DNA from: Gammaproteobacteria bacterium
GTDB lineage: Bacteria > Pseudomonadota > Gammaproteobacteria > Steroidobacterales > GCA-2729495
DNA: 64,000 nt
Direction: 5' to 3'
Assembly (NCBI GenBank): GCA_028285245.1
Contig: JANQPY010000025.1
Location: 1 to 64,000 of the forward strand
Below the pieces are notes generated by a model that had not been told where the DNA came from, made no database searches, and saw nothing but the letters and a program-made list of their open reading frames with translations. This document shows, one piece after another, positions 1 through 64,000 of this stretch. Numbering within the stretch: the first letter of the stretch is position 1; every line of letters starts with the position of its first letter. The position numbers and the translations under genes are program-made.

Positions 1-122
1 GCGCGGAACCGACAATGACGCCGTCGGCGTGCTGGCCTAAGGAGTTCACCTGCTCGGCGGCACGTACAACGAATCCGGCGCACACGGGGGTGTCGCCGAC
101 AGCTGCCTCAAGGGCATCCATG
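1..122 (-). pseudogene. 3'-half fragment of a second, diverged trpA
   Basis: Bases 1-120 align without gaps to 1005-1124 inside the intact trpA; I count about 22 mismatches in 120, roughly 82% identity. Read on the minus strand the frame is open and gives the same TrpA segment (key stretch GDTPVCAGF, then SLGQHADGVIVGSA), with several conservative substitutions. Similarity stops abruptly near 122, so the 5' part of the gene is missing; the 3' end would continue beyond the left edge. Bases 123-221, between this fragment and the next gene, show nothing recognisable. It is either the displaced 3' end left by an insertion event or a recombination remnant from a related strain. Confidence 0.8.
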
Positions 123-221
123 CAGACAAATAGAACTCCGAGGCTTCTCCCTTACCGCGGTTATGACGTTCTACATAGCAGTCTGCCGCGCCCAGCAGTA
201 CTCAACGATCTGAGACCCGTT

Positions 222-815
222 TCATCTGATAACAGAACTCCGGAAGTAAGGATCCGAAAATAGGTTGTCGACCAGATTGTCGAGCGCTTTCTTTACCGCG
301 ACCACGACACCCTCTTTAGCATTCGAGGTCTCATGACTTGCGTTGCCACTAAAGGTGTCACGCCACAAGACTTCATCAGAAGCGTTGTCAGTAGCGGTTA
401 GCTTTACCGAGCCTTTCAGATTAATCGTACCCTTAGTCCAACCTGTAACCGTATCTGAGTCAAAGTCCAGGATTTCACCGGATAGCGTGACTGAGCGGTC
501 TCGCGGCTCGTTCAAACCTGCGGCTTCAACTCCCTGAACAAGGGCGTCCTGTACAAGAAGTGAGAGCTCTTTCTCTGCCTGATACCCTCCCGTGGTCGTC
601 TGTCCATAACCGTTCTTGAAGTGTAAGAGCATCCTTTCGTTTTCAACGCCTCGGGTATCTCTAATTCCTCCAACAATGACTTGCGGAGAGGTGCTAGTAC
701 TTATCGGCGTCGTCGTCCCAGCATACTCATAGTTGACCTCGGTATCGTGGACCGTAAATGCACAACCGGTGGCAGTTAGAGCAAACAGGCAGGTCATTAG
801 GATTCGTGTATTCAT
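222..815 (-). CDS. Putative YajG-like outer-membrane lipoprotein
   Basis: About 197 residues. The N-terminus is a short signal peptide ending in a lipobox-like TATGC, so the mature protein should be a lipidated periplasmic or outer-membrane protein. The body resembles small YajG/LPS-assembly-type lipoproteins: a beta-rich segment, a VQDALVQGVEAAG helix, a conserved SGEILDFD-like strand and a C-terminal helix. Function is unknown. A start at 827 (MGKT..) is possible, but the ATG at 815 has GGGA about 6 bases upstream and fits the signal peptide better. Its GC is near 50%, well below the neighbouring trp genes, and it sits between a trpA fragment and intact trpA, which suggests acquisition by transfer. 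Confidence 0.6.
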   Translation of the reverse strand: MNTRILMTCLFALTATGCAFTVHDTEVNYEYAGTTTPISTSTSPQVIVGGIRDTRGVENERMLLHFKNGYGQTTTGGYQAEKELSLLVQDALVQGVEAAGLNEPRDRSVTLSGEILDFDSDTVTGWTKGTINLKGSVKLTATDNASDEVLWRDTFSGNASHETSNAKEGVVVAVKKALDNLVDNLFSDPYFRSSVIR

Positions 816-942
816 TGTTTTTCCCATCTCTGCTTAGCAAGACCAAATTGAGTGTAAGCCTGTGACGATCGACTTAAAAGTGCACCATATAGAATGCGGC
901 AGACGAAGCGAGAGTCCAGTCGCGCGTGTGAAACGCCGTATT

Positions 943-1713
943 TCAGCCACGCAACCCATTGAGAAACTCAGCCGGGTCCTCACCGGCCTCTAACTTCTCC
1001 ACCAGCGCGGAACCAACGATGACGCCGTCGGCGTGTTGACCCAAGGAGCTAACCTGCTCGGAGGCGCGTACGCCAAAGCCCGCGCACACGGGGGTGTCAC
1101 CGGCAGCCGCTTTCACGGCATCGAGGTAGTCGGTGACATCGGCGGGTAAGGCCTGGGCGCCGCCGGTGATGCCTTTGATGGTAACGGCATACACAAACCC
1201 GCGGCTGGCATCGCACAGCGCCTGCATGCGCGCGTCGGGCGTTGCCGGTGTAACGAGCTGAATCAACGCGAGGCCCTGCTCGTTGAGCGCAGCGCGCAGC
1301 TCGGTGCCTTCTTCGAGCGGCAGATCGGGCACGATGAAACCGCAAACACCCGCTTTCACGCAATCCTCTGCAAGGCGCTTGTATCCATAGGCAAGCAACG
1401 GATTGAGATAGCTCATCAAGACCAGCGGTGCATCAATGCCGTCCGTCTGTTTGAGTTCGCCGAGTATCCAGCTCAGCGTGACGCCGGCTTCAATCGCAGC
1501 GTGGCTGGAACGCTGGATGGTGACACCGTCTGCCATGGGATCAGAGAACGGCACGCCGAGTTCCACCACATCGCCCGCGGAAGCCACCTTCTTTAAGGTC
1601 TCAACGAAACCGTCTTTGTCCGGGTAACCTGCCGTGATAAACGGCACAAGGCCTACCCGCCCGGCGTCGTTCGCGGTTCTAATGGCGGCGCTGATGCGTT
1701 CATGCGGTTGCAT
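943..1713 (-). CDS. trpA: Tryptophan synthase alpha chain
   Basis: 256 residues. Cleaves indole-3-glycerol phosphate to indole and glyceraldehyde 3-phosphate; indole is channelled to TrpB. Seen: the TIM-barrel start FITAGYP, the VELGVPFSDPMADGVTIQ segment carrying the catalytic Glu and Asp, and the phosphate-binding end with GFGVRASEQV and DGVIVGSALV. The ATG immediately follows the trpB TGA (TGAATG), the usual arrangement for translational coupling. It is the last gene of the seven-gene trp operon; I found no convincing terminator in 828-942. Its 3' part has a diverged partial copy at 1-122. Confidence 0.97.
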   Translation of the reverse strand: MQPHERISAAIRTANDAGRVGLVPFITAGYPDKDGFVETLKKVASAGDVVELGVPFSDPMADGVTIQRSSHAAIEAGVTLSWILGELKQTDGIDAPLVLMSYLNPLLAYGYKRLAEDCVKAGVCGFIVPDLPLEEGTELRAALNEQGLALIQLVTPATPDARMQALCDASRGFVYAVTIKGITGGAQALPADVTDYLDAVKAAAGDTPVCAGFGVRASEQVSSLGQHADGVIVGSALVEKLEAGEDPAEFLNGLRG

Positions 1714-2985
1714 TCAGGCGGCCTTGTTCTTGAACACATCGCGCGGCAGCACTTTGCTCAGCGTGGGCATGTCTTTATCCCCGCGTCCGGACAGGCCAAT
1801 CAGCACGCGCTTGTTGGGATTGTCTTTGGCCCAGCGGCGCGCGCCCACAAACGCATGTGCGCTTTCGATGGCGGTGAGAATGCCCTCGAACGCGCAGCAC
1901 TCGCGCAAGGCCTCCAATGCTTCAGCATCAGTCGCCGAGACGTAAGACACACGCCCGATAGCCTGCAACAGCGAATGCTCGGGCCCGACGCCAGGATAGT
2001 CGAGTCCGGCGGAGACCGAATGGGTTTCCTGAATCTGGCCATCGTCGTTGTGCAGCAGAATCGAATAACTGCCGTGCAAAACGCCGGGGGTGCCGGTGGC
2101 CAGTGTTGCAGAGTTCTCTCCCAGTCCGGTGCCTCGCCCGCCCGCTTCTACGCCGTATAACAAGGTGTCTTTATCACCCAGAAAAGGATGAAACAGGCCG
2201 ATGGCATTCGAACCACCGCCGACGCAGGCGAATACGGCATCGGGCAATCCGCCGGCCAGCTGGTGCATCTGCGCGCGTGCTTCACGCCCGATGATGGCCT
2301 GCAGTTCGCGCACGAGGTAGGGATAAGGATGCGGCCCGACCGCCGAGCCCAACAGGTAGTAGCTACCTTCAGGGTCAGACACCCAGTCACGAAACGCCTC
2401 ATCAATAGCGGCACGCAAAGTGCGATCGCCGCTGGTGACGGGCACGACTTCGGCACCGAGTTGATACATGCGATCTACATTCGGTGCCTGTCGCGCCACG
2501 TCGACTTCACCCATGTACACGATGCAGGGAATACCAACGCGCGCGCAGGCCGCCGCGGTAGCCACCCCATGCTGACCCGCGCCCGTCTCAGCGATCACGC
2601 GCGTGGCACCCAGCCGCTTTGCCAGCAGGGCCTGGCCTAGCGCGTTGTTAATCTTGTGTGCGCCGGTGTGCGCGAGATCTTCGCGCTTCAGCCACACGCT
2701 GGCACCCCAGCGCTGCGACAGACCGCGTGCGTAGGTGAGTGCTGTAGGCCGGCCCACCCATTGCGTTAGCTCGGCATTGAGCTCGGCGACAAAGCTGTCG
2801 TCTTTCAGGTGTTCGCGAATGCCATCTTCGAGACGCTGCAGTGCGGGCACCAAGGTTTCCGGCGCGTAACGGCCGCCGAACGGGCCAAAGCGGCCCTGTG
2901 CATCCGGCAGCTCGCCGTCAATAAGCCGTTTCAGCAGCGCCTGTTGCTCCGCAGAACTCAATTCAACTGACCTCTTAGTTGGCAC
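1714..2985 (-). CDS. trpB: Tryptophan synthase beta chain
   Basis: About 423 residues. PLP enzyme condensing indole with serine to tryptophan, partner of TrpA. Seen: FGPFGGRYAPETL near the N-terminus, the PLP lysine in HTGAHKINNALGQ, GAGQHGVATA, the glycine-rich phosphate cup GGGSNAIG, and the C-terminal GLSGRGDKD. The open frame extends upstream to 3048, but the best start is the GTG at 2985: AGGAG lies 7 bases upstream (2994-2998). An ATG at 3000 lacks such a site. With GTG the gene overlaps the trpF stop by 11 bases, in keeping with tight coupling. Confidence 0.95.
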   Translation of the reverse strand: MPTKRSVELSSAEQQALLKRLIDGELPDAQGRFGPFGGRYAPETLVPALQRLEDGIREHLKDDSFVAELNAELTQWVGRPTALTYARGLSQRWGASVWLKREDLAHTGAHKINNALGQALLAKRLGATRVIAETGAGQHGVATAAACARVGIPCIVYMGEVDVARQAPNVDRMYQLGAEVVPVTSGDRTLRAAIDEAFRDWVSDPEGSYYLLGSAVGPHPYPYLVRELQAIIGREARAQMHQLAGGLPDAVFACVGGGSNAIGLFHPFLGDKDTLLYGVEAGGRGTGLGENSATLATGTPGVLHGSYSILLHNDDGQIQETHSVSAGLDYPGVGPEHSLLQAIGRVSYVSATDAEALEALRECCAFEGILTAIESAHAFVGARRWAKDNPNKRVLIGLSGRGDKDMPTLSKVLPRDVFKNKAA

Positions 2986-3586
2986 GTCGTAACTCCTCAT
3001 CGCGCACCGCGCGCACAAAGGCGGCGATCCGCTGCTCATCTTTCTCACCGGGCGCCGATTCCACGCCGCTGCTCACATCCACACCCCACGGGCGGGCCGT
3101 GCGCAACGCGGAGGCGACATTATCAGGCTTCAGACCACCGGCGAGCATCAGCTCGGTGCCCCGGGCCAGCCGCCCCGCCCGGCCCCAGTCGGCCTGCTGG
3201 CCTGATCCGCTGGCCGCCGCCTCAAACAGCAGGCGCGGCGCTGCCATTGCGGCGGACTCATCCAGCGCGGGCGTATCCCGATACACGGGCAACGGGGCAA
3301 TATCTTCATGCAGGTCAAGACCGGCAAAATCTTCCGCATCGGTTTGCAGCCAGTCCGGCGCAAACTCCGCCTGCACGGCGGCCCATTCCTGAGCCGACGG
3401 GTGACGCATCACCGCAACACGCAGCACACCCGACGGAAGATCGGCACACAGCACGCGGGCTTCAGCCGGCGTCACGCGCCGCGGCGAGTCGGCAAACACA
3501 AACCCCACGGCATCAGCCCCCGCCGCGCAGGCCGCTGCCACCGCCCTGGGCGTGCGCAGACCACAGATCTTTATGAACGTAGGCAT
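2975..3586 (-). CDS. trpF: Phosphoribosylanthranilate isomerase
   Basis: 203 residues from the ATG at 3586. Amadori rearrangement of N-(5-phosphoribosyl)anthranilate to CdRP. Seen: KICGLRTPRAVAAA with the catalytic Cys, AVGFVFADSPRRVTP, a LLFEAAASGSGQQADW segment supplying the general acid Asp, LAGGLKPDNVASA, and GVDVSSGVESAPGEKDEQRIAAFV. A longer open frame reaches 3646 but would overlap trpC, and family members begin just before the KICG motif. It is a separate gene rather than fused to trpC as in enterobacteria, and lies 10 bases after trpC. Confidence 0.95.
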   Translation of the reverse strand: MPTFIKICGLRTPRAVAAACAAGADAVGFVFADSPRRVTPAEARVLCADLPSGVLRVAVMRHPSAQEWAAVQAEFAPDWLQTDAEDFAGLDLHEDIAPLPVYRDTPALDESAAMAAPRLLFEAAASGSGQQADWGRAGRLARGTELMLAGGLKPDNVASALRTARPWGVDVSSGVESAPGEKDEQRIAAFVRAVRDEELRRAN

Positions 3587-3596
3587 CGATAACGCT

Positions 3597-4442
3597 TCAG
3601 TTGCGGCCAGCCCGCAGCAAATCACTGGCTGCAGCAACCGGATCACCCGAACGCATCAGTGCGGTACCCACCAGGGCAAGGTTGTAACCAAGCCGCGCCA
3701 CTTCGGCAGCTTCGCTGGCGTTGGTGATACCGCTCTCCGCCACCCGTGGCATTTCTGTGGGCAGCGCTGGCGCGAGCGCTGCGAAGCGGGCGAACTCGAC
3801 GTCAAGCGTGCGCAGGTCGCGACAGTTGATGCCGATCGCCAAGCGAACGCGGTCCGCCTCAGTAGCCGGGCCAAACTGCTGCATCACCGGCAGACAGGCA
3901 TCCAGATCGCGCTCGTCGAACGCTTCCACCAGTGCGAACAGATCGAGTCCCAGCGCCGCTTCGAGTAAACGCTTGAGTTCATCCGCAGACAAGATCGCAG
4001 CGATCAGCAAAACGCCGCTGGCGCGCGCCGCGCGGGCTTCCAGCACCTGATAAGCATCGACCAGAAAGTCTTTGCGCATTGAGGGTAGCGCCGGCACTTC
4101 TCGCGATACGGCTTTCAAGTCATCGAGCGACCCGGAAAACTGATCAGGCTCCGTCAGCACGGACAACGCCGCTGCGCCACCGCGCGCGTACGCTCCGGCC
4201 TGCTGCACCGGATCGAGTTCATCGCCCGCGAGTTGGCCGGCGCTGGGCGAACGGCGCTTCACCTCGGCGATCAAATCGAACCCTTCCGGCGACAGGTTGA
4301 ACGGCACAGGCGGCGGCAAATCGCGCAGGCTGCCGCGCAGAACGGGCTCGATGGTATTGGCTTGCGCAGCCGCCAGGCGCGCGCTGCTGGCCGCGGCCAT
4401 GCGCGACAGAAAATCTTCGTTCGATGCGGTCTGGCTGGGCAT
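3597..4442 (-). CDS. trpC: Indole-3-glycerol phosphate synthase
   Basis: 281 residues. Ring closure of CdRP to indole-3-glycerol phosphate. Seen: LIAEVKRRSPSAG with the catalytic Lys/Glu region, ALSVLTEPDQFSGSL, the MRKDFLVDAYQVLEARAARA block, IGINCRDLRTLDV, and ESGITNASEAA with LVGTALMRS forming the phosphate site. The ATG at 4442 overlaps the trpD stop in a TGATG junction; a GTG one codon earlier is also in frame. Unfused to trpF. Confidence 0.96.
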   Translation of the reverse strand: MPSQTASNEDFLSRMAAASSARLAAAQANTIEPVLRGSLRDLPPPVPFNLSPEGFDLIAEVKRRSPSAGQLAGDELDPVQQAGAYARGGAAALSVLTEPDQFSGSLDDLKAVSREVPALPSMRKDFLVDAYQVLEARAARASGVLLIAAILSADELKRLLEAALGLDLFALVEAFDERDLDACLPVMQQFGPATEADRVRLAIGINCRDLRTLDVEFARFAALAPALPTEMPRVAESGITNASEAAEVARLGYNLALVGTALMRSGDPVAAASDLLRAGRN

Positions 4443-5476
4443 CACGCTGGCAGACGGCCGGCAAACTCTCTTAAGCGATCCAGCACGGCCTGACCTTTGC
4501 CCGCCTCGAGTGCAGCCTCCGCCGTGGCAATCCCGCTGCGCATATCGTCAGCCCGGCCGGTCACCTCCAGCAGCAGGCCGGCGCCCAGGGTGAGCGCATC
4601 GCGATGCGGACCCTGCTCAGTGCCGGCGAGCACCGCGGCAAGCGCCGCCGCATTAGCTTCCGCATTGCCGCCGGCCAGATCGTAGGGCGTGCAGCGTGCC
4701 ACGCCGGAGTCTTTGGGATCGCGAATTTCTTCCTTGACCGAACCCGGACGCACATCGAACAACGTGAACGTGCCGCAGGGTGTCGCCTCGTCCCAGCCGG
4801 GATCGCCGTGGACAACGAATGCGCGTTCAATGTCCATGCCCGACAGCGTGTCGGCCATCAAGCGCGCGCGAGGCAAATCAAAGGCGCCAACAAGGTGATA
4901 CGGTGGCGCCGCCGGATTGGCCAGCGGCCCGAGAATATTAAATACGGTGCGCACACCCATGGCCGCACGCACCGGGCCGATGGCTTTCATCGCCGGATGA
5001 AAAAACGGCGCGAACAAAAATGCGAAACCGCAGGCCTCAAGACAGTCGAGTGCGGTGTCCGCATCCGGTGCCAGCGGCACACCCAGTGCCTCAAGCACAT
5101 CGGCGCTGCCGCACTTGGAAGACACGGACCGGTTGCCGTGCTTGATCATCGGAATACCGCAGGCCGCGGCAACGAGCGCCGTGCCCGTCGAAAGGTTCAG
5201 GCTGCCGGAACCGTCGCCGCCCGTGCCCACGCTGTCGGCGGCGTGCAGGCCAGCGGGCAAGGTAACGGGCTTCGCCAGTTCGCGCATGGCGCCGGCAAAT
5301 CCGCGCACTTCTTCGGGTGTTTCGCCTTTGGCGCGTAGCGCCGCCAGCAGGGCCCCGGCCGTCGCCGGCGGCAGGTCTTCGTCGGTCAATAGTTTCATCA
5401 GCGCGCTGGCGACGGGCTCTTCCAGTGCCTCACCGTCGAGCAGACGATTCAGAATTGCGGTGGGTTCGGTGGCCAT
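4442..5476 (-). CDS. trpD: Anthranilate phosphoribosyltransferase
   Basis: 344 residues. Transfers phosphoribose from PRPP to anthranilate. Seen: the helical N-terminal domain, the glycine-rich PRPP loop DSVGTGGDGSGSLNLST, KHGNRSVSSKCGSADVLEALG, and the FFHPAMKAIGPVRAAMGVRTVFNILGPLANP block typical of the family, followed by the GxxD-type VHGDPGWDE region. The ATG at 5476 has AGGAG about 6 bases upstream. It sits 21 bases after trpG and overlaps trpC. Not fused to trpG. Confidence 0.97.
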   Translation of the reverse strand: MATEPTAILNRLLDGEALEEPVASALMKLLTDEDLPPATAGALLAALRAKGETPEEVRGFAGAMRELAKPVTLPAGLHAADSVGTGGDGSGSLNLSTGTALVAAACGIPMIKHGNRSVSSKCGSADVLEALGVPLAPDADTALDCLEACGFAFLFAPFFHPAMKAIGPVRAAMGVRTVFNILGPLANPAAPPYHLVGAFDLPRARLMADTLSGMDIERAFVVHGDPGWDEATPCGTFTLFDVRPGSVKEEIRDPKDSGVARCTPYDLAGGNAEANAAALAAVLAGTEQGPHRDALTLGAGLLLEVTGRADDMRSGIATAEAALEAGKGQAVLDRLREFAGRLPA

Positions 5477-5497
5477 AAGCTGCTCCTGTCTGCCAGC

Positions 5498-6091
5498 TCA
5501 GCGCTTGTTACCGGCTGGCTCAAGACGTAAGAAGTTGCGCATCAACTCGTCGCCGGCGGGGGTCAGTACGCTCTCCGGATGAAACTGCACGCCCTCCAGC
5601 GGTAACTCACGATGGCGCACGCCCATGATTTCGCCCTGCTCGGTGCGCGCCGTGATTTCGAGGCACTCGGGCAGACTGGCATCTTCGGCGGCCAGCGAAT
5701 GATAGCGGCCCGCCTCCAGCGGATTGTCGAGACCGGCAAACAGCGTTTTGCCATCGTGCTTAACCAGCGAGGTCTTGCCATGCATCAGGCGCTCGGCCGA
5801 CACGATGTTGCCGCCAAAGTACTGCACCAGTGTCTGATGGCCGAGACAAACGCCCAGCACCGGCACTCGCTCTTTGAAGGCACCGATCATCTCCAGCGAA
5901 ACACCGGCATCATCTGGCCGCCCGGGTCCGGGTGAGATACACAAATGCGTGACGTCAAGCTTCAGCGCCTCGTCCACAGAGATCTCATCGTGGCGGAACA
6001 CCTGCACGTCGGCACCCAACACGAGGAATGCCTGCACCAGGTTGTAGGTGAAAGAATCGTAGTTATCGATCAACAGCAGGCGCGGTGTCAC
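5498..6091 (-). CDS. trpG: Anthranilate synthase component II (glutamine amidotransferase)
   Basis: 197 residues. Supplies ammonia from glutamine to TrpE; homologues also serve p-aminobenzoate synthesis. Seen: [15 protein letters not shown] at the start, the oxyanion [11 protein letters not shown], the nucleophile elbow [10 protein letters not shown] with the catalytic Cys, and the C-terminal [10 protein letters not shown] carrying the His and Glu of the triad. The start is GTG at 6091, overlapping the trpE stop by four bases (GTGA), with GGAAGGG just upstream. The position inside a trp operon makes the tryptophan role primary. Confidence 0.96.
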
Positions 6092-7479
6092 AGCCCTTCC
6101 TCCGCCATCGCCAGGGCGCGCCGCAAAATTGCGCTCTTGGCCAGCACTTCCTGATACTCAGTTTCCGGAACGCTGTCGGCGACGATGCCGGCACCGGCCT
6201 GATAACTGTAATTGCCCGGCCCAAACACCAGCGTGCGAATCGCAATGGCCTGATCCATGTCGCCGTTATGGCCGAAGTAGCCGACCGTGCCGCCGTAAAC
6301 GCCGCGGCGCACCGGTTCAAGTTCATCAATCAACTGCATGGCGCGCACCTTGGGTGCGCCGACCAGCGTGCCGGCGGGGAACGCCGCGGCAAACAAATCG
6401 AAGGCATCACGACCCTCAGCCATTCTGCCCTGCACGCCGCTGACGATGTGCATGACATGACTGTATCGCTCAATTGATCGATACGGATCGACGTGCACAC
6501 TGCCGGCCGCCGCGACCCGGCCCAGATCGTTGCGGGCCAGATCAACCAGCATCACATGCTCGGCGTTTTCCTTGGCGTCGGCGAGCAATGAGGTTTCATG
6601 CGCCTGGTCTTCGGCCTCGTCGCTGCCGCGCGGCCGTGTACCGGCAATTGGCCGCAGCGCTGCGACCCCGCCGTGCAGCTTCACCAGCGCTTCGGGTGAC
6701 GAGCCGGCCACCTGCAGATCACCCAGATCAAAGAAAAACATGTAGGGCGATGGGTTCAGCAGCCGCATGGCGCGGTACGTTTCGAACGGCGGCAGCGACT
6801 GCGCGCCGGCAAACCGCACCGACAGCACAATCTGGTAAATGTCTCCCGCCCTGATGTAGTCCTTGGCGCGCGCAACCCGCGCCATGAAATCTTCACCCGA
6901 AAGACTGGCATCGGGAGCCGCGTAACTGCGCGGCGAATCGCTGACCGGCACCGCACCGCGCAGCAGTTCGATAATCTGGCCGCGCAAACTCGCCCGCGCA
7001 GCATCATCGCCACTATGCAGTAATGCGATCCGCCGGGTCAGATGATCGAAAACCAGCAACGATTCGGTGGCCAGATACGCCGCCTCCGGCGCCGTCGGTA
7101 TGGACTCACCGGATGGCGGATGATCCAGCCGCTCAAAGTTACGCACCAGATCGTGACCGGCGATTCCGACCAGGCCACCGCTAAAGGGCAACTCGGGAAT
7201 AGCCGGCGCAAGGCGCGGCGTGTTTTCGAGCACGTTGCGCAGTGTGCCAAGCAGCGCCTCGCGATTGGCCGGACGCGGCTCAGGTTGTCCATCCACCCGC
7301 AAACCATCGGCATCCAGGCGCACCTCGCTGGCCTGTCCGAAGCCCAGGAACGAGTAGCGGGCCAGACGTGCACCACCCTCCACGCTCTCCAGTAAGTAGC
7401 GCGGCTTCAGGGGCGCCAGCTTCAAATACGTCGATACCGGTGTATCGAGGTCGGCGCTGATGTCGAACGGTGGCTGCAT
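6088..7479 (-). CDS. trpE: Anthranilate synthase component I
   Basis: 463 residues from the ATG at 7479. Converts chorismate and ammonia to anthranilate, the committed step. Seen: an N-terminal [17 protein letters not shown] block, the part where feedback by tryptophan acts in the family, then the chorismate-binding domain with [31 protein letters not shown], the [17 protein letters not shown] segment, [40 protein letters not shown] and [11 protein letters not shown]. The frame stays open to 7539, but that region is the attenuator hairpin, so an upstream start would lie inside it. First structural gene after trpL. Confidence 0.96.
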
Positions 7480-7527
7480 GATGTTCCGTAAAGTCGCGAG
7501 TCGGTCTGCTGTATTTGGGCGGGACAC

Positions 7528-7561
7528 AAAAAAGCCCATCGCCGGCGTGCCGGGGATGGGC
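7528..7561 (-). terminator. trp attenuator (Rho-independent)
   Basis: On the minus strand GCCCATC-C-CCGGC pairs with GCCGG-C-GATGGGC around a tiny loop: two blocks of 7 and about 5 base pairs separated by a C/C mismatch (7534-7561), followed at once by six U (7528-7533). It lies between the leader peptide stop and trpE, where a trp attenuator should be. The 5' arm is also the 3' half of the antiterminator, so the two structures exclude each other. Confidence 0.9.
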
Positions 7562-7605
7562 CTTCGCGGCGCGATTGTGGCGCGCTAGGAGATGGCCCTC
7601 CCCGG
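7550..7605 (-). promoter_or_regulatory. trp antiterminator pairing (segments 2 and 3)
   Basis: CCGGGGAGGGCC at 7594-7605, still inside the leader peptide reading frame and about 6 bases after the Trp codons, is complementary to GGCCC-A-TCCCCGG at 7550-7562: 12 pairs with a single bulged A. Forming it would sequester the left arm of the terminator. This is the standard geometry for a ribosome stalled on Trp codons allowing readthrough. The 1:2 protector pairing is less clear to me. Confidence 0.8.
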
Positions 7606-7650
7606 GGGAAGCGCCCACCACCAGTTACGATTGCCAATCGCGTGTTTCAT
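7585..7650 (-). CDS. trpL: trp operon leader peptide, three tandem Trp codons
   Basis: A 21-codon frame starting ATG AAA CAC at 7650 and stopping at TAG (7585-7587). Residues 10-12 are Trp-Trp-Trp (TGG TGG TGG); the peptide begins MKHAIGNRN and ends in ALPPGRAIS. Low charged-tRNA-Trp would stall the ribosome there, favouring the antiterminator and trpE expression. It has no Shine-Dalgarno, and the predicted transcription start lies only about 0-2 bases before the ATG, so translation is probably leaderless. Too short for standard ORF calling. Confidence 0.92.
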   Translation of the reverse strand: MKHAIGNRNWWWALPPGRAIS

Positions 7651-7658
7651 GCGGCCGG

Positions 7659-7688
7659 AGTATCGCTGCTGGGGTCCGCAGCCGTCAA
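7659..7688 (-). promoter_or_regulatory. Predicted sigma70 promoter of the trp operon
   Basis: Minus strand: -35 TTGACG (7683-7688), 18-base spacer, -10 GATACT (7659-7664). It lies in the only space between the stop of the SLC13 gene (7716) and trpL (7650). The -10 ends 8 bases before the trpL ATG, which predicts a transcript starting at or next to the start codon. I see no TrpR-type operator. Confidence 0.6.
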
Positions 7689-7715
7689 GGACCGGCACCG
7701 CAAAACGCGGCAGGC

Positions 7716-9533
7716 TCAGCCCAGGTCGTACAGCATCGGCAAAATCAGCGAGAACGCCAGCCACATGATGGCCGTAAGCGGGATACCCACGCGCAGAAAA
7801 TCACCGAACTTGTAGCCGCCGGCGCTCATGATGAGCAGGTTGGTCTGGTAACCGATCGGCGTGGCAAAGCTCATGTTGGCACCAAAGATCACCGCGAGAA
7901 TAAACGGCTCAACCGGCGCGCCCAGCTGATTGGCGATGCTGATCGACACGGGCGTGCCGATAACCGCGGCGGCGTTATTGGAGACCACATTGGTCAGCAC
8001 CGTCATTAACAGAATGAGGCCACTGAGGATCATCGGCGTTGGCAGCGACGCCGTGGCCAGCACGAACAACTGCGCCAGATAGTCCGCGCCGCCCGTCTTC
8101 AGCATCGCATCGCCCAGACACAGGCTCGCAACGATGATCATGATCACTGGAATGTTGAGTGCGCCACTGACGTCTGACCATTTAAGGCAGTTCGTGAGCA
8201 GCATGGCACCCACACCCCCGAGAGCGGCCACCGAAATCGGCAGTATGCCGGTGGCCGCCAGTGCCACCACGGCCGCCATGATGCCGAGCGCGATAGGCGC
8301 CGCCTTGGTGTGCGGCAGGTCGGTGGTGGCATCGAGTACCAGCACCGAACCACTTTCGCGCAGTTCCCGAATAGCGCCTTTGGCGCCCTGCACCAGTAAC
8401 ACGTCGCCCGCCCGCAGCATGACGTCGTTGAGGTCGCCGCCGAGATCCCCTGAGCGCGCTCGATGAATAGCCATCGGCAGCAATCTGAATCGCGTGGTGA
8501 GTTGCGCGGAGGCGAGCGTGCGGTGATGCAGCGGCGAGCCGCGCGTTACCACCACCTCGGCCAACTGCTGGCCTTCACCTTCCAGCGGCGCTTCTTCAGT
8601 GACCGGGTGCTCGGCATCGTCCTCGTTATAGAGTGTCGCGCCCAGCACGCCCTCAAATTCCTTTAGCCGCTCGGCGGTATCCCGCACGTACAGCCGATCG
8701 CCTTTCTGCAGTACCACCGACGGCAGCTTGGCAACAAACAGGGACTCCGTGCGTTGTATCCGATCAACGCGCATGCGGCCCTCCGTCTTCGCCAGCACTT
8801 CAGAGAGCGTCTTGCCCTGCGCAAAACTGTCATCGTTTACATACAGCAATGCATTGAACAGGCGCGGCGTGGTGTCAGACATCGGGGGGCGCCGTTCCGG
8901 CAGCAGGCGCGGCGCGACCAGCCACAGGAACAACAGACCCACACCGCCGGCCAGCAGCACCGGCAACGTGAAATCGAACATCTCAAACCGGCGCTGCCCA
9001 AGGTCTGCAGCAAGACCCACGACCAGCAGATTGGTAGACGTACCGATCGTCGTGGCCATGCCGCCGATCAGCGTGGCCAGTCCCATCGGCACGAGCACAC
9101 CCGATGGACTCTTGCGCGAGCGCAGACAAACCGCGACCAGCACGGGCAGCAGCATCACCACAATCGGCGTGTTGTTTAAGAACGCACTGAAGGCAGCCGC
9201 CACGACCAGCGTTACCAGAAAGGCCAGCGCCGGCCGTTCGCTCCAGTAACGCGCCATAAACGCGGCGAGCGGCTGTAGTGCACCGGTGGTCTCTAACCCG
9301 CGACCGGCAACCAGGAGGGCGCACACGGCCACCAGCGCTTCATTACCAAAATTCTTATAAAAGTCGGCGGGACTGATATCGCCGTAGGGGAACAGGTAGA
9401 AACCCGCGATTAGGAGCAGCACAACGCCCAGGCCGGTCGTTTCCAGCGGAATGTTGTCGCGGGTAAACAGAAAGAGCGTGATACCCGTGAGCAACAATAC
9501 GGCTAGCGCATGAAATTCAGGCAGTGGCGGCAA
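7716..9533 (-). CDS. SLC13/DASS-type anion permease with two TrkA-C domains
   Basis: 605 residues. N-terminal half (about 1-210) and C-terminal half (about 400-605) are multi-span membrane regions with the repeated family signatures FLNNTPIVVMLLPV and VVSNNAAAVIGTPV, and re-entrant loops of the SNT kind (IGTSTNLLVVG; ATPIGYQTNLLIM). Between them, about 215-390, are two cytosolic TrkA-C/RCK-C domains (one with KGDRLYVRDTAERL, one with AGDVLLVQGAKGAI). Such fusions occur in the divalent-anion/Na+ symporter superfamily (dicarboxylate, sulfate and related). Substrate cannot be told from sequence. The start is TTG at 9533, supported by GAGGA 7-8 bases upstream. The 156 bases to ppc hold divergent promoters I could not place. 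Confidence 0.85.
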   Translation of the reverse strand: MPPLPEFHALAVLLLTGITLFLFTRDNIPLETTGLGVVLLLIAGFYLFPYGDISPADFYKNFGNEALVAVCALLVAGRGLETTGALQPLAAFMARYWSERPALAFLVTLVVAAAFSAFLNNTPIVVMLLPVLVAVCLRSRKSPSGVLVPMGLATLIGGMATTIGTSTNLLVVGLAADLGQRRFEMFDFTLPVLLAGGVGLLFLWLVAPRLLPERRPPMSDTTPRLFNALLYVNDDSFAQGKTLSEVLAKTEGRMRVDRIQRTESLFVAKLPSVVLQKGDRLYVRDTAERLKEFEGVLGATLYNEDDAEHPVTEEAPLEGEGQQLAEVVVTRGSPLHHRTLASAQLTTRFRLLPMAIHRARSGDLGGDLNDVMLRAGDVLLVQGAKGAIRELRESGSVLVLDATTDLPHTKAAPIALGIMAAVVALAATGILPISVAALGGVGAMLLTNCLKWSDVSGALNIPVIMIIVASLCLGDAMLKTGGADYLAQLFVLATASLPTPMILSGLILLMTVLTNVVSNNAAAVIGTPVSISIANQLGAPVEPFILAVIFGANMSFATPIGYQTNLLIMSAGGYKFGDFLRVGIPLTAIMWLAFSLILPMLYDLG

Positions 9534-9689
9534 ACGCGTTTCCTCGCTGCGGCAGAGTTCTGCCCGGGCTTAAGCATACCCACGGTGGCAGGGGCCGCCA
9601 ACTTGAAAAGCCCGTTTATCAGGCGAGCGCCCAGCGGACAATCTGTTAAGCTTCAGCGGTCACCACATCAGTGACGAACGCGCCTGAGC

Positions 9690-12464
9690 ATGTCCGCCAC
9701 CAATCCCAACGAGGCCACAGGCTTACACCCCACTGCGCGGGTCGCAGAAAAGCGCCGCGATATTCGCTTTGCGGCCAAAGACGCGGGGCTGCGCCAGGAT
9801 GTACATAACCTCGGCGAGCTGGTCGGCGCGCTGCTTACTGAGCAGGGTGGCGACCGGCTGTTTAACGCCGTGGAGCGCGGCCGCGTCGCCGCCATTGCCC
9901 GCCGGGAGGGTGATGAACAGGGCAGTCAGGATCTGGATCGGCTGGTGTCTTCGCTCTCACCGAGTCAGGCGCGCCGGTTTATTCGCGCGTTTTCAACCTA
10001 CTTCCAGGTCGTCAATTCTGCGGAGCAGGTGCACCGCATCCGGCGGCGCCGGGACTACCTGAAGGACAGCGATAAACACCAGCCCGGCGGGCCGGAAGAT
10101 ACGGTATTTAAGCTGCGCGCCGAGGGCTACACGTTAAAGGCCGTGCTGGACTTGCTCGAGACCATTCAGATCGAGCCGGTGTTTACCGCACACCCCACGG
10201 AACCGACACGCCGCACCATTCTGCGCAAGCACCAGGCGATTGTGCGACGGCTGATTGAGAGTCAGGACTCGTCGATGACTCCGCGTGACCGCGCTGCGTG
10301 CTTTGAGTCGATCCGCGACAACGTCACCGCCATCTGGCAAACCGAGGAGCATCCCGGCAGCGAGCGCACCAGCGGCGACGAACTGGAACACGTGCTGTTC
10401 TATCTGACCGACGTTATCTATAAGGCCATCCCAGCGTTTTACGAGGCGCTGCAGTTCGCACTGACCGAGGCCTACGGCGAGCTCGACGAGAACCTGCAGC
10501 TGCCCGTATTGATCCGGTTTGCATCGTGGATTGGTGGCGATATCCATGGACGCCCGGAAACCACGGCGCGCACCATTCGCCAGACGCTGCAGCGTCAGCG
10601 CACGCTCATTCTCGACCTGTACTTTGGGGAATGCCGCGGGCTGGCTGACAAGCTAAGCCAGAGTCGCAAGCGCGTGGGCATCGCACCGGAGATTCTTGAG
10701 CGTATCGACGAGTACAGCGGCCACTTCCCGCAAGCCGCCGGCAGTATTCCGCAACGGCATGCAGACATGCCCTACCGTATTTTTCTGCGGTTAATCATGG
10801 CGCGTCTGAAAGCCACGTATGACGACGATGCGTTTCCGTACGAATCGCCTGAGGAGCTGCTGGCCGATCTGAATCTCATCGCAACCAGCCTGATCGAGCA
10901 TCGAGGGCGCCACGCCGGGCTGTTTCCGCTGCGGCGATTTATTCGGCGCGTGGAAACTTTCGGCTTTCACTTTCTGACCCTGGATATCCGCCAGAGTGCC
11001 CTGGTAAATCGGCGGGTGGTAGGCCACTGTCTGGATGAAGAGGGCTGGATGAACCAGTCGGGCGAATACCGGGCCCGGCGCATTCACGAGGCACTGGAAA
11101 ACAACGAGTCGCCCTGCGGTGGGCTAGACAACGAGACCCGCCGTGACCTGGCCGTGTTTCAGGCGATCGCATACTGCCGCAGAAAGTTTGGTGAACGCGC
11201 GATCGGACCGTATGTCGTGAGCATGGCTCACGATGTGGATGATGTGCTGTCGGTCATCCTGCTCGCGCGCTGGGGCGATCTTTGTCACGGGCGCGATCAG
11301 GTGCCGCTGGATATTGCGCCTTATTTTGAAACCGTCGATGACCTGGCGGGCTGCACCGAGACCATGAGCCGGCTGTTGCAGGATTCGCTCTACCGCGAGC
11401 ATCTGCGTCAGCGCGGCGACAGGCAAACGGTGATGCTGAGTTACACCGACAGCACCCGCGACGGCGGCTTGGCGCCCGCCCGTTGGGCGCTGCAGCGCGC
11501 GCAGGCATCGCTGGCGCGCGTACTGGGCGAGGCCGGCGTTGACTTCACGCTGTTTCACGGCCGCGGCGGCAGCATTAGCCGTGGCGGTGGCAAAACCCAT
11601 GGCGTTGTCATGGGCGCACCGGCCGGCTCGGTACGTGGTCACTTGCGGGCCACTGAACAAGGCGAACTGGTCAATGCCAAATACGGCCTGCGCGGTATCG
11701 CGATGCGTACCCTGGAACAGGCGGTTGGTTCAGTGGCGCTGGCCACTGCCATACCCAGGCGCCTCGACACCAACCAGCTCAATGGCTGGATTGAGGTAAT
11801 GCATGTGACCAGCGCGGCCAGCCGTGAGCGCTATCAGGCGCTGGTTTACGCACGGCCGGAGTTCTACGACTATTTTCGCGCTGCCACGCCTGTCGATGTC
11901 ATCGACCGCATGCGTCAGGATGAGTTTACGGAAGCCGCTGAACAAACCGGGGTCGCGCAGCTACGTGGCGTGGCATGGGACTTTGCCTGGGCACAAAGCC
12001 GGCATGTGCTGCCGGGCTGGTACGGGCTGGGGTCTGGGTTAACTAAAGCGGTTAACACCATCGGTCTTGAGGGCGTGCGCGAAATGGCGCGCGAATGGCC
12101 GTTCTTCCGGAACCTGCTGTTAGACCTTGAAACCATTCTCAGTAAAGCGGACTTGGGTATTGCCGCCCGTTATTCTGCTCTCGCCGGTGAGCTGCACGAT
12201 GAGTTTTTTCCGTCGATGAAAACGGAATTCGATCTGACGGTAGAAAAATTGCTGGAGATCACCGGCCAGCAGGTGTTGCTCGAGAAGCGCCCCAATCTCC
12301 GCAGATCAATCCGGCTGCGCAATCCCTATGTCGATCCGATGAGTCTGCTGCAGGTTGATTTTTTGCAGCGCTGGCGCGAAGGCGGGCGCCAGGATGACGA
12401 GCTGTTTGCCGCGCTGCTGGCCAGCGTGAACGGCATCGCCCGCGGCCTGCAGGATTCAGGCTGA
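9690..12464 (+). CDS. ppc: Phosphoenolpyruvate carboxylase
   Basis: 924 residues, normal for bacterial PEPC. Anaplerotic carboxylation of PEP with bicarbonate to oxaloacetate, feeding the citrate synthase encoded further along. Seen: VFTAHPTEPTRR with the catalytic His, the RFASWIGGDIHGRPETT block, LDIRQ, SYTDSTRDGG, the glycine-rich loop FHGRGGSISRGGG, the WDFAWAQSRHVLPGWYGLG block, and a C-terminus ending near RGLQDSG where the family's carboxylate helps form the active site. Starts ATG at 9690. The next gene begins four bases after its stop, suggesting co-transcription. Confidence 0.97.
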   Translation: MSATNPNEATGLHPTARVAEKRRDIRFAAKDAGLRQDVHNLGELVGALLTEQGGDRLFNAVERGRVAAIARREGDEQGSQDLDRLVSSLSPSQARRFIRAFSTYFQVVNSAEQVHRIRRRRDYLKDSDKHQPGGPEDTVFKLRAEGYTLKAVLDLLETIQIEPVFTAHPTEPTRRTILRKHQAIVRRLIESQDSSMTPRDRAACFESIRDNVTAIWQTEEHPGSERTSGDELEHVLFYLTDVIYKAIPAFYEALQFALTEAYGELDENLQLPVLIRFASWIGGDIHGRPETTARTIRQTLQRQRTLILDLYFGECRGLADKLSQSRKRVGIAPEILERIDEYSGHFPQAAGSIPQRHADMPYRIFLRLIMARLKATYDDDAFPYESPEELLADLNLIATSLIEHRGRHAGLFPLRRFIRRVETFGFHFLTLDIRQSALVNRRVVGHCLDEEGWMNQSGEYRARRIHEALENNESPCGGLDNETRRDLAVFQAIAYCRRKFGERAIGPYVVSMAHDVDDVLSVILLARWGDLCHGRDQVPLDIAPYFETVDDLAGCTETMSRLLQDSLYREHLRQRGDRQTVMLSYTDSTRDGGLAPARWALQRAQASLARVLGEAGVDFTLFHGRGGSISRGGGKTHGVVMGAPAGSVRGHLRATEQGELVNAKYGLRGIAMRTLEQAVGSVALATAIPRRLDTNQLNGWIEVMHVTSAASRERYQALVYARPEFYDYFRAATPVDVIDRMRQDEFTEAAEQTGVAQLRGVAWDFAWAQSRHVLPGWYGLGSGLTKAVNTIGLEGVREMAREWPFFRNLLLDLETILSKADLGIAARYSALAGELHDEFFPSMKTEFDLTVEKLLEITGQQVLLEKRPNLRRSIRLRNPYVDPMSLLQVDFLQRWREGGRQDDELFAALLASVNGIARGLQDSG

Positions 12465-12468
12465 CCGC

Positions 12469-13452
12469 GTGCAGGCGGTTTTTCTGGATTTTGGCAGCCT
12501 CGGGCCCACCGATGTCAATCCGAAGCCGCTGACGGATCAGCTGCCTGAACTGACCTTCTACCCCGCGACCTCGCCGGCTGATGTCGCCGGCCGGATCAAA
12601 GACGCGGAACTAGTCTTCATCAACAAGGTAAAGCTCACCGCCGAACTGCTGGCCGGTGCCCCCAACTTAAGGATGGTATGCATTGCGGCGACCGGCACCG
12701 ACAACGTTGATCTGGCGGCTGCCAGGGAACGCGGCATCACGGTGTGCAACATCCGCGACTACTGCACGCCCAGCGTTGCGCAGCATGTATTCGCGCTGCT
12801 GCTGGCGTTGACCCAGCGAGTGCTGCCGTACCGGCGGTTTGTGGAGCGAGGTGGTTGGAGCACCTCGGAACACTTCTGTGCACTGGATTTTCCGACGCGC
12901 GAACTCGCCGGCAAGACTCTGGGCATTGTTGGCTATGGCAAGCTCGGCCGCGGCGTCGCCGAGCTTGGCCGCGCCTTCGGCATGCAGCTGCTGGTTGCCA
13001 GGCAGCCGTACCGCATTCGCGACCATGAACTGCTATATGCGATCGGCGATAGACCCACGCGCGTTGGCTTGGGCACTTTGCTTGAGCGGGCAGACGTGGT
13101 CAGCCTGCACTGTCCGCTGAACAAACAAACCGCCGAACTCATCGACGCTGCGGCTCTGGCCAAGATGCGAGATTCTGCAGTGCTCATTAACACAGCGCGT
13201 GGCGGTCTCATCGATGATGCGGCACTGATCGCCGCGCTTGAATCAGGCCGTCTGGCCGGTGCGGGCATCGACGTGCTGAGCGAGGAGCCGCCGGCCCGGA
13301 ACGCACCACTGGTCTCGGCGCATCTGGACAACCTCATCGTAACGCCGCATATCGCCTGGGCTGCACGGGAAGCGCGCCAGCGTGCCATCGATCAGATGGC
13401 TGAGGTCGTCGCGGCGTTTCTCGGCGGCGAGCCAATCAATCGCGTCACCTAG
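12469..13452 (+). CDS. D-2-hydroxyacid dehydrogenase (hydroxypyruvate/glycerate type)
   Basis: 327 residues. NAD(P)-dependent reduction of a 2-keto acid, most like glycerate dehydrogenase/hydroxypyruvate reductase. Seen: VCIAATGTDNVDLAAA, the nucleotide fold GIVGYGKLGRGVAELG, the catalytic Arg in INTARGGLID, the Glu in GAGIDVLSEEPP, and the catalytic His in LIVTPHIAWAA. The start is GTG at 12469, 4 bases after the ppc stop, without a clear ribosome site, so translation may be coupled. Exact substrate is inferred only from overall resemblance. Confidence 0.88.
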   Translation: MQAVFLDFGSLGPTDVNPKPLTDQLPELTFYPATSPADVAGRIKDAELVFINKVKLTAELLAGAPNLRMVCIAATGTDNVDLAAARERGITVCNIRDYCTPSVAQHVFALLLALTQRVLPYRRFVERGGWSTSEHFCALDFPTRELAGKTLGIVGYGKLGRGVAELGRAFGMQLLVARQPYRIRDHELLYAIGDRPTRVGLGTLLERADVVSLHCPLNKQTAELIDAAALAKMRDSAVLINTARGGLIDDAALIAALESGRLAGAGIDVLSEEPPARNAPLVSAHLDNLIVTPHIAWAAREARQRAIDQMAEVVAAFLGGEPINRVT

Positions 13453-13518
13453 CTGGCTGAGCCCGGCCGTGCTCTAAATTTGGCGACTGCGAGCAGTCTG
13501 TTTGGCCAGCGCGGGGTA

Positions 13519-14142
13519 CTAAAGCAAAGGCTTCAGCACCGGCCAGACGTTATCGAGCAATATCGGCTGACCCGCTGCGTTCGGATGAATGCCATCACTT
13601 TGCATGTACGCATCGTTGAGCGCGACGCCCGCCATGAAGAAGTCGATAAGCGCGACGTCAAAACTCTCGGCCATCTCCGGATACAGCGCAGCAAAGCTCT
13701 CGGTATAGGCCCGGCCATAATTCGGTGGTATCTGGATACCCGCCAGCACCACCCTGGCGTCCGCTGCCAGACTCGCTCGAATCATGGTGCGCAGGTTCGT
13801 GCGAATAGCGAGCACGGGGGTACCGCGTAACGCATCGTTCCCGCCCAGCTCAATGATGACTATATCTGGCTGATGTATTTCCAGAGCGCGCTCAATGCGC
13901 CGTGCACCGCCACCCGTGGTATCCCCGCTGATGCTGGCATTGACTACTGTATAACCGTAATCTTCTGCGTCGAGCCGTTGCTGCAACAAGGCTACCCAGC
14001 CTTCTTCCACAGCGATGCCGAAGCCAGCGCTGAGGCTGTCCCCCACCACGAGGATCGTGCGCCCTTCGCTACTTGCGCAGGCCACCAGGGCTGCAACCAT
14101 TAGGTAGCCGAGGACGAAAGACTTAAAGATGTTAGAGCGCAC
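13519..14142 (-). CDS. tesA: Arylesterase / lysophospholipase, GDSL family lipoprotein
   Basis: About 207 residues. SGNH hydrolase of the TesA type acting on thioesters and lysophospholipids in the periplasm. Seen: block I VVGDSLSAGFG with the nucleophile Ser, the NASISGDTTGGGA block with the Gly, IIELGGNDALRG with the Asn, and DGIHPN with the Asp-His pair. I chose GTG at 14142 because it yields a full signal peptide (R2, K7, hydrophobic core) ending in a perfect lipobox LVAC; an ATG at 14100 would leave only six residues before the Cys. It is divergent from ybbA, as tesA is in E. coli, and here the two coding regions overlap by about 14 bases. Confidence 0.88.
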   Translation of the reverse strand: MRSNIFKSFVLGYLMVAALVACASSEGRTILVVGDSLSAGFGIAVEEGWVALLQQRLDAEDYGYTVVNASISGDTTGGGARRIERALEIHQPDIVIIELGGNDALRGTPVLAIRTNLRTMIRASLAADARVVLAGIQIPPNYGRAYTESFAALYPEMAESFDVALIDFFMAGVALNDAYMQSDGIHPNAAGQPILLDNVWPVLKPLL

Positions 14143-14815
14143 TGGCAATGATGATGTTCTGCGGACCGAGGAACTCGGCCGCGAGGTTAGCAGCCCCGAA
14201 GGGCCTCTGACCATCCTGCAGGCCGTCACGCTATCGATCAAATCTGGCGAGGCCGTGGCCCTCGTCGGTTCATCCGGTGCTGGCAAAACCACGTTGCTAT
14301 CGCTGCTCGCCGGACTGGATAAGCCAACGCACGGCAAGGTGTGGCTGGTCGGAGAAGACCTCACCGCAATGGATGAAGATGGCCGGGCGCGCCTCAGGGG
14401 GCGTCATGTCGGCTTCGTGTTCCAGTCGTTTCATCTCGTGCCGTCTCTGACTGCCATAGAAAATGTGATGCTGCCGCTGGAACTGTCCGGCGAAGCCAGC
14501 GCCTACCGGCTTGCAGAAGAGGCACTGGATCGGGTCGGCCTCGCCAAGCGTGTGGGGCACTATCCGAAACAGCTGTCTGGCGGTGAAAAACAGCGCGTTG
14601 CGATTGCCCGCGCGTTTATTGCCAAACCGGCCATTCTGTTTGCCGACGAGCCGACCGGCAATCTGGATACGGCCAGCGGTGATCGCGTGGCCGAGCTGTT
14701 GTTTGAGATGAATAAGAAATCTGGCACCACGCTGGTTCTGGTTACGCACGATCGCGAGCTCGCCGGACGCTGCGACCGGGTGCTGGAAATCGAAGCCGGG
14801 CGGCTCGTGTCATGA
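14129..14815 (+). CDS. ybbA: ABC transporter ATPase, YbbA/LolD-like
   Basis: 228 residues. Energises the partner permease downstream. Seen: Walker [15 protein letters not shown]-loop VFQSFHLVPSL, signature LSGGEKQRVAIARAF, Walker B ILFADEPTGNLD, H-loop LVTHDRELA. The tesA-ybbA-ybbP neighbourhood is conserved in gammaproteobacteria; the E. coli pair is thought to act in the envelope, but its substrate is not firmly established. The stop overlaps the next gene's ATG by four bases. Confidence 0.93.
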   Translation: MLERTGNDDVLRTEELGREVSSPEGPLTILQAVTLSIKSGEAVALVGSSGAGKTTLLSLLAGLDKPTHGKVWLVGEDLTAMDEDGRARLRGRHVGFVFQSFHLVPSLTAIENVMLPLELSGEASAYRLAEEALDRVGLAKRVGHYPKQLSGGEKQRVAIARAFIAKPAILFADEPTGNLDTASGDRVAELLFEMNKKSGTTLVLVTHDRELAGRCDRVLEIEAGRLVS

Positions 14816-17304
14816 ATGCATTTCGTTTTGGCCTGCAGTCGCTGCTGCGAAATCTGCGCGCGGGTGAACTGTCGGTGCTGATTCTGGCCGTCGTGGTCGC
14901 CGTCTCGGCAATGACCGCCGTGGGGTTCTTCACAGATCGTGTTGGCAGCGCCATCCGCTCGCAGGCCAGTGCTGTATTGGCCGGAGATCTCGAGGTCAGC
15001 TCGCCTTCACCGCTAGACAATGCACTGTTGGCTGAAGGCGCCGGCCGCGGTTTGGAAACCGCTGAAATTGTCGCGTTTCCCACCATGGCCACGGCGCCCG
15101 ACAGCAACTCGCTGGCGTATATCCGGGCAGTGACTCAAGGATATCCACTGCGTGGCGAGTTGCTGATTTCTGACGAGCTCTTTGGCGATACGAAGAGTGC
15201 CGCCGCTATCCCCGCACCGGGCGAGGCGTGGGCGGAGCCTGGCCTGCTAGGGCGCATGGGCATCGATGTAGGCACGGTGCTGCGCATTGGTGAAGCCGAC
15301 GTCACGGTCACGCAGGTTCTTGAGTATCAGCCCGGACAAAACATGGGCGGCATGGCTCAGCTTGCGCCCGGCTTGCTGGTGAATCACGCGGATCTCGATG
15401 CGTTTAATGTGGTCCGGCCAGGCAGCCGGGTCAGCTACCGCCAGCTTTATGCCGGTGATGGCGACACTGTGGATGCCTGGCGACAGGAGCTTAACGAACG
15501 CGTGGGGGAAGGCGCGCGCGTGCGTGGCCTGGAAGACGCAGGCGAGCAGATCACGGCAGCGATTGATCGCGCGCAGGGCTTCCTGAATCTCGCGTCTCTG
15601 GTAACGGTAATTCTGTCCGCCGTCGCCACGGCCATGGCTGCACGCCGCTACGCGCTGAGAAATCTCGATAGCATTGCCCTGATAAAGAGTCTCGGTGCAA
15701 CGCAGGCGTTTGTTCAGCGCGTCGTGCTGGTGCAGCTCACAGGCATCATTCTGGGCACCGCGATCGTTGGATCTTTGCTGGGTTACTTCGGTCAGCGGGC
15801 GCTCATCGCGATTGCTACCGAGGTGCTGAAGGTCGATCTGCCGCCTGCTGATCCAGCCGCCGCTACACTCGGGCTGCTGACAGCGGCCACCATCATCATC
15901 GGTTTTGCGCTGCCGCACATGCTGACGCTGAAAGACACGTCGCCCATTCGCGTGCTGCGTCATGATTTGCCCCCGCCCCGGTTGAGCACCCGGTTGACCT
16001 ACGGTGTGGCGCTCGCCGCGCTGGTCGCGATGATGCTGCTCATCGTCCGCGATTTGTTGCTGGTGCTGCTGATTGTGGCCGGTCTCGCCGCGGTGGCCGC
16101 AGCAGCCGTGGCTATCGGGTGGCTGTTGGTGCGGGGTTTCACGCGCTTTCGCGGGGCCGCCGGCGTCGCCTGGCGTTACGGATTGGCCAATATCTCGCGG
16201 CGCGGCACTGAGAGCGTGGTGCAGATCGTAGCCTTCGCCGTTGGCCTGATGGTGCTACTGCTGCTGTCGCTGGTGCGATCAGACTTGCTCAACGAATGGT
16301 CTGCCTCACTACCTGAGAACATTCCCAACTACTTCTTGATCAACATTGAGCCCGAGGACTGGAACGACATCGACCGCTTCTTCGCCGATGCCACGGGCGA
16401 AGACAATGATTTTCTGCCATTCCTGCGCGGACGGATCACGTCGATCAATGGCGAATCGGTGGACGACTACCGCTTTCCCGGTGAGCGCGGCGAGCGTTTT
16501 GCCAGGCAGGAAACTAACCTGACCTGGCGCCAGGAGTTTCCGGCAACGAACGAGCTGCGCTCCGGCGAGTGGTGGTCCGACGGCACAGATGACGTGATCG
16601 AACTATCGCTGGAGGACGAGATTGCCGGCGAACTGGGCCTGGAGCTTGGCGATCGTGTTGGCTTCGACATTGGTGGCGAATCGTTTGAGGCCAAACTCAC
16701 CAACACTCGCTTTATTCAGTGGGACTCGATGGCGCCGAACTTTTACGTGATGCTGTCGCCCGGGCTTGCCGAACAGCTTCCGCAGACCTACATCAGCAGT
16801 GTGTACCTGCCTGCGGAGCAGCGTCGGCTGCTGAACACTTTTGTGCGTAACTTTCCGGGTGTCACGGTGCTCGATCTCGAAGTCGTGCTCGGGCAGGTGC
16901 GCATGGTGATAGACCGCGCCTCAATGGCCGTGCAGTACGTGTTTCTTTTTACCGTGCTGGCCGGGCTGGTTGTATTGCTTGCCGCGATTCAGGTGACACG
17001 CGACGAACGCCGCTTTGAAAGCGCGATTCTACATACGCTGGGCGCCGACCGTCGCACCATCCTGCAGGGTGTGGCCGTCGAGTTCACGACACTGGGTGGG
17101 TTATCCGGTGTGCTGGCGGCCTTTGGTGCAACGCTGGTCGGGTGGCTCCTGGCCACGCGCGTGTTCCAGCTCGACTACGGTTTCAGCCCGTGGATATGGG
17201 TTCTGGGCTGCGTTGCGGGAAGTGTGATTGTCGGTGTCACCGGCACGCTGGCGACTCGGCGTGCCGTCAATGAGCCACCGGTGACGGTACTGCGGGAAAC
17301 CTGA
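14812..17304 (+). CDS. ybbP: FtsX/MacB-type ABC permease, YbbP-like
   Basis: 830 residues. Inner-membrane permease partner of YbbA. An N-terminal span (FGLQSLLRN then LSVLILAVVVAVSAM) is followed by a periplasmic region, an FtsX block of three spans near 260-370, further spans near 390-450, a second extracytoplasmic domain about 480-690 (acidic, with PENIPNYFLINIEPEDWNDI), and a closing FtsX block (VFLFTVLAGLVVLLAAIQVTRDERRFE onward). This duplicated arrangement is the known YbbP architecture. The cargo is not evident. Starts with an ATGA overlap after ybbA. Confidence 0.9.
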   Translation: MNAFRFGLQSLLRNLRAGELSVLILAVVVAVSAMTAVGFFTDRVGSAIRSQASAVLAGDLEVSSPSPLDNALLAEGAGRGLETAEIVAFPTMATAPDSNSLAYIRAVTQGYPLRGELLISDELFGDTKSAAAIPAPGEAWAEPGLLGRMGIDVGTVLRIGEADVTVTQVLEYQPGQNMGGMAQLAPGLLVNHADLDAFNVVRPGSRVSYRQLYAGDGDTVDAWRQELNERVGEGARVRGLEDAGEQITAAIDRAQGFLNLASLVTVILSAVATAMAARRYALRNLDSIALIKSLGATQAFVQRVVLVQLTGIILGTAIVGSLLGYFGQRALIAIATEVLKVDLPPADPAAATLGLLTAATIIIGFALPHMLTLKDTSPIRVLRHDLPPPRLSTRLTYGVALAALVAMMLLIVRDLLLVLLIVAGLAAVAAAAVAIGWLLVRGFTRFRGAAGVAWRYGLANISRRGTESVVQIVAFAVGLMVLLLLSLVRSDLLNEWSASLPENIPNYFLINIEPEDWNDIDRFFADATGEDNDFLPFLRGRITSINGESVDDYRFPGERGERFARQETNLTWRQEFPATNELRSGEWWSDGTDDVIELSLEDEIAGELGLELGDRVGFDIGGESFEAKLTNTRFIQWDSMAPNFYVMLSPGLAEQLPQTYISSVYLPAEQRRLLNTFVRNFPGVTVLDLEVVLGQVRMVIDRASMAVQYVFLFTVLAGLVVLLAAIQVTRDERRFESAILHTLGADRRTILQGVAVEFTTLGGLSGVLAAFGATLVGWLLATRVFQLDYGFSPWIWVLGCVAGSVIVGVTGTLATRRAVNEPPVTVLRET

Positions 17305-17348
17305 CGCCGGCGGAGTCCCAGATTCTTTTCTGGATCTGAACCCGCTAT

Positions 17349-18056
17349 CTAACGCAGCGGAATATCGGCAATGCTTGCCTGCAGTGCCTCGGCGGCGGCA
17401 CGGGGACTTTGCGCATCGCGAATCGGCCGGCCCACAACGATGTGATCGGCGCCATCGGTAAACGCCTGCTCAGGGCTAACGACGCGCTTTTGATCGTCGG
17501 CAGGTCGATTTTCAACGGGACGAATGCCAGGCGTAACCACCAGCAGGCGCTGATCTACCGCGGCGCGAATCGCCGTGAGCTCCAGCCCCGATGCCACCAC
17601 ACCGTCACAGCCGGCTTCCAACGCACGACGCGCGCGTGAAAGCACCAGCGCCTGCACATCGCAATCAAATCCAAGATCGTCTAGATCGCCACGGTCGAGA
17701 CTCGTCAACACAGTCACCCCGAGAATCTTCAGGCTACCCTTGGCCGCCGCTGCCGCTTCCATGATGCTTTGGTTGCCGTGGACCGTGGCAAAACTGACCC
17801 CGCGCGAGGCCAGCCCCTCAACCGCCCGGCCAACCGTCGCCGGCACGTCGAAAAACTTCAGATCAGCGAAGACCCTCTTGTCGCGAGCGAGAAGCCAGTC
17901 GATCAGCTCAAAATAGTCGCCTGTCATCATCAGCTCCAGGCCCAGCTTATAGAAGCTGACGCTGTCCCCCAGCTCATCAACGAGCGAGCGAGCGCGATCA
18001 ACCGTTGGTACATCCAGAGCAAAAATCAGGCGGTCAGTCTTCGCGTCACGCGGCAT
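17349..18056 (-). CDS. pyrF: Orotidine 5'-phosphate decarboxylase
   Basis: 235 residues. Last step of UMP synthesis. Seen: LIFALDVP at the first strand, YKLGLELMM, the catalytic DLKFFDVPATV, ATVHGNQS, GVVASGLE, VTPGIRP and the phosphate loop HIVVGRPIRDA. The start at 18056 overlaps the dgt stop by 11 bases, so aroB-dgt-pyrF look co-transcribed. The 44 bases separating it from convergent ybbP carry only a weak hairpin (CCAGA/TCTGG). Confidence 0.96.
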   Translation of the reverse strand: MPRDAKTDRLIFALDVPTVDRARSLVDELGDSVSFYKLGLELMMTGDYFELIDWLLARDKRVFADLKFFDVPATVGRAVEGLASRGVSFATVHGNQSIMEAAAAAKGSLKILGVTVLTSLDRGDLDDLGFDCDVQALVLSRARRALEAGCDGVVASGLELTAIRAAVDQRLLVVTPGIRPVENRPADDQKRVVSPEQAFTDGADHIVVGRPIRDAQSPRAAAEALQASIADIPLR

Positions 18057-19260
18057 CTGTCTCTCTCTCGTTGGTGGTTTGCATTTCTATCTCCGGCGCC
18101 CTGCCAATCAGCCGCCCGAAGGCGGCCAGCGCATACCGGTCGGTCATGCCGGCCACATAATCCGCAACGGCGCGGGCGCGGCCGTGATCGCCTTGCTCAA
18201 TCGTTGCGTGCTCGGCACGGCGCGCATGCGGCGCAGGCATGGCGTTAAGGTCGTTCATATAGACACCGAAGAGGCCTCTTACCACCTCAGCGGCTCGGCC
18301 CGACATCTCCAGCACACGCTCGTGTCGGTAGAGGCTTTGATTCAGGAACTTCTTCAGAGCTTTGTGGCGAGCCAAAACCGGCCTGCTCAGACGAATCATT
18401 GGCTGACTTGCCTGACGCACTGTCTCGATGTTGGCGGGCTCGTGCTTATCCAGCGCAGCGCGGCTTGTGTCGATCAGATCCGTAACAACTTCATTAATCA
18501 TGCCGCGAACGATCTCGTGAATTAGCGCGCGACGGCTGATGCTGGGACTCGCAGCCTTAACTGCTCGGTGCTGATCCTCAAACAAATCTACGTCGTCGAG
18601 CTCCGCCTCGGTTAGCAGCCCGGCGCGGAGACCGTCGTCGACATCATGATTGTTGTAGGCGATCTCGTCAGCGATGTTGGCAAGCTGCGCCTCGAGGGAT
18701 GGCTGGCCGCGATTGAGAAACCGCTCCCCAAGCTCGCCTAACTCACGTGCATTGCGCTTGGAGCAGTGCTTGAGAATTCCCTCGCGCGTTTCGAAGGTGA
18801 GATTCAATCCGGGAAAATCGGCGTACTTGTCTTCCAGCTCATCGACAACGCGCAGTGACTGGAGGTTGTGTTCAAACCCACCACAGTCCTGCATGCATTC
18901 ATTCAGAGCATCCTGGCCCGCGTGACCAAACGGGGTATGCCCAAGATCGTGGGCCAGGCAAATGGCCTCGACGAGCTGCTCATTGAGACCCAGACAGGCC
19001 GAGACGGTGCGCCCAATCTGCGCAACCTCCAGCGAATGCGTCAGCCGCGTTCGATAATGATCGCCCTCATGATTGACGAAGACCTGCGTCTTGTAGACCA
19101 GCCTTCTGAATGCACTGGAGTGGACGATCCGATCCCGATCGCGCTGGAACTCGCCGCGATAGGCGTGGGCTTCTTCCACGTGCTGCCGGCCGCGACTGCT
19201 TGCTTCGACTGCTGCCCAAGGTGCCAGTCGTTCTGCGGAATCTGGAGGGTGCCAGGGCAT
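18046..19260 (-). CDS. dgt: dGTPase-like dNTP triphosphohydrolase
   Basis: 404 residues. HD-domain enzyme removing triphosphate from dNTPs. Seen: FRRLVYKTQVF, the metal ligands in TRLTHSLEVAQIGR and CLAHDLGHTPFGHAG, FEHNLQSLRVVDELE, and the second histidine-aspartate set in IADEIAYNNHDVDDGL. Length and spacing match the short (type 2) dGTPase-like group rather than E. coli Dgt. Starts ATG 7 bases after aroB, ends overlapping pyrF. Preference among dNTPs cannot be read from the sequence. Confidence 0.92.
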   Translation of the reverse strand: MPWHPPDSAERLAPWAAVEASSRGRQHVEEAHAYRGEFQRDRDRIVHSSAFRRLVYKTQVFVNHEGDHYRTRLTHSLEVAQIGRTVSACLGLNEQLVEAICLAHDLGHTPFGHAGQDALNECMQDCGGFEHNLQSLRVVDELEDKYADFPGLNLTFETREGILKHCSKRNARELGELGERFLNRGQPSLEAQLANIADEIAYNNHDVDDGLRAGLLTEAELDDVDLFEDQHRAVKAASPSISRRALIHEIVRGMINEVVTDLIDTSRAALDKHEPANIETVRQASQPMIRLSRPVLARHKALKKFLNQSLYRHERVLEMSGRAAEVVRGLFGVYMNDLNAMPAPHARRAEHATIEQGDHGRARAVADYVAGMTDRYALAAFGRLIGRAPEIEMQTTNERETDAA

Positions 19261-19267
19261 CTACCGA

Positions 19268-20350
19268 TCAGGCCGCTGCCAGGCTGGCATCTAGCTCGGT
19301 CCGCAGCTCGGCCTCGGGATAATCAGCAGTCACAATGGCTTCACCGATACCCTTCAGCAGCACCAGCCTGATCTCACCCGCGATTACCTTTTTGTCGAGT
19401 GTCATCGCCTGATAAAGCGCCTTGGCATCAATCGCGGGCGGCTGCACAGGCAAACCCATACTGGCAAGCACCGCGGCAATTCGCGCTGCACTGCCTGCTT
19501 CCAGCCAGCCGATGCGCTCTGACAGGCCAGCGGCCATGCACATACCCGCTGCCACTGCCTCGCCGTGCAGCCACTCCCCATAGCCGAGGCAGCGCTCAAT
19601 AGCGTGACCAAAGGTGTGGCCAAGATTCAGTAGCGCTCGCTGGCCCTGCTCACGCTCATCCGCGGCGACGACCGCCGCTTTGGTGGCGCACGACTTGCGA
19701 ATGGCAAGCTCCAGGCTCTCAGCGTCCCGCGCGATGAGTTTATCGGCGTTGGCTTCCAGCCAGTCGAAGAACTCTGCATCCATGATGAGTCCGTATTTCA
19801 CAACCTCTGCAAGACCGGCGGCGAGTTCCCGATCGGGCAGGCTGTCCAGCGTCTGGGTATCGGCCAGCACGCAACTAGGCTGATGAAACACGCCAATCAG
19901 ATTTTTGCCCTGCGGGTGGTTAACGGCAGTCTTGCCGCCAACCGAAGAATCCACCTGGGCGAGTAGCGTGGTCGGCACCTGAATAAAGTTCACACCGCGC
20001 TGATAAACCCCGGCCGCCAGACCCGCCACGTCGCCCACAACGCCGCCACCTAAACCGATGACCGTGCAATCGCGGTTGAATCCGGCGGCGACCAGACGAT
20101 TGAGCACCGACTCCAGTGTCGCCAGCGTTTTGTGCTGCTCGCCGTCGGCAAGAATCGCGGTGGCGACGCGGCGATCGCCGAGCAGCTCGGTTAAGCCGTG
20201 CAGATAAAGCGGCGCAATAGACTCGTTAGATACGACAAGAACGTCGTCGCTGGGCAGGTACGCATCGAGCGCACCCTGCTGCTTCAGGAGCCCGGAGCCG
20301 ATCAGGATCGGATAGCTGCGGTCAGCCAGATTAACGGTAAGCGTGTGCAT
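19268..20350 (-). CDS. aroB: 3-dehydroquinate synthase
   Basis: 360 residues. Cyclises DAHP to 3-dehydroquinate, second shikimate step, NAD- and zinc-dependent. Seen: DGEQHKTLAT, the NAD loop GLGGGVVGDVAGLAAGVYQRG, PTTLLAQVDSSVGGKTAVN, GLAEVVKYG with a zinc-site Glu, and LNLGHTFGHAIE plus the HGEAVAAGM region with zinc-site His residues. The frame opens at 20428, but the ATG at 20350 (MHTLTVNL) matches the family start. 124 bases separate it from aroK. Confidence 0.96.
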   Translation of the reverse strand: MHTLTVNLADRSYPILIGSGLLKQQGALDAYLPSDDVLVVSNESIAPLYLHGLTELLGDRRVATAILADGEQHKTLATLESVLNRLVAAGFNRDCTVIGLGGGVVGDVAGLAAGVYQRGVNFIQVPTTLLAQVDSSVGGKTAVNHPQGKNLIGVFHQPSCVLADTQTLDSLPDRELAAGLAEVVKYGLIMDAEFFDWLEANADKLIARDAESLELAIRKSCATKAAVVAADEREQGQRALLNLGHTFGHAIERCLGYGEWLHGEAVAAGMCMAAGLSERIGWLEAGSAARIAAVLASMGLPVQPPAIDAKALYQAMTLDKKVIAGEIRLVLLKGIGEAIVTADYPEAELRTELDASLAAA

Positions 20351-20474
20351 GGTCGAAACGAGTTGCTTATGGACGGTACGGGAATCGGCGGCTGCGTGAA
20401 AACCAGCAGCATCCGTGTACCTTAGCACCCTGCCGGGGAGGCGCCATCAGGCGGCACGCTTTCTGCGCCCGGCC

Positions 20475-20996
20475 TCAGCTGGACCCAAGCTTCTCACGAA
20501 CCTCCTTGGCCACCGATGTCACGGAACGGCCGTCGGTCTCAACAACCAGATCCGCAATCTCCCGGTACAGCGGATCACGGGTCTCCAGCAGCTCTTCAAG
20601 CACCTCGCGGCGCTTGCCTCTATTGAGCAGCGGCCGCTTCTTGCCCCGGGTTCGCTTTAGCTGCTGCGGGACCGAGGTATGCAGATAAATTACCGTGCCT
20701 GACCGGCGCAGCGCAGCCCGGTTCTTAGGCGCAAGAATGGCTCCGCCTCCGGTTGCCAACACCACGCCCTGACGCCGGGTGAGCTCCTCAATGATCTTGC
20801 GCTCGCGTTTGCGAAATCCGGTTTCGCCTTCCTTCTCGAAGATATAGGCGATATCGACGCCGGTGCGCTCCTCAATCACATCATCCGAGTCAACGAACTC
20901 GCGATTCAAAGCCTTGGCCAAACGCCGGCCCACAGCCGATTTGCCCGAGCCCATGGGACCGACCAGGATGACATTGACGTTGTGGAGTTCGTCCAC
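20475..20996 (-). CDS. aroK: Shikimate kinase
   Basis: 173 residues. ATP-dependent 3-phosphorylation of shikimate. Seen: Walker A GPMGSGKSAVGRRLA, the shikimate-binding DSDDVIEERTG with Asp, the FRKRERKII Arg, the GGGAIL loop, and the lid RGKKRPLL. The start is GTG at 20996. In many gammaproteobacteria aroK-aroB directly follow pilQ; here an Ig-repeat lipoprotein and a terminator intervene, so aroK needs its own promoter within 20997-21056, where I see only weak candidates. Confidence 0.96.
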   Translation of the reverse strand: MDELHNVNVILVGPMGSGKSAVGRRLAKALNREFVDSDDVIEERTGVDIAYIFEKEGETGFRKRERKIIEELTRRQGVVLATGGGAILAPKNRAALRRSGTVIYLHTSVPQQLKRTRGKKRPLLNRGKRREVLEELLETRDPLYREIADLVVETDGRSVTSVAKEVREKLGSS

Positions 20997-21056
20997 GCAG
21001 GGAGACTGCCCAAAGCTAAACCACAGATCGGCATGTTAACCGCGCGTCACCCAGAC

Positions 21057-21084
21057 AAAAAGAAGCCGGCGCGAGGCCGGCTTC
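21057..21084 (-). terminator. Rho-independent terminator of the pil operon
   Basis: Perfect 9-pair stem GAAGCCGGC/GCCGGCTTC (21062-21084) with a 5-base loop; on the minus strand it is followed by a U run (21057-21061). It lies 25 bases past the stop of the Ig-repeat lipoprotein and so ends the pilM-to-lipoprotein transcript before aroK. Confidence 0.9.
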
Positions 21085-21108
21085 CTGAATTATCGCGAAG
21101 TACTCAGC

Positions 21109-23022
21109 CTATGGAGGCGGAATCGCGCAGTTAAGGTCGGGACCAAACGGGCTTACTAGCCCAGGTGGAGACGCATTGACGTTCGTGAAATCTTCCGCTT
21201 TACCCGGTAACAGGAACTGCTGAGCAGTCGCGAATTCGGTTCCAGATACGCTGGCCTCGGCCTCGATCTCCACCTCAACCCAAAGGTTATGGTCCTGCGG
21301 ATACACCACACAAACTCTGGCAATGCCCGCCCCGTCAGTGGTGACGTTCGTCTGCGCGGCACCACCGGCTACATTGCTGCAATCACCAGTTGCCGGGAAT
21401 GGAACCACTGAGGAAACGTTGCCAGCCTCGATCCTGCCGCTCCCGTTAAAGTCTTCGCCCGGATCAAGAATACCGTTGCGCGCCGTCGGCCCCGGAACCA
21501 GAGTATCCTCATCCTGGCAGGCAACGGCAGCTGGATCCCTGATCCATGCATCACCCGCGCCATTCAACACTAGCGTGCCCTTGTAATAGACCTCGGACAG
21601 CACACTAACCTGGATATTCTTGTTGGCTGACGGATTGCCATCGACGTCAGAAGCGATAACCGACCACTCGTTAGCGAACAACGACAACGAAGGCTCGAAG
21701 ATATCGTTACCGGTACCGATAACGATGAACAAATCCTCATCCGCAACGGTCAGCAAGGCTGTGTCTTCAACCGCCGGAGCGCTCTGAACGAAGGCGCGAA
21801 TGCTTACTGCATCCTGTGCGCTAGAGGTTGTGCCTGCCGTGTAGGTGGTCCGTGCCACACCCTGACTATCCGTGGTATCAGAAGCCACCGACAGCGAACC
21901 GCCGGTCGTATCGGTTAACTCGAAGACCACGACCTGGTTCTTCACCAGATTGCCTGACGGGTCTCTAACAACAGCAGAGATGGAGCTAGTCTGGCCGGTT
22001 GTGACAGTAAATGGATCCGCCTGAACGACCAGCGTGTCGGGGGTTACGGCCACAAACTCAATAGAAGCAGTAGCAACCGTACTCTCGTCGTTTACGGCAG
22101 TAATCACCGCCGGGCCAGAATTGGTAGAACTCAGATTCACAGATGCGACGCCAGCGCCATTCGTGACCGCCGAACTCGCACTCAGCGTGCCACGCGTACT
22201 GAAGAAGTTGATCGTTTCACCAACCTGAGGTACGCCGGCTTTTTCCCAGAGAATCGAAACAGGTTCCAGAACACCCAGGCTGACCTCAGCATTGGTCAGT
22301 GGCGTTGTAATCGTGAAGCTGTCATCAGACACCGTAAACTGGAAGGTTGATACAAGCCCCAGCCCGGAGATCGTCAGCGTATCAACGCCCGCCTGAGTTG
22401 CAGTGACGTTGAACTGAATCTGTCCGCCGCCGTCAGTCAGCAGGCTGCCCGCTGAAAGGGTATTGCCAAGCGCGCTGGCGATTGAAATCAGCTGGCCAGA
22501 AATGCCGGAAGACTGGCCGTCGCGCAACGAAACCGTGAAGGTGCCCTGCTGACCCTGGGCCAGAGAAGCGGGACCCGTGATGATCAGTCCGGTTCCGCTC
22601 ACAGCAATGACCAGCGTGTCCGTGATGACGTTGCCGCCATCGCCTATCGCGCTGGCACTCACAGTAATGGTGCCGTTCGCGGGATTAGTCGTCGACAGGC
22701 TGGCCGTGACAATGCCGTTGACATCAGTCGTAGTAGTCGGCACCTGCAGCGATCCGGACGAGGCGCTGAAAGTCACGACGGCATTCTCAACAACGATGTT
22801 GTTGGTATCCTGCACCCGCGCGGTGAGCGTGACGGCCTGATTCCCCTGCTGATCTGTAAGAATCTGCGTGGAACTGGCAAGCAACGTGATGGTAGCCGGC
22901 GATGTTGATCCCGTCACCGTGTTGTTGTTGCCGCCGCCAATTATCGTGTTATCGCCACTACCGCCGCAGCCCGCGATAAACGCGGTCGCAGCCAATACCC
23001 AAAAAGAAAGCAGCCTTTTCAT
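21109..23022 (-). CDS. Ig-like (Big_1) repeat lipoprotein in the pil operon
   Basis: 637 residues. Signal peptide with lipobox FIAGC, then a GGGNNN-rich linker and four to five tandem bacterial Ig-like domains of the invasin/Big_1 kind, recognisable by repeats such as VVFSASSGSL..TTDVNGIVTASLST, INFFSTRGTLS..TNGAGVASVNLSS and VVFELTDTTGGSLS..TDSQGVARTTYTA. The C-terminal about 190 residues differ: four cysteines and an acidic Ca-loop-like stretch around NGILDPGEDFNGSGRIE. It follows pilQ by 37 bases and precedes the operon terminator. Likely exposed on or held at the outer membrane; adhesin, pilus-associated factor or secretin partner are all possible. No known specific family recognised. Confidence 0.8.
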   Translation of the reverse strand: MKRLLSFWVLAATAFIAGCGGSGDNTIIGGGNNNTVTGSTSPATITLLASSTQILTDQQGNQAVTLTARVQDTNNIVVENAVVTFSASSGSLQVPTTTTDVNGIVTASLSTTNPANGTITVSASAIGDGGNVITDTLVIAVSGTGLIITGPASLAQGQQGTFTVSLRDGQSSGISGQLISIASALGNTLSAGSLLTDGGGQIQFNVTATQAGVDTLTISGLGLVSTFQFTVSDDSFTITTPLTNAEVSLGVLEPVSILWEKAGVPQVGETINFFSTRGTLSASSAVTNGAGVASVNLSSTNSGPAVITAVNDESTVATASIEFVAVTPDTLVVQADPFTVTTGQTSSISAVVRDPSGNLVKNQVVVFELTDTTGGSLSVASDTTDSQGVARTTYTAGTTSSAQDAVSIRAFVQSAPAVEDTALLTVADEDLFIVIGTGNDIFEPSLSLFANEWSVIASDVDGNPSANKNIQVSVLSEVYYKGTLVLNGAGDAWIRDPAAVACQDEDTLVPGPTARNGILDPGEDFNGSGRIEAGNVSSVVPFPATGDCSNVAGGAAQTNVTTDGAGIARVCVVYPQDHNLWVEVEIEAEASVSGTEFATAQQFLLPGKAEDFTNVNASPPGLVSPFGPDLNCAIPPP

Positions 23023-23059
23023 ATCGATCCCTCTACCACGCTCGCGTGGCGGTACTCCC

Positions 23060-25261
23060 TTAATAAATGCTCGAGCCTTCTTTTAGTATTTTCGGCGTCA
23101 CAAAAATCAACAGTTCCGACTTGTCCGTCATGATGCTGCTGGACCGGAACAGTGCACCGATGCCCGGAAGATCACCCAGGTACGGAACCTTGGTGTAGAT
23201 CTCCTGCTGCTCGGTTTCATAAATGCCGCCAAGCACGACCGTCTGGCCGTTGTTCACCAGCACCTGAGTTTCTACCGAACGCGTATCGATACTTGGTACC
23301 TGACCGCCGCGTTCCGTGGTGATGACCTCACCCACCGTGTCCTGCGCAACGAGCAGGTCCATGATGATGCGATCATCAGGCGTGATCTGTGGCGTGACGG
23401 TAAGACTCAGTGCGGCTTCCTTAAACTGCGTGGTGGTCGCACCACTGGAAGACGCCTCCTGATAGGGAATTTCCACACCCTGCTTGATCACAGCCTCTTT
23501 GCTATTGGCCGTGATCACGCGCGGTGACGAAATCACCTCACCGCGGCCTTCGGCCTGCAGCGCAGATAGCTCAAGGTCAACCAGGTAGTCGTTGCCCAGT
23601 ATGGCCACCGCGAGCTGACCAGCAGGATTAGCCACGGGCAGATTCACGTTGAAGCGATCGTCGAGCGTCGGCAACGTCACAGGGAACGGCGAGCCGGTAT
23701 TGGTCAGGTTGTCCACCGCGGACCCCGAAATCACGGAGTTGCCCTCGGCCGAGCCGGTGGTGGAAACCAGGCCGTTGCTGCCGTTCTCACTAACGTAGGT
23801 CGCGCCCCAGCGAACTCCCAGGTCACGATTAAAGTTGTCGCTGACCACCACGATGCGGGTTTCAATCAGCACCTGACGCACCGGGATGTCGAGCGTGCTC
23901 ACCAGGCGGCGAATGTCGTCAATGCGCTCGGCAGTTTCCTGCAGCAGCAGCGTATTGGTCCGCTCGTCGATACCGACAGAACCGCGATCCGACAACAGTG
24001 CGTTGCCGCCGCTGCCGGAGATCAGATCGGCCAGGTCTGCCGCCTTGGCGTAGTTCACCTGCAGGTATTCAGTCTGCAGCGGCTCGAGCTCTTCGATTTC
24101 CTGGCGGGATTCGAGGTCTGCCAGCTCGCGCGCGGCGATTTCGTCAGCCGGCGCCACGATGATTACGTTACCGTTCTCGCGCAGGTCTAGCCCACGTGCC
24201 GCCAGCACGATATCGAGCGCCTGATCCCAGGGCACATTCTTCAGGCGCAGCGTGACATTGCCCTGCACCGTATCGGAAACCACGATGTTCCGGCCGCTGA
24301 CATCAGCCAGTAACTGCAGCACCGCCCGTGTCTCGATATCCTGGAAGTTCAGCGTCAGTCGCTCACCCGTGTATTCGCGATCCGGGCTAAACAACCGCGG
24401 CTTGTCGCTCTGCTGCTCTTCAACAACCTCAGCGACCTCCAGTGTGAACACGTTGTCTGACTGGTAGGCGAGTTCTTCAAAGTTGCCCGAAGCGGCAACA
24501 ACGATGCGCGCATCGTTACCGACCCGCAGGATGTCCACCGTGTTAACCGGCGTAGCGAAATCCAGCACGTCCAAACGCTTGGTCAGACTGTCGGCAACCT
24601 TGGCACCGGCGAAATTCAGTATGACGCTGCTGCCTTCCTGCCTGACATCGACCGGAGTGCCAGCCTCGGTCAGCGTCACGATGATGCGGCCGGCACCCGT
24701 CTCGGAGCGCCGGAAGTCCACGTCAGCAATAGCGCGTCCATCGACTTCAGCCATGGCGCTCTGACTGGCGCCGGCAGAGGCCGTCGCCGCGAAAGTGGTG
24801 ACGTCGGCAGCACCCGAAGCCGCTGCGGACTCAAGCGTTACAACAATCTCGTTACCGCTGACGCTGGTGCTGTAGGGCACCATCTGATCAAGATTCAGGA
24901 CCACACGTGTGCGCCCGCTGGCCTCGGCCGCAAGCACCGTATCCAGTACGCCAACGCCCACGTCCTTGCGGCGAGAAGCAAGCCCGAGGGATGTGTCACG
25001 CAAATCCAGCGAGATGCGCGCCGGGCTATCGATGGTAAAGGCGAGCGGCTCAGCAGCCGGCTGCGCCATGATCAGGCGTAGCTCAATGCGATTGCCCGGC
25101 AGGGCTTGCACTTGCACATCCTGCAGGCTGTTGCCGGAGTCCTGGGCCAACGCAGTGCCCGGCATAGCCAGGACCAGCGCAAGAGTGGCCACGACCAACG
25201 CGAACACGGCGCGAAGGTATCGCCCCGCTATCAGCGTCTGGATCGACCTAGCTTTAGTCAT
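23060..25261 (-). CDS. pilQ: Type IV pilus secretin
   Basis: 733 residues. Outer-membrane pore through which the pilus passes. Order: signal peptide ending ALAQ, two AMIN domains (about 45-125 and 150-250, presumed peptidoglycan binding), a secretin/TonB short N-terminal domain (LNFQDIETRAVLQLLADVSG onward, about 305-370), a NolW/N1 domain (TEYLQVNYAKAADLADLI), and the secretin core from VLIETRIVVVSDNFNRDLGVRWG to ELLIFVTPKIL. ATG at 25261 is preferred over an upstream TTG (25279) because GGGAG lies before it. 58 bases after pilP. Confidence 0.96.
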   Translation of the reverse strand: MTKARSIQTLIAGRYLRAVFALVVATLALVLAMPGTALAQDSGNSLQDVQVQALPGNRIELRLIMAQPAAEPLAFTIDSPARISLDLRDTSLGLASRRKDVGVGVLDTVLAAEASGRTRVVLNLDQMVPYSTSVSGNEIVVTLESAAASGAADVTTFAATASAGASQSAMAEVDGRAIADVDFRRSETGAGRIIVTLTEAGTPVDVRQEGSSVILNFAGAKVADSLTKRLDVLDFATPVNTVDILRVGNDARIVVAASGNFEELAYQSDNVFTLEVAEVVEEQQSDKPRLFSPDREYTGERLTLNFQDIETRAVLQLLADVSGRNIVVSDTVQGNVTLRLKNVPWDQALDIVLAARGLDLRENGNVIIVAPADEIAARELADLESRQEIEELEPLQTEYLQVNYAKAADLADLISGSGGNALLSDRGSVGIDERTNTLLLQETAERIDDIRRLVSTLDIPVRQVLIETRIVVVSDNFNRDLGVRWGATYVSENGSNGLVSTTGSAEGNSVISGSAVDNLTNTGSPFPVTLPTLDDRFNVNLPVANPAGQLAVAILGNDYLVDLELSALQAEGRGEVISSPRVITANSKEAVIKQGVEIPYQEASSSGATTTQFKEAALSLTVTPQITPDDRIIMDLLVAQDTVGEVITTERGGQVPSIDTRSVETQVLVNNGQTVVLGGIYETEQQEIYTKVPYLGDLPGIGALFRSSSIMTDKSELLIFVTPKILKEGSSIY

Positions 25262-25319
25262 CGTCAAGTACTCCCACAAACTCCCTCAAGCGATAACGCC
25301 TAGCCAGCATCATCACCGC

Positions 25320-25829
25320 TCAGTCCAGGCCAATGGCCGCGGACCGCGTAAAGAAACCGCCGATGCCATCGGGCACCAGCTCAGCAACCTCAATTTCCGC
25401 CTCGCTTACCGCCGCGATGCGGCCTTCGTTCTGGCCCACGTAGTTGCCGGGCAACACGCGATGCACCAGTCCATCCTGCGTCTGCAACAGCCCGTAGGTC
25501 CGCCCGTCGCGCTCCAGCGTGCCAACCATCTTTAGCGTGTCCAGCGGAAACTGTTCCAGGTATTCCTTGGGTCGGTTGATTTCCGGCCGTGGCCCGGAGC
25601 CCTGCCCGCGGGCCGGCGGACTGTCGGCAACAAACGGAGAACGGCGGCCAGCGGCCTCATAGGTAAACGTTTCGTAAGGCTTGATCTGAGGGAGGGGCTC
25701 AATGCGGCCACCGGGACGCGCCTTCACCCCATCTATATAGGCATCCAAATCGTCCATGTCGCCGCCGCAGCCAGCCAACAGCAACGCCGGTACGAGAATC
25801 AACACAACTTTCAATGAGAACTTATTCAT
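25320..25829 (-). CDS. pilP: Type IV pilus assembly lipoprotein PilP
   Basis: 169 residues. Inner-membrane-anchored lipoprotein that links the PilNO complex to PilQ. Seen: signal peptide with lipobox LLAGC, a flexible proline-rich N-terminal part (RIEPLPQIKPYETFTYEA, then RRSPF), and the beta-sandwich domain with YLEQFPLDTLKMVGTL, GLLQTQDGLVHRVLPGNYVGQNEGRI. Order pilM-N-O-P-Q is canonical. Confidence 0.95.
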   Translation of the reverse strand: MNKFSLKVVLILVPALLLAGCGGDMDDLDAYIDGVKARPGGRIEPLPQIKPYETFTYEAAGRRSPFVADSPPARGQGSGPRPEINRPKEYLEQFPLDTLKMVGTLERDGRTYGLLQTQDGLVHRVLPGNYVGQNEGRIAAVSEAEIEVAELVPDGIGGFFTRSAAIGLD

Positions 25830-25841
25830 GAGCGTGGTGCG

Positions 25842-26459
25842 TCAGCCGGCGTCTTCCAGTTCCGCTTCCTCGTCGAGATAGCGGTACGTCTTGGCAGTAA
25901 CGTTGAGAACCAGAGACTCGCCGCTATCCGCGTCGCGCGGTTGAATCTCCAGATCGTGCAAGGTCACGATACGCGGCAAGGCCGCAATATCGCTGACGAA
26001 CTGCCCAAATTCGTGGTATCGGCCCTGCAGCCGTATCTTTATCGGTTTCTCGGCATAGAAATCCTTGCGGATCTCATCCTGCGGCTGGAACAGCTCTTCC
26101 TGGAGACCTGCCGCTAACCCGGTCTGCGAGATATCAACGAGCAGGTTGGGGATTTCTGTTCGCCCCGGCAGCTGGCGCAGCATGGTGCCAAAGGAACTCT
26201 CGATCTCATCGAGCTGCTCTTTGTACGCGTCAAAGTTAGCGGCTTTGCGCTGCTTGTTCTCGAAAGATTGCTTCAGATCGCGCTCTTCACTTTCGGCCCG
26301 CTCGAGTACCGGCATCTGCTGCTTGTACAGCAGAAAGTAAAACCCAGCCCCACTGGCAACGACAAAAAACAGGGCCACAAATAGAATGTGGAAAATCTGG
26401 GGCCAGCGCCCAATATCGTTGAAATCCAGGTTGCGGAGTTGCTCAATGAAATCGTTCAT
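25842..26459 (-). CDS. pilO: Type IV pilus alignment protein PilO
   Basis: 205 residues. Forms heterodimers with PilN and binds PilP. Seen: cytoplasmic start with QLRNLDFNDIGRWP, one membrane span (about 22-43, FHILFVALFFVVASGAGFYF), a coiled coil (about 45-95), and the periplasmic ferredoxin-like domain with LPGRTEIPNLLVDISQTGLAAGL and IRLQGRYHEFGQFVSDIAALPRIV. Its ATG overlaps the pilN stop by four bases. Confidence 0.95.
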   Translation of the reverse strand: MNDFIEQLRNLDFNDIGRWPQIFHILFVALFFVVASGAGFYFLLYKQQMPVLERAESEERDLKQSFENKQRKAANFDAYKEQLDEIESSFGTMLRQLPGRTEIPNLLVDISQTGLAAGLQEELFQPQDEIRKDFYAEKPIKIRLQGRYHEFGQFVSDIAALPRIVTLHDLEIQPRDADSGESLVLNVTAKTYRYLDEEAELEDAG

Positions 26460-27037
26460 TGCAGCCCCTCCTCGTCGTCTTCATCCACCTTGGATACCTG
26501 GCGGGCAAAAACCTTGAATTCGCTGGCGCGGGAAGTCTCGCCGGAACGCGAGGTCTTAACCTCGACCACCTCAAGATCAGGATTACCAAGCCATTCGGAT
26601 TTGTCGATGTTGCGCATCAACGCCGAAACGCGGGTATTGGACTCTGCAGCGCCGATAATCTCGAGTCGCTGGCCGGTTTGATTGACTTCCTGCAGGTAAA
26701 CGCCGTCCGGCAATGTTTCCACCAGCTCATCAACAACACGCACGATGCCGGGGCGACTACGCTGAAGCTGTTCGATGATGTCCATGCGTGCCAGAAGACG
26801 CTCTTTCTTTTCCTCCAGATCGATGATTTCTTCGATCCGCAGGTTGAGCTTCTTGATCTCCTCATCGAGACGCGCGTTGCGATCGTTTTGATGATTGATC
26901 ACGCTCTGAAAGGCAAAGTAGCCGAGCAAAAGAAACACGCCGGCACCCAAAGCAGCACCACCGAGCGCCACGAAGAACTGGTTCCGGCGCTGCGTACGCT
27001 GTTCTTCGCGCCACGGCAGCAGGTTAATGCGAGGCAT
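26456..27037 (-). CDS. pilN: Type IV pilus alignment protein PilN
   Basis: 193 residues. Starts with the conserved INLLPWRE motif that inserts into a groove of PilM; then a membrane span (about 22-42), a coiled coil rich in E/K/R (about 45-95) and a periplasmic domain (RPGIVRVVDELVETLPDGVYLQEV..). The C-terminal tail is acidic. One base separates it from pilM. Confidence 0.95.
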   Translation of the reverse strand: MPRINLLPWREEQRTQRRNQFFVALGGAALGAGVFLLLGYFAFQSVINHQNDRNARLDEEIKKLNLRIEEIIDLEEKKERLLARMDIIEQLQRSRPGIVRVVDELVETLPDGVYLQEVNQTGQRLEIIGAAESNTRVSALMRNIDKSEWLGNPDLEVVEVKTSRSGETSRASEFKVFARQVSKVDEDDEEGLQ

Positions 27038-27038
27038 A

Positions 27039-28100
27039 TCAGTCGAAACTCCGTAGCGCGAGGCCGCAGGCAGTCAGCAGTGCAGTGGCATCCTTGCTCA
27101 CGCCCTGAGACTTGGCCCGCGAGGAAACTTTCATATGGCCCAGAGGATCACCGATTTCCGTGGGAATCCCTACCTTGCTGGAAATAACGTCTGCGACGCC
27201 GGGAATATTCGCGCAGCCACCGCACACCAAAATCTGGTCCGGCTGCTCGCGGCCACCGCCCGACGCCAGAAAGAACTGCAGCGACCGGCTGACCTGCTGA
27301 GTCATGTCATCCGTAAAGGGATCCAATACTTCCGGCTGGTAGTTGCTCGGTAAGCCGCCTTCTTTCTTTGCGCGACCCGCGTCTTCCAGGCTAAGCCCGT
27401 AGGTGCGCATGATTTCCTCGGTTAACTGCTGGCCACCGAACGAAAAATCACGCGTGTAAATAACCCGCATGTCTTGCAGCACGCTGAACGTTGTATTGCT
27501 CGCGCCGAAGTCCACGACGGCAATCAGGTGATCCATGCCGCCGTCGGGCATCTGGTGGGCAAGCAACTGGCAGGCGTTCTCCAGTGCGAACGCCTCAACA
27601 TCTACCACTCTCGCGGTCAGTCCCGCTGCGGCTACGGCCGCCTTGCGCTGATCGACGTTCTCGGTACGCGTAGCAACGAGCAAGACATCATTCATGTCCG
27701 GATCGTTGGCACTCGCACCCAACACTTCGAAATCGAAACTCACCTCTTCCATTGGGAAGGGGATGTACTGATCGGCCTGGATTTCCACCTGGCCCTCAAG
27801 TTCATTCGGGCCCAGACTGCGTGGCAGCTGAATGACCTTCGTGATCGCGGCGTCACCGCTGATTGCAATGGCGACTTCCTCAGCCGCTGAACCAGAACGC
27901 TTAACTGCCCGGCGTATTGCCTCGCCTACCGCATCGGCATCGACGATGGTTTTCTCGCTGATGGAATTGGGCGGCGTGGGCTCCGCGGAGTAACACTCAG
28001 CACGAAAGGAGCGGCCGCTTTGCACAAGCTCAATGAGCTTGATCGACGACGTAGTTATGTCAAGACCGATTAGCGGCTTGGAACGTGACGCGAATAGCAC
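27039..28100 (-). CDS. pilM: Type IV pilus actin-like ATPase PilM
   Basis: 353 residues. Cytoplasmic actin-like protein binding the PilN tail, linking the inner-membrane ring to the motor. Seen: phosphate-1 LIGLDITTSSIKLIEL, EEVAIAISGDAAITKVI, the PMEEVSFDFEVLG segment, phosphate-2 AVVDFGASNTTFSVL and the adenosine motif ILVCGGCANIPGV. The start is GTG at 28100 with AAGGGA about 7 bases upstream. First gene of the operon behind a roughly 370-base leader that contains the riboswitch described separately. Confidence 0.95.
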   Translation of the reverse strand: MLFASRSKPLIGLDITTSSIKLIELVQSGRSFRAECYSAEPTPPNSISEKTIVDADAVGEAIRRAVKRSGSAAEEVAIAISGDAAITKVIQLPRSLGPNELEGQVEIQADQYIPFPMEEVSFDFEVLGASANDPDMNDVLLVATRTENVDQRKAAVAAAGLTARVVDVEAFALENACQLLAHQMPDGGMDHLIAVVDFGASNTTFSVLQDMRVIYTRDFSFGGQQLTEEIMRTYGLSLEDAGRAKKEGGLPSNYQPEVLDPFTDDMTQQVSRSLQFFLASGGGREQPDQILVCGGCANIPGVADVISSKVGIPTEIGDPLGHMKVSSRAKSQGVSKDATALLTACGLALRSFD

Positions 28101-28220
28101 GTGTTTTCCCTTCTAAGTCGGCAACTTGCGAAACATTGTCGCACGACATGTTAGCTACCTAATTTAACTATATATCTCGGTCTAGTGAAAGTACTGTGGA
28201 ACGGGTCTCAAATCCGCCAC

Positions 28221-28241
28221 AAAAAGGCTGCGTTTGCAGCC
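28221..28241 (-). terminator. Second terminator hairpin in the pil leader
   Basis: Minus strand GGCTGC-AAAC-GCAGCC (28226-28241) followed by UUUUU (28221-28225). A compact intrinsic terminator about 110 bases past the aptamer and 120 bases before pilM. No gene ends nearby on this strand, so its natural role is conditional termination of the pil transcript. Confidence 0.75.
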
Positions 28242-28280
28242 GCTTTGGACAGCTACGCACCGCGCTACTGCGCCAAATCA

Positions 28281-28304
28281 GAAGAAAAAGTCGCCGAACG
28301 GCAC
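28281..28304 (-). terminator. First terminator-like hairpin in the pil leader
   Basis: Minus strand GTGCC-GTTC-GGCGAC (28290-28304), a short stem with one bulged G, followed by CUUUUUCUUC (28281-28290). Weaker than the hairpin at 28221. It sits about 45 bases after the aptamer. Confidence 0.55.
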
Positions 28305-28344
28305 CTGCAAGACAGGAGGATATGACAAGCAGCGGGCGCACGGC

Positions 28345-28475
28345 CCGACTGGTTGGCAGCCCCGCTGTCTTAGGAACCGCTCCGGCTGGCCCGTCTTCAA
28401 CAGACGCCGAAGCACCCCATATTCCCTTAGACCGGTGGCTTTGCGCCCCCGCCTTTCAACGGGTATGCCCAAAAA
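28345..28475 (-). promoter_or_regulatory. Probable c-di-GMP-I (GEMM-I) riboswitch aptamer
   Basis: The minus strand carries the GEMM-I hallmarks in order: GGGCATACCC (28461-28470), a stem CCCGTT/GGCGGG capped by GAAA, then GGCGCAAAGCC (28437-28447), ACCGGTCTAAGGG, a long side arm (28370-28425) with nested stems GCTTCGGC/GCCGGAGC and CGTCT/AGACG, and a 3' part CCTAAGACAGCGGGGCTGCC (28354-28373). The GAAA loop, the GCAAAGCC core and the GCGGGG block correspond to the tetraloop, ligand-pocket and receptor parts of known aptamers. The Gs where specificity for c-di-GMP over cAMP-GMP is set are retained. Followed by two terminator hairpins and pilM. Identified by eye; no covariance score. Confidence 0.85.
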
Positions 28476-28479
28476 CCGC

Positions 28480-28510
28480 CGCCAATATGCATAATCGCCC
28501 CTTCCAAGGC
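28480..28510. promoter_or_regulatory. Possible overlapping divergent promoters for pil leader and ponA
   Basis: An AT-rich patch around the palindrome TATGCATA (28486-28493). Plus strand offers CATAAT (28490-28495) as a -10 for ponA. Minus strand offers TTGCCT, 17 bases, CATATT as a promoter upstream of the riboswitch. Matches are only moderate and the -35 for ponA is poor. Confidence 0.35.
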
Positions 28511-28532
28511 AAGGGAATGTCTTACGGTTTCT

Positions 28533-31124
28533 ATGAATACTCCGGTACGCATCGCCGCGGTCCTGGGCGGACTGGCCGCGACCCTGGCAATCGCCATCGT
28601 CACTGCCGGTGTGGGGGCGTATTACTACTTCCGCCCGGGCCTGCCCTCTGCTGAGACGCTGCGCGAAGTCCCGCTGCAGACGCCGTTAGCCATCTATTCC
28701 CGGGATGGCCGGCTGATTGATCAAATTGGCGAAAAGCGGCGCACGCCGGTCGAGTACGAGGAGATCCCAGAGCCCGTTATTCAGGCCTTTCTGGCCGCCG
28801 AAGACGACCGCTTTTTCGATCATCCGGGCTTCGACTATCAGGGCATCACGCGCGCGGCGGTGAATCTCCTGCTCACCGGTAACCGCAGTCAGGGCGGCAG
28901 CACCATCACCCAGCAGCTCGCCCGCGTGTATTTCCTCACGCGGGAGCGGACTTTTGTCCGCAAGGCCAAAGAACTGATTCTGGCCGTGCGAATCGAGCAG
29001 GAGTTTTCGAAAGAAAAAATCCTGTCGCTCTACCTGAACAAGATTTTTCTGGGCCAGCGCGCCTACGGCGTGGTGGCCGCGGGCGAGGTGTATTTTGGCA
29101 AGGCACTGGATGAGTTGAGCATTGCCGAAGCCGCGACGATTGCCGGCCTCCCGAAGGCGCCGTCGACACTGAACCCGGTAACCAGCCCAGAGCGCGCCAC
29201 CGACCGGCGCGGCTACGTGTTGGGGCGCATGCGCGAGCTGGGGTATATCACCGAAGCTGATTACACCGACGCGATTGCCACACCGATGGTATCCCGGCTC
29301 CACGGGCCACGCGTCGCCCTGCGCGCGCGCTACGTCGCAGAGATGGTTCGCGCTGAGATGGTCAGCCGCTTCGGTCTGGGCGCCTACACCGATGGGTACA
29401 AAGTCATCACTACCGTTGACAGCCAGCTCCAGGAGGCCGCCCAGGAAGCCCTGATTACTTCGCTGCTCGAGTACGATCGCCGCCACGGTTATCGTGGCCC
29501 CGCCGCGCGCGACGTGCTGGCAGACCTCGCACGCGATGCCGACGGACAGTACTCGGCAGTGGATCTCAACACATTGCTGGCCCCTTATCCCGACTACGGC
29601 GGACTCTATTCTGCCGTGGTGCTGGATGTCGGCGACGACAATAGTGCTCAGGTGTTTGTCCGCGATCGTGGCCTGACACGCGTCGCCTGGGAGGGCCTCA
29701 ACTGGCGCCGCTATATTAATGACAACGTGATTAGCGACGCCCCGGATTCTGCGCGCGACGTCGTTCAGGCCGGGGACGTGGTTTATCTCGCAAGTTCGCA
29801 AGACGGCTGGCTGCTGGCACAGCCGCCCGCTGCGCAGGCCGCGTTTGTCGCCCTTGATCCGGCAGATGGCGCCACGATCGCGCTGTCTGGTGGTTTCGAT
29901 TTTGAGGCGAGTAAGTTCAATCGCGCGGTGCAAACACGCCGCCAGCCGGGTTCATCGTTCAAGCCGTTCATCTACTCGGCGGCGCTGGCCAATGGCTACA
30001 CGACGGCCAGCCTGATTAACGACGCCCCCGTCGTGTTCGATGACGACAAGCTGGAAGAAACCTGGCGGCCGGAAAACTACTCACGCAAGTTCAACGGCCC
30101 CACGCGTTTGCGCGAAGCGCTGATCCGCTCGTTAAACCTCGTGTCGGTTCGGCTCTTGCTGGGTACGGGCCTAGGCAATGTGCTGGAGCATCTTGAAGAT
30201 TTCGGGTTACCCGCAAGTGCCCTGCCGCGAGACTCTTCTCTGGCGCTTGGTAGCGGTGGCGCGGCACCCATGGATGTGGCCGCGGGCTATGCCGTGTTCG
30301 CCAACGGCGGTTTTCGGGTGCAACCGTACCTGATCGACCGGATTGTTGATGGCGAAGGGCGCAACGTGTTTATCGCAGATCCTCCTCGCGCGTGCAGCGA
30401 CTGCGAACCCGATCCGGCCTCAGAAGCCATTCAGCAAATCATTGCGGATCGACCGCTCGAACCAGAGCGAAGCGAAGAACTCAAAATCGTTACGGATGAT
30501 GCTGCTGTAGTTACCGTAAACGAAGTGCCCGACTACGCCTCCGTGGAACAGATGTCGGCGCACGGCATGCAGTGGCGGGCTACTACCGAAGATGCACCCG
30601 ACTTTGTCCAGCGCCTTGTGCGGCCAGCGCAGCGAGTGATCTCAGCCGAGAACGCTTACCTAGTGTACGACATGATGCGCGACGTCATTCGCCGCGGCAC
30701 AGGCCGCCGGGCACGCGAACTGGGCAGAAGCGACATTGCCGGCAAGACGGGTACCTCCAATGACCGGCGCGACGCCTGGTTTAGCGGCTTCAACGGCAGT
30801 CTGGTGGCCACGGCCTGGGTCGGCTTTGATCAGGAAAGATCGCTGGGCGCTGGCGAGGAAGGCGGCCGCACGGCCCTGCCCATGTGGAAGTACTTTATGG
30901 CGGATGCGCTGCCAGGAACCAGCGAGGCCTTGATTCCGCAACCGGCGGGCATCGTCACCGCACGCATCGATCCTGAGTCCGGCCTTATCGCCGCTGCCGG
31001 CTCGCCCGGCGCCATTTTTGAGATTTTCGAGGCCGGCCAGTTACCCGACGCGCAACAGGATACGCCCGTGCCCGCGCTGTTCGGTGGCGACCAGGGAGTC
31101 GGCGATGAACAGTCGCTGTTCTAG
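28533..31124 (+). CDS. ponA: Bifunctional penicillin-binding protein 1A
   Basis: 863 residues. Periplasmic glycosyltransferase and DD-transpeptidase building peptidoglycan. Seen: N-terminal membrane anchor (about 8-32), GT51 domain with AAEDDRFFDHPGFDYQGI, GGSTITQQLARVYF, RKAKELILAVRIE, KEKILSLYLNKIFLGQRAYGV; an OB-like insertion; transpeptidase with the active Ser in RQPGSSFKPFIY, SLN in LIRSLNLVSV, and KTGTS in IAGKTGTSNDRRDAWF. Divergent from pilM, as in most gammaproteobacteria. The gene overlaps the likely promoter zone of the pil leader. Confidence 0.96.
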   Translation: MNTPVRIAAVLGGLAATLAIAIVTAGVGAYYYFRPGLPSAETLREVPLQTPLAIYSRDGRLIDQIGEKRRTPVEYEEIPEPVIQAFLAAEDDRFFDHPGFDYQGITRAAVNLLLTGNRSQGGSTITQQLARVYFLTRERTFVRKAKELILAVRIEQEFSKEKILSLYLNKIFLGQRAYGVVAAGEVYFGKALDELSIAEAATIAGLPKAPSTLNPVTSPERATDRRGYVLGRMRELGYITEADYTDAIATPMVSRLHGPRVALRARYVAEMVRAEMVSRFGLGAYTDGYKVITTVDSQLQEAAQEALITSLLEYDRRHGYRGPAARDVLADLARDADGQYSAVDLNTLLAPYPDYGGLYSAVVLDVGDDNSAQVFVRDRGLTRVAWEGLNWRRYINDNVISDAPDSARDVVQAGDVVYLASSQDGWLLAQPPAAQAAFVALDPADGATIALSGGFDFEASKFNRAVQTRRQPGSSFKPFIYSAALANGYTTASLINDAPVVFDDDKLEETWRPENYSRKFNGPTRLREALIRSLNLVSVRLLLGTGLGNVLEHLEDFGLPASALPRDSSLALGSGGAAPMDVAAGYAVFANGGFRVQPYLIDRIVDGEGRNVFIADPPRACSDCEPDPASEAIQQIIADRPLEPERSEELKIVTDDAAVVTVNEVPDYASVEQMSAHGMQWRATTEDAPDFVQRLVRPAQRVISAENAYLVYDMMRDVIRRGTGRRARELGRSDIAGKTGTSNDRRDAWFSGFNGSLVATAWVGFDQERSLGAGEEGGRTALPMWKYFMADALPGTSEALIPQPAGIVTARIDPESGLIAAAGSPGAIFEIFEAGQLPDAQQDTPVPALFGGDQGVGDEQSLF

Positions 31125-31129
31125 TTAGC

Positions 31130-31762
31130 ATGGCGGGACACCGGCGACCCTCGCCGTCGAACGACCATCTTCGCTCTCGGCTTGCCGATGAAGCAGCCCG
31201 CGTGATGCTCGAAAGCGGCATCACCGATTTCCGGCTCGCCAAGTCGAAGGCCGTCGAGCGGCTTGGCCTGGGGAACCGGGCACCATTGCCACGCAACGCT
31301 GATATTGAAGCCGCGCTGGCTACCCGCAACCGGCTGTTTCACGCCGGTGCGCAGCCCGCACACCTGCATCGCCTGCGCATGGCTGCGGCAGCAGTGATGC
31401 AACACCTGGAAGAATTCAGGCCCCGGCTGGTTGGACCCGTGCTGAGCGGGCATGCAACCGAGCACTCCAGTATCGATCTACATGTGTTCACCGATACGGC
31501 AGAGCACCTGGGTGACTGTCTCTCGGGGCTGTCGATTCCCTGCAAGAGCATCCAGCTCACCCACCGCTGGCGCCGGGGTGAGCATCAGAAGCTTCCGGGT
31601 TATCGCTTCGAGTATGCCGACTGTGAGGTGCTTGCGTCGGTGTTCAGCCTCAGGCTGCGAGGACACGCACCGCTCAGTCCGGTGGACGGAAAGCCCATGC
31701 AGAGGGCCGCGATAGCAGAGGTGAATGGGCTGATCGAGGCAGGCTCGTTCAGCGCTTACTGA
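31130..31762 (+). CDS. Unrecognised protein, possibly nucleotidyltransferase-like
   Basis: 210 residues, no signal peptide or membrane span. I do not recognise a named family. The N-terminal half is helical with basic residues ([30 protein letters not shown]). Around 105-122 is [20 protein letters not shown], which resembles the G-S..D-h-D-h signature of minimal nucleotidyltransferases, though the first Gly-Ser is in altered order and the second acidic residue is His. It begins 6 bases after ponA, so probably shares its transcript, and its 3' end overlaps convergent gltA by 14 bases. Function unassigned. Confidence 0.7.
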
Positions 31763-33041
31763 TGTCCGTGTAATCCCGCTTGTCAGGGCCGGTATACAGC
31801 TGGCGCGGCCGGCCAATGCGGTGCTCAGGGTCAGTAATCATCTCAGTCCAGTGAGCGACCCAGCCAACGGTGCGCGCAATGGCAAACATCACCGTGAACA
31901 TGGAAGTCGGCAGGCCGAGCGCGCGGTAAATGATGCCAGAGTAGAAATCCACATTCGGGTAGAGCTTCTTCTCAATGAAGTACTCATCCTTGAGAGCGAT
32001 TTCTTCCAGCCGCAGGGCCAGATCAAACAGCGGCGTGTCGACCCGGCCGAGCTGATCAAGAACTTTGTGGCATGCGCCGCGAATAATCGTCGCTCTGGGA
32101 TCGAAGTTCTTGTAGACGCGGTGGCCAAAGCCCATGAGTCGGAACGGGTCGTCCCGGTCCTTGGCCTTATCCACATATTTGTCGATCTGATCTACCGAGC
32201 CAATTTGAGTCAGCATGCGCAGCACCGCTTCGTTGGCTCCGCCATGCGCGGGACCCCAAAGCGCGGAGATACCGGCCGCGACGGCCGAATACGGATTGGC
32301 GCCGGAGCTACCAGCCAGGCGCACTGTGGAAGTGCTGCAGTTCTGTTCGTGGTCGGCGTGCAGCAGGAACAGCAGGTCTATCGCCTCGGCCGCCACCTCG
32401 TTGACCTCATAGTCCTCAGCCGGCACAGCGAATAGCATGTGCAGCAGGTTGGCGGCGTAGCCCAGATCATTGCGCGGGTACATAAACGGCTGGCCAACCG
32501 AGTGCTTGTAAGCCGCCGCAGCGATCGTCGGCAATTTGGCGATAATCCGGTGCGCGAAGATGTCGCGGTGGCGTTCGTTCTGGATGTCGGTCGTGTCGTG
32601 ATAGAACGCGGACATGGACGCCACAACACCGGCCACCATTGCCATCGGATGGGCATCGTAGTGAAACCCGTTAAACAACCTCAGGATGGTCTCGTTGATC
32701 ATCGTGTGCATGATGATCGAGTGCTCAAACTCGGCGAGCTGATCGCCGGACGGCAGCTCGCCGTAGAGCAACAGGTAACAGACTTCGACGAACGAACTCT
32801 TGTCCGCAAGCTGTTCGACCGGATAACCGCGATACATCAACACGCCTTTGGCGCCGTCGATGTATGTGATCTTGCTTTCGCAGCTTGCGGTCGAGGCAAA
32901 ACCAGGGTCGAAGGTAAAAATGCCCTGATCACCATAGACCGAGCGAATATCAACCACATCGGGCCCAGCGGAGCCTGACTTCACTGGCAGCTCAACCGAC
33001 TGCCCGCTGGCGTTTTGCAAGGTGTAGTTTTTCTCGGTCAT
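31749..33041 (-). CDS. gltA: Citrate synthase (type I, hexameric class)
   Basis: 430 residues from the ATG at 33041; the frame extends to 33179 but the start MTEKNYTLQ matches the family length of about 427-431. Condenses acetyl-CoA and oxaloacetate. Seen: the N-terminal beta domain of NADH-regulated enzymes ([21 protein letters not shown]), [35 protein letters not shown] with a catalytic His, [12 protein letters not shown] with the second His, [15 protein letters not shown], and the catalytic Asp in NVDFYSGII. The 5' UTR would be about 130 bases if the -10 at 33182 is used. Confidence 0.97.
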
Positions 33042-33181
33042 GCTTGTATCCGGCTTGGTGTTCCAGATGGCCCGCAGTCGCCTATGCAGGCCGCTAGAGG
33101 CAGGCCCTAAGACAAGCAACGCTTTGCGGGTGCCTGTGGACCTGGACCATGCCAGGCGAGGCGCCCGCCGGGGGGCCACGC

Positions 33182-33187
33182 ATTATA
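33182..33187 (-). promoter_or_regulatory. Possible gltA promoter -10 (TATAAT)
   Basis: A perfect TATAAT on the minus strand (33182-33187). The expected -35 position reads GTGCAC, a poor match, so the promoter may need an activator. It implies a leader of about 130 bases before gltA. Nothing else recognisable in 33042-33284. Confidence 0.4.
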
Positions 33188-33284
33188 AAGGAGCTGGCCG
33201 CGCCGTGCACGAGCGCAACTTCTTGATTAAACGTTGGGACTGACCGCGCTAACGAACCTACATAACGCAGGCGGCACGTGCAGA

Positions 33285-33500
33285 TCAGGCTTTGCCGCCA
33301 CTCATGCCGTACTTGCGGCGGAACTTATCGACACGTCCGGCGGTATCGACGATCTTTTGCTTACCCGTGTAGAACGGATGGCAGGCCGAGCAGACTTCGA
33401 CGTGCAGATCCTCGCCCAAGGTAGAGCGCGTAGTGAACTCGTTGCCGCAGCTGCAGACGACTTTGATTTCGGAATAAGTGGGATGGATTTCTGCTTTCAT
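33285..33500 (-). CDS. rpmE: 50S ribosomal protein L31
   Basis: 71 residues. Zinc-ribbon type: Cys16 and Cys18 in VVCSCGNEF, Cys37 and Cys40 in EVCSACHPF, the four-cysteine (C+) form replaced by a zinc-free paralogue under zinc starvation in many bacteria. The start MKAEIHPTY and the [25 protein letters not shown] segment are diagnostic. Own promoter predicted at 33551-33579. Confidence 0.97.
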
Positions 33501-33550
33501 GGCCGTGCTGCCGCCGGTCTGGGCCGGTCAGGGATAAATGAGGGCCGCGA

Positions 33551-33579
33551 AGGATAGCGGGCCGACCGGCCCGGATCAA
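33551..33579 (-). promoter_or_regulatory. Predicted rpmE promoter with palindromic spacer
   Basis: Minus strand -35 TTGATC (33574-33579), 17-base spacer, -10 TATCCT (33551-33556), about 50 bases before the rpmE ATG. The spacer is almost exactly filled by a perfect inverted repeat CGGGCCG-AC-CGGCCCG (33558-33573), which may be an operator or chance GC-rich symmetry. Confidence 0.6.
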
Positions 33580-33613
33580 TCACGTGCCGAACCAATCAGC
33601 CCGTAGCCAATGG

Positions 33614-33636
33614 TTATCCACAATATCTGTGGATAA
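33614..33636. promoter_or_regulatory. Two perfect DnaA boxes in inverted orientation
   Basis: TTATCCACA (33614-33622) and its exact complement TGTGGATAA (33628-33636) are separated by ATATC. Each equals the strongest consensus DnaA box. They border a stretch (about 33660-33830) far richer in A+T than the surroundings. An imperfect box (TTGTGCACA, minus strand, near 33642-33650) follows. Confidence 0.7.
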
Positions 33637-33860
33637 GTGTGTGCACAACTCTGTCCGCAGGCGCCCAAGAACTTGTCTTGTAAGCAAAAGCTTTGTATTG
33701 GGCAAGATTTGTTCATTCAAGATTATGCTATACAAAATAAATAGTTACGAGATCTTCCAGCATATCGGTATGACATGTGGGCGCATATCTGCCTGAATTT
33801 TGACAAAACTGTGACAGTGTGAATAAACGAGCCAGGCTGGCCGCCCGGGTGATGACCTGG
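33637..33860. other. AT-rich intergenic stretch between rpmE and rdgB
   Basis: Non-coding as far as I can see. AT-rich from about 33660 to 33830, with a TTGACA at 33800-33805 on the plus strand followed 16-17 bases later by AATAAA/ATAAAC, which would fire toward antisense rdgB. A 70-codon frame through this part has no family resemblance. Downstream of rdgB on the minus strand there is only a weak GC-rich hairpin. Confidence 0.5.
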
Positions 33861-34475
33861 TCAGACCTCGGCGAGCCGCGCGCACAGGGCCCTTACCGCC
33901 TGGCCGCGATGGCTGCGCGCATTCTTTTCATCAGGGGTGAGCTCGGCTGAATGGCGGCCCAATTCCTCATCGACGAATAGCGGGTCGTAACCGAAGCCCC
34001 GCTCTCCTTTCGCCTCCCTGGCGATGCGGCCTTCCCAGCGGCCTTCCGCGATGACCGGGGGAACTGCGCTGGCAGCCGACTGCACGTAGACAATGACACA
34101 GACAAACCGCGCGCCCCGCTGCTCGGTTGGCACATCGCTCAGCGCCTCCAAAAGTTTGCGGTTGTTGGCGGCATCGTCGCTGGGGCTGCCGGCATAGCGG
34201 GCCGAATACACGCCCGGAGCACCCCCCAGCGCGTCCACCTCCAGACCGGAATCGTCGGCGATGGCCGGCAATCCGCTGGCTGCTGAGGCATGCCTGGCCT
34301 TCAGCAGTGCATTTTCAAGAAAGGTCTTGCCGGTTTCCGCGGCGCCCTCGATGCCCAGCGATGACTGCGTCACCAGCGACCATCGGTCCCCCAGCAGCAT
34401 CTGCAGCTCGGCAAGCTTGCCCTTGTTGCCGGTGGCCAGTACCACCCGTTGCGGATGATTCAGGGGTGCGCTCAA
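33861..34475 (-). CDS. rdgB: dITP/XTP pyrophosphatase (RdgB/HAM1)
   Basis: 204 residues. Hydrolyses non-canonical purine NTPs (dITP, XTP) to monophosphates. Seen: [33 protein letters not shown], the metal-binding [24 protein letters not shown], and [14 protein letters not shown]. The start codon is TTG at 34475, overlapping the rph stop as TTGA; no in-frame ATG lies near. Third gene of PP2C-rph-rdgB. Confidence 0.95.
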
Positions 34476-35203
34476 GGACGCCAGGATGATAATGCGGCCG
34501 ACTGGGCCGTCATTATCTCGCCGATCCCGGACTGCGCCAGGTCGAGCAGCTTGTCCAATTCATCGCGGCGGAACGCGTGGCCTTCCGCAGTGCCCTGCAC
34601 TTCAACGAATGCGCCCGACTCATTCATGACCACGTTCATGTCAGTTTCGGCGGTCGAATCTTCGGCGTAGTCCAGGTCGAGCACCGGCACGCCATCGACA
34701 ATACCAACCGACACGGCCGCGATCTGCGCGTGCATTGGATCACCGGGCAGCTTTCTCGCCACGCGTTGCACCGCCATACGCAGTGCTACATATGCCCCGG
34801 AGATGGCCGCCGTGCGCGTGCCACCGTCTGCCTGCAATACGTCGCAGTCCAGCGTTACGGTATTTTCGCCCAATGCCTCGAGGTTCATCGCAGCGCGCAG
34901 CGAGCGGCCAATCAGGCGCTGAATTTCTACCGTGCGGCCGCCCTGTTTGCCGGCCGCGGCCTCTCGACGCATGCGGCTATGGGTGGACCGGGGCAGCATG
35001 CCGTACTCCGCGGTTACCCAGCCGCGATTGGTTCCACGCAAAAACGGCGGCACGCCCGAATCGACACTCGCGGTACACAGCACGCGAGTCTCACCAAAGC
35101 ACGCGAGCACTGAGCCCTCGGCGTGCCGCGTGAAGTCAGCCGTAAACGCCACCGCGCGCAGATCGTTGGCGGCACGGCCACTGGGCCTTGCCTGGCCGGT
35201 CAC
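34472..35203 (-). CDS. rph: Ribonuclease PH
   Basis: 243 residues from GTG at 35203. Phosphorolytic 3' exoribonuclease trimming tRNA 3' ends. Seen: [80 protein letters not shown] with catalytic Asp residues, and [18 protein letters not shown]. The GTG overlaps the phosphatase stop in GTGA, so translation is coupled; the frame to 35254 lies within the upstream gene. Confidence 0.96.
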
Positions 35204-35940
35204 GCGGCTACCCTGGCCGCCACGGCCGAGGTGTTGTCCGCGTAGGGTGAACACGCCTTCAGGGCCATCTTGCCAAGCGCGTTGAGGCCGTCCGCGAACA
35301 CCTCACGGCCGGCGAAAGCCGACACGATCTGTTCATCACCCAGTCCGCTCCACATACCGTCAGTGCAGGCGATCAACACATCGTCTGCCTGCAGGCGGGT
35401 CTGCCCGGTAATGGTCATCTGCGGCAGCCGCACATCGCCACCGAGGCAGCACTCGACGAAATTACGCATCGGATGATCAGCAATCTCATCTTCCTCGATA
35501 AGACCTTCCTGCAAGAGTAATTCCACGTGGCTGTGATCGCGGGTCCGCTGAGTGACTGCCTGGTTACGCAGCAAGTAAAGCCGGCTATCACCAACATGTG
35601 CCCAGAACGCCGCCTGATCCTGCAGCAGGCACACGGCGCAGGTGGCTCGCGGTCTGGATTCCATCGACCTGTCGACGCCCATGGCAACCAGGTTCGCATG
35701 TGCCCGGCCGATCGCGCGGTGCAGAAAACCCTGGGGATCCAGCACCGGGCGGCTAATGCGCGAAAACTCCTGGGCAATGGTCTCGCTTGCCACCTGAGCG
35801 GCGCGAGCGCCATCTGCATGGCCGCCCATGCCGTCAATGCAAATCAACAACGTCGCCGAGTCACCGGCAACGATCATCACGCGATCCTGGTTCTCGGCCC
35901 GGTCGCCCAGCAGGCTGATTTCGGCCGTTTCAATTTGCAC
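35200..35940 (-). CDS. PP2C-family Ser/Thr protein phosphatase
   Basis: 246 residues, cytosolic. Metal-dependent phosphatase. Seen: [12 protein letters not shown] (metal Asp), [57 protein letters not shown], and the C-terminal YADNTSAVA with the last metal Asp. No membrane span or FHA domain; the partner kinase is not in this window. Starts GTG at 35940 with AAGGT upstream. First gene of the PP2C-rph-rdgB unit, divergent from yicC. The 183 bases between hold unassigned promoters. Confidence 0.92.
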
Positions 35941-36123
35941 TGACTGTTTACCTTTCTGCGTGGGCTATCGCTGCGCGCCTTCGATAGCACTCTGACACCG
36001 CTTAAGCCCCCGCCACTACCGCCGCGGGGCGCCACAGTGTACGGTTCCGCCGTATCTGATGCACACGATTTCCATCACAGCATCGGCCTGCCGACCCAGC
36101 CGCGCAGACACGAGGCGCAACCC

Positions 36124-36990
36124 ATGATGCACAGCATGACCGGCTTTGCCCGGGCCGAATCTCACGACGCCGGCGGCCAGCTTCGCTGGGAACTTCGCTC
36201 GGTTAATCACCGATATCTGGATATCCAGTTTCGTCTGCCCGAAGGGCAAAGACATCTGGAGCCAGAGCTTCGCGAGCTGATGGCAGCGACTTTAAGCCGG
36301 GGTAAAGTCGATGCCACCTTAAGCCTGCATAACGAGAGCAGTGGAGCAGGCAAGCAGCGCCTCAATCTGGAAGTGGCCCGCACCATAATCAGTCAGGTGG
36401 AGGCCGTGGCTGGCGAGCTGCAGACACCTGCGCCCGTTGATCCGGCCGCTATCCTGCGCTGGCCAGGCGTACTCGAAGACGAACCGGCTGAGGATGCCCG
36501 GCTCAATCAGAGCATTACGGATACGCTCGCCAACGCCGTAGCGGAGCTTGCGGCTGCCCGGGCCAGGGAAGGCAGCAAGATCGAGGGTCTCCTGGAATCA
36601 CGCTGCGCCGAGATCCTTGAACTGGTAGCTGATGTGCAGGCGCGCTTGCCCGACGTGCTCGCCGACATTCGCACTAAGCTGCTCGGACGAATCGCCACGC
36701 TGGAAACGCAGGTCGATAACGACCGCGTGGAACAAGAGCTGGTTATTCTGGCGCAGAAACTGGACGTCAGCGAGGAACTCGATCGGCTGCAGGCGCATGT
36801 GGCGGAAGTGCGCGCAACTTTTGATCAGGCCGGTCCTGTGGGACGCCGCCTCGATTTCCTGATGCAGGAACTCAATCGTGAGGCCAACACCCTGGCCTCC
36901 AAATCGGCCGACAGCGAAACCACACGCAAGGCGGTCGATCTGAAAGTCATCATTGAGCAGATGCGCGAGCAGGTGCAGAACGTTGAATAG
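36124..36990 (+). CDS. yicC: YicC-family endoribonuclease
   Basis: 288 residues. Member of the YicC/YloC family, recently described as RNases able to cleave small RNA. Seen: the diagnostic start HSMTGFARAES, WELRSVNHRYLDIQFRLPEG, GKVDATLSL, and the C-terminal DUF1732 part ending in the strongly conserved RRLDFLMQELNREANTLASKSAD. The frame begins at 36037, but the ATG ATG at 36124/36127 gives the family start. Conserved beside rph. Confidence 0.95.
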   Translation: MMHSMTGFARAESHDAGGQLRWELRSVNHRYLDIQFRLPEGQRHLEPELRELMAATLSRGKVDATLSLHNESSGAGKQRLNLEVARTIISQVEAVAGELQTPAPVDPAAILRWPGVLEDEPAEDARLNQSITDTLANAVAELAAARAREGSKIEGLLESRCAEILELVADVQARLPDVLADIRTKLLGRIATLETQVDNDRVEQELVILAQKLDVSEELDRLQAHVAEVRATFDQAGPVGRRLDFLMQELNREANTLASKSADSETTRKAVDLKVIIEQMREQVQNVE

Positions 36991-37081
36991 AACAACGTTC
37001 ATTAACTCTTAAATCAGCCATACATCGATCGAGCCCAGGCGCGGCCGCAGCGGCGTAATATCCTTTTCATTCAGCAGAGCG

Positions 37082-37933
37082 TCAATCCGCGCAGCCTTCG
37101 ACCTGCGCGGTTTCCCACGCGTGCATCGCCATCTTCCGCGTGGTACCCCAGTGATAGCCACCGAGCTCACCGCTTTGCCGGATGACGCGATGGCAAGGGA
37201 TTAGAAATGCGACCGGGTTTGCCCCCACGGCGCTCCCGACGGCGCGCGCGCTTGAGGGCCGTCTCACCGCCGCGGCCACCTCTGCGTAGCTGGCAACGCT
37301 GGCGGGCTGAATGGCCAGCAGGGCTTTCCACACGCTGATTTGAAAGTTGGTTCCCTTTACGTGCAGGGGTAACGGCCGTTCGCTGGCGACGGCCACCGAA
37401 AACGCTCGCTCAATGACTTCTTCGGCAGCCTCTGAGTTGCGCTTCAGCTTCGCGCCCGCCCAGTTTTTTTTCAGCCGTTTCAGTTCCTCGTCGGCACCAC
37501 CCCGCTCGATAAAGCCGAGCTGACAAATGCCTCTTCGTGTGACCGCAACGAAAGCCTCGCCGAATGGAGAAACGTGCGTGCCCCACTCGATGGTGAGGCC
37601 CTCACCGGAGGACTGATATTCGCCGGGGGTCACCGCTTCCAGCAGAACAAAATGATCGTACAGCCTCGAGCCACTGCTCAGGCCAACGGTGTCTGAGACT
37701 TCGAGCACGGGCCGCGATGCCTTAAGCAGTTGTTTAGCGCGTTCTACTGTGAGCGCCTGCAGAAAACGCTTTGGCGTAACGCCCACCCAGCGACTGAATA
37801 ACCGCTGACAGTGATGCGGGCTCATGTTGAGATGTTGCGCAACCGCTTCGAGGTCGGGCTGATTGGTCACCTCGGCAGCAATGAAATCGATGGCGCTGGC
37901 AATGCGCGCGTAGTCTTTGTCGTGCTGATTCAT
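37082..37933 (-). CDS. AraC-HTH / O6-methylguanine-DNA methyltransferase fusion (Ada-like)
   Basis: 283 residues. N-terminal AraC-type HTH (about 1-105: LEAVAQHLNMSPHHCQRLFSRWVGVTPKRFLQ), a linker with WGTHVSPFGEAFVAVTRRGICQLGF, and a C-terminal methyltransferase domain with FQISVWKALLAI, the RAVGSAVGANPVAFLIPCHRV active site (Cys near 247) and GGYHWGTTRK. Transfers alkyl groups from O6-alkylguanine to itself. It lacks the N-terminal Cys4-zinc domain that in E. coli Ada senses phosphotriester damage, so induction by that route is unlikely. Two bases from the SDR gene upstream, probably co-transcribed with it. Confidence 0.92.
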   Translation of the reverse strand: MNQHDKDYARIASAIDFIAAEVTNQPDLEAVAQHLNMSPHHCQRLFSRWVGVTPKRFLQALTVERAKQLLKASRPVLEVSDTVGLSSGSRLYDHFVLLEAVTPGEYQSSGEGLTIEWGTHVSPFGEAFVAVTRRGICQLGFIERGGADEELKRLKKNWAGAKLKRNSEAAEEVIERAFSVAVASERPLPLHVKGTNFQISVWKALLAIQPASVASYAEVAAAVRRPSSARAVGSAVGANPVAFLIPCHRVIRQSGELGGYHWGTTRKMAMHAWETAQVEGCAD

Positions 37934-37935
37934 GT

Positions 37936-38703
37936 CTAGGCTCGATAAATGGAGGCACCACCATCAGCAAGCAACGCTGTGCCTGTCGTAAAGCTTGACG
38001 CGTCCGAGGCAAGATACAAGGCGGATTGTGCAATCTCCTCCGGTCGCGCCAAGCGTTGGGTGGCATGCAGGCTTTTAGCAAATTCCAGTGACCCGGGATC
38101 GGTAGAAAAATCGCCCGCCATTGCCGTATCGGTGCCGCCCGGGAGCAAGGCGTTTACGCGCACGCCAGCCTGCGCGCACTCGGCTGCCAGGACCTTCACC
38201 AGTCCGAGCAAACCGGCTTTGCTTGCCGCATACGCCGACATGCCTGGCAGGCCTACAGTGTGTCCAACGAACGTAGATACGAAGATAAGTGACGCGTTCC
38301 CGGTTTTTCTCAACGCGGGCAACTGATGCTTGGCCGCGAAAAACGCGCTGGTGAGATTGGTGTCCATGGTCTCCTGCCATGCTGCTGTCGAGAGTGTCTC
38401 AACTGGCCCGAGGGTGCCTAGCGCACCCGCGCAGTTGAACGCGATGTCCAGCTTGCCGAATCGCGACTGCGCTAGCTCGACCAGACGCTGCCAATAGTCC
38501 TCCGACCGGATGTCGCCAGCGAAACAAACGGCTTGGCGATCGTCATCTGCCAGGCGCGCTTGGAGATCCTTGAGTGCTGTTTCGCGACGTCCGCTCAGCA
38601 CAACGCTCGCGCCCTTCGCAGCGAACAGCAGCGCAGTAGCCCGGCCTATACCAGAGGAAGCCCCCGTGACGATGGCAACTTTTTTAGCGAGTGCTTTCGT
38701 CAT
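37936..38703 (-). CDS. Short-chain dehydrogenase/reductase
   Basis: 255 residues from ATG at 38703 (GAGA about 8 bases upstream; the frame to 38754 lacks support). Classical SDR: cofactor loop VTGASSGIGRATA near residue 12, FNCAGALG for NNAG, catalytic Ser in LIFVSTFVG, YAASK with catalytic Tyr and Lys, and a C-terminal TGTALLADGG. Similar to FabG-like oxidoreductases of unknown substrate. Lies upstream of the Ada-like gene and divergent from gmk; 38704-38907 holds no recognisable small gene. Confidence 0.9.
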   Translation of the reverse strand: MTKALAKKVAIVTGASSGIGRATALLFAAKGASVVLSGRRETALKDLQARLADDDRQAVCFAGDIRSEDYWQRLVELAQSRFGKLDIAFNCAGALGTLGPVETLSTAAWQETMDTNLTSAFFAAKHQLPALRKTGNASLIFVSTFVGHTVGLPGMSAYAASKAGLLGLVKVLAAECAQAGVRVNALLPGGTDTAMAGDFSTDPGSLEFAKSLHATQRLARPEEIAQSALYLASDASSFTTGTALLADGGASIYRA

Positions 38704-38907
38704 TCGCGGATCTCTGTTGGCCAGCGATTTGGCGCCGGTCTGCGCAGCAAACACCAGGCCATAGCGTATTGACTTGAAGCGGCCCAGAGCGACCCGAATC
38801 TTGCGATCCTGTGTGAAGCGATAGATGCCGCAGCGTGACGGCCTTTGTCGACTGGGCTAACCTCTGCGCGGCGTGCGTGGCTACAACCCCATATCCAGTC
38901 CGAAGCA

Positions 38908-39537
38908 ATGAGCACTGATGCCCCGGGACAGCTGTTTGTCATTTCTGCACCATCCGGCGCGGGCAAAACGACGCTGGTCAAGGAGCTGGTCGCGCGACGG
39001 CCGGACCTGCGCTTTTCTATTTCCTACACCACTCGTCCGCAGCGCGACGGTGAAGTCGATGGCCGCGATTACTTCTTCGTTCAGTCGGATGACTTTGCGC
39101 GCATGATCGAGGCCGGTGATTTCCTGGAACATGCGGAAGTGTTCGGCAATCACTATGGGACGGGCAAAGCACAGGTAAACAGTCTGCTCTATGACGGCCA
39201 TGACGTGCTGCTTGAGATCGACTGGCAGGGCGCCGCCCAGGTTCGCGAGAACCTCCCTGAATGCCGGTCGATCTTTATTCTGCCCCCGTCACTCGCCGAG
39301 CTGGAGCGGCGCCTGCGCGGACGCAGCACCGACAGCGAGCCCGTGATTCAGCGGCGACTGGGCGAGGCGTTTGGCGATCTGGGCCACTGGCAGGAGTTCG
39401 ACTACGCCGTGGTCAACGACTCGCTGACCTCGGCCGTGGCAGCACTGACAGACATTCTCAACGGCAGCGGCTTAGCCCACGCTACCGGACAGCCCGGCGT
39501 CCGCAGCCAGGCGGAGGCCATACTGCAGCGCCGCTAG
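38908..39537 (+). CDS. gmk: Guanylate kinase
   Basis: 209 residues. GMP to GDP. Seen: P-loop [65 protein letters not shown], and the lid [17 protein letters not shown]. The longer frame starts at 38845, but ATG 38908 is the family start. Heads the conserved gmk-rpoZ-spoT-ridA-recG block. Confidence 0.96.
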
Positions 39538-39622
39538 CGCCGCGGCCGGGGGCCGCCCCGCATTGCGGGCACTGGCCCCAGGCGTTATTCTGCGCCGCCC
39601 GCACCACCTGGATTTTGGGAAC

Positions 39623-39913
39623 ATGGCCCGGATTACCGTCGAAGACTGCCTGCAGAACGTCGATAACCTGTTCGATCTCGTACTGGTCGCTGCCAAGCGC
39701 GCGCGGCGGCTGGCCAACGGCGCTGAGCCAATGGTCGAGTGGGAAAACGACAAGCCGACTGTAGTGGCGCTGCGCGAAGTGGCCGGCGGGTTCGTCGGGC
39801 CCGAAATCCTCGACGATGTCGACGTGCCGGCCGACGAGTTGCTCACCTCCGAGCAGGCTGAGGAGATGCTGTCTGGCACGCCGCTCCCTAACATGGGCGA
39901 TCTGGATCATTAA
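39623..39913 (+). CDS. rpoZ: RNA polymerase omega subunit
   Basis: 96 residues from ATG at 39623. Starts [11 protein letters not shown]; has [19 protein letters not shown] and the [15 protein letters not shown] block that contacts the beta' subunit. In E. coli omega forms part of a ppGpp-binding site, fitting its position before spoT. The acidic tail is ordinary for the family. Confidence 0.96.
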
Positions 39914-39973
39914 ACCTCTGAAAACCGTGGCTTAGGCCGGGGCTACACCCCGCCGCTGCGGTAGAATCGGCCG

Positions 39974-42136
39974 ATGGAGTACGCGGCCGCCATTCTGAAT
40001 CGCCTGCCCAGCGCCCGCCGTGGATCCGGGCTGAAAGGCCTGCTCGCCAAGCTGGATTATCTGACCGAGCCGCAGCTCGAGATCATCGGCCAGGCCTATG
40101 AAACGGCCGCGCAGGCGCACGAAGGCCAGCGGCGCTATTCGGGCGAAGCCTATGTCAGCCATCCGGTCGCGGTGGCCGGCATTCTGGCTGATCTGAAGCT
40201 CGACTATCAGAGCGTTGCCGCAGCGCTGATGCACGATGTCATCGAAGACACACCTATCGGCAAACCTGAGATTCAGGCGCGCTTTGGCGATGAAATAGCC
40301 GATCTGGTGGATGGCGTCAGCAAGCTGGATCAGCTCAATTTCGCCAGCCGCTCGGAAGCGCAGGTCGAAAGCTTCCGCAAGATGATGCTTGCCATGGTGG
40401 AAGACATTCGGGTGATGCTGCTGAAGCTGGCGGACCGGCTGCACAACATGCAAACGCTCGAGGCATTGCCGGCCAAAAAGCGCGCGCGTATCGCGCGGGA
40501 AACGCTGGAGATTTACGCGCCGATTGCCAACCGTCTGGGCGTCTACTCCCTTAAGACCGAACTAGAAGAGCTCGGCTTTCGCTACGCCTATCCGTTCCGC
40601 TATCGCGTGCTCGATCACTCGGTGCGCAAAATTCAGGGTAACCAGCGCCAGCTGGTCAAAAGAATCTCCGGCCGTTTCGCGACCGCGCTCGAACAAGCCG
40701 GCATTGCCGGCACGGTGAAAGGCCGGCAAAAAAACCTCTACAGCATCTACCGGAAGATGCTGGCGAAACAGCAATCCCTTGGCGATATCGCCGACGTGTT
40801 TGGTTTTCGGCTCATCATGCGGGACACGAGCGACTGCTACCGCGCGCTTGGACTGGTGCATCAGCTCTACAAGCCGATGCCCGGCCGTTTCAAGGATTAC
40901 ATCGCCATTCCGCGGGTGAATGGCTACCAGTCCCTGCACACGACACTGTTCGGTCCGAATGGCATTCCGCTCGAGGTGCAGATTCGGACTGAACAAATGA
41001 ACCAGGTTGCTGAGCAGGGCGTCGCTTCTCATTGGCAGTACAAACAGACAGATCGCAAACTCGTCCCGCCGCAGGCCCGTGCCCGCGAGTGGCTGGCCAG
41101 CATTACCGAGCTTGAGCTGGCTGCGAATTCCGAAGAATTCATGGAGCAGGTTAAGGTCGACCTGTTTCCCGACAAGGTCTACGTGTTTACGCCCAAGGGC
41201 GAGATTCTCCGCCTGCCCCGCGGGGCTACCTGCGTGGACTTCGCCTACGCGGTCCACACCGATGTCGGCAACCGCTGTGTCGCTGCCAAGGTAGACCGCC
41301 GCCTGGTTCCGTTAAGAACGCAGGTACAAAACGGCCAGACCGTTGAGATCATTACTGCGCGCAGCGCACACCCCAATGCGCGCTGGGCCAACTTCGTTAC
41401 TACGGCTAAGGCGCGCTACAGCATCCGTCAGTATTTGAAGAATCTGCGTGGGGGCGAGGCCCGGGACCTGGGCAAGCGGCTGCTGGATCAGGCGCTGCGC
41501 GATTCGGGATCCTCTCTGCGACGCGTCGAGCGGGCGCGCCTGCACGCAACGCTGGACGAATTCGGTTTAAACAACACCAGCGAGCTCTACGAGCAGCTGG
41601 GTCTGGGTGAGCGGCTTGCCAGCATAGTGGCGGCTTCCCTGCTCGGTGCAGTTGAAGCGGATGAATCTGCAACATCGGCGGCCGAAACCGCAAACGCTTT
41701 GGCGCTGGCCGGCACCGAGGGCATGGTCGTGAGCTACGCCCGCTGCTGTCACCCGATACCGGGAGACCCGGTCATGGCCTATTTGTCGGCGGGTCGCGGC
41801 ATGGTGATCCACCGCAACGTGTGCGGCAACCTCGCTGAGTTTCGCAAGCAGCCGAAGAAATGGATCGCGGTGCACTGGAAAGACAGCATTGCGAAAGATT
41901 TTACTGTTGAGATTAGAGTCGACGTTATCAATCAGCCGGGCGTGCTGGCTGACGTCGCGGCAGCAATCGGCGAAGCCGACTGCAATATTGAACAAGTGTC
42001 GGTTAATGAGCGTGAAGACGACGACGCCGAGCTGGTATTTTCAATCCTCGTTAGTGATCGTGTGCATCTGGCCCGTGTGATACGCGCGATCCGGCACATG
42101 CCGGTCGTCCAGCGAGTTACACGAAGCTGCGCCTGA
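39974..42136 (+). CDS. spoT: Bifunctional (p)ppGpp synthase/hydrolase
   Basis: 720 residues. Synthesises and degrades the alarmone (p)ppGpp. Order: HD hydrolase domain with SHPVAVAGILADL, LMHDVIEDT and LLKLADRLHNMQTL; synthetase domain with the RFKDYIAIPRVNGYQSLHT motif (the R-x-K-D form found in bifunctional enzymes rather than the E-x-D-D of RelA); TGS domain from VYVFTPKGEILRLPRGAT; a zinc-finger/helical part with YARCCHPIPGD; C-terminal ACT domain (DVINQPGVLADVAAAIGEADCNIEQV). Starts ATG at 39974. Confidence 0.96.
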   Translation: MEYAAAILNRLPSARRGSGLKGLLAKLDYLTEPQLEIIGQAYETAAQAHEGQRRYSGEAYVSHPVAVAGILADLKLDYQSVAAALMHDVIEDTPIGKPEIQARFGDEIADLVDGVSKLDQLNFASRSEAQVESFRKMMLAMVEDIRVMLLKLADRLHNMQTLEALPAKKRARIARETLEIYAPIANRLGVYSLKTELEELGFRYAYPFRYRVLDHSVRKIQGNQRQLVKRISGRFATALEQAGIAGTVKGRQKNLYSIYRKMLAKQQSLGDIADVFGFRLIMRDTSDCYRALGLVHQLYKPMPGRFKDYIAIPRVNGYQSLHTTLFGPNGIPLEVQIRTEQMNQVAEQGVASHWQYKQTDRKLVPPQARAREWLASITELELAANSEEFMEQVKVDLFPDKVYVFTPKGEILRLPRGATCVDFAYAVHTDVGNRCVAAKVDRRLVPLRTQVQNGQTVEIITARSAHPNARWANFVTTAKARYSIRQYLKNLRGGEARDLGKRLLDQALRDSGSSLRRVERARLHATLDEFGLNNTSELYEQLGLGERLASIVAASLLGAVEADESATSAAETANALALAGTEGMVVSYARCCHPIPGDPVMAYLSAGRGMVIHRNVCGNLAEFRKQPKKWIAVHWKDSIAKDFTVEIRVDVINQPGVLADVAAAIGEADCNIEQVSVNEREDDDAELVFSILVSDRVHLARVIRAIRHMPVVQRVTRSCA

Positions 42137-42181
42137 GTCGGTGCTGGAAACAGCACCTGATGGTCTATTACTGAAGTGAAT

Positions 42182-42562
42182 ATGAAGAAATCTCCCGTAC
42201 ACAGCGAACAGGCACCGGCCGCGATCGGGCCGTACTCTCAGGCCATACGCAGCGGCGAGCTGGTTTTTCTTTCCGGACAGATTCCACTGGATCCCGCAAC
42301 CGGGGAACTTGTTACCGGTAGTTTCGACGATGCCGTCAGGCGCGTATTCGACAATATGGCCGCAGTAGCGGCAGCTGCCGGTGGCACGCTGAACGATGCA
42401 GTCAGAGTTACGGTCTATCTCACCGATCTGAGTAACTTCGCCACGGTTAACGAGATTATGGCGGAGTACTTCGACGAACCTTATCCCGCGCGCGCCGCGC
42501 TCGGGGCTGCCGCGCTGCCTAAGGGCGCAGCGGTTGAGGCAGACGCTATTCTCTCTTTATAA
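42182..42562 (+). CDS. ridA: RidA-family enamine/imine deaminase
   Basis: 126 residues. Hydrolyses reactive 2-aminoacrylate released by PLP enzymes. Seen: APAAIGPYSQAIRSGELVFLSGQIPLDP, the conserved Arg in DAVRVTVYLTDL, and the PARAALGAAALPKGAAVEADAI end. ATG at 42182 is used; a GTG two codons upstream is also in frame. Canonical position between spoT and recG. Confidence 0.95.
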   Translation: MKKSPVHSEQAPAAIGPYSQAIRSGELVFLSGQIPLDPATGELVTGSFDDAVRRVFDNMAAVAAAAGGTLNDAVRVTVYLTDLSNFATVNEIMAEYFDEPYPARAALGAAALPKGAAVEADAILSL

Positions 42563-42568
42563 GTAGCG

Positions 42569-44662
42569 ATGGCGGCGACCGCAGCCGAGCATATTCCGAC
42601 AGACCTGTGCGCACTGCGGGGTGTGGGGCCGGCCCTGGCCGAGAAACTCAATCGGCTGCATGTCTATCAGCCCGAAGATCTGCTTTTCCTGCTGCCGCAG
42701 CGCTATGAAGATCGCACGCGGCTAACTCCGATCGGCGGACTCCTGCCCGGTAACAGCGCGGTTGTCGAAGGAGAAATCGAACTCACCGAGATCGTTTACC
42801 GGCGTCGCCGCAGTTTGCTCTGCCGGATTAGCGACGGCACTGGCTCGCTCACGCTGCGCTTCTTTTATTTCTCTCGCGCGCAGCAGGCCGGCCTTGAGCG
42901 TGGCGGCCGGATCCGCTGTTACGGCAGCGCGCGGCCCGGCCCCGCAGGTAAAGAGATGGTCCATCCGGAGTATCGGCTGCTGAAGTCGCCGGTACACGAA
43001 CCGCTGGAGGAATGTCTGACGCCGGTGTACCCGACCACCGAAGGCGTGCAGCAGACGCGTTTGCGCCGGTTAATCGGCCAGACCCTGGATGCGTGGCTGG
43101 GAGAGGCGCGCGACTATCTCAAGAGCGAGCTGACGGCGGTCGAAACACTCGAAAAACTGCCGGCCCTCGCCGCCTGCCTGGAGTATCTGCACAGGCCGCC
43201 ACCCGGTGCGGACCTGGCTGCCCTGTCGGCCGGGAGGCATCCCTGCCAGCGCAGGCTGGCACTGGAAGAGTTGCTGGCCCACCACCTCAGCCTGCGGCTT
43301 ATTCGCGACCGGCTGCGCGCTGAGTCTGCCCACGCTTTGCCGATTGATCACGAGCTGCGTCAGCGATTCATCGAGTCACTGGGTTTCAAGCTCACGGCCG
43401 GCCAGACGCGGGCGCTTGAGGACATCGACAGGGATCTTGCACAAACCCATCCGATGAGCCGGCTGGTGCAGGGCGATGTGGGCTGCGGCAAAACCGTGGT
43501 TGCGGCAGCCGCGGCGCTCAATGCCATCGGACAAGGCTGCCAGGTCGCGATCATGGCGCCTACTGAACTGCTCGCGGAGCAGCACCGGGAGAGTTTCTTC
43601 GCCTGGCTTGATCCGTTCGGTATCCGCGTCACCTGGCTCACCGGCAGTTTGCGCAAAAACCCCAGGAACAAAGCGCTGGCGGAAATAGCCACGGGCGAAG
43701 CGCAGGTCATCGTGGGCACGCATGCGCTGTTTCAGGAAGGCGTTGATTATCACAAGCTGGGACTGGTCATTGTGGATGAGCAGCACCGGTTCGGCGTGCA
43801 TCAACGGCTGAAGCTCATGGAAAAGGCAGGCGTAGATGTCCGCCCACACCAGCTGGTTATGACCGCTACGCCGATTCCGCGCACACTGGCGATGACGCTA
43901 TACGCGGATATGGACACCTCACAAATCCGGGAACTGCCTCCCGGCCGTCAACCGATTAGAACCGTGGCGATTGCGGAAACCCGCCGGGATGAGGTGATCG
44001 AGCGGGTGCGCCAGGCCTGCCTGGGCGGACGCCGCGCTTATTGGGTTTGCCCGCTGATTGAAGAATCCGAAGCGCTACCCTCGCAGGCAGCAGAATCCAC
44101 GCACGCGATGCTGACGGAGGTGCTTGAAGGCATCGAGGTAGGCCTGATGCACGGTCGCATGAGTCCGGAGCAGAAAGAGCGCACGATGAAACGATTCGCG
44201 CGCGGTCACCTCAGTGTGCTGGTAGCAACTACCGTCATTGAAGTGGGGGTGGACGTGCCGGAGGCCACGCTCATGATCATTGAGAACGCAGAGCGCATGG
44301 GGCTATCGCAGCTTCACCAGCTGCGTGGGCGCGTGGGCCGGGGCCCGGGCGAGAGCGCGTGTGTCCTGCTCTATCGCAGTCCGCTCTCGGACATGGCGCG
44401 GGAACGTCTGGAGGCGCTGCGCAAGAGCAACGATGGGTTTGAGCTCGCGCAGAAAGACCTGGAGCTGCGCGGACCTGGTGAAGTGCTCGGTACGCGGCAA
44501 ACCGGCATGCTGCAGCTACGGGTAGCCGACCTGATACGCGACGCCGATCTGGCCGCGCCCGTGCAGTCGCTGGGCCAAAGGCTGCTGCAGGAAAAACCTG
44601 CAGCGGTCCGCGCCATTATTGAACGATGGATTGGCGGTGCCGAACGCTTTGGCAAAGTGTGA
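42569..44662 (+). CDS. recG: ATP-dependent DNA helicase RecG
   Basis: 697 residues. Reverses stalled forks and processes branched DNA. Seen: helix-hairpin start CALRGVGPALAEKLNRL, the wedge OB domain (about 60-160), motif I GDVGCGKTVVAAAA, Ia APTELLAEQH, II DEQHRFGVHQR, III MTATPIPRTLAM, the LMHGRMSPEQKERTM region, V/VI with VGVDVPEATLMIIENAERMGLSQLHQLRGRVGRG, and the C-terminal TRG-like part. Begins 6 bases after ridA. Confidence 0.97.
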   Translation: MAATAAEHIPTDLCALRGVGPALAEKLNRLHVYQPEDLLFLLPQRYEDRTRLTPIGGLLPGNSAVVEGEIELTEIVYRRRRSLLCRISDGTGSLTLRFFYFSRAQQAGLERGGRIRCYGSARPGPAGKEMVHPEYRLLKSPVHEPLEECLTPVYPTTEGVQQTRLRRLIGQTLDAWLGEARDYLKSELTAVETLEKLPALAACLEYLHRPPPGADLAALSAGRHPCQRRLALEELLAHHLSLRLIRDRLRAESAHALPIDHELRQRFIESLGFKLTAGQTRALEDIDRDLAQTHPMSRLVQGDVGCGKTVVAAAAALNAIGQGCQVAIMAPTELLAEQHRESFFAWLDPFGIRVTWLTGSLRKNPRNKALAEIATGEAQVIVGTHALFQEGVDYHKLGLVIVDEQHRFGVHQRLKLMEKAGVDVRPHQLVMTATPIPRTLAMTLYADMDTSQIRELPPGRQPIRTVAIAETRRDEVIERVRQACLGGRRAYWVCPLIEESEALPSQAAESTHAMLTEVLEGIEVGLMHGRMSPEQKERTMKRFARGHLSVLVATTVIEVGVDVPEATLMIIENAERMGLSQLHQLRGRVGRGPGESACVLLYRSPLSDMARERLEALRKSNDGFELAQKDLELRGPGEVLGTRQTGMLQLRVADLIRDADLAAPVQSLGQRLLQEKPAAVRAIIERWIGGAERFGKV

Positions 44663-44716
44663 GATATGCCGCGGTGTCTTGCTAACATGCCCACGCACTG
44701 GTCAAGTTGACGCGCA

Positions 44717-45625
44717 ATGGCCGCAACAACACCCCACAGCCTAAGCCGGGTTCGCCGCGAGCTGCGTACGCAGCTGCTGCAGTACGCGCAGCTCATGCGC
44801 CTCAATCGACCCGTGGGCATCTGGCTACTGTTGTGGCCGACGCTCTGGGCACTCTGGCTCGCCGGAGAAGGGCGGCCGGATCCGCAGATCCTGATTGTCT
44901 TCGTGCTAGGCGTCATCATCATGCGCAGCGCGGGCTGCGTGATTAATGACCTCGCTGATCGCAAGCTCGACCCGGAAGTAAGCCGGACGCGTGATCGGCC
45001 GCTGGCGGCCGGCAGCGTCGCACCCGCGGAAGCGCTGGTGCTGTTTGTCGCGCTCGGGCTGGTAGCGATCGCGCTGGCGCTGACGCTAAATCCGTTAACG
45101 CGCTGGTTAGCTGCCGGCGCCGCTGCTCTGACTATCATCTATCCGTTCACCAAGCGCTTCTTCGCGGCGCCGCAACTGGTGCTCGGCGCGGCTTTTGGCT
45201 GGGCCGTGCCCATGGCGTTCGCCGCACAAACCAACGCAGTGCCCCAGCTCGCCTGGCTGATCTGGCTGGCCGTGCTGGTCTGGGCTGTGATGTACGACAC
45301 GCTGTATGCGATGGCCGACCGCGAGGACGACCGAAAAATCGGTGTGCGCTCCACAGCGATCCTGTTTGGCAGCGCGGATCTGTTTATCGTCGCCCTGCTG
45401 CAGCTCACCTTTCTGCTCGCGATGACTCTGGTGGGGCAAGTAGCCGAACTCGGACTTTGGTACCTGTCGGGACTGGGCGTTGCGGCAGCGCTAATGATTT
45501 ATCAGTTGATTGTCAGCGGTGATCGCCTGCCCGAAGACTGTCTGCGCGCCTTCAAGAACAATCAGTATGTTGGTGCAGCGATCGGTACAGGTATTTTTCT
45601 GCACTACGTATTCCTGGTGCCGTAA
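44717..45625 (+). CDS. ubiA: 4-hydroxybenzoate polyprenyltransferase
   Basis: 302 residues, eight to nine membrane helices. Prenylates 4-hydroxybenzoate in ubiquinone synthesis. Seen: RLNRPVGIWLLLWPTLWALW, the first Asp-rich motif NDLADRKLDPEVSRTRDRPLA, and the second YDTLYAMADREDDRKIGVRS. The second motif and RPVGIW distinguish it from heme O synthase (CtaB), which this region otherwise lacks. Its 3' end overlaps convergent comF by about 22 bases. Confidence 0.95.
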   Translation: MAATTPHSLSRVRRELRTQLLQYAQLMRLNRPVGIWLLLWPTLWALWLAGEGRPDPQILIVFVLGVIIMRSAGCVINDLADRKLDPEVSRTRDRPLAAGSVAPAEALVLFVALGLVAIALALTLNPLTRWLAAGAAALTIIYPFTKRFFAAPQLVLGAAFGWAVPMAFAAQTNAVPQLAWLIWLAVLVWAVMYDTLYAMADREDDRKIGVRSTAILFGSADLFIVALLQLTFLLAMTLVGQVAELGLWYLSGLGVAAALMIYQLIVSGDRLPEDCLRAFKNNQYVGAAIGTGIFLHYVFLVP

Positions 45626-46335
45626 GCGTTCACGACACGCGCTACCGACCACAGCTCCACTGACTCCGCGCCGGCTTCCCGCAGGCTGCGCGCGAGCTCG
45701 CTGGCCGTGCTGCCGGTGGTTACCACGTCGTCAACTATCGCAACTTGCAGGCCAACAAAGTTTCGCCGCGTCGAGAAAGCCCCGCGCAGGTTCCTGCGTC
45801 TGACCGCGGCGGGCAGTTCGCTTTGCGCCTGTGTGTGCCGATTGCGGCGAGCTGCGCGATGGTCTGCACGCACCCCGCAGCAGCGAGTAAGCGATGCGGC
45901 GATTTCTTCCGCCTGATTGAAGCCCCGTTCCACCAGACGGCGGGGATGGAGTGGCACGGGAATCAGCAAGTCTGGCGGTTGCCAGTGGCGCGCGACCTCA
46001 GCCAGCCCATCTCCGGCGGCTCGCGCCAGGTCCCGGCGGTGTCTGAACTTAGCCTGAGCCAGCAACTGGTCAACCGGAAACTCGTACACCAACGCGGCCC
46101 GTACCCGATCGAGGTAACGCAGCTCGATATCGCACTGGCCGCAGCGAACACCGTCGTCAGCTGCCAACAGGGGCCGGGCGCACAGACGGCAGGCGGCGCG
46201 AATCCAGGGCAGATCGCGCAGGCAACTGCGGCAGAGATTGAGTTCGCCGGCGATCAGCCCACACAGCACGCAATGCCTTGGAATGAGCCGCTTCAGCCAA
46301 TGGCGAGTTTGTCTTGCAGTTCGCCCGGCAGACAA
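45604..46335 (-). CDS. comF: ComF-family phosphoribosyltransferase-like protein
   Basis: 243 residues. Cysteine-rich N-terminal zinc region (HCVLCG, LCRSCL, CRLCARPL, CGQCD) followed by a PRTase domain with LLIPVPLHPRRLVERGFNQAEEIA and the PRPP loop VAIVDDVVTTGSTASELA. ComF homologues are needed for natural transformation in several bacteria, which would fit with type IV pili here; the enzymatic role is not settled. The start is TTG at 46335; no in-frame ATG exists. Confidence 0.92.
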   Translation of the reverse strand: MSAGRTARQTRHWLKRLIPRHCVLCGLIAGELNLCRSCLRDLPWIRAACRLCARPLLAADDGVRCGQCDIELRYLDRVRAALVYEFPVDQLLAQAKFRHRRDLARAAGDGLAEVARHWQPPDLLIPVPLHPRRLVERGFNQAEEIAASLTRCCGVRADHRAARRNRHTQAQSELPAAVRRRNLRGAFSTRRNFVGLQVAIVDDVVTTGSTASELARSLREAGAESVELWSVARVVNAYGTRNT

Positions 46336-46447
46336 AAGTTGACAGCCTCGTGGCGCGTTTTGATACTGACTGCCACTTTAGGCGGTCGGGTCGGCGCAAT
46401 CCGGCGGGCATTGTGGGGAGTTTGCATAGAAACATGAACACAGAAGT

Positions 46448-47461
46448 ATGAGCGCATCCGGACAGATCAACTTGATAGCGGCACGGCACGACTGGACGAG
46501 GGCAGAAGTCTCAGCGCTCTTTGAGCTGCCGTTTCCTGACCTGCTGTATCAGGCCCAGACTACACACCGTCAGTACTTTGATCCTGCGCAAGTGCAGGTC
46601 AGTACGCTAATGAGCGTCAAAACCGGCGGCTGCACTGAGGACTGCGCCTACTGCCCGCAAAGTTCCCACTACGAGACCGGCGTCGGGGGCGAGCATGTCG
46701 CCCCGCTCGAGGCGGTGGTCGCGGCTGCTAAAGCAGCTAAGGCTCAGGGTGCTACGCGTTTTTGCATGGGCGCTGCCTGGCGCAGCCCCAAGGCGCGCAA
46801 TCTGGAACGCATTGAACCAATGATCCGGGCAGTCAGCGAATTGGGCCTGGAAACCTGCGCAACCCTCGGCATGCTTACGGCTGAGCAGGCGAAACGACTG
46901 CAATCAGCCGGCCTGGACTACTACAACCACAACATCGACACGTCACAAGAGCACTACGCCAACATTATTTCGACCCGCAGCTTTCAGGAGCGGCTGGATA
47001 CGCTTGAGGTGGTGCGAGACGCAGGACTTAAGGTTTGCTGCGGCGGCATTCTTGGCATGGGTGAGACCCGCCAGGATTGGGCCGGGATGCTGCACACGCT
47101 GGCCACGCTCCCGGAGCATCCTGGCAGCGTGCCGATCAATCAGCTGGTGCGGGTACCAGGCACGCCGCTGGCCGACGCCGCGCCGGTCGATCCTTTGGAC
47201 TTTGTGCGCGTCATCGCCGTGGCGAGAATTCTCATGCCCGCGGCGCATGTCCGTCTGTCCGCGGGCCGCACCGAGATGAGCGATGAAATGCAGGCGCTGT
47301 GTTTCGTCGCAGGCGCCAACTCCATTTTTTACGGGGAAGAGTTGCTGACCACGCCAAACCCCTCCAGCGAGAAAGATCGCGAACTGCTCGCCCGCTTAGG
47401 CATGCGGCCTGAGGCGCCACCCGCATCGTGCGCCGCGCCAAGCAAGGCGGCTGCCGGCTGA
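46448..47461 (+). CDS. bioB: Biotin synthase
   Basis: 337 residues. Radical-SAM sulfur insertion into dethiobiotin. Seen: the radical-SAM cluster motif in [95 protein letters not shown], and the Arg for the [2Fe-2S] cluster in [15 protein letters not shown]. No obvious BirA operator in the 112 bases before it. Next gene is bioC-like. Confidence 0.96.
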
Positions 47462-47469
47462 GCCGAGCA

Positions 47470-48297
47470 TTGAATGCGTCTCACGCCAGACGCCTGAGAC
47501 GCGCGCACGCCAGGGCTGCAGAGCATTTCAGCAGCGCCGACTTTCTGCATCGAGAGAGCCATGCCCGGCTGCTCGACCGCCTGCAATGGATCAACCTGCC
47601 CGTCTCTTTGCTAGCCGATCTTGGTGCCGGCCAACTGGCTGGCGCTGACACGCTGCGCGAACGGTTTACCGGCGCACGGCTTATTGCGATCGACCATGCG
47701 CTGCCGATGTTGCTGGCCGCACCGGCAGCCAGCCTGCGGGTCGTTGCTGAGGCTGACCAACTGCCGCTGCCCGACGCTTCCGTTGATCTGGCTTTCAGCA
47801 ACCTGCTGTTGCCCTATCTGCGAGATCCGACCCCCGTGCTCGCCGAGACGCGGCGCGCGCTCAGACAGCCGGGTTTGTTCGCGTTCAGCACGCTGGGCCC
47901 CGATTCTTTCGCGGAACTCCGTCAGGCCTGGGCGGGCGTGGATGACTACACGCACTTCCCGCCGTTCCCGGACATGCCAACGCTGGGTGGCCTGCTTGGC
48001 AACGCCGGCTTCGCCGAACCGGTGCTCGACGTCGACAAGCTGACCGTGAGCTACACCGACTTTGATCGTCTGTTCAATGACTTAGCCGCCGTTGGCTCGG
48101 CCAATCACTCGACGGGGAGGAACCCGGGCCTCACCGGCCGGGGCGTCCTGACGAGGCTGAGGCAGGCACTGGATTTGATGCGTGATAGAGATGGGCAAAT
48201 TACCGTTGGCATTCAGCTGATTTTTGGCCTGGCCTGGTCGGCCGAACTGCAGAGAGGCGACGTGGCGATCCCGCTTACCGACATCGGTCGACGCTAG
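47470..48297 (+). CDS. bioC: Malonyl-ACP O-methyltransferase, BioC-like
   Basis: About 275 residues. BioC methylates malonyl-ACP to disguise it for fatty-acid synthase in pimelate synthesis. Seen: N-terminal ARAAEHFSSADFLHRESHARLLDRL, SAM motif LLADLGAGQLAG, LIAIDHALPML, a DASVDLAFSNLLLPYL post-motif and LRQPGLFAFSTLGPDSFAELRQAW, typical of BioC. The start is unsure: TTG at 47470 matches the usual distance to the RAA..H motif; a GTG at 47428 inside bioB is also in frame. bioF, bioH and bioD are not adjacent. Confidence 0.82.
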   Translation: MNASHARRLRRAHARAAEHFSSADFLHRESHARLLDRLQWINLPVSLLADLGAGQLAGADTLRERFTGARLIAIDHALPMLLAAPAASLRVVAEADQLPLPDASVDLAFSNLLLPYLRDPTPVLAETRRALRQPGLFAFSTLGPDSFAELRQAWAGVDDYTHFPPFPDMPTLGGLLGNAGFAEPVLDVDKLTVSYTDFDRLFNDLAAVGSANHSTGRNPGLTGRGVLTRLRQALDLMRDRDGQITVGIQLIFGLAWSAELQRGDVAIPLTDIGRR

Positions 48298-48417
48298 GTT
48301 GCTCCTCCGGCAAGATTCTGTTTTTAAAGCATAAACAGCATCAGTAGCGGCCGAGCTCGCGTTGCGCCTCCCAGGGCCATCAAGTACCATCTCGGCCCGC
48401 TAATTGTCTGGCGGGTT

Positions 48418-48439
48418 AAAGATCTTTGGCCGGATCTTT
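48418..48439. repeat. Inverted repeat upstream of the cytochrome oxidase cluster
   Basis: AAAGATC (48418-48424) and GATCTTT (48433-48439) are perfect complements 8 bases apart, 20 bases before the DUF2244 start. A second one, CTGTTT/AAACAG, lies near 48319-48339. Either could be an operator or a structured leader. The rest of 48298-48459 shows nothing clear. Confidence 0.5.
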
Positions 48440-48459
48440 AGTCGGATAAGGGACCGTCC

Positions 48460-48915
48460 GTGCACTGTTTCGAACTCAGACCCAATTGTTCGCTGACTCC
48501 GCGTGCGGCCGCACTCTTTTATACTTCCATCGTCGTGGTCTCTCTGACGGTAGCCGTCAGTTTTGCGGCGGCGGGGTACTGGCCGATTCTTCCGTTCGCG
48601 GGTATTGAGTTGCTAGCCCTGGGCTGGGCCTTGCGGGTCAGCCAGCGGAATGGCCGTCTGCGCGAGCTGATTCGCGTTACGGAGCGTCATGTGGACGTGC
48701 GCAAGTCGTGGCCAGGCCACCATCGCGATGTGCAGTTCGACCGGCCGTGGACCCGGGTTGACCTGGATCGGCCGGTGGCGCGGAATTGGCCAAGCCGTCT
48801 CGTACTGCGCTCGAAAGGCCGCGGCGTCGAGGTCGGCGCTTTTCTGACCGACGAGGAACGGGATGGGCTCAAATGCCGTTTGACGGAAGTGATCCGACAA
48901 CAAGCTGTTCACTAA
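48460..48915 (+). CDS. DUF2244 membrane protein
   Basis: 151 residues. Two membrane helices in the first third (about 15-37 and 40-58), then a soluble domain with RVTERHVDVRKSWPG, FDRPWTRVDL, WPSRLVLRSKGRGVEVGAFLTDEER. The family is found beside cytochrome c oxidase genes in proteobacteria, so a role in oxidase assembly or regulation is an inference from context. Start GTG at 48460. Confidence 0.88.
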   Translation: MHCFELRPNCSLTPRAAALFYTSIVVVSLTVAVSFAAAGYWPILPFAGIELLALGWALRVSQRNGRLRELIRVTERHVDVRKSWPGHHRDVQFDRPWTRVDLDRPVARNWPSRLVLRSKGRGVEVGAFLTDEERDGLKCRLTEVIRQQAVH

Positions 48916-48943
48916 CTGATAGGACTATAGGACTGAACTCACT

Positions 48944-49786
48944 GTGAAGAACATCTGCACCAGAACAGTGACCGCGGTAATCGCGCTGCTCGGGGCCGCC
49001 AGCCCGGCGCAGGCGGACTGGGGACTGAACATGCCAGTCGGCGTGACCGACATGAGCGCCGAGATATATGACCTGCACATGCTCATCTTCTGGGTTTGCG
49101 TAGCCATCGGCGTGGTTGTCTTCGGCGCAATGATTTATTGCATCGTGGCGTTTCGTAAGAGCAAGGGCGCCGTAGCCAGCGGCCCGTCGCATAGCACGAC
49201 CGCCGAAATTCTGTGGACGGTCATTCCCGTCGCTATCCTGGTCGCCATGGCCGTGCCTGCTGCGCAAACCCTGGTGCGCCTGGAGGATTCGCGGGATACC
49301 GAGCTGACGGTAAAGATCACCGGTTATCAGTGGAAGTGGGAATACGAATACCTGGATACCGACGTCAGCTTCTTCAGCAATTTGTCTGCTTCCAGCAACG
49401 AGGCCCGGCTGCTGGGCTCGGAGATCGATCCGGCCACCGTCGAGAACTATCTGCTGGATGTAGATCGCCCGTTGGTGGTGCCCACGGATACAAAGATTCG
49501 CTATCTCCTCACTTCCAATGACGTACTGCACGCCTGGTGGGTGCCGGATCTGGCGATCAAGAAAGACGCGATCCCCGGCTTTGTGAACGAGGGCTGGTTC
49601 CAGATCAACGAGCCGGGCGTATATCGCGGCCAGTGTGCTGAGCTGTGCGGCAAGGACCACGGATTTATGCCGGTGGTGGTGGAAGCCCTCTCGCCTGAGG
49701 ACTACGCAGCCTGGATCGATGCTGAGCAGGTCGCCGCCGAGGCTAGAGCGGCGGGTACCGCCAACCGCATGGCCAGCCGGCAGTAA
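48944..49786 (+). CDS. coxB: Cytochrome c oxidase subunit II
   Basis: 280 residues. Takes electrons from cytochrome c through the CuA centre. Seen: signal peptide ending AQA, two membrane helices (about 45-66 and 88-108), the ITGYQWKWEYEYLD aromatic patch, and CuA ligands VLHAWWVP, CAELCGKDHGFM. There is no fused cytochrome c domain. The start is GTG at 48944. Confidence 0.96.
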   Translation: MKNICTRTVTAVIALLGAASPAQADWGLNMPVGVTDMSAEIYDLHMLIFWVCVAIGVVVFGAMIYCIVAFRKSKGAVASGPSHSTTAEILWTVIPVAILVAMAVPAAQTLVRLEDSRDTELTVKITGYQWKWEYEYLDTDVSFFSNLSASSNEARLLGSEIDPATVENYLLDVDRPLVVPTDTKIRYLLTSNDVLHAWWVPDLAIKKDAIPGFVNEGWFQINEPGVYRGQCAELCGKDHGFMPVVVEALSPEDYAAWIDAEQVAAEARAAGTANRMASRQ

Positions 49787-49844
49787 AGCACACAACATCA
49801 ATTAAAGAATGAGGCGCCGAGAAATCGGCAGAACGGAGCAGAGC

Positions 49845-51431
49845 ATGAGCGAAGCAGCCACCCACAACGCACACGACGACCATCACGACCACGGTCCCGC
49901 CAAGGGCCTGCTGCGCTGGGTGTTCACGACCAACCACAAAGACATTGGCACGCTCTATCTGATCTTTTCGCTAATCATGCTGTTTGTTGGCGGCGCCATG
50001 GCGTTGGTCATCCGCGCCGAACTGTTCGAGCCCGGCCTGCAGTTCGTCAATCCAGACTTCTTCAATCAGATGACGACGATGCATGCGCTGATCATGATCT
50101 TTGGCATGATCATGCCGGCGTTTGTGGGCTTCGCGAACTGGATGGTGCCCATGATGATCGGGGCGCCGGATATGGCGCTGCCGCGTCTGAACAACTGGTC
50201 GTTCTGGATTCTGCCCTTCGCCGGCACACTGCTACTTTCTACCCTGTTTATGGAGGGTGGCGCACCGGCCTCGGGTTGGACGCTCTACCCGCCCCTGTCA
50301 CTGCAAACTGGCAACGCGCTCCCGTACGCCATCTTTGCGATTCACCTGCTCGGGTTCTCATCGATCATGGGCGCGATCAATATCATCGTGACCATCATGA
50401 ACATGCGGGCGCCGACCATGAGCCTGCTAAAGATGCCGCTGTTCGTGTGGACGTGGCTCATCACCGCCTACCTGCTGATTGCCGTGATGCCGGTGCTGGC
50501 AGGCGGCGTGACCATGCTGCTCACAGACGCCTTCTTCGGCACCAGCTTCTTCCAGGCAGCGGGCGGTGGTGACCCGGTGCTGTTCCAGCACATCTTCTGG
50601 TTTTTTGGGCACCCGGAGGTGTACATCATTATCCTGCCGGCTTTCGGCATCGTGTCGCAGATCATCCCGACCTTCTCGCGCAAGCCGCTGTTCGGCCACG
50701 ATTCCATGGTCTACGCCACCGCCAGCATCGCCTTCCTGTCGTTCATCGTGTGGGCCCACCACATGTTTACCGTCGGCATGCCGCTGGCCGGACAACTGTT
50801 CTTCATGCTGTCCACCATGCTCATTGCTGTGCCGACGGGTGTGAAGGTCTTTAACTGGACGGCGACTATGTGGAAGGGTTCGCTCAGCTTCGAAACGCCC
50901 ATGCTGTTCGCGCTGGCCTTCCTGTTCCTGTTTACGATTGGCGGCTTCTCAGGATTGATGCTCGCGATCGTGCCGGCCGATTTCCAGTATCACGATTCCT
51001 ACTTTGTCGTGGCGCATTTCCACTACGTGCTGGTGCCGGGCGCGCTGTTCGGCGCAATCGGCGGCGCGTACTACTGGCTGCCGAAATGGACCGGCTATAT
51101 GTACGACGAAACGCTGGGCAAGTGGCATTTCTGGCTAACGACATTCTTCGTCAACCTGACCTTCTTCCCTCAGCATTTCGTTGGCCTGGCAGGCATGCCG
51201 CGGCGCATTCCGGATTACGCCGTGCAGTTTGCAGACTTCAACGCGATTTCGAGCGTTGGTGCCTTCGGCTTCGGGTTCTCGCAGCTCCTGTTTGTCTACA
51301 TCATCATCAAATGTGTGCGCGGCGGACAGAAAGCTACAGCGCAGGTTTGGGATGGGGCTGACGGGCTTGAGTGGACCGTGCCTTCACCCGCGCCCTATCA
51401 CACCTTCGAAGAGGCCCCCATAGTCAAGTAA
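49845..51431 (+). CDS. ctaD: Cytochrome c oxidase subunit I
   Basis: 528 residues, twelve helices. Heme a, heme a3-CuB subunit of an A-type oxidase. Seen: histidine-rich N-terminus (THNAHDDHHDHG), TTNHKDIGTLYLIF, MTTMHALIMIFGMIMP with a heme a His, WFFGHPEVYIIILPAFG with the D-channel Glu and the cross-linked His-Tyr, IVWAHHMFTVGM with two CuB His, and YFVVAHFHYVLVPGA with the a3 and a ligands. The ATG at 49845 has a GGAG site; the frame upstream to 49809 is not needed. Confidence 0.97.
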   Translation: MSEAATHNAHDDHHDHGPAKGLLRWVFTTNHKDIGTLYLIFSLIMLFVGGAMALVIRAELFEPGLQFVNPDFFNQMTTMHALIMIFGMIMPAFVGFANWMVPMMIGAPDMALPRLNNWSFWILPFAGTLLLSTLFMEGGAPASGWTLYPPLSLQTGNALPYAIFAIHLLGFSSIMGAINIIVTIMNMRAPTMSLLKMPLFVWTWLITAYLLIAVMPVLAGGVTMLLTDAFFGTSFFQAAGGGDPVLFQHIFWFFGHPEVYIIILPAFGIVSQIIPTFSRKPLFGHDSMVYATASIAFLSFIVWAHHMFTVGMPLAGQLFFMLSTMLIAVPTGVKVFNWTATMWKGSLSFETPMLFALAFLFLFTIGGFSGLMLAIVPADFQYHDSYFVVAHFHYVLVPGALFGAIGGAYYWLPKWTGYMYDETLGKWHFWLTTFFVNLTFFPQHFVGLAGMPRRIPDYAVQFADFNAISSVGAFGFGFSQLLFVYIIIKCVRGGQKATAQVWDGADGLEWTVPSPAPYHTFEEAPIVK

Positions 51432-51432
51432 C

Positions 51433-51576
51433 GTGGCGAATAACTCAGACACTCCGGCCGAATTCGAGGACCAGGCAGAACGCCGCCGGCGCTCACTGCG
51501 GACCGCGGTTTTGCTGGCGGCCGTTTCCATGGCGTTCTACGTTGGCTTTATCGCCATGGGCGTGCTGCGGGCATGA
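51433..51576 (+). CDS. Small one-helix cytochrome oxidase assembly protein
   Basis: 47 codons, GTG at 51433, stop TGA at 51574-51576. A charged N-terminus (acidic, then ERRRRS) followed by one membrane helix (about 21-45, TAVLLAAVSMAFYVGFIAMGVL). It starts 1 base after ctaD and overlaps ctaG by ATGA. Proteins of this size and shape are common between ctaD and ctaG in proteobacteria and are annotated as small oxidase assembly proteins; the assignment rests on position and topology. Confidence 0.8.
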   Translation: MANNSDTPAEFEDQAERRRRSLRTAVLLAAVSMAFYVGFIAMGVLRA

Positions 51577-52121
51577 ACACGCCCCAGGCTGACCGCTGGC
51601 TACCAGGCAAACTTGTTGTGCTGGCGCTAGCCATGTTCGGCTTCGGCTTTCTGCTGGTGCCGCTGTATCAGGTGTTTTGCGACATCACCGGTATTGGCCA
51701 GCGAACGGGAGTGCCTACGGCCGATGTGGTCGTGGAACAGCCATCTGACCGCACCGTCACGGTCGAGTTTGTCGCCACGCTGAATCAGTACGCTCCCTGG
51801 GAGTTTCGTCCGGCCGTGCAAAGCATGGAGGTGCAGCTCGGCAAGCTGTATGACACCACCTACTTTGCGCAGAACCTGACCGAACAGACGCTCATCGGGC
51901 GCGCCGTGCCGAGTGTCGCACCGGGCACAGCGTCCAAATACTTCAAGAAAACTGAGTGTTTTTGCTTCACCGAACAGGAGTTTGCCGGTGACGAAGGCCG
52001 CGACATGGGGCTGGTGTTTAGTGTCGATCCGGCGCTCCCGTCACACATTGACCGGTTAACGCTCTCGTATACTTTTTTTGCTGACCGAACCGAAGTGGCC
52101 CAGGCCAACAGTTCAACCTAG
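51573..52121 (+). CDS. ctaG: Cytochrome c oxidase assembly protein CtaG/Cox11
   Basis: 182 residues. Inserts copper into CuB of subunit I. Seen: N-terminal membrane helix (about 12-34), then the periplasmic domain with VPLYQVFCDITGIGQRTG, LPWEF-like APWEFRPAVQSMEVQLGK, and the copper-binding FKKTECFCFTEQEF (C-F-C). Ends with ADRTEVAQANSST. Confidence 0.96.
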   Translation: MNTPQADRWLPGKLVVLALAMFGFGFLLVPLYQVFCDITGIGQRTGVPTADVVVEQPSDRTVTVEFVATLNQYAPWEFRPAVQSMEVQLGKLYDTTYFAQNLTEQTLIGRAVPSVAPGTASKYFKKTECFCFTEQEFAGDEGRDMGLVFSVDPALPSHIDRLTLSYTFFADRTEVAQANSST

Positions 52122-52150
52122 CGCCCAGCTAACTCAGAGGAATCGCCACC

Positions 52151-53020
52151 ATGGCCAACAGCGCAAACGCTGACAAGTACTACATCCCCCACGGCACACG
52201 CTGGCCGATCATCGGCTCGGTGGGATTGTTTCTGCTCTTTATGGGCGTGTCCAACTGGCTGAATGGCGACGGCCTGAATATCGCGGTCATCGCCGGTGTC
52301 GCCGTGGTGGTCGGCATGATGTTTCTGTGGTTCGGCGAAGTAATACGCGAAAGCGAGGCCGGCATCTTCAACTGGCAGGTCGATTCATCGTTCCGGGTCG
52401 GCATGATGTGGTTCATCTTCTCCGAAGTAATGTTCTTTGCCTGTTTCTTTGGTGCGTTGTTTTACGCGCGCCAGCTGGCGCTGCCCTGGATTGGCGGTGA
52501 AGGTAATAATTTCTTTACCAACGAACTGCTCTGGCAGGGCTTTGAAAACGCCTGGCCAACGAACGGACCAGCAGCGGTCGGCGGTGAGTACAGCGTCATG
52601 GGCCCATGGGGACTGCCGGCCATCAACACCATCATTCTGCTGACCAGCGGCGTGACCATAACGGTGGCCCACCACGCGTTGAAAGACGGCAAGCGCGGTA
52701 TTTTGAACATTTTCCTGGCGCTAACGTTCTTGCTGGGCTTCTTGTTTGTCGGTCTGCAGGCCGAGGAGTACATCCACGCCTACCAGGACCTCAATCTGAC
52801 GCTGGAAACCGGGATTTACGGTTCCACGTTCTTCATGCTAACCGGCTTTCACGGCCTGCATGTGACGATTGGCGCCATCATGCTGTTCATCATCTGGCTG
52901 CGCTGCGTGCGCGGTCATTTCACGCCGGAGAACCACTTCGCCTTTGAGGCGACCGCCTGGTACTGGCATTTTGTCGACGTGGTCTGGTTAGGCCTGTTTA
53001 TCTTCGTCTACTGGCTGTAA
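52151..53020 (+). CDS. ctaE: Cytochrome c oxidase subunit III
   Basis: 289 residues, seven helices. Seen: YYIPHGTRWPIIGSVGLFLLF, WFGEVIRESEAG, the MMWFIFSEVMFFACFFGALF block, NTIILLTSGVTITVAHHALK, GLQAEEYIHAY, GIYGSTFFMLTGFHGLHVTIGAIML and a closing WYWHFVDVVWLGLFIFVYW. An 18-base gap precedes the opposite-strand DUF2909 gene. Confidence 0.96.
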   Translation: MANSANADKYYIPHGTRWPIIGSVGLFLLFMGVSNWLNGDGLNIAVIAGVAVVVGMMFLWFGEVIRESEAGIFNWQVDSSFRVGMMWFIFSEVMFFACFFGALFYARQLALPWIGGEGNNFFTNELLWQGFENAWPTNGPAAVGGEYSVMGPWGLPAINTIILLTSGVTITVAHHALKDGKRGILNIFLALTFLLGFLFVGLQAEEYIHAYQDLNLTLETGIYGSTFFMLTGFHGLHVTIGAIMLFIIWLRCVRGHFTPENHFAFEATAWYWHFVDVVWLGLFIFVYWL

Positions 53021-53038
53021 ACAAGGGCCGTTACCCGG

Positions 53039-53257
53039 CTATTGCGGTGGCAGCGCACCGTGCGGCTGGATCAGCCCGCCGGCCCAGGCAATGAACAACA
53101 AAATGAACAGCGCGACCGAGAGGGCAACGCGCACCGTCAGTGCCCGAGCCATACGCTTTGACTGACGATCGTCATCCCTGACCATAAACAAGAGTCCGTA
53201 GCCCAGGCTGGCGACGATGGCCAGCAGCACCAGAATTATCAGCGACTTGATGAGCAT
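53039..53257 (-). CDS. DUF2909 twin-helix membrane protein
   Basis: 72 residues from ATG at 53257; the longer frame is antisense to SURF1. Two membrane helices (about 2-24 and 44-63) joined by a basic loop (RDDDRQSKRMARALTVR), ending in PHG. Commonly sits opposite-strand between oxidase subunit III and SURF1 in gammaproteobacteria. Function unknown; position implies oxidase biogenesis. Confidence 0.85.
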   Translation of the reverse strand: MLIKSLIILVLLAIVASLGYGLLFMVRDDDRQSKRMARALTVRVALSVALFILLFIAWAGGLIQPHGALPPQ

Positions 53258-53999
53258 GCCCAGCGGTCCCGGCGATGACGTAGTCAGCAGCGTATCATTC
53301 CGGCCGCCGCTATGGGCTTCCGTGTTAACGGTGATCGGCGTTGGGCTGTGTCTGACCGCCGCAAACTGGCAGCTCGGCCGGGCTGACGAAAAACAAGCAC
53401 TTTTTGCGCGTTTCGATGCCGGCGCTGACACCGGACTCAACCGGCTAATCGATGACGAAGCACTGGGCGACTTTCGCTTTCAGACCCTCAGGGTGGCCGG
53501 CCGCTACGACCCGGACCGTCAGATATTGCTTGAGAACATGGTGCATGCAGGTCGCAATGGTTATCACGTGCTGACACCGCTGCAGACCGGCGATGGTACG
53601 GTGCTGGTTAACCGTGGCTGGATCCCCGCATCCCCAGATCGCCGTAAGTTGCCGGACATCCGTGTGCCAGATGGCGAGCGAAATATTGCGGGCCGGCTTG
53701 ATCGGCTGCCGGTACCGGGAGTGCGGCTCGCTGCTGCACCGATCGACGATGAGGCGCCCTGGCCGCGCCGCCTGCTGTTTCCCACGCGCGACGAAGTCAG
53801 CCAGCACCTTGGGTATCCGGTAAAGGACTACCAGATCAGGCTGGATGCTGAGGATGACGATGGCTATCTGCGCGAGTGGCGTCCGCAGGTAATGGGCGCC
53901 GACAAACATTTTGGGTATGCCGTGCAGTGGTTCGCTTTCTCTGCAGCTATCACGGCACTTTACTTGGTGCTCAACATCAAACGACGGAAATCCGTATGA
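53256..53999 (+). CDS. SURF1-family cytochrome oxidase assembly protein
   Basis: 247 residues. Two membrane helices (about 22-40 and 222-240) flanking a periplasmic domain. Seen: FRPPLWASVLTVIGVGLCLTAANWQLGRADEK, GRYDPDRQILLENMVHAGRNGYHVLTPLQTGDGTVLVNRGWIP, and HFGYAVQWFAFSAAITALYLVLNIKRR. It helps deliver heme A to subunit I. The likely ATG (53256) and the divergent DUF2909 ATG overlap within one GCATGC palindrome. Confidence 0.92.
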   Translation: MPSGPGDDVVSSVSFRPPLWASVLTVIGVGLCLTAANWQLGRADEKQALFARFDAGADTGLNRLIDDEALGDFRFQTLRVAGRYDPDRQILLENMVHAGRNGYHVLTPLQTGDGTVLVNRGWIPASPDRRKLPDIRVPDGERNIAGRLDRLPVPGVRLAAAPIDDEAPWPRRLLFPTRDEVSQHLGYPVKDYQIRLDAEDDDGYLREWRPQVMGADKHFGYAVQWFAFSAAITALYLVLNIKRRKSV

Positions 54000-54583
54000 C
54001 CGACGAACAGTTCATTCGCCAACGCAATCGTGGCCGTCTGCAGCTCGTGTTGCTGGCCGCCATCTTTCTTGGGCCCCTGCTCGTCGCGTTTGTCTTGTAC
54101 TACGGCGATATCTGGGCGCCCGAGGGTCAGGCGATTAACGGGCAGCTCATCAGCCCGGCACGCCCGCTGCCGGCCGCACTAACCCAGGCGGTGGCCGGCG
54201 ACTCGATGTTCACCGATCACTGGACGGTGCTGGTTATGCACTCAGGTCGCTGTGCGGAGCCCTGTCAGAAAACCCTGTACGAGACGCGGCAGCTGCGCCG
54301 TGCCCTAGGTGTTGAGATGGATCGGGTAGAGCGCGTCTGGCTGGTTACCGATGGTCAGGCCGACGAACAGTTTGTTGCGAATGAGCATCCGGATCTCAAG
54401 CTGTTGCCCGCGACCGCGGGCGAACAGGCTCTCGTAATCGAGACCGTAGGAAATTTCGAAGCCGGCGAGGTGTTCTTAATTGACCCGCTCGGTAATCTGA
54501 TGATGCGCTTCCCCCCGGGGTTAGGCATGCGCGCGATCCATACCGACATAAAGCGACTGCTGAAGCTGTCGCGTATCGGCTGA
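53996..54583 (+). CDS. SCO1-like membrane-anchored protein of the oxidase cluster
   Basis: 195 residues from ATG at 53996, overlapping SURF1 (ATGA). One N-terminal membrane helix (about 17-38), then a periplasmic thioredoxin-like domain with WTVLVMHSGRCAEPCQKTLYETRQLRRALG. The CxxxC spacing matches the copper site of SCO proteins, but the flanking family motifs are loose. I take it as the cluster's copper or thiol chaperone; a full SCO1 gene is not present here. Confidence 0.8.
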   Translation: MTDEQFIRQRNRGRLQLVLLAAIFLGPLLVAFVLYYGDIWAPEGQAINGQLISPARPLPAALTQAVAGDSMFTDHWTVLVMHSGRCAEPCQKTLYETRQLRRALGVEMDRVERVWLVTDGQADEQFVANEHPDLKLLPATAGEQALVIETVGNFEAGEVFLIDPLGNLMMRFPPGLGMRAIHTDIKRLLKLSRIG

Positions 54584-55590
54584 TGTACGACTGGTACGTT
54601 CGACTGATCCATGCGGCTTGCGCCTGCGCTCTGGTCGTTGTGGTGCTCGGCGCCTACGTGCGCCTGACCGATGCAGGGCTGGGGTGTCCGGACTGGCCCG
54701 GCTGCTACGGCGAGCTGATTCTGCCTGCGGATGATTCCGCACGTGCAGCCGCACAGGCTGCGTTTCCGGATCGCCCCCTCGACGCGGGCAAAGCCTGGCG
54801 GGAGATGATTCATCGCTATCTGGCCAGCGGGCTGGGTTTCCTGATCTTGCTGGCTGCGGCTATCAGCTGGCGCAACCGCGAGGATCCCCGGCAGCCGCAT
54901 GTGTTGCCGATGATCTTGCTTGGCGTTGTCATTTTTCAGGGCATCCTGGGAATGTGGACGGTCACGCTGCTGCTGAAACCGCTCATCGTGATGGCACATC
55001 TGATTGGAGGTCTGACGACGACCGGCATCTTGTTCTGGTTGATACTGGATCACCATCGCCGCAAGCAGCCGCGCACGGCGCACCCCATCACAGCGCTTGC
55101 CCTCATCAGTCTTGTCGCGCTCGGCATGCAAATTTCGCTGGGTGGCTGGACAAGCTCGAATTACGCGGCGATGGCCTGCCCGGACCTCCCAACCTGCGGC
55201 GGAGAGTGGTGGCCCGATGAAGCCGACTTCGCTGAAGCGTTCGTGATGTGGCGCGGGTTGGGCGTGGACTACGAGGGCGGCGTGCTGGAAACGCCGGCCA
55301 GAGTCGCCATTCACTTCACACATCGTTTAGGTGCCATCGTTGCGAGCCTGCTGCTTGGCCTGGCGGCCTGGCGCGCCTGGCAGGCGGGTGGCGCACTTCG
55401 GCCAGCCGCGGTCTGGCTCGTTTGTGCGCTCGCCGCGCAAATCGCGATTGGCTTAGGCATCGTCCGCTTCGGACTGCCGCTGTCTCTGGCAACGATGCAT
55501 AACGGCGTGGCTGCGCTGCTGCTGTTAGCCACGCTCAATCTCACTCATGCCAGCAGACGTCAGCTGCCAATGCATAGCGTCACACGCTAA
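54583..55590 (+). CDS. ctaA: Heme A synthase, COX15/CtaA
   Basis: 335 residues, eight helices. Oxidises heme O to heme A. Seen: VVVLGAYVRLTDAGLGCPDWPGCYGEL with the Cys pair, EMIHRYLASGLGFLILL with a heme His, MAHLIGGL, SLGGWTSSNYAAMACPDLPTCGGEWWPD, IHFTHRLGAIVASLLLG and TMHNGVAALLLLATLNL. It starts in a TGATG overlap with the preceding gene. The usual partner ctaB does not follow. Confidence 0.95.
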   Translation: MYDWYVRLIHAACACALVVVVLGAYVRLTDAGLGCPDWPGCYGELILPADDSARAAAQAAFPDRPLDAGKAWREMIHRYLASGLGFLILLAAAISWRNREDPRQPHVLPMILLGVVIFQGILGMWTVTLLLKPLIVMAHLIGGLTTTGILFWLILDHHRRKQPRTAHPITALALISLVALGMQISLGGWTSSNYAAMACPDLPTCGGEWWPDEADFAEAFVMWRGLGVDYEGGVLETPARVAIHFTHRLGAIVASLLLGLAAWRAWQAGGALRPAAVWLVCALAAQIAIGLGIVRFGLPLSLATMHNGVAALLLLATLNLTHASRRQLPMHSVTR

Positions 55591-55604
55591 ACCTCCTGTA
55601 CAAC

Positions 55605-56582
55605 ATGTCCCGCACCAACATCTCCGTGCTGCTGGCCACCGCGCTGCTCGGTATTTTGTTGGTGGTCGTCTATCGACTGGCGGATGATCTGGAACAGCGG
55701 CAGCTCATGGGTCCGCTTGAGGCGCCGGATGCTGATGCAACTTCGGAAAGACTCGCTGCTAATAATGATCCACGCAGCGTTATTTCCGACTACACGAGCT
55801 TCATCACCGCGCTGCAGGCACGCGGTGTCGATGGTTCGGCTGCGCTGCAGGGCACCGCTACCTGGCTGCAGGCGCGAGGCTTCCTGGGTGCCGATCCACT
55901 GCTGGGTATCGATGAGCGATCTGCACCGCTGGTTTACTACGAGTCTTTGGATGACGACACGCTGGCGGGCCTGAGCAAGTCCGGAGATCTCGCTGCAGCC
56001 CAGGTGCAGGCCTCGCGGCTGGCGCTGGAGAACCCCGCCGCTGCGGAAGTACTTTACGCGCAAGCCGCGGCGGGTGGCTCGGCCTACGCGATGCTGCAGC
56101 TCTCATCTCTGTGGGATACGTGGTATGCCATACAGGCCAGCGGACTGGTTGCGTCAGACGATCGGAGCGAGCTGCTGCCGGCCGGTGAGAGCGATGCGCG
56201 GATCAGAGCGTTTGCCTACGCAATGGCAGCGCTCCGTGACGTCGGACCGCCTCTGTTCAGCGAAGCCTTGCTGAACCGTGCAGGCAACATGTATCGGCAG
56301 ATCCCACAGGCGCAGCGCGAAGCTGCATGCAATGAGTCCGAGCGCGTTTATATTGACTTGAGTATTCAGCGCCGTACGCGCGGTCTACCTCCGATTCGCT
56401 CCGAACCGCCGCCCGTGTTTCTCACCGTTGCCGAAGCGAATCGCGCATTGCCGTGCGCTGAAACCGGCATAGACTATTCAACGACGCTCGATCTGACCGA
56501 CTGCCGCAACGAATCGGTGGTTGGACCGGGGAACAGCGATCGGGAGCTGTACATCTGCCGGCGGGCCCTGCCTTCAGGCTAA
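55605..56582 (+). CDS. Unrecognised single-span protein downstream of ctaA
   Basis: 325 residues. N-terminal membrane helix (about 7-24), the rest predicted periplasmic. The middle part has a Sel1/TPR-like helical pair (about 132-165, AAEVLYAQAAAGGSAYAMLQLSSLWD); cysteines occur only in the last 90 residues (ACNES, LPCAET, LTDCRN, YICRRA), suggesting disulfides. It is 14 bases after ctaA and likely co-transcribed with the oxidase genes. No family recognised. Confidence 0.7.
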   Translation: MSRTNISVLLATALLGILLVVVYRLADDLEQRQLMGPLEAPDADATSERLAANNDPRSVISDYTSFITALQARGVDGSAALQGTATWLQARGFLGADPLLGIDERSAPLVYYESLDDDTLAGLSKSGDLAAAQVQASRLALENPAAAEVLYAQAAAGGSAYAMLQLSSLWDTWYAIQASGLVASDDRSELLPAGESDARIRAFAYAMAALRDVGPPLFSEALLNRAGNMYRQIPQAQREAACNESERVYIDLSIQRRTRGLPPIRSEPPPVFLTVAEANRALPCAETGIDYSTTLDLTDCRNESVVGPGNSDRELYICRRALPSG

Positions 56583-56625
56583 CCTGCAAGAAATCTGCAG
56601 CGCGACTGACTGCTAAACTGCCGAC

Positions 56626-58797
56626 ATGGATGTCACCCCGATCATTGACCCGCTCAACGACGCGCAGCGCGAAGCCGTAACCGCGCCCGACCGGCCGATG
56701 CTGGTTGTCGCTGGCGCGGGCAGTGGCAAGACCCGGGTGTTGGTGCATCGAATCGCCTGGCTGCTGCAGGTCGAGAACGTGTCGCCAATGGGCATCCTGG
56801 CAGTCACTTTCACTAACAAGGCGGCGGCCGAAATGCGCGGCCGTATCGAGACGCTGCTCGGCATGCCGGTCGACAATCTGTGGGTCGGCACCTTTCACGG
56901 GCTTGCTCACCGGCTGCTCCGGCGCCACTGGCGCGAAGCGGGTTTGCCGCAATCCTTTCAGATCATCGACTCAGAGGATCAGCAGCGCAACATTCGCCGG
57001 CTGGTGAAAGATCTGGATCTTGACGAAAGCAGCTGGGTGCCGCGGGAGATCCAGTACTTTATCAACGGGCAGAAGGATGAGGGTCTGCGGCCGGACAACG
57101 TCGCCGACAACAACGATCCGAACCGGCGCATGATGATCCGGCTTTACCGGCTCTATCAGGAATCCTGCGAACAGGCCGGGCTGGTCGATTTCGGCGAGCT
57201 GCTGCTCCGCGCGCATGAACTGTGGCTACATCAGCCGCAGCTGCTGGAACACTATCGGAGTCGCTTTCAGCATCTGCTAGTCGATGAGTTCCAGGATACA
57301 AACTCCATTCAGTACGCGTGGTTGCGAATGCTGGCCGGCGAAACAGGCATTCCATTTTTTGTGGGCGACGACGATCAGTCCATTTACCGGTGGCGCGGTG
57401 CCCGCATGGAGCATCTGCAGCGCTTCCAGAAGGACTTCCGCAACGTGCAGGTAGTCAAGCTGGAGCAAAACTACCGGTCCACCGGCACGATCCTGAATGC
57501 CGCCAACGCCCTTATTGCCAACAACAGCGGCCGGCTCGGCAAACAACTCTGGACCGATGGTAGCGATGGCGAACCGATTCGGCTGTATAGCGCATACAAC
57601 GAACGTGACGAAGCAGACTTTGTTATCGCGCGTGTGCAGGAATGGATTAACCAGGGTAACCAGCGAGCCGAGGCCGCGATTCTGTATCGCTCGAACGCTC
57701 AGTCACGCGTGTTTGAAGAAGCCCTGCTGCGCGCAAAACTGCCGTACCGCGTGTACGGTGGCCTGCGCTTTTTCGAGCGGGCCGAGATCAAAGATTCATT
57801 GGCGTATATGCGTTTGGTTGCCAGCCGCAGTGATGATGCATCGTTCGAGCGCATCGTTAACGTGCCCACGCGCGGTATTGGGGCGCGCACGGTCGCCACC
57901 ATTCGCGAGTACGCGCGCGCCTACGGTCAGAGCCTGTGGGAATCCGCGTGCTCACTCGCCGGCAATCAGCTCCCCGGCCGCGCCGCCACGGCGGTGCAGC
58001 GATTTATTCATCTCATCGATGCGCTGGATAACGATACGCGGGAGCTGGAGCTGCATGAGCAGGCAGACCATGTGATTCGGCACAGTGGGCTGGTCGAGCA
58101 CTATCGGAAAGAGCCCAAGGAGCGCGCCGAATCGCGGCTGGAAAACCTGGATGAGCTGGTCAGCGCCGCGCGCGGGTTTGAGTCTGAAGATCTTGAGGAA
58201 GACATGACGCCGCTGGCGGCGTTTCTCGCGCACGCCGTACTGGAGTCCGGGGAAACCCAGGGTGATACGTGGGACGATTGCGTGCAGCTCATGACACTGC
58301 ATTCAGCCAAGGGTCTGGAGTTTCCACTCGTGTTTATCGCTGGCATGGAAGACGGGCTGTTTCCACACCGGCGCAGCGTCAATGATGCCGCCAGTCTCGA
58401 AGAGGAGCGGCGGCTCTGCTATGTCGGCACCACGCGTGCCATGACCACGCTGTATCTGACCTATGCCGAGCAGCGCCGGCTGCACGGCATCGACAGCTTT
58501 GGCCAGCCATCGCGCTTTATCGGAGAGATTCCGGCCGAGCTGATTGAAGAAGTCCGGCCCAGTATTCGGGTCACGCAGCCGCTGCATCGTCGTCCGGCGG
58601 GCGGCCGGCAAGCAGTGTCAGGGCCGCGCGAAGATCCGGGCGTCCGGCTCGGTCAGCGCGTGCGGCATGGAAAGTTCGGCGAGGGCGTGGTCCTGAACTG
58701 CGAGGGCGCCGGTGCACACGCTCGGGTGCAGGTAAATTTTGAGAACGCCGGCACGAAATGGCTGGTCATGTCTTATGCCCAGCTGGAACTCATGTAG
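56626..58797 (+). CDS. uvrD: DNA helicase II (UvrD)
   Basis: 723 residues. SF1 3'-5' helicase in nucleotide-excision and mismatch repair. Seen: LNDAQREAV Q-motif, Walker A VVAGAGSGKTRVLVHR, AVTFTNKAAAEMRGR, VGTFHGLAHRLLR, Walker B LLVDEFQDTNSIQY, VGDDDQSIYRWRGA, VKLEQNYRSTG, LMTLHSAKGLEFPLVFIAGMEDGLFPH, YVGTTRAM, and the C-terminal RNA-polymerase-interacting GQRVRHGKFGEGVVL Tudor-like end. No LexA box seen in the 43 bases before it. Confidence 0.97.
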   Translation: MDVTPIIDPLNDAQREAVTAPDRPMLVVAGAGSGKTRVLVHRIAWLLQVENVSPMGILAVTFTNKAAAEMRGRIETLLGMPVDNLWVGTFHGLAHRLLRRHWREAGLPQSFQIIDSEDQQRNIRRLVKDLDLDESSWVPREIQYFINGQKDEGLRPDNVADNNDPNRRMMIRLYRLYQESCEQAGLVDFGELLLRAHELWLHQPQLLEHYRSRFQHLLVDEFQDTNSIQYAWLRMLAGETGIPFFVGDDDQSIYRWRGARMEHLQRFQKDFRNVQVVKLEQNYRSTGTILNAANALIANNSGRLGKQLWTDGSDGEPIRLYSAYNERDEADFVIARVQEWINQGNQRAEAAILYRSNAQSRVFEEALLRAKLPYRVYGGLRFFERAEIKDSLAYMRLVASRSDDASFERIVNVPTRGIGARTVATIREYARAYGQSLWESACSLAGNQLPGRAATAVQRFIHLIDALDNDTRELELHEQADHVIRHSGLVEHYRKEPKERAESRLENLDELVSAARGFESEDLEEDMTPLAAFLAHAVLESGETQGDTWDDCVQLMTLHSAKGLEFPLVFIAGMEDGLFPHRRSVNDAASLEEERRLCYVGTTRAMTTLYLTYAEQRRLHGIDSFGQPSRFIGEIPAELIEEVRPSIRVTQPLHRRPAGGRQAVSGPREDPGVRLGQRVRHGKFGEGVVLNCEGAGAHARVQVNFENAGTKWLVMSYAQLELM

Positions 58798-58833
58798 AAT
58801 GCGCTTCGTCCGCGCAGGTTACTCAGCCAGCCA

Positions 58834-60222
58834 ATGAACATCCTCATCCTGGGCGCCGGTCAGGTCGGCTCCACCGCCGCTTACCAGCTGGCTCGCCAGG
58901 AAGCCAATGAAGTTACCATCGTCGATACCGACGCAGCCACGCTCCGTGACCTGCAGGATCGGTTAGACATCCGGACTGTTGTTGGCCACGCCGCTTACCC
59001 CGAGGTGCTGCAGCGGGCAGGGGCCAAGAACGCCGAGATCGTCATCGCACTGACCAGCAGCGATGAGGTCAACATGGTCGCCTGCCAGGTGGCCTACACG
59101 TTTTTCGGCACAGCGACCAAGATCGGGCGCATTCGCAGTGCGGAGTACCTGCGCTCGATCGATAAGGAACACGAGCTGTTTGCACAGGAAGCGGTGCCAG
59201 TGGACGTGCTCATCGCACCGGAGCAGCTGGTCACTGAGTACATTGAGGAGTTGATCCATTTCCCCGGCGCATTTCAGGTGCTGGATTTTGCCGACGGACG
59301 CGTGCGCTTGGTTGGTGCCCGTGCGCTAAGCGGCGGGCTGCTGGTGGACCAGCAGATCAAGTCACTCAACGAACATATCCCCGGTGTGGAAACCCGGATC
59401 GCCGCCATTTACCGGCAGGGCCAGAACATCGTCCCCGATGGCAACACCCTCATCCGCCAGGACGACGAAGTGTTCTTTATCGCCGCGCGAGACGATATTC
59501 GCCTGGTCATGAACGAGATGCGTCGACCGGAAGACACGGTGCGGCGCGTGACTATTGCCGGCGGCGGCAATATCGGTTTCCGGTTGGCGCGGCGACTTGA
59601 AAAGACCAGCCAGGTAAAGGTGATCGAGCGCGACAAAGACCGCGCCCGCATGATCTCGGAGCGGCTTAGCAAGGCCATTGTGTTGCATGGCGATGCTGCC
59701 GACGAAGAGCTGCTGCTGGAAGAGAACATCGATAGCGCCGATGTTTTTGTATCGCTAACCAACGCCGAAGAGGCCAATATTCTTTCGGCAATGCTGGCCA
59801 AGCGGCTGGGCTGCAAGAAGGTGATGGCCTTAATCAACCGTCCGGCCTATGCCGATCTGGTCGAGGAAAGCGCCACTATCGATGTCGCAATTTCGCCGCA
59901 GCAGGTCACCATTAGTTCTTTGTTGTCGCATGTACGCCGCGGCGATGTGGTCAAGGTGCATTCGCTGCGGCGCGGTCAGGCAGAGGCTATCGAAGCCATC
60001 GCGCATGGCACGCCAAGTCAGTCCAGCGTGGTCGGGCGGCGTATCGACGAGATAGAGCTGCCGCCCGGCACAACTATCGATGCGATTTATCGTGACAACG
60101 AAGTGCTACAGGCCCACCACGACACGGTGATTGAGACGGATGATCACGTGATCATTTTCATCACTGATCGCCGGCAGAGCGACGTGGTGGAGCGGCTGTT
60201 TGAAGTGGATGTCGAACTCTGA
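58834..60222 (+). CDS. trkA: Trk potassium uptake regulatory subunit TrkA
   Basis: 462 residues. Cytosolic NAD(H)/nucleotide-binding gating ring for TrkH. Two RCK units: the first with ILGAGQVGSTAAYQLA and VDTDAATLRDLQDRLDIRTVVGHAA, the second (about from 235) with IAGGGNIGFRLARRLE and LHGDAADEELLLEENI; each ends in a TrkA-C lobe. Directly precedes trkH. Confidence 0.96.
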   Translation: MNILILGAGQVGSTAAYQLARQEANEVTIVDTDAATLRDLQDRLDIRTVVGHAAYPEVLQRAGAKNAEIVIALTSSDEVNMVACQVAYTFFGTATKIGRIRSAEYLRSIDKEHELFAQEAVPVDVLIAPEQLVTEYIEELIHFPGAFQVLDFADGRVRLVGARALSGGLLVDQQIKSLNEHIPGVETRIAAIYRQGQNIVPDGNTLIRQDDEVFFIAARDDIRLVMNEMRRPEDTVRRVTIAGGGNIGFRLARRLEKTSQVKVIERDKDRARMISERLSKAIVLHGDAADEELLLEENIDSADVFVSLTNAEEANILSAMLAKRLGCKKVMALINRPAYADLVEESATIDVAISPQQVTISSLLSHVRRGDVVKVHSLRRGQAEAIEAIAHGTPSQSSVVGRRIDEIELPPGTTIDAIYRDNEVLQAHHDTVIETDDHVIIFITDRRQSDVVERLFEVDVEL

Positions 60223-60270
60223 CCGTGCCGGTCCCGCCAGACCGCTAACGCTGAAATCACAGGCTTAGGC

Positions 60271-61716
60271 ATGCGCATCGCGGTTACCCAACGGATTCTT
60301 GGCCTGCTGCTGATGCTCTTCAGCACCACCATGCTGCCGCCCGTGGCGGTGTCGCTGTTGTACGCCGACGGTGCCGCGCTGGATTTCGTTTACGGCTTTG
60401 CCGTTACCCTGGCGACGGGTTTCTTTGTCTGGCTACCGGTGCGCAATGATCAACGTGAACCGCGGCTGCGCGATGGCTTTCTTATCGTCGCGTCGTTCTG
60501 GGTGGTGCTCGGCACGTTTGGCGCCGCACCGTTGCTATTTTCGGCACAGCCCAGCATGGACTTTACTGATGCCGTGTTCGAAGCGGTGTCGGGCCTGACG
60601 ACAACCGGTGCAACCGTCCTGACCGGATTGGATGACTTGCCGAAATCGATTCTGTACTACCGTCAGCAGCTGCAGTGGCTCGGTGGCATGGGCATTATCG
60701 TTTTGGCTGTCGCTGTGCTGCCCATGCTAGGCGTGGGAGGCATGCAGCTTTACCGCGCCGAAGCACCAGGCCCGGTGAAAGACAACAAGCTGACGCCGCG
60801 CATCACCGAAACGGCGAAAGCGCTCTGGTACATCTACCTCAGCCTGACCATTGCCTGTGCTCTGGCCTATGGGCTCGCCGGCATGTCCTGGTTTGATGCC
60901 ATCTGCCACAGCTTCAGCACTATCGCGATTGGAGGTTTTTCCACTCACGATCTGAGTATTGGCTACTTTGACAGCAACGCCATCGAGCTGATCGCGGTGA
61001 TCTTCATGTTTATCGCCGGTCTCAACTTTTCCCTGCACTTTTTGTTCTGGCGCAACTTTTCCTTCCGGCACTATGCGGCGGACCCCGAGCTGCGCGCGTA
61101 CTGCTCTGTCTTGCTGGCTCTGGTTATCGTAGTACCAGGCACGCTGGTTCTGACCCAGGGATTCCTGCCCGAAACAGTCATTGAGGGTATTTTCCAGGTC
61201 GTTTCAGTGGCGACTACCACCGGCTTTACCACAACAGAGTTTTCCGCCTGGCCCGGCGCATTGCCGGTGCTGCTGCTCTTTTCCAGCTTTATTGGCGGCT
61301 GCGCAGGATCCACCGGCGGCGGCATGAAAGTGGTGCGCGTGCTGCTGCTCTACAAGCAAGGCCTGCGAGAGGTCCGCCGGCTGGTTCACCCCAGCGCAGA
61401 AATGCCAGTGAAGCTAGGGCAGATGGCCGTGCCGCAGCGCGTAGCCGATGCCGTGTGGGGGTTCTTTGCGGTGTACATCGTGTTGTTCACCATCATGATG
61501 TCGATATTGCTGGCGACCGGCCTTGATCAGGTCACCGCCTTCTCCGCGATCGCCGCCAGTCTGAACAATCTGGGGCCCGGGCTGGGAGAAGTCGCCACCG
61601 GGTTCGCCAGCGTTAACGATGTCGCAAAATGGGTCTGCATTGGCGCCATGCTGCTTGGCCGGCTGGAAATATTCACTTTGCTTGTGCTCGTCTCGCCCAC
61701 GTTTTGGCGCCCGTGA
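60271..61716 (+). CDS. trkH: Trk potassium transporter membrane subunit TrkH
   Basis: 481 residues. K+ channel-like subunit with four M1-P-M2 repeats plus extra N-terminal helices. Pore-loop motifs seen: AVSGLTTTGATVL, SFSTIAIGGFSTHD, VVSVATTTGFTTTEF, AASLNNLGPGLGEV, together with GMGIIVLAVAVLPMLGVGGMQL and GGCAGSTGGGMKVVR. Last four bases overlap the start of the next gene. Confidence 0.96.
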   Translation: MRIAVTQRILGLLLMLFSTTMLPPVAVSLLYADGAALDFVYGFAVTLATGFFVWLPVRNDQREPRLRDGFLIVASFWVVLGTFGAAPLLFSAQPSMDFTDAVFEAVSGLTTTGATVLTGLDDLPKSILYYRQQLQWLGGMGIIVLAVAVLPMLGVGGMQLYRAEAPGPVKDNKLTPRITETAKALWYIYLSLTIACALAYGLAGMSWFDAICHSFSTIAIGGFSTHDLSIGYFDSNAIELIAVIFMFIAGLNFSLHFLFWRNFSFRHYAADPELRAYCSVLLALVIVVPGTLVLTQGFLPETVIEGIFQVVSVATTTGFTTTEFSAWPGALPVLLLFSSFIGGCAGSTGGGMKVVRVLLLYKQGLREVRRLVHPSAEMPVKLGQMAVPQRVADAVWGFFAVYIVLFTIMMSILLATGLDQVTAFSAIAASLNNLGPGLGEVATGFASVNDVAKWVCIGAMLLGRLEIFTLLVLVSPTFWRP

Positions 61717-62237
61717 AGGAGCCTGTGCTGCTCCAGCGGCTTGAGGCGCTCAATATTGCAGTGGGCCGAGCAGTCGCGTGGCTGACCGTTTGCATGGTCA
61801 TCGTGACGATTGCCGTCGTCATTCTCCGCTACTGGTTTGATCTCGGCTGGATCTGGCTGCAGGAAACTGTCAACTGGATGCACGCGGCCGTGTTTATGCT
61901 GGGCGCGAGCTACACGCTCGCGCAGGATGAACACGTCAGGGTTGATGTGCTCTACCGGCGGCTGTCATTGCGGGGCCGGGCGGTTGTCGATCTGCTCGGG
62001 ACGCTGCTACTGCTCATGCCCGTCTGTGCCTTTGTGTTTGTCAGCAGTTATGACTACGTGGCTACGGCCTGGCGCATTGGTGAAGCCTCGCGTGAAGCCG
62101 GCGGCCTGCCTTATCCCGCTGTCCCGCTATTAAAGAGCCTTATTCCCGCGACGGCTGTGCTGCTATTCGGGCAAGCCATCGTCATCTTCGCCCGCGCCGT
62201 ACTGCGGCTGCGCACTAGTCCCACAGAGCATCCCTAG
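61713..62237 (+). CDS. TRAP transporter small permease (DctQ type)
   Basis: 174 residues from GTG at 61713, overlapping the trkH stop (GTGA); another GTG at 61725 is possible. Four membrane helices (about 17-39, 48-66, 87-107, 141-163), with WLQETVNWMHAAVFMLGASYTLAQDEHVRVDVLY, a typical DctQ block. It works with the large permease downstream. Coupling to trkH is unusual. Confidence 0.9.
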   Translation: MKEPVLLQRLEALNIAVGRAVAWLTVCMVIVTIAVVILRYWFDLGWIWLQETVNWMHAAVFMLGASYTLAQDEHVRVDVLYRRLSLRGRAVVDLLGTLLLLMPVCAFVFVSSYDYVATAWRIGEASREAGGLPYPAVPLLKSLIPATAVLLFGQAIVIFARAVLRLRTSPTEHP

Positions 62238-63613
62238 TGGGCGGCGTGGCACTGCTGATGTTTCTGGCGGTCATCGTGCTGATGCTTGCCGGCTTTCCGG
62301 TCGCTTTTACGCTCGCCGGCACGGCACTGCTGTTTGCCTGGGGCGGCAGCCTCGCGGGCGCATTTGAACCGGCTTTTCTCAACACCATGCCGAGCAGGAT
62401 CTACGGCATCATGGGCAACGGCACTTTGGTTGCGGTGCCGCTGTTCGTCTTCATGGGTGTAACGCTAGAGCGCGCCCGTATCGCTGAAGACCTGCTGACG
62501 ACGCTCAGCCAGCTGTTTGGCCGGCTGCGCGGTGGTCTCGCTATCGCCGTGGCGCTGGTGGGCATGCTCCTCGCCGCCAGCACGGGGATTGTTGGCGCGA
62601 CTGTGGTAACGATGGGATTGCTGTCGCTGCCCACGATGCTCAAGCGCGGGTACGCGCCGGAAATTTCCACCGGCATCATCAGCGCCTCCGGAACGCTCGG
62701 ACAGATCATTCCGCCGTCCATCATTCTCGTGCTACTTGGCGATGTGCTGTCGTCTGCCTACCAACAGTCACAGATCAGTCAGGGCATCTTCAGCCCGGAG
62801 ACAGTTTCCGTCGGCGATTTATTTGTCGGGGCGATCGTGCCCGGCCTGTTGCTGGTTGGCCTGTATATCGGCTGGATTATCGTTTACGGGCTGCTCAAGC
62901 CGGACGCCATGCCGAGCACGCCGGCGGACACAGATTCAGCCGACGCCGGCCTGCTGCGCAAGGTGATTGCCGTACTGCTGCCGCCATTGCTGCTGATCGT
63001 GGCGGTCCTGGGCTCCATTATCACGGGCCTGGCGACACCAACAGAAGCCGCCGCCGTCGGCGCAGGCGGCGCGTTGCTGCTGGCAGCCACGCGTTCCGCG
63101 CTCACCTGGGAGCGCCTGTCGGAAATCATGCGCCGGACGACCCGCGTTAGCAGCATGGTCTTCCTGATACTGATTGGTGCATCCGTGTTTTCACTGGTGT
63201 TTCGCGGCTTCGGCGGGGACGAAGTCGTGCGCGACTTCTTGCTGGGTATGCCCGGCGGCGCGGCCGGGGCACTGATCGTTGTGATGCTCGTGATGTTCTT
63301 GCTGGGCTTCGTGCTCGACTTTATCGAGATCACGTTTGTCGTTGTGCCAATAGTCGGCCCAGTGCTTCTCAGCCTGGGGATGGACCCTGTCTGGCTGGGC
63401 ATCATGATTGCCGTCAACCTGCAGACGTCGTTTCTTACGCCACCCTTTGGCTTCGCGCTGTTCTATCTCCGGGGCGTGGCGCCGCCGGAGGTGCAAACCA
63501 TGGCCATGTATCGCGGTGTTATCCCCTTCGTGGCGCTGCAGCTCCTGCTGCTGGTGCTGCTGGCTGTCTGGCCAGAACTGGTGACGTGGTTACCGGACCT
63601 CGTGTACGGCTAG
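62237..63613 (+). CDS. TRAP transporter large permease (DctM type)
   Basis: 458 residues, about twelve helices. Ion-driven uptake of an organic anion. Seen: GFPVAFTLAGTALLFAW, LVAVPLFVFMGVTLERARIAEDLL, AASTGIVGATVVTMGLLSLPTMLKRGY, SGTLGQIIPPSIILVLLG, ATPTEAAAVGAGGALLLA, FVLDFIEITFVVVPIVGPVL and LQTSFLTPPFGFALFYLRGVAP. The start is GTG at 62237 in a TAGTG junction. No DctP-type binding protein gene on either side within the window, so the substrate is unknown. Confidence 0.93.
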   Translation: MGGVALLMFLAVIVLMLAGFPVAFTLAGTALLFAWGGSLAGAFEPAFLNTMPSRIYGIMGNGTLVAVPLFVFMGVTLERARIAEDLLTTLSQLFGRLRGGLAIAVALVGMLLAASTGIVGATVVTMGLLSLPTMLKRGYAPEISTGIISASGTLGQIIPPSIILVLLGDVLSSAYQQSQISQGIFSPETVSVGDLFVGAIVPGLLLVGLYIGWIIVYGLLKPDAMPSTPADTDSADAGLLRKVIAVLLPPLLLIVAVLGSIITGLATPTEAAAVGAGGALLLAATRSALTWERLSEIMRRTTRVSSMVFLILIGASVFSLVFRGFGGDEVVRDFLLGMPGGAAGALIVVMLVMFLLGFVLDFIEITFVVVPIVGPVLLSLGMDPVWLGIMIAVNLQTSFLTPPFGFALFYLRGVAPPEVQTMAMYRGVIPFVALQLLLLVLLAVWPELVTWLPDLVYG

Positions 63614-63981
63614 TCGCCAAGATCCTGGTAGTTCGACCACTCGAAGCGTGGCGTGCAGATACACAAGAACATCAGATCGTCATCACCCGTATTGCGAATG
63701 CGCTGCGTGGCGCCAGGAGGAATGCACACAACGTCTCCGGAAGATACGGATTTGATGCCTAGCCCCTCGATGTCTACCTCACCTGCGCCCGACGTAATCA
63801 GGTAGCGCTCGGCCGTACCGGCGACCCGGTGCAGGCGAGTGGTCACGCCGGGCTCTACCCGGGCTCTTGCAACGGATACCTCAGGATCGTTCTCGGTGTT
63901 CAGGAACTCGAGTATGTGACAGCGTTCTTCGCTGAGGTACTCGTCATTCTCGTGGGCGGTATGCAGCTCGGCTTCACGCAT
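63610..63981 (-). CDS. Small cupin-domain protein
   Basis: 123 residues. Single cupin barrel: VEPGVTTRLHRVAGTAERYLITSGAGEVDIEG resembles motif 1 and GDVVCIPPGATQRIRNTGDDDLMFLCICTPRF motif 2. Metal ligands would be His and Glu of motif 1; the motif-2 His is replaced by Gln (ATQRI), so metal binding may be altered or absent. Its stop overlaps convergent dctM by four bases. Starts ATG at 63981. Function not assignable. Confidence 0.85.
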   Translation of the reverse strand: MREAELHTAHENDEYLSEERCHILEFLNTENDPEVSVARARVEPGVTTRLHRVAGTAERYLITSGAGEVDIEGLGIKSVSSGDVVCIPPGATQRIRNTGDDDLMFLCICTPRFEWSNYQDLGD

Positions 63982-64000
63982 ATGGCACTACAGACTGGCC

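Follow-up and report, generated by a model that had tools for sequence, protein, structure and literature searches.

The window, i.e., the whole stretch of 64,000 nucleotides analysed here, carries on its minus strand the operon pilMNOPQ, which encodes the alignment complex and the secretin of type IV pili. The leader of this operon holds a c-di-GMP-I aptamer followed by a candidate anti-aptamer strand, terminator-like hairpins and a putative promoter (P2), and another putative promoter (P1) precedes the aptamer. The features are, by coordinate:

23060–25279 (−), pilQ secretin (TIGR02515, 526.8 bits)
25320–25829 (−), pilP (PF04351)
25842–26459 (−), pilO (PF04350)
26456–27037 (−), pilN (PF05137)
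27039–28100 (−), pilM (TIGR01175, 364 bits; PF11104)
28162–28174 (−), TATATAGTTAAAT, putative P2 promoter core, 74 nt upstream of the start of pilM
28197–28210 (−), place of the CRP/Vfr site, GTGA-N6-TCAC in relatives, degenerate in the window (2 of 8 positions)
28221–28241 (−), intrinsic terminator GGCTGC-AAAC-GCAGCC-TTTTT, hairpin 28241–28226 (terminator scan)
28279–28304 (−), weak terminator-like hairpin GTGCCGTTCGGCGAC-TTTTT (fold probabilities)
28288–28326 (−), G-poor pyrimidine-rich element, possible rut-like Rho entry site (enrichment)
28309–28320 (−), predicted anti-aptamer strand UCCUCCUGUCUU (constrained folding and partner swapping)
28352–28479 (−), c-di-GMP-I (GEMM-I) aptamer (Rfam; covariation, n = 14 sequences; residue counts, n = 29)
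28484–28512 (−), putative P1 promoter for the riboswitch transcript: TTGCCT (28512–28507), 17 nt, CATATT (28489–28484)
from 28533 (+), ponA, divergent from pilM

Directly after pilQ, positions 21109–23022 (−) encode a lipoprotein-like protein with Big_1/invasin D3 Ig-like repeats.

The c-di-GMP-I aptamer and its conservation

In a cmscan search of the whole window, RF01051 (c-di-GMP-I) is the sole Rfam match above gathering score. The match at 28352–28479 (−) covers the full model (positions 1–87) with 67.7 bits against a gathering threshold of 35 bits (E 4e-11), and is located 251 nt upstream of pilM. The c-di-GMP-I riboswitch aptamer claimed in a preliminary description of this DNA is thereby confirmed, and the GEMM-I landmarks quoted there are all found in the order given. 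Its location in the pilM leader, between ponA and pilM, was also correct with respect to the flanking genes, and the place is conserved; the site given earlier, 28345–28475, holds, but its ends are 4–7 bases off. A role of the riboswitch in controlling ponA is ruled out, as the aptamer is on the wrong strand.

Aligned to Vc2, the ligand contacts G20, A47 and C92 correspond to 28469, 28442 and 28356, respectively, and are retained in the window, as they are in 21 of 21 pilM aptamers. G20 in all 21 rules out the cGAMP-sensing GEMM-I subtype (A20), and the three residues together favor c-di-GMP over cGAMP as the predicted ligand. Position 18 (28471), which is listed as a contact nucleotide in 3IRW (PMC7288161), is U and not A in the window, and is U in 19 of the 21 pilM aptamers. 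An A occupies this position in all four other c-di-GMP-I aptamers of the window's genome, and in nearly all best-scoring non-pilM aptamers of relatives. A18 is usual, not diagnostic, and U18 leaves membership of RF01051 intact. The genome's other c-di-GMP-I RNAs lie before a redoxin operon that also has TPR proteins, before the gene for a secreted Kelch-like protein, and before two genes whose products have VPLPA-CTERM-like tails. The aptamers before the latter two, which are paralogues of each other, are at L004 1501–1615 and L005 1501–1616 (C40 and C20 of the same genome); the one in L005 is a match to the GGC subtype RF03167, and L004 aligns closely with it. Three genomes of the same order (G042, G045 and G056) have 11–21 c-di-GMP-I matches each, which is unusually many.

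Comparison with related pilM leaders, put forward as a check in the preliminary description, agrees with the assignment: among 80 loci encoding a PilM relative, scored with our own model R1, the same aptamer is present with a strong score at the same place before pilM in 20 (89–125 bits) and with a weak score in four (27–53 bits), and its helices covary. It precedes pilM in 5 of 5 genomes of the window's genus. In an alignment of 14 aptamers, standard pairs account for 94.5% of the pair cells, compared with a paired share of only 32–48% in slid controls, and two-sided changes are found at 8 pairs, vs a shuffled mean of 4.2 and 2–5 in slid controls. Of the aptamer helices, P2 (capped by a GAAA loop of the GNRA type) and P3 are backed by covariation. 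Ligand residues and helices are intact in the window and 20 relatives while the spacer beyond the aptamer has diverged, which argues for purifying selection on the aptamer. Judged by sequence, the RNA before pilM is a genuine c-di-GMP-I aptamer, and a predicted c-di-GMP sensor, in a group of uncultured gammaproteobacteria.

On the PilM tree, the Woeseiaceae without aptamer form one large clade, the aptamer has decayed in L064, in L030, L034 and L041, and in L025, and it is lost in L020 and L021; these cases of decay and loss look like separate events. Decayed or diverged aptamers before pilM are found at L041 4649–4757, L034 400–507, L064 4682–4806 and L025 4588–4711. In L041 and L034, much of P3 is retained via compensating changes and the bases after A47 are altered, so a changed ligand is possible there.

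The window's genome encodes 13 GGDEF domains, which could supply c-di-GMP, and pilus-type ATPases, and because two MshEN c-di-GMP-binding domains occur in frames of such ATPases, post-translational action of c-di-GMP on pili is also probable. A T2SSE-type ATPase frame at G000:C40:263091-264158 has one TAG inside.

The spacer between aptamer and pilM

A pyrimidine-rich, G-poor stretch is enriched 26–64 nt 3′ of the aptamer (z 5.5; 24 leaders). In the window, CUGUCUU (28315–28309) pairs with the aptamer 3′-strand AAGACAG (28371–28365), and for transcripts ending at 28308–28260 this helix has a probability of 0.9–0.97 in the ligand-free state and 0 with the aptamer locked. Over the same transcript ends, the element is unpaired to about 0.10 with the aptamer free and about 0.6 with it locked. 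Past 28256 the free and locked states converge and the effect is gone, so anti-aptamer pairing would be effective only while the polymerase is nearby.

At 100 nt, locking the aptamer frees the element in 20 of 21 leaders, with the mean unpaired fraction changing from 0.24 to 0.43; in the window the element is unchanged by the lock at this transcript length, and its own shuffle score is z −0.59. Across leaders the gain exceeds that of segment shuffles (mean z 1.54, sem 0.30), shuffling removing much of it. Cognate aptamer–element pairs beat swapped partners by 1.2 kcal/mol (permutation p 0.0014), and swaps within a clade have pairing energies intermediate between cognate and other swaps. The signal arises only in these constrained-fold and partner-swap tests and not in plain duplex energy, where the last 22 aptamer bases against the next 60 nt give no excess over shuffles (mean z −0.07). 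Anti-aptamer pairing is thus supported by computation, and according to the folding models bound ligand should free the pyrimidine element. An anti-Shine–Dalgarno role of the element on the pilM Shine–Dalgarno sequence was rejected, as pairing shows no excess over shuffles (mean z −0.18).

Beyond the aptamer, the scanner reports one terminator, the hairpin at 28241–28226, which in folding reaches p 0.97–0.99 with the aptamer free or locked alike. The other four species of the genus lack it, as do nearly all relatives, and the leaders have no conserved intrinsic terminator. For GTGCCGTTCGGCGAC-TTTTT (28304–28279), the inner-stem probability is 0.2–0.4 for transcripts ending at 28286–28274, with or without the aptamer lock. 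Where the preliminary description had several intrinsic terminator hairpins, the one at 28241–28226 is convincing but the other is only a weak stem. Attenuation via intrinsic terminators, implied there, is not borne out, since the good one occurs in a single species and forms independently of the aptamer state; a conserved, aptamer-dependent terminator as expression platform is unsupported for the same reasons.

Putative promoters P1 and P2

The elements TTGCC(T) and CATATT, with 17 nt spacing, precede the aptamer in relatives possessing it, with CATCCT replacing CATATT in some, and the RNA start predicted from P1 (~28477) corresponds to the aptamer 5′ end. The promoter scan gave no sigma-70 consensus match for P1. 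We infer from such sequence features that P1 is the riboswitch promoter. Its GATTATGCAT part is also present in aptamer-less leaders, e.g., L044, and may serve the divergent ponA.

The P2 motif TATATRGTTAAAT is found 71–76 nt before pilM in most of 74 relatives, with or without aptamer, and is more conserved than the aptamer itself. As the putative P2 core (28174–28162) sits downstream of the aptamer and the terminator, and hence of the whole riboswitch, a riboswitch-independent pilM mRNA is expected. With this more widely conserved putative promoter between sensor and genes, the riboswitch probably controls only part of the expression. It cannot be concluded, as proposed earlier, that the number of pilus machines is set by c-di-GMP, since P2 would bypass the riboswitch. 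The preliminary description had held that pilM transcripts starting only downstream of 28221 would speak against riboswitch control; the position of P2 comes near to this, although sole use of P2 is not implied.

In most relatives, GTGA-N6-TCAC is located 36 (or 35) bp upstream of the P2 core, and if TATATA is the −10 element, its center would be at −41.5, as in class II CRP promoters. With the offset held fixed, the site matches at 8 of 8 positions in 49 of 75 sequences and at 7 of 8 in 5, and at all 8 in 0 of 1,500 shuffles, where the 75 sequences are kin and hence do not count as independent events. In the window and near relatives the site is lost (2–3 of 8) and the −10-like core is kept. 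Among the proteins of the window's genome is a CRP equivalog scoring 314 bits against a cut-off of 266. The same operon is under a CRP-family activator in Pseudomonas aeruginosa, where the pilMNOPQ promoter depends on Vfr-cAMP (PMC12533971). The sequence CACAGTACTTT at 28198–28188 (−), just upstream of P2, is conserved in most species of the genus; it lies about where relatives carry the CRP site, and could be the site of another activator.

Proposed control of pilMNOPQ by c-di-GMP

In Clostridioides difficile, a c-di-GMP-II riboswitch precedes type IV pilus genes; c-di-GMP control of pilus genes is shared with the present system, but the aptamer class is unrelated and the operon different. 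We know of no c-di-GMP riboswitch upstream of the P. aeruginosa pilMNOPQ promoter. In the literature searched, with subscription papers mostly outside, no report was found of c-di-GMP-I before pilM in gammaproteobacteria. A GEMM-I RNA before pilM is already known from Geobacter, and the two-promoter setting is what is unusual here.

We see about an even chance that the leader combines two inputs, a P1 aptamer with anti-aptamer and Rho-favored OFF control, and a riboswitch-independent P2. The inputs would be arranged in tandem, with the distal P1 transcript beginning at the aptamer 5′ end. In unliganded RNA, with the polymerase still in the leader, the aptamer 3′ strand would pair with the pyrimidine-rich element some 30–60 nt downstream, while with c-di-GMP bound the aptamer would stay closed and the element single-stranded. 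The exposed C/U-rich, G-poor element would then most likely favor Rho-dependent termination of the P1 transcript, i.e., OFF, assisted in the window's species by the intrinsic terminator; both the involvement of Rho and the direction of the switch are what we infer. The proximal P2, class II CRP/Vfr (cAMP)-like in most relatives, would evade the riboswitch, and c-di-GMP would tune the P1 share alone of pilMNOPQ expression. Both promoters are presumably active.

The opposite direction, in which c-di-GMP allows read-through or translation of the P1 transcript and thus more pilus machines on surfaces, appears possible but on the whole unlikely. An ON switch at high c-di-GMP would fit, by analogy, the pilM riboswitch of Geobacter metallireducens, a GEMM-I RNA that responds to cGAMP and is ON (PMC9262584), as well as Vibrio cholerae Vc1, and pili are usually wanted at high c-di-GMP. 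The Geobacter RNA has the same aptamer fold and target operon as the window, but is of the cGAMP subtype, and one strand of its terminator is in direct competition with the aptamer (PMC9262584). The window is gammaproteobacterial, with G20, without a conserved-terminator platform, and with a second promoter following; none of its strands is common to the aptamer and a conserved terminator, nor is anti-Shine–Dalgarno pairing seen. Vc1 is closer in the latter respect, being a c-di-GMP-I RNA with no apparent terminator or anti-Shine–Dalgarno sequence before its gene, but the target is another one, gbpA, and its ON direction has been shown by experiment (PMC4744006). A simple attenuator, where the aptamer toggles the terminator at 28241–28226 and thereby the whole operon, is improbable: one good terminator does sit between aptamer and pilM, but its restriction to one species, its formation with or without a folded aptamer, and the location of P2 downstream of it all argue against such a switch. 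Most improbable among these readings is a vestigial aptamer that still folds while P2 supplies the pilM mRNA, so that the riboswitch effect is small. In several lineages the aptamer has decayed independently and P2 has been retained, which would agree with this, and Bacillus thuringiensis Bc1, a c-di-GMP-I RNA with a long platform as in the window, gives no response in cells (PMC11218506). Bc1 has two terminators and is reported to be common and conserved throughout the B. cereus group; here there is one good terminator, in one species. The integrity of ligand residues and helices in the window and 20 relatives, despite a diverged spacer, is difficult to reconcile with an aptamer that has lost its role.

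Beyond the two-input model, we tentatively suggest, and with considerable doubt, that the pilM RNAs form a distinct riboswitch lineage (U18, anti-aptamer, no conserved terminator). Rho would here be gated by c-di-GMP at P1 and P2 driven by cAMP-CRP, individual lineages having dropped either input. Two second messengers would in that case meet on one pilus operon. If the two-input model is correct, c-di-GMP would act at the RNA level on the amount of alignment complex and secretin, with cAMP acting on the same pilus components at the DNA level in most relatives. The leaders, with both inputs, one input or a decayed aptamer, would then constitute a natural series for tracing the evolution of dual control, and would serve, like Vc1, for testing how a c-di-GMP-I switch operates without a conserved terminator.
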